From: an uncultured Eubacteriales bacterium
GTDB lineage: Bacteria; Bacillota_A; Clostridia; Christensenellales; Aristaeellaceae
Direction: 5' to 3'
Length of the DNA: 7,795 nucleotides
Assembly (NCBI GenBank): GCA_902795555.1
Contig: CADBLV010000157.1
Span: 1 to 7,795, forward strand
Made by a program: the position numbers and the translations under genes. The notes beneath the pieces are model-generated. The model ran no database searches. It was not told where the DNA came from and saw only the letters and a list, made by a program, of their open reading frames with translations. Every line of letters begins with the position of its first letter. Position 1 is the stretch's first letter. This document shows positions 1-7,795 of the stretch, piece after piece.

Positions 1-2
1 AA

Positions 3-602
3 AAGAAGGACCTGAATGATCCGGAAAACCTGGCCTGGGTTGAGGAGCGGCTGGATATCGACAGCCTGTTTACCCATGCTGCCTTCGAGATCATTCTGGG
101 GAATGTGGACTTTACCAACGTTCGGATTTACCGGGTGCCCGGCGGGAAATGGAAGTATCTGCTGTTTGACGTGGAGGCCTGCTGGCGGGGACTGGATAAG
201 ACGCCGATTGAATACTATATCAAGCCCGTCAGCGCGAAGATTCAGGGATTCCGCCATGAACCGCTGAACGCCCTGCTGGCCGTGCCAGAGATGAAGGCCA
301 GGTTTCTGACGCGGGTGAGCGAGCTGCTGGCCAACGTGTTCCGATGGGACCGGGTGGAGGCCGCTTTTGACAGGGTGATCAGCCAACTGGAACCGATCCT
401 GCCACGGCATATCAAGAGATGGCAGAACATGAAACTTTCCAACTGGAAGAAGAATATCAAGGCGACGAAATACTATGCAAGGGTGCGGCCGAAGAAGATT
501 CCCTCCCTGCTGAAGACCGCGATGAAGCTGACGAAGGCAGAAGTCGAAACCTATTTCGGGGAGACGCTGGCCCTGCTGGAGGAGACCAATAAAGCTCCTT
601 AA
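3..602 (+). CDS. CotH kinase family protein, C-terminal part (5' end outside window)
   Basis: The reading frame is open from the left edge and gives 199 residues to a TAA stop, so the N-terminal part and the start are missing. The core block, roughly residues 22-62, reads HAAFEIILGNVDFTNVRIYR, then GGKWKYLLFDVEACW. This matches the CotH pattern of an acidic/Asn-rich loop followed by a W/K-rich strand and an Asp-containing metal-binding strand. Family members often have D-x-D at that strand (DLD), whereas here it is DVE (residues 56-58), a conservative change. The tail (about 150-188, YYARVRPKKIPSLL...LTKAEVETYF) resembles the usual CotH end, where an RP-containing helix precedes the terminus. 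CotH of Bacillus is an atypical protein kinase acting on spore coat proteins; in anaerobic Clostridia similar domains also occur in cell-surface proteins. The substrate here is unknown. The family call is good, the role is not established, and the next gene is 235 bp away. Confidence 0.8.
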   Translation, partial: KKDLNDPENLAWVEERLDIDSLFTHAAFEIILGNVDFTNVRIYRVPGGKWKYLLFDVEACWRGLDKTPIEYYIKPVSAKIQGFRHEPLNALLAVPEMKARFLTRVSELLANVFRWDRVEAAFDRVISQLEPILPRHIKRWQNMKLSNWKKNIKATKYYARVRPKKIPSLLKTAMKLTKAEVETYFGETLALLEETNKAP

Positions 603-663
603 ACGGGATAAAAGGTATATCAGACGTAAACCCGCCCTATCCGGAGGAGGTCTGTTTTGTCCT

Positions 664-779
664 CGATCCGCGAAGCGGGAGTGAGCAGCGTTGAGAATGA
701 TTCATATTCCACGGCAGACTGTGAAGTGATCCGATCTGCGAATGATCCGCATTCCACGGCAGTCTGCAGACGGATCATT
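664..779. repeat. Intergenic palindromic repeat, copy A (with internal duplication)
   Basis: The first 27 bases (664-690) match 1521-1547 at 24 of 27 positions and contain the mini-hairpin CCGC-gaa-GCGG (668-678). The second half is duplicated with a 45-bp offset: 695-722 and 740-767 share 23 of 28 bases, including the identical ATTCCACGGCAG. The last unit ends in a perfect inverted repeat, AATGATCCG (741-749) with CGGATCATT (771-779). The element sits between the CotH-like gene and the HAD gene and codes for nothing evident. It may be a REP-like dispersed element whose hairpins act at mRNA 3' ends, but that role is inferred. Confidence 0.6.
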
Positions 780-827
780 AACAGAACAGCCAGAACCGTA
801 TGACAAATGTGGCACCGACCTATACAG

Positions 828-832
828 AGGAG
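828..832 (+). promoter_or_regulatory. Ribosome binding site fixing the HAD hydrolase start
   Basis: AGGAG lies 5 bases before the ATG at 838. The reading frame stays open back to an ATG at 742, but that stretch lies inside the intergenic repeat and has no SD. The start at 838 is therefore preferred. Confidence 0.75.
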
Positions 833-837
833 AAAGC

Positions 838-1512
838 ATGAACGACCAGAAGAAGCTTAAGTATCCCTGCCTGATCCTGGATCACGACGATACCACGGTG
901 AATTCCACCGCCACAGTGCACTATCCCTGCTTTGTGGAATACATGACGGAGCATTTTCCGAAGGTTCATCTGACCCTGGAGGATTATTTCAGGGGGAATT
1001 TTGATCCGGGGGTCGTGAAGCTGTTTACGGAAATCTGCGGGATGACGGAAGCGGAGATGCTGGACGAGGAAGCCTACTGGAAGGAATGCACCCGAACGCA
1101 TTCGGCGCAGGCCTATGATGGAATCCGGGAGATTCTGGAGGAACAGAAAAGGCGGGGCGGACGAATCTGCGTGATCAGCCACAGCTTTACGGAGAACATT
1201 CTGCGGGATTACCGGGTGAACGGTTTGCCGGAGCCGGACGCGGTTTACGGATGGGAATATCCCCCGGAGCAACGAAAACCCAGCCCCTGGCCCCTGCGGG
1301 AGATCATGCGGAAGTTTGGATACGCGCCGGGGGAGATGCTGGTTGTGGACGATCTGAAACCCGGATTCGACATGGCGAAGGCCGTGAACGTTCCCTTCGC
1401 CGCCGCGGGCTGGGCCAACGATATTCCGGAGATCGAACAGTTTATGCGAAAGTATTGCGAGCGGTATTTTAAGACGGTTGCGGAACTGAAGTGTTTTCTG
1501 TTTGGGGAATGA
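838..1512 (+). CDS. HAD superfamily hydrolase (phosphatase-like)
   Basis: This 224-residue cytoplasmic protein carries all four HAD motifs. Motif I is LDHDDTT (nucleophile Asp15, acid/base Asp17), motif II is VISHS (Ser114), motif III is the Lys of RKPSPWPL (Lys147), and motif IV is VVDDLKPG (Asp171/Asp172). Residues about 25-95 are helical and form the cap inserted after motif I, as in class C1 members such as phosphoglycolate phosphatase or beta-phosphoglucomutase. The length fits these small-molecule phosphatases. Motif I has Asp where many relatives have Gly (DxDGT), seen here as DHDDT. The C-terminal motif IV with KPG suggests a phosphatase of the PGP/GS1-like type, but the substrate cannot be read from sequence. 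The start follows AGGAG. The SDR gene comes 208 bp downstream on the same strand, so co-transcription is possible but not shown. Confidence 0.9.
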   Translation: MNDQKKLKYPCLILDHDDTTVNSTATVHYPCFVEYMTEHFPKVHLTLEDYFRGNFDPGVVKLFTEICGMTEAEMLDEEAYWKECTRTHSAQAYDGIREILEEQKRRGGRICVISHSFTENILRDYRVNGLPEPDAVYGWEYPPEQRKPSPWPLREIMRKFGYAPGEMLVVDDLKPGFDMAKAVNVPFAAAGWANDIPEIEQFMRKYCERYFKTVAELKCFLFGE

Positions 1513-1520
1513 ATTGTTCG

Positions 1521-1590
1521 CGATCCGCAAAGCGGGAGCAAGCAGCGCGGCCTGTGATCCGCATTACGAAGGAGGATGCGGACGGATCAT
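1521..1590. repeat. Intergenic palindromic repeat, copy B
   Basis: This copy begins 9 bp after the HAD stop codon. Bases 1521-1547 match copy A (664-690) with three differences and keep the mini-hairpin, here CCGC-aaa-GCGG (1525-1535). The second half holds the inverted repeat TGATCCG (1555-1561) with CGGATCA (1583-1589), the same arms as copy A, plus the alternative pairing CCGCAT (1559-1564) with ATGCGG (1576-1581). The loop differs from copy A, so the arms are conserved better than the loop. That favours a structural role in DNA or RNA. Confidence 0.6.
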
Positions 1591-1630
1591 TCCCCGAAGC
1601 AGCTGGGTGAACAGAACGACAGAAGGGAAC

Positions 1631-1697
1631 CCGCTGGTGACAGCGGAGAAGACGCGACACACGTCCGCAGGGCGAAGAATCATCGGGGGAGATCCCC
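1631..1697 (+). other. Two tetraloop hairpins in the epimerase leader
   Basis: CCGCTG-gtga-CAGCGG (1631-1646) is a perfect 6-bp stem closed by a GNRA-type loop. GGGG-agat-CCCC (1686-1697) lies nine bases before the SD of the epimerase gene. Neither is followed by a T-run, so they are not intrinsic terminators. They could stabilise the leader or processed mRNA, but no known regulatory RNA class was recognised. Confidence 0.4.
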
Positions 1698-1705
1698 TGA
1701 ATATA

Positions 1706-1712
1706 AAGGAGG
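1706..1712 (+). promoter_or_regulatory. Ribosome binding site of the SDR gene
   Basis: AAGGAGG sits 8 bases before ATG 1721. The open frame extends upstream to 1502, across repeat copy B and the hairpins, but those residues have no SDR character. The protein from 1721 starts exactly at the Rossmann beta-strand (MKALFIGGTG). Confidence 0.8.
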
Positions 1713-1720
1713 AGCAGACG

Positions 1721-2743
1721 ATGAAAGCACTGTTTATCGGCGGAACGGGTACCATCAGCATGGGCATTATCCGGAGACTGGCTGCGGAAACGAACTGGGA
1801 GATCTGGCTTCTGAACCGAGGAACCCGGAAGACGGAGGTTCCGGAGGGAATCCGTCAGATGACCGCGGACATCAACAACGAGGACGAAGTGACCCGCATC
1901 CTGGAAGGGGAGCATTTTGACACGGTATGCGAGTTTATCGGCTTCGTGCCTGCCCAGGTGGAGCGGGACTGGCGACTGTTTAACGGGATGACGAACCAGT
2001 ATATTTACATCAGCTCCGCATCCGCCTATCACAAGCCGGCCGCGGATTTCCGGATTACGGAGGGAACCACGCTGGCCAATCCTCACTGGGAATACTCACG
2101 GAACAAGATCGCCTGCGAGGAATACCTGATGAAGAAATATCGGGAAGAGGGATTCCCGGTCACCATTGTGCGGCCCAGCCACACCTATGACGAACGAAAC
2201 GTCCCCCTGGGCGTCCACGGGAACAAGGGCTCCTGGCAGGTGATCCGTCGGATGATGGACGGGAAACCCGTCATTATCCACGGGGACGGATCCTCCCTGT
2301 GGCATCTGACCTGGAACGGGGATTTCGCCAGGGGATTTATCGCCCTGATGGGCAACCGGCACGCCATCGGCGAAGCTTTCCACATCACCGGGGATGAGAT
2401 TCTGACCTGGGATCAGATCTATCAGACCATCGCGGACGCCCTGGGGGTGAAACTTCACGCGGTGCATGTGGCGTCGGATTTCCTGGCGGCGGCCGGCCGC
2501 AGATACGGATATGACTTTGAGGGGAGCCTGATCGGCGACAAGGCCGTGTGCGTGGCCTTTGACAACCGGAAAATCAAGCGCGTGGCTCCGGACATGCGGA
2601 CGGAGGTTCCGTTCCATGTCGGCGTGCGCAAAGCGCTGGATTACATCCTGAGCCATCCGGAATGCCAGGCGGAGGATCCGGAATTCGACGCCTGGTGTGA
2701 CAAGGTGATTGACGCGCTGGACAAGGCCCGGGGGGAGATCTGA
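1721..2743 (+). CDS. NAD(P)-dependent epimerase/dehydratase (extended SDR family)
   Basis: The 340-residue protein opens with a Rossmann fold: beta-strand KALFIGG followed by GGTGTIS (residues 7-13), the GxxGxxG dinucleotide loop with Ser in place of the last Gly. LLNRG (30-34) ends the second strand, and its Asn-Arg may favour a phosphate-bearing or atypical cofactor. Active-site elements are ISSASAY (97-103, catalytic Ser) and YSRNK (125-129, the YxxxK pair Tyr125/Lys129). The segment TIVRPSHTYDERN (148-160) is the substrate-domain hinge of extended SDRs, and GEAFHITGDEILTWDQI (217-233) is their typical C-terminal block. Relatives act on nucleotide sugars or are annotated only as NAD-dependent epimerases. 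The true substrate is unknown, and no sugar-pathway neighbour is visible apart from the HAD phosphatase. The length is normal and the gene appears intact. Confidence 0.9.
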   Translation: MKALFIGGTGTISMGIIRRLAAETNWEIWLLNRGTRKTEVPEGIRQMTADINNEDEVTRILEGEHFDTVCEFIGFVPAQVERDWRLFNGMTNQYIYISSASAYHKPAADFRITEGTTLANPHWEYSRNKIACEEYLMKKYREEGFPVTIVRPSHTYDERNVPLGVHGNKGSWQVIRRMMDGKPVIIHGDGSSLWHLTWNGDFARGFIALMGNRHAIGEAFHITGDEILTWDQIYQTIADALGVKLHAVHVASDFLAAAGRRYGYDFEGSLIGDKAVCVAFDNRKIKRVAPDMRTEVPFHVGVRKALDYILSHPECQAEDPEFDAWCDKVIDALDKARGEI

Positions 2744-2778
2744 CCGCGAGGAGCAGAAGAACCGGCGGAACGCATTTT

Positions 2779-2808
2779 ACCGTTCAGACACGCAAAACAA
2801 CCGTTCGG
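2779..2808 (+). promoter_or_regulatory. LytTR-type operator: two direct repeats, 21-bp period
   Basis: ACCGTTCAG (2779-2787) and ACCGTTCGG (2800-2808) are separated by exactly 12 bases. With GACA added, 11 of 12 bases agree (2779-2790 and 2800-2811). A pair of 9-bp direct repeats two helical turns apart is the known binding architecture of LytTR domains, for example AgrA and ComE sites of the ACAGTTAAG or ACnnTTnnG kind. The site is about 11 bp before a promoter-like -35 and belongs to the operon that encodes a LytTR regulator. Binding by that protein, and autoregulation, are inferred. Confidence 0.75.
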
Positions 2809-2819
2809 ACAAAAGACAG

Positions 2820-2849
2820 TTGTTCTGTTCATTTCGTTTATCATAAAAT
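2820..2849 (+). promoter_or_regulatory. Putative sigma-A promoter of the LytTR operon
   Basis: A weak -35 TTGTTC (2820-2825), an 18-base spacer and the -10 TAAAAT (2844-2849, 5 of 6 to consensus) lie in the only AT-rich stretch between the genes. TATCAT (2839-2844) is an alternative -10. A poor -35 just downstream of the LytTR repeats fits an activator-dependent promoter. Transcription would start near 2856, leaving about 90 nt of leader. The exact hexamers are uncertain. Confidence 0.5.
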
Positions 2850-2865
2850 AAGATTGTTATAACAG

Positions 2866-2935
2866 GATTGTCAATCCACCGAAAAAATGAAAGAGCGTGC
2901 CAATCCGATTGTCAATCCAACGAAAAATGAAAGAG
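2866..2935. repeat. Tandem 30-bp repeat containing a GATTGTCAATC palindrome
   Basis: Units 2866-2895 and 2907-2935 differ by one substitution and one base of indel. Each starts with the 11-bp palindrome GATTG-t-CAATC (2866-2876 and 2907-2917, 41 bp apart, about four helical turns) and ends in GAAAAA(A)TGAAAGAG. The second unit provides the SD-like AGAGG for the small membrane protein gene, so one duplication copied both a possible operator and a ribosome-binding segment. Another palindrome, TGTTATAACA, lies just before it (2855-2864). Confidence 0.7.
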
Positions 2936-2945
2936 GGTTTATACG

Positions 2946-3122
2946 ATGGATCTGAAAAAATGGACGACGGTGATTCCGATCCTTTCTGTCGCGGTTATGC
3001 TGATCTGGGGGCTGATTGCCAAGGACTGGTCCAAATGCTGGATTGCCGTGGTGGTCGGAGGCGCGATCACCGCTGTGATCAATGTCATGGCCAAAGATGA
3101 CAACGGAAAAGAGAAAAAATGA
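2946..3122 (+). CDS. Small two-helix membrane protein, 58 residues, first gene of the LytTR operon
   Basis: The frame encodes MDLKKWTTVIPILSVAVMLI and onward to a Lys-rich tail (KDDNGKEKK). Two hydrophobic segments, about residues 8-25 and 31-49, are joined by a short polar turn with Trp and Lys (AKDWSKCW). This suggests a helical hairpin with both ends cytoplasmic. AGAGGG (2932-2937) lies 8 bases before the ATG. The stop codon overlaps the next start as ATGA (3119-3122), so translation is coupled to the LytTR gene. I recognise no named family. Its position, promoter and coupling argue that it is a real component of the LytTR/DUF3021 system, perhaps a membrane sensor, a partner of DUF3021 or a small effector; the role is inference. 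A longer GTG-start frame across it (from 2897) yields a Cys/Asp-rich protein of no plausible character and was discarded. Confidence 0.75.
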   Translation: MDLKKWTTVIPILSVAVMLIWGLIAKDWSKCWIAVVVGGAITAVINVMAKDDNGKEKK

Positions 3123-3607
3123 GTAAACCCCTGAACATCCGCTTCGAGATCGATCCGGCCTGCGACGAACCGGAGGTGATCATCCGAAGCAGCCAGCGGA
3201 CGAAACTGGTCGAGCGCATTCTGAGCGCCGTGGAAGGCTGCACGCGGGATGCGAACCCGCCGATCGCGGCCTATCGGGGGGAGACACTGGTGATGCTGAA
3301 CCAGGAGGAGATTCTGCGGGTTTATACGGAAAGCAGGCGGCTGATGGTTCGAGCGGAATCCGGTGAATATGTTGTCAGGCAGCCGCTGCGGGATCTGGAA
3401 TCGGCGCTGAACGGGGAGAACTTTGTCCGGATCAGCCGGTTTGAGATTATCAACCTGCAGAAGGTTTCCGGATTTGACTTCAGCACCGCGGGCACGATCC
3501 GGGTGATATTCTCAGACGGGAATGTGACCTGGGTCGCCCGCCGGTATGTTCAGTCTATTCAGCAGACGCTGAAGAGACGGAGCGCAGGAGGTGAGCCTCA
3601 TGCGTAA
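3119..3607 (+). CDS. LytTR-domain transcriptional regulator (no receiver domain)
   Basis: The protein has 162 residues. Residues 1-55 form a short N-terminal region (IRFEIDPACDEPEVIIRSS...) like that of stand-alone LytTR regulators, without the phospho-accepting receiver of AgrA or LytR. Residues about 60-152 form the LytTR DNA-binding domain: EEILRVYTESRRLMVRAESG gives the first strands, and NFVRISRFEIINLQKV (101-116) matches the signature F-R-h-S/H-R-s-y-I-V-N. It acts in the cytoplasm at direct-repeat sites. In LytTR regulatory systems (HdrRM and BrsRM of Streptococcus mutans) a co-encoded membrane protein holds the regulator inactive, and release turns on the operon. Here the DUF3021 gene overlaps by 8 bp and the small membrane gene precedes with an ATGA overlap. 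The gene lacks a strong SD of its own, which supports coupling. The operator at 2779-2808 suggests autoregulation. Confidence 0.92.
   Translation: MSKPLNIRFEIDPACDEPEVIIRSSQRTKLVERILSAVEGCTRDANPPIAAYRGETLVMLNQEEILRVYTESRRLMVRAESGEYVVRQPLRDLESALNGENFVRISRFEIINLQKVSGFDFSTAGTIRVIFSDGNVTWVARRYVQSIQQTLKRRSAGGEPHA
3586..3594 (+). promoter_or_regulatory. Very strong SD deciding the DUF3021 start
   Basis: AGGAGGTGA is fully complementary to the 16S anti-SD and ends 5 bases before ATG 3600. A GTG at 3591 is in the same frame but lies within the SD itself, so it cannot be the start. Confidence 0.85.
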
Positions 3608-4058
3608 AAGAGCCCTGAAACTGGCCCTGATCGGTTTCCTGATGGGGATGGTGATCGGCAATCTGATTTCCTTCCTGTCGGGCGGAAACTTTGTCAACAC
3701 ACGGCTTGCATCCCTGACCGGCAGCGAAGCGCTGTCTGTGGTGCTGAATACCCTTTTATCCGGCTTCCTCGGGGCCGCGGCCATGGGAAGCACGGTGGTT
3801 TATGAAATCGAACGCTGGCCTTTGGCGGCGGTGTCCGCTGTGCACTATCTGATTGTGGAGATTTCCTATATCTGCGTTGCGCTGCCTCTAGGCTGGGTTC
3901 ACGATTTCCGCGAGCTGCTGATCATGCTCGGCATTCAGCTGGTGATCTACTTTATCATCTGGATGATCATGTATCTGCGATACAGGCGGCATGTGAAGCA
4001 ATTGAACGACCTGCTTGCAAAGAGCCGGGAAACGAAACCGTCCGAACCAACAAAATGA
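3600..4058 (+). CDS. DUF3021 family integral membrane protein
   Basis: The 152-residue protein has four hydrophobic helices at about 7-27, 44-67, 73-97 and 105-127. A basic N-terminus (MRKRALK) and a basic, polar tail (YRRHVKQLNDLLAKSRETK) place both ends in the cytoplasm. GIQLVIYFIIWMIMYLRYRR in helix 4 and VYEIERWPLAA before helix 3 are typical of DUF3021, whose genes usually sit directly downstream of a single-domain LytTR gene. In characterised LytTR regulatory systems the membrane partner antagonises the regulator, so a role as anti-activator or membrane sensor is likely; the signal is unknown. The start codon follows a perfect SD, suggesting strong translation relative to the regulator, as expected if the inhibitor must be in excess. 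The stop codon falls inside a second LytTR-like repeat (4058-4066). Confidence 0.88.
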   Translation: MRKRALKLALIGFLMGMVIGNLISFLSGGNFVNTRLASLTGSEALSVVLNTLLSGFLGAAAMGSTVVYEIERWPLAAVSAVHYLIVEISYICVALPLGWVHDFRELLIMLGIQLVIYFIIWMIMYLRYRRHVKQLNDLLAKSRETKPSEPTK

Positions 4059-4066
4059 CCGTTCAT
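4037..4066 (+). promoter_or_regulatory. Second LytTR-like operator, upstream of the phosphatase gene
   Basis: ACCGTCCGA (4037-4045) and ACCGTTCAT (4058-4066) again have a 21-bp period and match the ACCGTTC(A/G)G half-site at 7 and 8 of 9 positions. A weaker ACAGTTTCT follows at 4080, 22 bp on. The first half-site is inside the last DUF3021 codons (Pro147-Glu149) and the second begins on its stop codon. The pair ends 10 bp before a promoter-like -35. Regulation by the neighbouring LytTR protein is inferred and weaker than for the first site. Confidence 0.5.
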
Positions 4067-4076
4067 TCCCAAATCC

Positions 4077-4105
4077 TGTACAGTTTCTCCTGAATCGATT
4101 ATCAT
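4077..4105 (+). promoter_or_regulatory. Putative promoter of the receptor phosphatase gene
   Basis: TGTACA (4077-4082, 4 of 6), a 17-base spacer and TATCAT (4100-4105, 5 of 6) form a reasonable sigma-A promoter. Transcription would start near 4112, giving a leader of about 225 nt. TATCAT also occurs within the first LytTR promoter region (2839-2844). Confidence 0.5.
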
Positions 4106-4136
4106 CACAAAAGCAGGAACTTGCACAGGTGTGAAA

Positions 4137-4316
4137 GCTTCGTTTCCGAAAGCACGTTCAAACCCATCCGAACAACGAAAGAGAGTTTGTCCGGATCTAT
4201 TCCATCAAGGACAGGCAGAGCCGCACCGGCTGGATTGCCGGCTCTGTCAGCGGGATGCCGCAAGGCGAATAACCCGTGATGTAATGCTCAGCGGGGAAGA
4301 CTGATCCGATCTCCGC
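4137..4316 (+). other. Structured leader of the phosphatase mRNA (several stem-loops)
   Basis: Successive stems can be drawn: GCTTCG with CGAAaGC (4137-4153, one bulge); ATCCG-a-ACAA with TTGT-c-CGGAT (4166-4196, one mismatch); GGCAGAGCCG with CGGCTCTGTC (4214-4248, one G-U); GCGG-gatg-CCGC (4250-4261); and GCGGGGA with TCTCCGC (4291-4316, one G-U), which ends 3 bases before the SD AAGGAG (4320-4325). None has a T-run. No known riboswitch signature was recognised. GC-rich DNA forms some hairpins by chance, so the function is open. Confidence 0.4.
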
Positions 4317-4335
4317 CGGAAGGAGCTATTTTCAG

Positions 4336-6423
4336 ATGATCAGCATGATTCTGCAGATGTCCGGGGCTACGGCGCTGTATATCATCCTGACAGGGGTTGT
4401 GTGGCATTTATGGCAGAAAAAAACAGACCACACCCTTTGGATGAAGCTGGCGGTGGGCCTGTTTTACGGACTGTGTTCCATCGCTTCCAACCATATCGGG
4501 ATCAATTACGGCGCGATGCTGCTGAACGTGCGGGACATCGGGCCCATCGCGGCGGGGCTGTTCTTCGACCCGGTTTCCGGCATCGTCTCCGGGCTGATCG
4601 GCGGGATCGAACGATATGTGATCGGAGAATTCTTCGGGATCGGCTCCTTCACCCGGGTAGCCTGCGGGATTTCCACCTGCCTGGCAGGCGTTCTGGCCGC
4701 GGCGCTGCACAAATGGGTGTACGCAGGGCATCGGCCCTCCGTGTCCCATTCGCTGTTTCTGGGCGCCGTGATGGAAGTGTTCCATATGTACGTGGTGCTG
4801 ATTACCCATCGGAATCAGATGGCCATGGCCTACGCGGTGGTTCAGACCTGCGCGCTGCCCATGATCATTTTCACGGGGCTGGGCACGGCCGGATGCTCCG
4901 CGATGATTCTGCGGCTTTCCGGGCTGAAGGGGGCCGTTCATCCCTGGACGCATCGGCGGGATACGCCCATTCATGTGCGCTTTCAGCGATGGCTGCTGGT
5001 GGTGACCGTTGGGCTGTTTGCGGTAAATTCCTTTGTGACCTTCAATCTGGAACGTCGAATGGCCTATCAGAACGCCGAGGCCAGCCTTCGATATGAAGCG
5101 GAGGATTTTCAGAAGCGATTTGAAGAAGAGGGAGATATTGAGATTTTCAGCGCCCATTCCGCCGACAGCTACATCAGCTCCCGCGGGCTGTATTACGCGG
5201 TGGACGCAGCGAAGGGACAGGCTGTCGCCGGATATGATCTGACGGAACCGGCGCAGGTTCCGCAGGAGGAAGTGAACCTCATCAAAGAAAACGCGGGAAA
5301 AGGCGCTTTTACGATGCGGATCGCCCGACTTTCTTCCCGGGAATATCTCTGCACTTCGGCGAAGCTGAACGAAACATACTATATTCTGGTGTGTACGCCG
5401 CTGAGCAGCGTGTACAACGGAAGCCAGGACCGGATCTATGAGACGCTGTTTTCGGAAATCCTCATCTTCACTGCCCTGTATCTGCTGATTGCCATGCTAG
5501 TCGACCGGATGGTGGTTCGCAATCTGGACCGGGTTAACGGAAGCCTGAACCGGATTACACAGGGAGATCTGGAAGAGACCGTGACAGTGGAAGAATCCTC
5601 TGAATTCACCAAGCTGTCCGGGGATATCAACATGACGGTGGCCTCCCTGAGGGGATATATCGACGCGGAGAAAAAACGGATGGAGGAGGAGCTGCGGCTG
5701 GCGACCACCATCCAGGAATCTGCCCTGCCGCGCATCTTCCACTTTCCGAGACAGGACTTTGAAATCTATGCCCTGATGAATCCGGCCAGACAGGTCGGCG
5801 GGGATTTTTACGATTTCTTCTTCATCGACGGGAGCCATCTGGCCCTGGTGATTGCCGACGTATCCGGAAAGAGCGTTCCCGCGGCGCTGTTCATGATGCG
5901 GGCGAAAACCGCCATCAAGAACTATGCCAGATCCGGGAATTCCGCGGCGGAGGTGCTGACGCACGCGAATCAAACCCTGTGCGAAGGCAATGACGCGGAG
6001 ATGTTCGTCACCGTGTGGCTGGGGATTATCGATCTGGAAAGCGGGAAGATGCAGTGTTCCAACGCGGGGCATGAATATCCCCTGCTGATGCGGCGGGGAG
6101 AGGAATATGCCGTTTACAAAGACCGGCATACCCTGCCTCTGGCGGCCATGGAAGGCGCCCGGATGCGGGAATATGAAATCCTGCTGCAGCCGGGAGATCA
6201 GATTTTCGTTTATACGGACGGGATTCCGGAAGCGAACAACGAAAGCGGCGCATTCTACGGGGTTGAACGGCTGACCGCGAAACTGAATGAGCTGCGGGGG
6301 CAGCCCCAGAAGGATATTCTGGAAGGCGTCCTGGCGGACATTAAAGCCTTTGCCGGAAAGGCGGAACAGTTTGACGACATCACGATGGTCGGGTTCTCCT
6401 ATTTCGGGCCCGACAGAGGATGA
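4336..6423 (+). CDS. Membrane receptor PP2C-type Ser/Thr phosphatase (5TM-LytS / HAMP / SpoIIE)
   Basis: The protein has 695 residues. Residues 1-195 hold several helices with the LytS-type 5TM signature VRDIGPIAAGLFFDPVSG, then GLIGGIERY (65-93) and the following GIGSFTRVACGIS. A further helix (about 218-236) leads to an extracytoplasmic segment (about 240-370, Cache-like in arrangement), then a helix at 373-390. A HAMP linker (about 391-445) and coiled coil (EKKRMEEELRLATTIQESALP) connect to an RsbU/SpoIIE-type PP2C domain (about 460-692). Metal-binding motifs are intact: GGDFYD (488-493), ADVSGKS (507-513), YTDGI (626-630) and FDDIT (679-683). It likely dephosphorylates a STAS-type anti-anti-sigma protein in response to an external ligand, but no such partner is in the window. 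AAGGAG precedes ATG 4336 by 10 bases. The upstream promoter carries a LytTR-like repeat. Confidence 0.9.
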   Translation: MISMILQMSGATALYIILTGVVWHLWQKKTDHTLWMKLAVGLFYGLCSIASNHIGINYGAMLLNVRDIGPIAAGLFFDPVSGIVSGLIGGIERYVIGEFFGIGSFTRVACGISTCLAGVLAAALHKWVYAGHRPSVSHSLFLGAVMEVFHMYVVLITHRNQMAMAYAVVQTCALPMIIFTGLGTAGCSAMILRLSGLKGAVHPWTHRRDTPIHVRFQRWLLVVTVGLFAVNSFVTFNLERRMAYQNAEASLRYEAEDFQKRFEEEGDIEIFSAHSADSYISSRGLYYAVDAAKGQAVAGYDLTEPAQVPQEEVNLIKENAGKGAFTMRIARLSSREYLCTSAKLNETYYILVCTPLSSVYNGSQDRIYETLFSEILIFTALYLLIAMLVDRMVVRNLDRVNGSLNRITQGDLEETVTVEESSEFTKLSGDINMTVASLRGYIDAEKKRMEEELRLATTIQESALPRIFHFPRQDFEIYALMNPARQVGGDFYDFFFIDGSHLALVIADVSGKSVPAALFMMRAKTAIKNYARSGNSAAEVLTHANQTLCEGNDAEMFVTVWLGIIDLESGKMQCSNAGHEYPLLMRRGEEYAVYKDRHTLPLAAMEGARMREYEILLQPGDQIFVYTDGIPEANNESGAFYGVERLTAKLNELRGQPQKDILEGVLADIKAFAGKAEQFDDITMVGFSYFGPDRG

Positions 6424-6473
6424 TAAGAAAGGAAGTGGCTTGGTTGACTGCCTATGTGTATCAGAAGCAGGAC

Positions 6474-7795
6474 ATGAAAAAAACCATCCGGATGTTGATG
6501 ATCGCGCTGACGCTTCTGACCATGCTGTCGGCTGTCATTTCCGCATTTGCGGAAGGACAGCCTTCGCTTGTGCTGGACCGGAGCGCGATGACTTTGGACA
6601 AGGGGAAAACCCTGAAGCTGAAATACACGCTGGAAAACGTGGAAAAGCCGAAAAAGGCGAAAGTGACCTGGGAAAGCTCCGACACGGCGGTCGCCACCGT
6701 GAAAGGCGGCGCCGTGAAGGCGGTGGACGCCGGGGAGGCTGTGATCACCTGCACGGCCACGCTGGAGGACGGCAACGTTCTGACTGCCACAGCGTCGGTG
6801 AAAGTGGTGATCCCTGTGAAGGGGATCATAATCCTGACCAAAGCCAATACCGCCGTTCCCAGCGGGAGGAGCTTCCCGATTGAATACGCGATTCAGCCGG
6901 AAAATGCCACCGATCAGACGGTGGCCTGGCAGAGCAGCAATGAACAGGTGATGACCATCGGGGAGGACGGCACCGCGACCGCCCTGGCGGAAGGAAAGGT
7001 TCAGATCACCGCAGAGACGGCCAACGGAAAAAAGGCGAAGCTGTCTCTGACCGTTACTCCCTATGCACCGGACTTGGAAGCGGTGATTCAGAAGGCGGCT
7101 TACAATCCCGAGGACAGAACGCTGAAAGTGACCTGGAAGAATCACGGAACCCAGACCATTACGGGCCTGGATCTTCGTATCTGTCCGCTTGACGCGGAGG
7201 GGAACATCCTTCTTTTCGGAGAAGGGGAGGAGGACGAGCTGATTCTGGAGCAGCGGGTTTTCCATCTGTTCCCTCAGGCCGCTGCCGGAGACACCGTCAA
7301 CTCGGCGTTCCCGATCGGGAAGGACTATGCCGCGGCTGACAACATCTTGATCACCGTGATGCGGATCGTGCATGAAGACGGCTCCGAAATCGTGCTGCCG
7401 GATGACCGGCTGTGCTGGTATTCCCTGAAAGGGAACGCTTATGTCGGGCCGCCGGAAAACAGCGAACCTTATGCTGTGCCTTCGGAAGAAACCCTGGCCG
7501 CGGCGCAGGAAACGCGATTCGGATTCAGCGCGGCGCCGCTTTACGGAGAGACGGCGCCGGCCTACGGATATGCCCACAGCGGTTTCCTGATTCTGGAGAT
7601 TGAGGCCGGCTCCCCGGCGGAGGAAATGGGCCTGGCCGTCGGGGATCTGATCTTCAGCGTGAACGATACTCCCTATTCCCGGGAACCGTATCTGATGACC
7701 CTGGCCGCGGCCGAACTGGCCCAGAACAGGCCGGTGAATATCCTGATTGAACGGGAGGACGAAATCCTGGAGCTGACCATTGAACCTGACGGGGA
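6474..7795 (+). CDS. Secreted Big2 (Ig-like) and PDZ domain protein, 3' end outside window
   Basis: The frame is open to the right edge, giving 440 residues. MKKTIRMLMIALTLLTMLSA and the following VISAFA|EG form a classic Sec signal peptide. Two bacterial Ig-like (Big2) domains follow: about 30-113 (TWESSDTAVATVKGG, AVDAGEAVITC) and 117-196 (AWQSSNEQV, GTATALAEGKVQITA). Residues about 198-320 form a beta-rich region of unknown type (KVTWKNHGTQTITGLDLRICPLD). A PDZ domain lies at about 345-438, where FLILEIEAGSPAEEMGLAVGD gives the carboxylate-binding and AGSPAExxGL elements. No protease domain is seen, though one could lie downstream. Start choice is uncertain. The MKK start fits the signal peptide but has only a weak SD. 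ATG 6420 overlaps the phosphatase stop (ATGA), and TTG 6444 has AAAGGAAG upstream. Both would add a short N-terminal extension. The overlap suggests an operon with the phosphatase. Confidence 0.8.
   Translation, partial: MKKTIRMLMIALTLLTMLSAVISAFAEGQPSLVLDRSAMTLDKGKTLKLKYTLENVEKPKKAKVTWESSDTAVATVKGGAVKAVDAGEAVITCTATLEDGNVLTATASVKVVIPVKGIIILTKANTAVPSGRSFPIEYAIQPENATDQTVAWQSSNEQVMTIGEDGTATALAEGKVQITAETANGKKAKLSLTVTPYAPDLEAVIQKAAYNPEDRTLKVTWKNHGTQTITGLDLRICPLDAEGNILLFGEGEEDELILEQRVFHLFPQAAAGDTVNSAFPIGKDYAAADNILITVMRIVHEDGSEIVLPDDRLCWYSLKGNAYVGPPENSEPYAVPSEETLAAAQETRFGFSAAPLYGETAPAYGYAHSGFLILEIEAGSPAEEMGLAVGDLIFSVNDTPYSREPYLMTLAAAELAQNRPVNILIEREDEILELTIEPDG

Follow-up and report, generated by a model that had tools for sequence, protein, structure and literature searches.

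Which protein does a nearly perfect pair of direct repeats serve when it lies in front of an operon that itself encodes a LytTR regulator, and which genes does it control? A preliminary description of this DNA had read the pair as a LytTR operator and had considered autoregulation very likely. We examined both questions in the whole stretch of 7795 bp (the window), in 55 loci of relatives and in 200 genomes from the family of one relative (G005).

Operators and gene set of the locus

The repeat pair ACCGTTCAG-N12-ACCGTTCGG (operator 1) was found exactly as previously described, with half-sites at 2779-2787 and 2800-2808 separated by 12 bases, and the extended identity of 11 of 12 positions holds with ACA. 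Two half-site pairs of the same spacing with up to 3 mismatches are present in the window, whereas 200 dinucleotide shuffles gave 0.01 on average. The other pair, ACCGTCCGA-N12-ACCGTTCAT (operator 2), has imperfect half-sites; it was missed in the preliminary description, as were a 58-aa gene and a DUF3021 partner (Table 1). Against a matrix that had been trained with 36 operators from relatives and with no window site, operator 1 scored 42.4 bits and operator 2 23.8 bits, compared to 0.8 for the next best position in the window and 2.2 for the best of the first-order Markov resamples (twenty per relative's upstream region, regions >100 bp only). As the 36 sites were picked by motif match, these scores are a test of the window but not of how the motif was chosen.

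Table 1. Features of the LytTR locus in the window
Feature	Position	Strand	Basis
Operator 1, ACCGTTCAG-N12-ACCGTTCGG, two putative LytTR half-sites, 21-bp period	2779..2808	+	Direct repeat search; matrix 42.4 bits
Candidate -10 region for the 58-aa/LytTR/DUF3021 operon	2839..2849	+	Hexamers 3´ of repeat 2; all-site peak at +33
Leader with tandem near-duplicate of ~40 bp (GATTGTCAATCC...GAAAAATGAAAGAG twice)	2866..2938	+	Repeat search
58-aa protein, two predicted TM segments, first operon gene	2946..3122	+	ORF, hydropathy, profile search
LytTR regulator, 162 aa, receiver-less	3119..3607	+	Pfam LytTR 2.8e-19; AlphaFold2 model
DUF3021 membrane protein, four predicted TM segments	3600..4058	+	Pfam DUF3021 2.4e-26; hydropathy
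Operator 2, ACCGTCCGA-N12-ACCGTTCAT	4037..4066	+	Pair search with up to 3 mismatches; 23.8 bits
Operator 2 promoter: TGTACA, 17 bp, TATCAT (4100-4105)	4077..4105	+	Promoter scan
5TM-5TMR_LYT / SpoIIE PP2C-type phosphatase, 695 aa; putative operator 2 target	4336..6423	+	Pfam
Big_2/PDZ protein, probably secreted; extends past the window end; start may be 6474	6420..7793	+	Domain scan

CotH-like, HAD and epimerase genes lie 5´ to operator 1, which is followed by the 58-aa ORF, the LytTR and DUF3021 genes, operator 2, and the phosphatase and Big_2/PDZ genes. The stop codon of the 58-aa gene is overlapped by the LytTR gene start (AAATGAGTA at 3117) and the LytTR stop by the DUF3021 gene start (CTCATGCGTAA at 3597), as expected of a single operon. 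Pfam detected only a LytTR domain (residues 57-151) and no receiver domain in the 162-aa regulator. Thus, the operon does encode a receiver-less LytTR protein as described before, but it opens with the previously unmentioned 58-aa ORF. The AlphaFold2 model of the regulator (mean pLDDT 82, lower over the first 50 residues) resembles LytTR structures including DNA-bound AgrA (3bs1), suggesting that the DNA-binding fold is shared with AgrA and ComE, LytTR response regulators that have direct-repeat operators. Unlike these, the regulator has no receiver, and no histidine-kinase domain was found with Pfam among the eight window proteins scanned, so that the combination of receiver and histidine kinase that marks a two-component system is missing from these eight.

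A receiver-less LytTR regulator with a DUF3021 membrane protein encoded directly downstream is instead the gene set of a LytTR Regulatory System (LRS), and the DUF3021 partner is what makes the locus count as one. LRS are a widespread sensory class that, as of 2018, had been characterized only in Streptococcus mutans (PMC6193735), where HdrRM and BrsRM likewise pair a soluble receiver-less LytTR protein with a membrane protein encoded after it (Zou et al. 2018, PMC6193735). The S. mutans membrane protein is of the DUF3021 or DUF2154 type in four of five cases, and deletion of each of the five derepressed its own operon (PMC6193735); by analogy, the DUF3021 protein is probably the inhibitor of the LytTR regulator here. 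Three features set the locus apart from the systems described in that paper: the first gene encodes a 58-aa membrane protein, a second operator follows DUF3021, and the half-sites read ACCGTTYRG compared to ACCNCTTAN in many Table 3 entries (PMC6193735).

The promoter at operator 1 is weak. No good -35 accompanies this operator, in agreement with the weak -35 promoter reported previously, but the -10 is ambiguous, with three candidates counted from repeat 2 (TATCAT, +30; CATAAA, +33; TAAAAT, +35), and a consensus promoter scan of the operator strand called no promoter there. At operator 2, TATCAT is found exactly 33 nt downstream and the TGTACA at +10 is a weak -35 (4/6 to TTGACA). The first repeat of this operator lies inside the end of the DUF3021 coding sequence, and the second starts at the last base of the TGA stop. 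Promoter-like sites between 2700 and 4400 numbered 2, compared to a mean of 1.0 in shuffles, and a terminator-like hairpin was detected at neither operator 1 nor operator 2. The near-duplicate in the leader contains a AAAAATGAAAGAG stretch and, by eye, its first copy could start a short ORF overlapping the start of the 58-aa gene. We also noted that ~230 bp (4106-4335) separate the -10 of operator 2 from the phosphatase start; an inverted repeat near 4213-4241 was seen by eye in a region where the repeat tool listed none, and Rfam gave no match at the gathering threshold, including for 4106-4335.

Operator sequence and placement in relatives

The 55 loci, mostly from Lachnospiraceae and other Clostridia of the ruminant gut, were collected by scanning genome contigs once with a profile of 24 aligned LytTR proteins. 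ACCGTTCRK pairs with up to 2 mismatches gave 29 hits at a gap of 12, with the other gaps (range 5-24) giving 0-4 hits apiece, bearing out the direct-repeat geometry that had been ascribed to the site. Fifty sites, each within 2 mismatches of an ACCGTTYR pair and including both window sites and regulator-distant sites, give the consensus TRACCGTTYRGAC-N4-AAAACGACCGTTYRG. In 20 of these 50 sites, the distance from the second 9-mer to the start of a -10 (at least 5/6 to TATAAT) is exactly 33 nt, forming a sharp peak, while a -35 (at least 5/6 to TTGACA) is present at +10 in only three. In the published LRS, the repeats precede the -35 by 10 bp and the spacer is 17 bp in many rows of Table 3 (PMC6193735), which gives the same distance from repeat to -10.

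Across 54 loci (L055 was excluded as incomplete), the operator lies upstream of the regulator in 12, just after DUF3021 in 22, two of which have it in both places, and upstream but facing away in four. At least one operator is adjacent in 36/54 loci and none in 18/54, four of the latter being distant Bacilli; siteless relatives may have far-upstream promoters or very degenerate repeats. In nine of the 22 downstream operators, the first base is also the last of the DUF3021 stop codon. The preliminary description had proposed conservation in front of orthologous operons as a check; this is found in 12/54 loci, but the position after DUF3021 is more frequent. For these counts, L017 and L046 were assigned by hand to the position after DUF3021 and L040, L041, L043 and L044 to the upstream position, owing to a missed DUF3021 frame, a frameshift, a misplaced start of a fused regulator or an 11-bp gap. 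An upstream pair in L053 (4449) was excluded as spurious, and the near-duplicates L018/L021, L024/L029, L033/L034 and L040/L041 were counted separately. The upstream sequences of L002 (133 bp) and L010 are shorter than 300 bp, which is short enough for a site to go unnoticed.

Placement also varies between close relatives. In the small clade of the window (SH-aLRT 88), the operator is upstream in L001, downstream in L002 and lacking in L006, and the minimum number of changes on the weakly supported tree (17/50 inner branches starred; L046 and L055 left out) is seven for the upstream and 15 for the downstream placement. A motif-free scan of the 36 loci in which no site lies upstream or divergently revealed no general excess of period-21 repeats, with period 21 in 3 loci and other periods between 13 and 32 in 0-4 loci; a 40-locus version of the scan looked enriched because four divergent loci were included.

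Many of the downstream operators are combined with a hairpin. With G-T pairing permitted, and a single mismatch where the stem was longer, we detected a stem-loop with a T-rich tail between operator and -10 (for example CCCGAAAGTATTTACTTTCGGG followed by a T-rich stretch) at 14 of 22 downstream sites, compared to 2 of 13 upstream sites (the hairpin-less site of the window is among the 13) and 0 of 4 divergent sites. In 13 of the 14, the hairpin follows the second repeat without a gap. Perfect stems of length at least 7 starting at base 1-2 are found at 9/22 downstream sites, with 0.015 expected from shuffles, and at 1/11 upstream and 0/4 divergent sites. We read the hairpin as a probable terminator of the LRS transcript that occupies the place of the -35 in the promoter of the following gene. 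No word starting with "terminator" is present in the main text of PMC6193735, and a fused operator, hairpin and -10 is not described in the titles and abstract openings of the literature searched, which covers few subscription papers.

In the 200 family genomes, the sites track the regulator. Fifteen genomes have a LytTR match with E of at most 1e-25, and in eight of the 15 a match falls below 1e-40. Exact ACCGTTYR pairs also occur in 15 genomes, six of the eight with a close LytTR relative and nine of the other 192 (Fisher 1.6e-6), a test that is partly circular because the pattern was widened to Y after the loci of six of the eight genomes had been seen. The total of exact matches is 18, the same as for a reversed control that has none in the eight genomes, so the signal sits in the distribution only and not in the total. 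The narrower ACCGTTCR pairs are found in 3/8 and 3/192 genomes (Fisher 8e-4), and the half-site suggested earlier does find sites in relatives. With one mismatch, nine regulator-bearing genomes gave 22 matches, several of which look un-promoter-like, and the reversed control gave 8.

Genes adjoining the operators

The 58-aa protein matched no database family above the curated cut-off. SPC12 was rejected as a family for it, with sub-cut-off matches to 7 of 15 members (best 0.0016), as were other families that each matched one to four members below cut-off and BrkB/YihY-like membrane protein, a database label on one relative. In the family genomes, matches to its alignment A2 at E below 1e-15 occur in 7/200, five of them among the eight regulator-bearing genomes (Fisher 4.5e-7); three of those five supplied rows of A2, and without the contributing genomes the counts are 2/5 and 2/192 (Fisher 0.003).

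We counted 13 genome loci of the 58-aa family at E below 1e-9 in the 200 genomes plus 27 chosen for carrying the regulator, leaving out eight weaker matches and one further match in G200 (E 2e-6 to 7e-4, within longer frames). Eight of the 13 lie under an operator. The gene is directly behind it in G200, G003, G002 and G216, after one intervening gene in G004 and G007, and 2.2 kb downstream in G165; in G005, it belongs to a second LRS operon with a 2-mismatch site before the first gene. Only a weak 3-mismatch site was seen in G083, and no convincing operator in the flanking sequence examined for G119, G128, G207 and G214. This recurrence points to the small membrane protein as a recurrent LRS partner.

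The 26 downstream or divergent sites in relatives yielded 22 with a following ORF, 17 of which were scanned with Pfam. Receiver-domain proteins are the most frequent scanned family (5/17; L003, L014, L020, L025 and L035); these proteins have ~270 aa, a C-terminal receiver and an N-terminal region without a confident Pfam family. The others include ABC transporter ATPases (L009, L049), a sub-threshold ABC2 membrane match (L029), DUF4854 (L010, L017), DUF3798 (L015), DUF2225 (L019) and Flg_new_2/LRR_5 (L018, L021), and no Pfam family was found for the ORF in L007, L011 and L030. In L041 (1034-2725) and L044 (3570-5342), the two fused regulators scanned with Pfam, LytTR is joined to a receiver and GGDEF, with DUF3021 downstream and a similar operator upstream; L040 and L043 were grouped with them. 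These fusions are a possible link of LRS to cyclic-di-GMP.

For the genes after operator 2, the phosphatase, whose HAMP match is sub-threshold, was not supported as a conserved target: the two full-length relatives with flanks (G005 and G002, 54% identity) have no operator with up to 3 mismatches within 1.5 kb on either side. Big_2/PDZ relatives (E up to 1e-30, up to 8 candidates scored per genome) are present in at least two of the 200 family genomes, G005 and G083, both among the eight regulator-bearing ones and both with an operator upstream of one copy. The G005 relative (53% identity) has a 1-mismatch operator ~140 bp before the frame; no operator accompanies its partial paralogue, which is on a different contig. 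In G083, where the relative was matched in two pieces, a 2-mismatch operator lies ~430 bp upstream with TATAGT at +34. We also noted that contig 33 of G005 (L114) carries two LRS and four operators. The second LRS, with the 58-aa gene, adjoins the Big_2/PDZ gene, with three operators within ~2.6 kb, one pair of them back to back between that gene and a 371-aa gene preceding the LRS; the fourth operator is ~11 kb off, at the other LRS.

A probable self-activating switch and its alternatives

The operators, their geometry, the gene order and the recurrence in relatives can all be read from the DNA itself, and from them we infer LytTR binding, activation, DUF3021 inhibition and a signal. We consider it probable that the locus is a DUF3021-type LRS whose LytTR protein activates both its own operon, from operator 1, and the neighbouring genes, from operator 2, and is inhibited by DUF3021. 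The regulator would bind both half-sites of each operator on one helix face and recruit RNA polymerase to promoters with a -10 ~33 nt downstream and a poor -35, for which the operators would compensate. Operator 1 would drive the 58-aa/LytTR/DUF3021 operon, giving positive feedback, and operator 2 the phosphatase and Big_2/PDZ genes. DUF3021 would keep the regulator inactive at the membrane until a signal releases it, whereupon the switch would turn on itself and its neighbour together. The LRS class is reported to self-activate via such repeats, with HdrR autoactivation described in S. mutans (PMC6193735). Several observations count against the model: the -10 of operator 1 departs from the optimal +33, an upstream site is present in only 12/54 relatives and none is adjacent in 18/54, the total of exact matches in the family genomes equals that of the reversed control, and the two full-length phosphatase relatives have no operator in their 1.5-kb flanks.

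The less canonical spacing at operator 1, together with the fact that the site of most relatives is not at the regulator's own promoter, would also suit a regulator for which operator 1 is a site of self-repression and only the neighbour, through operator 2, is activated. Such negative feedback is unlikely, given that both operators lie upstream of their promoter at about equal distance and that the S. mutans LRS regulators activate their own operons (PMC6193735). It is very unlikely that both operators are targets of some LytTR protein of this genome other than the adjacent one. LRS cross-regulation has been reported in S. mutans (PMC6193735), and the two LRS on one contig in G005 offer an occasion for it, but the sites track this LytTR subfamily across the 200 family genomes and adjoin it in 36/54 loci. 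Chance repeats with no regulatory role are scarcely credible when shuffled windows have a mean of 0.01 such pairs and resampled sequence reaches at most 2.2 bits against the 42.4 and 23.8 bits of the two operators; the imperfect half-sites of operator 2, which lie partly in coding sequence, are the one point in favour, and nothing at operator 1 speaks for it.

For the self-activating LRS, the reading of the repeats as a LytTR operator before its own LytTR operon is thus well supported by comparison and fits the known class (PMC6193735). Autoregulation is likely here, but the very likely loop of the preliminary description is not the commonest arrangement among relatives. That the locus is a new LRS with a second operator is well supported, and the type of switch was already known. 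The placement of the operator in relatives is partly new: it is more often at the neighbour gene, and often with a terminator-like hairpin in the place of the -35, in contrast to the LRS described in PMC6193735.

Tentatively, and as a possibility that we do not favour over a narrower reading, LRS in these gut Clostridia may be mainly a local, portable switch for the adjoining gene. Operator, DUF3021 stop, terminator and -10 would be fused within ~70 bp, the hairpin occupying the place of the -35, and the element would end the regulator transcript and start that of the target only with activator bound; the 58-aa protein would be either an additional, third part of the LRS or one of its standard outputs. 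The locus and its relatives provide a sharply defined operator with a -10 at +33 that predicts targets. Placement at the neighbour gene being commoner than at the regulator, the published view of positive feedback as conserved throughout LRS (PMC6193735) is to be qualified, and the comparative findings on operator placement and the small protein are of more interest than the new LRS itself.
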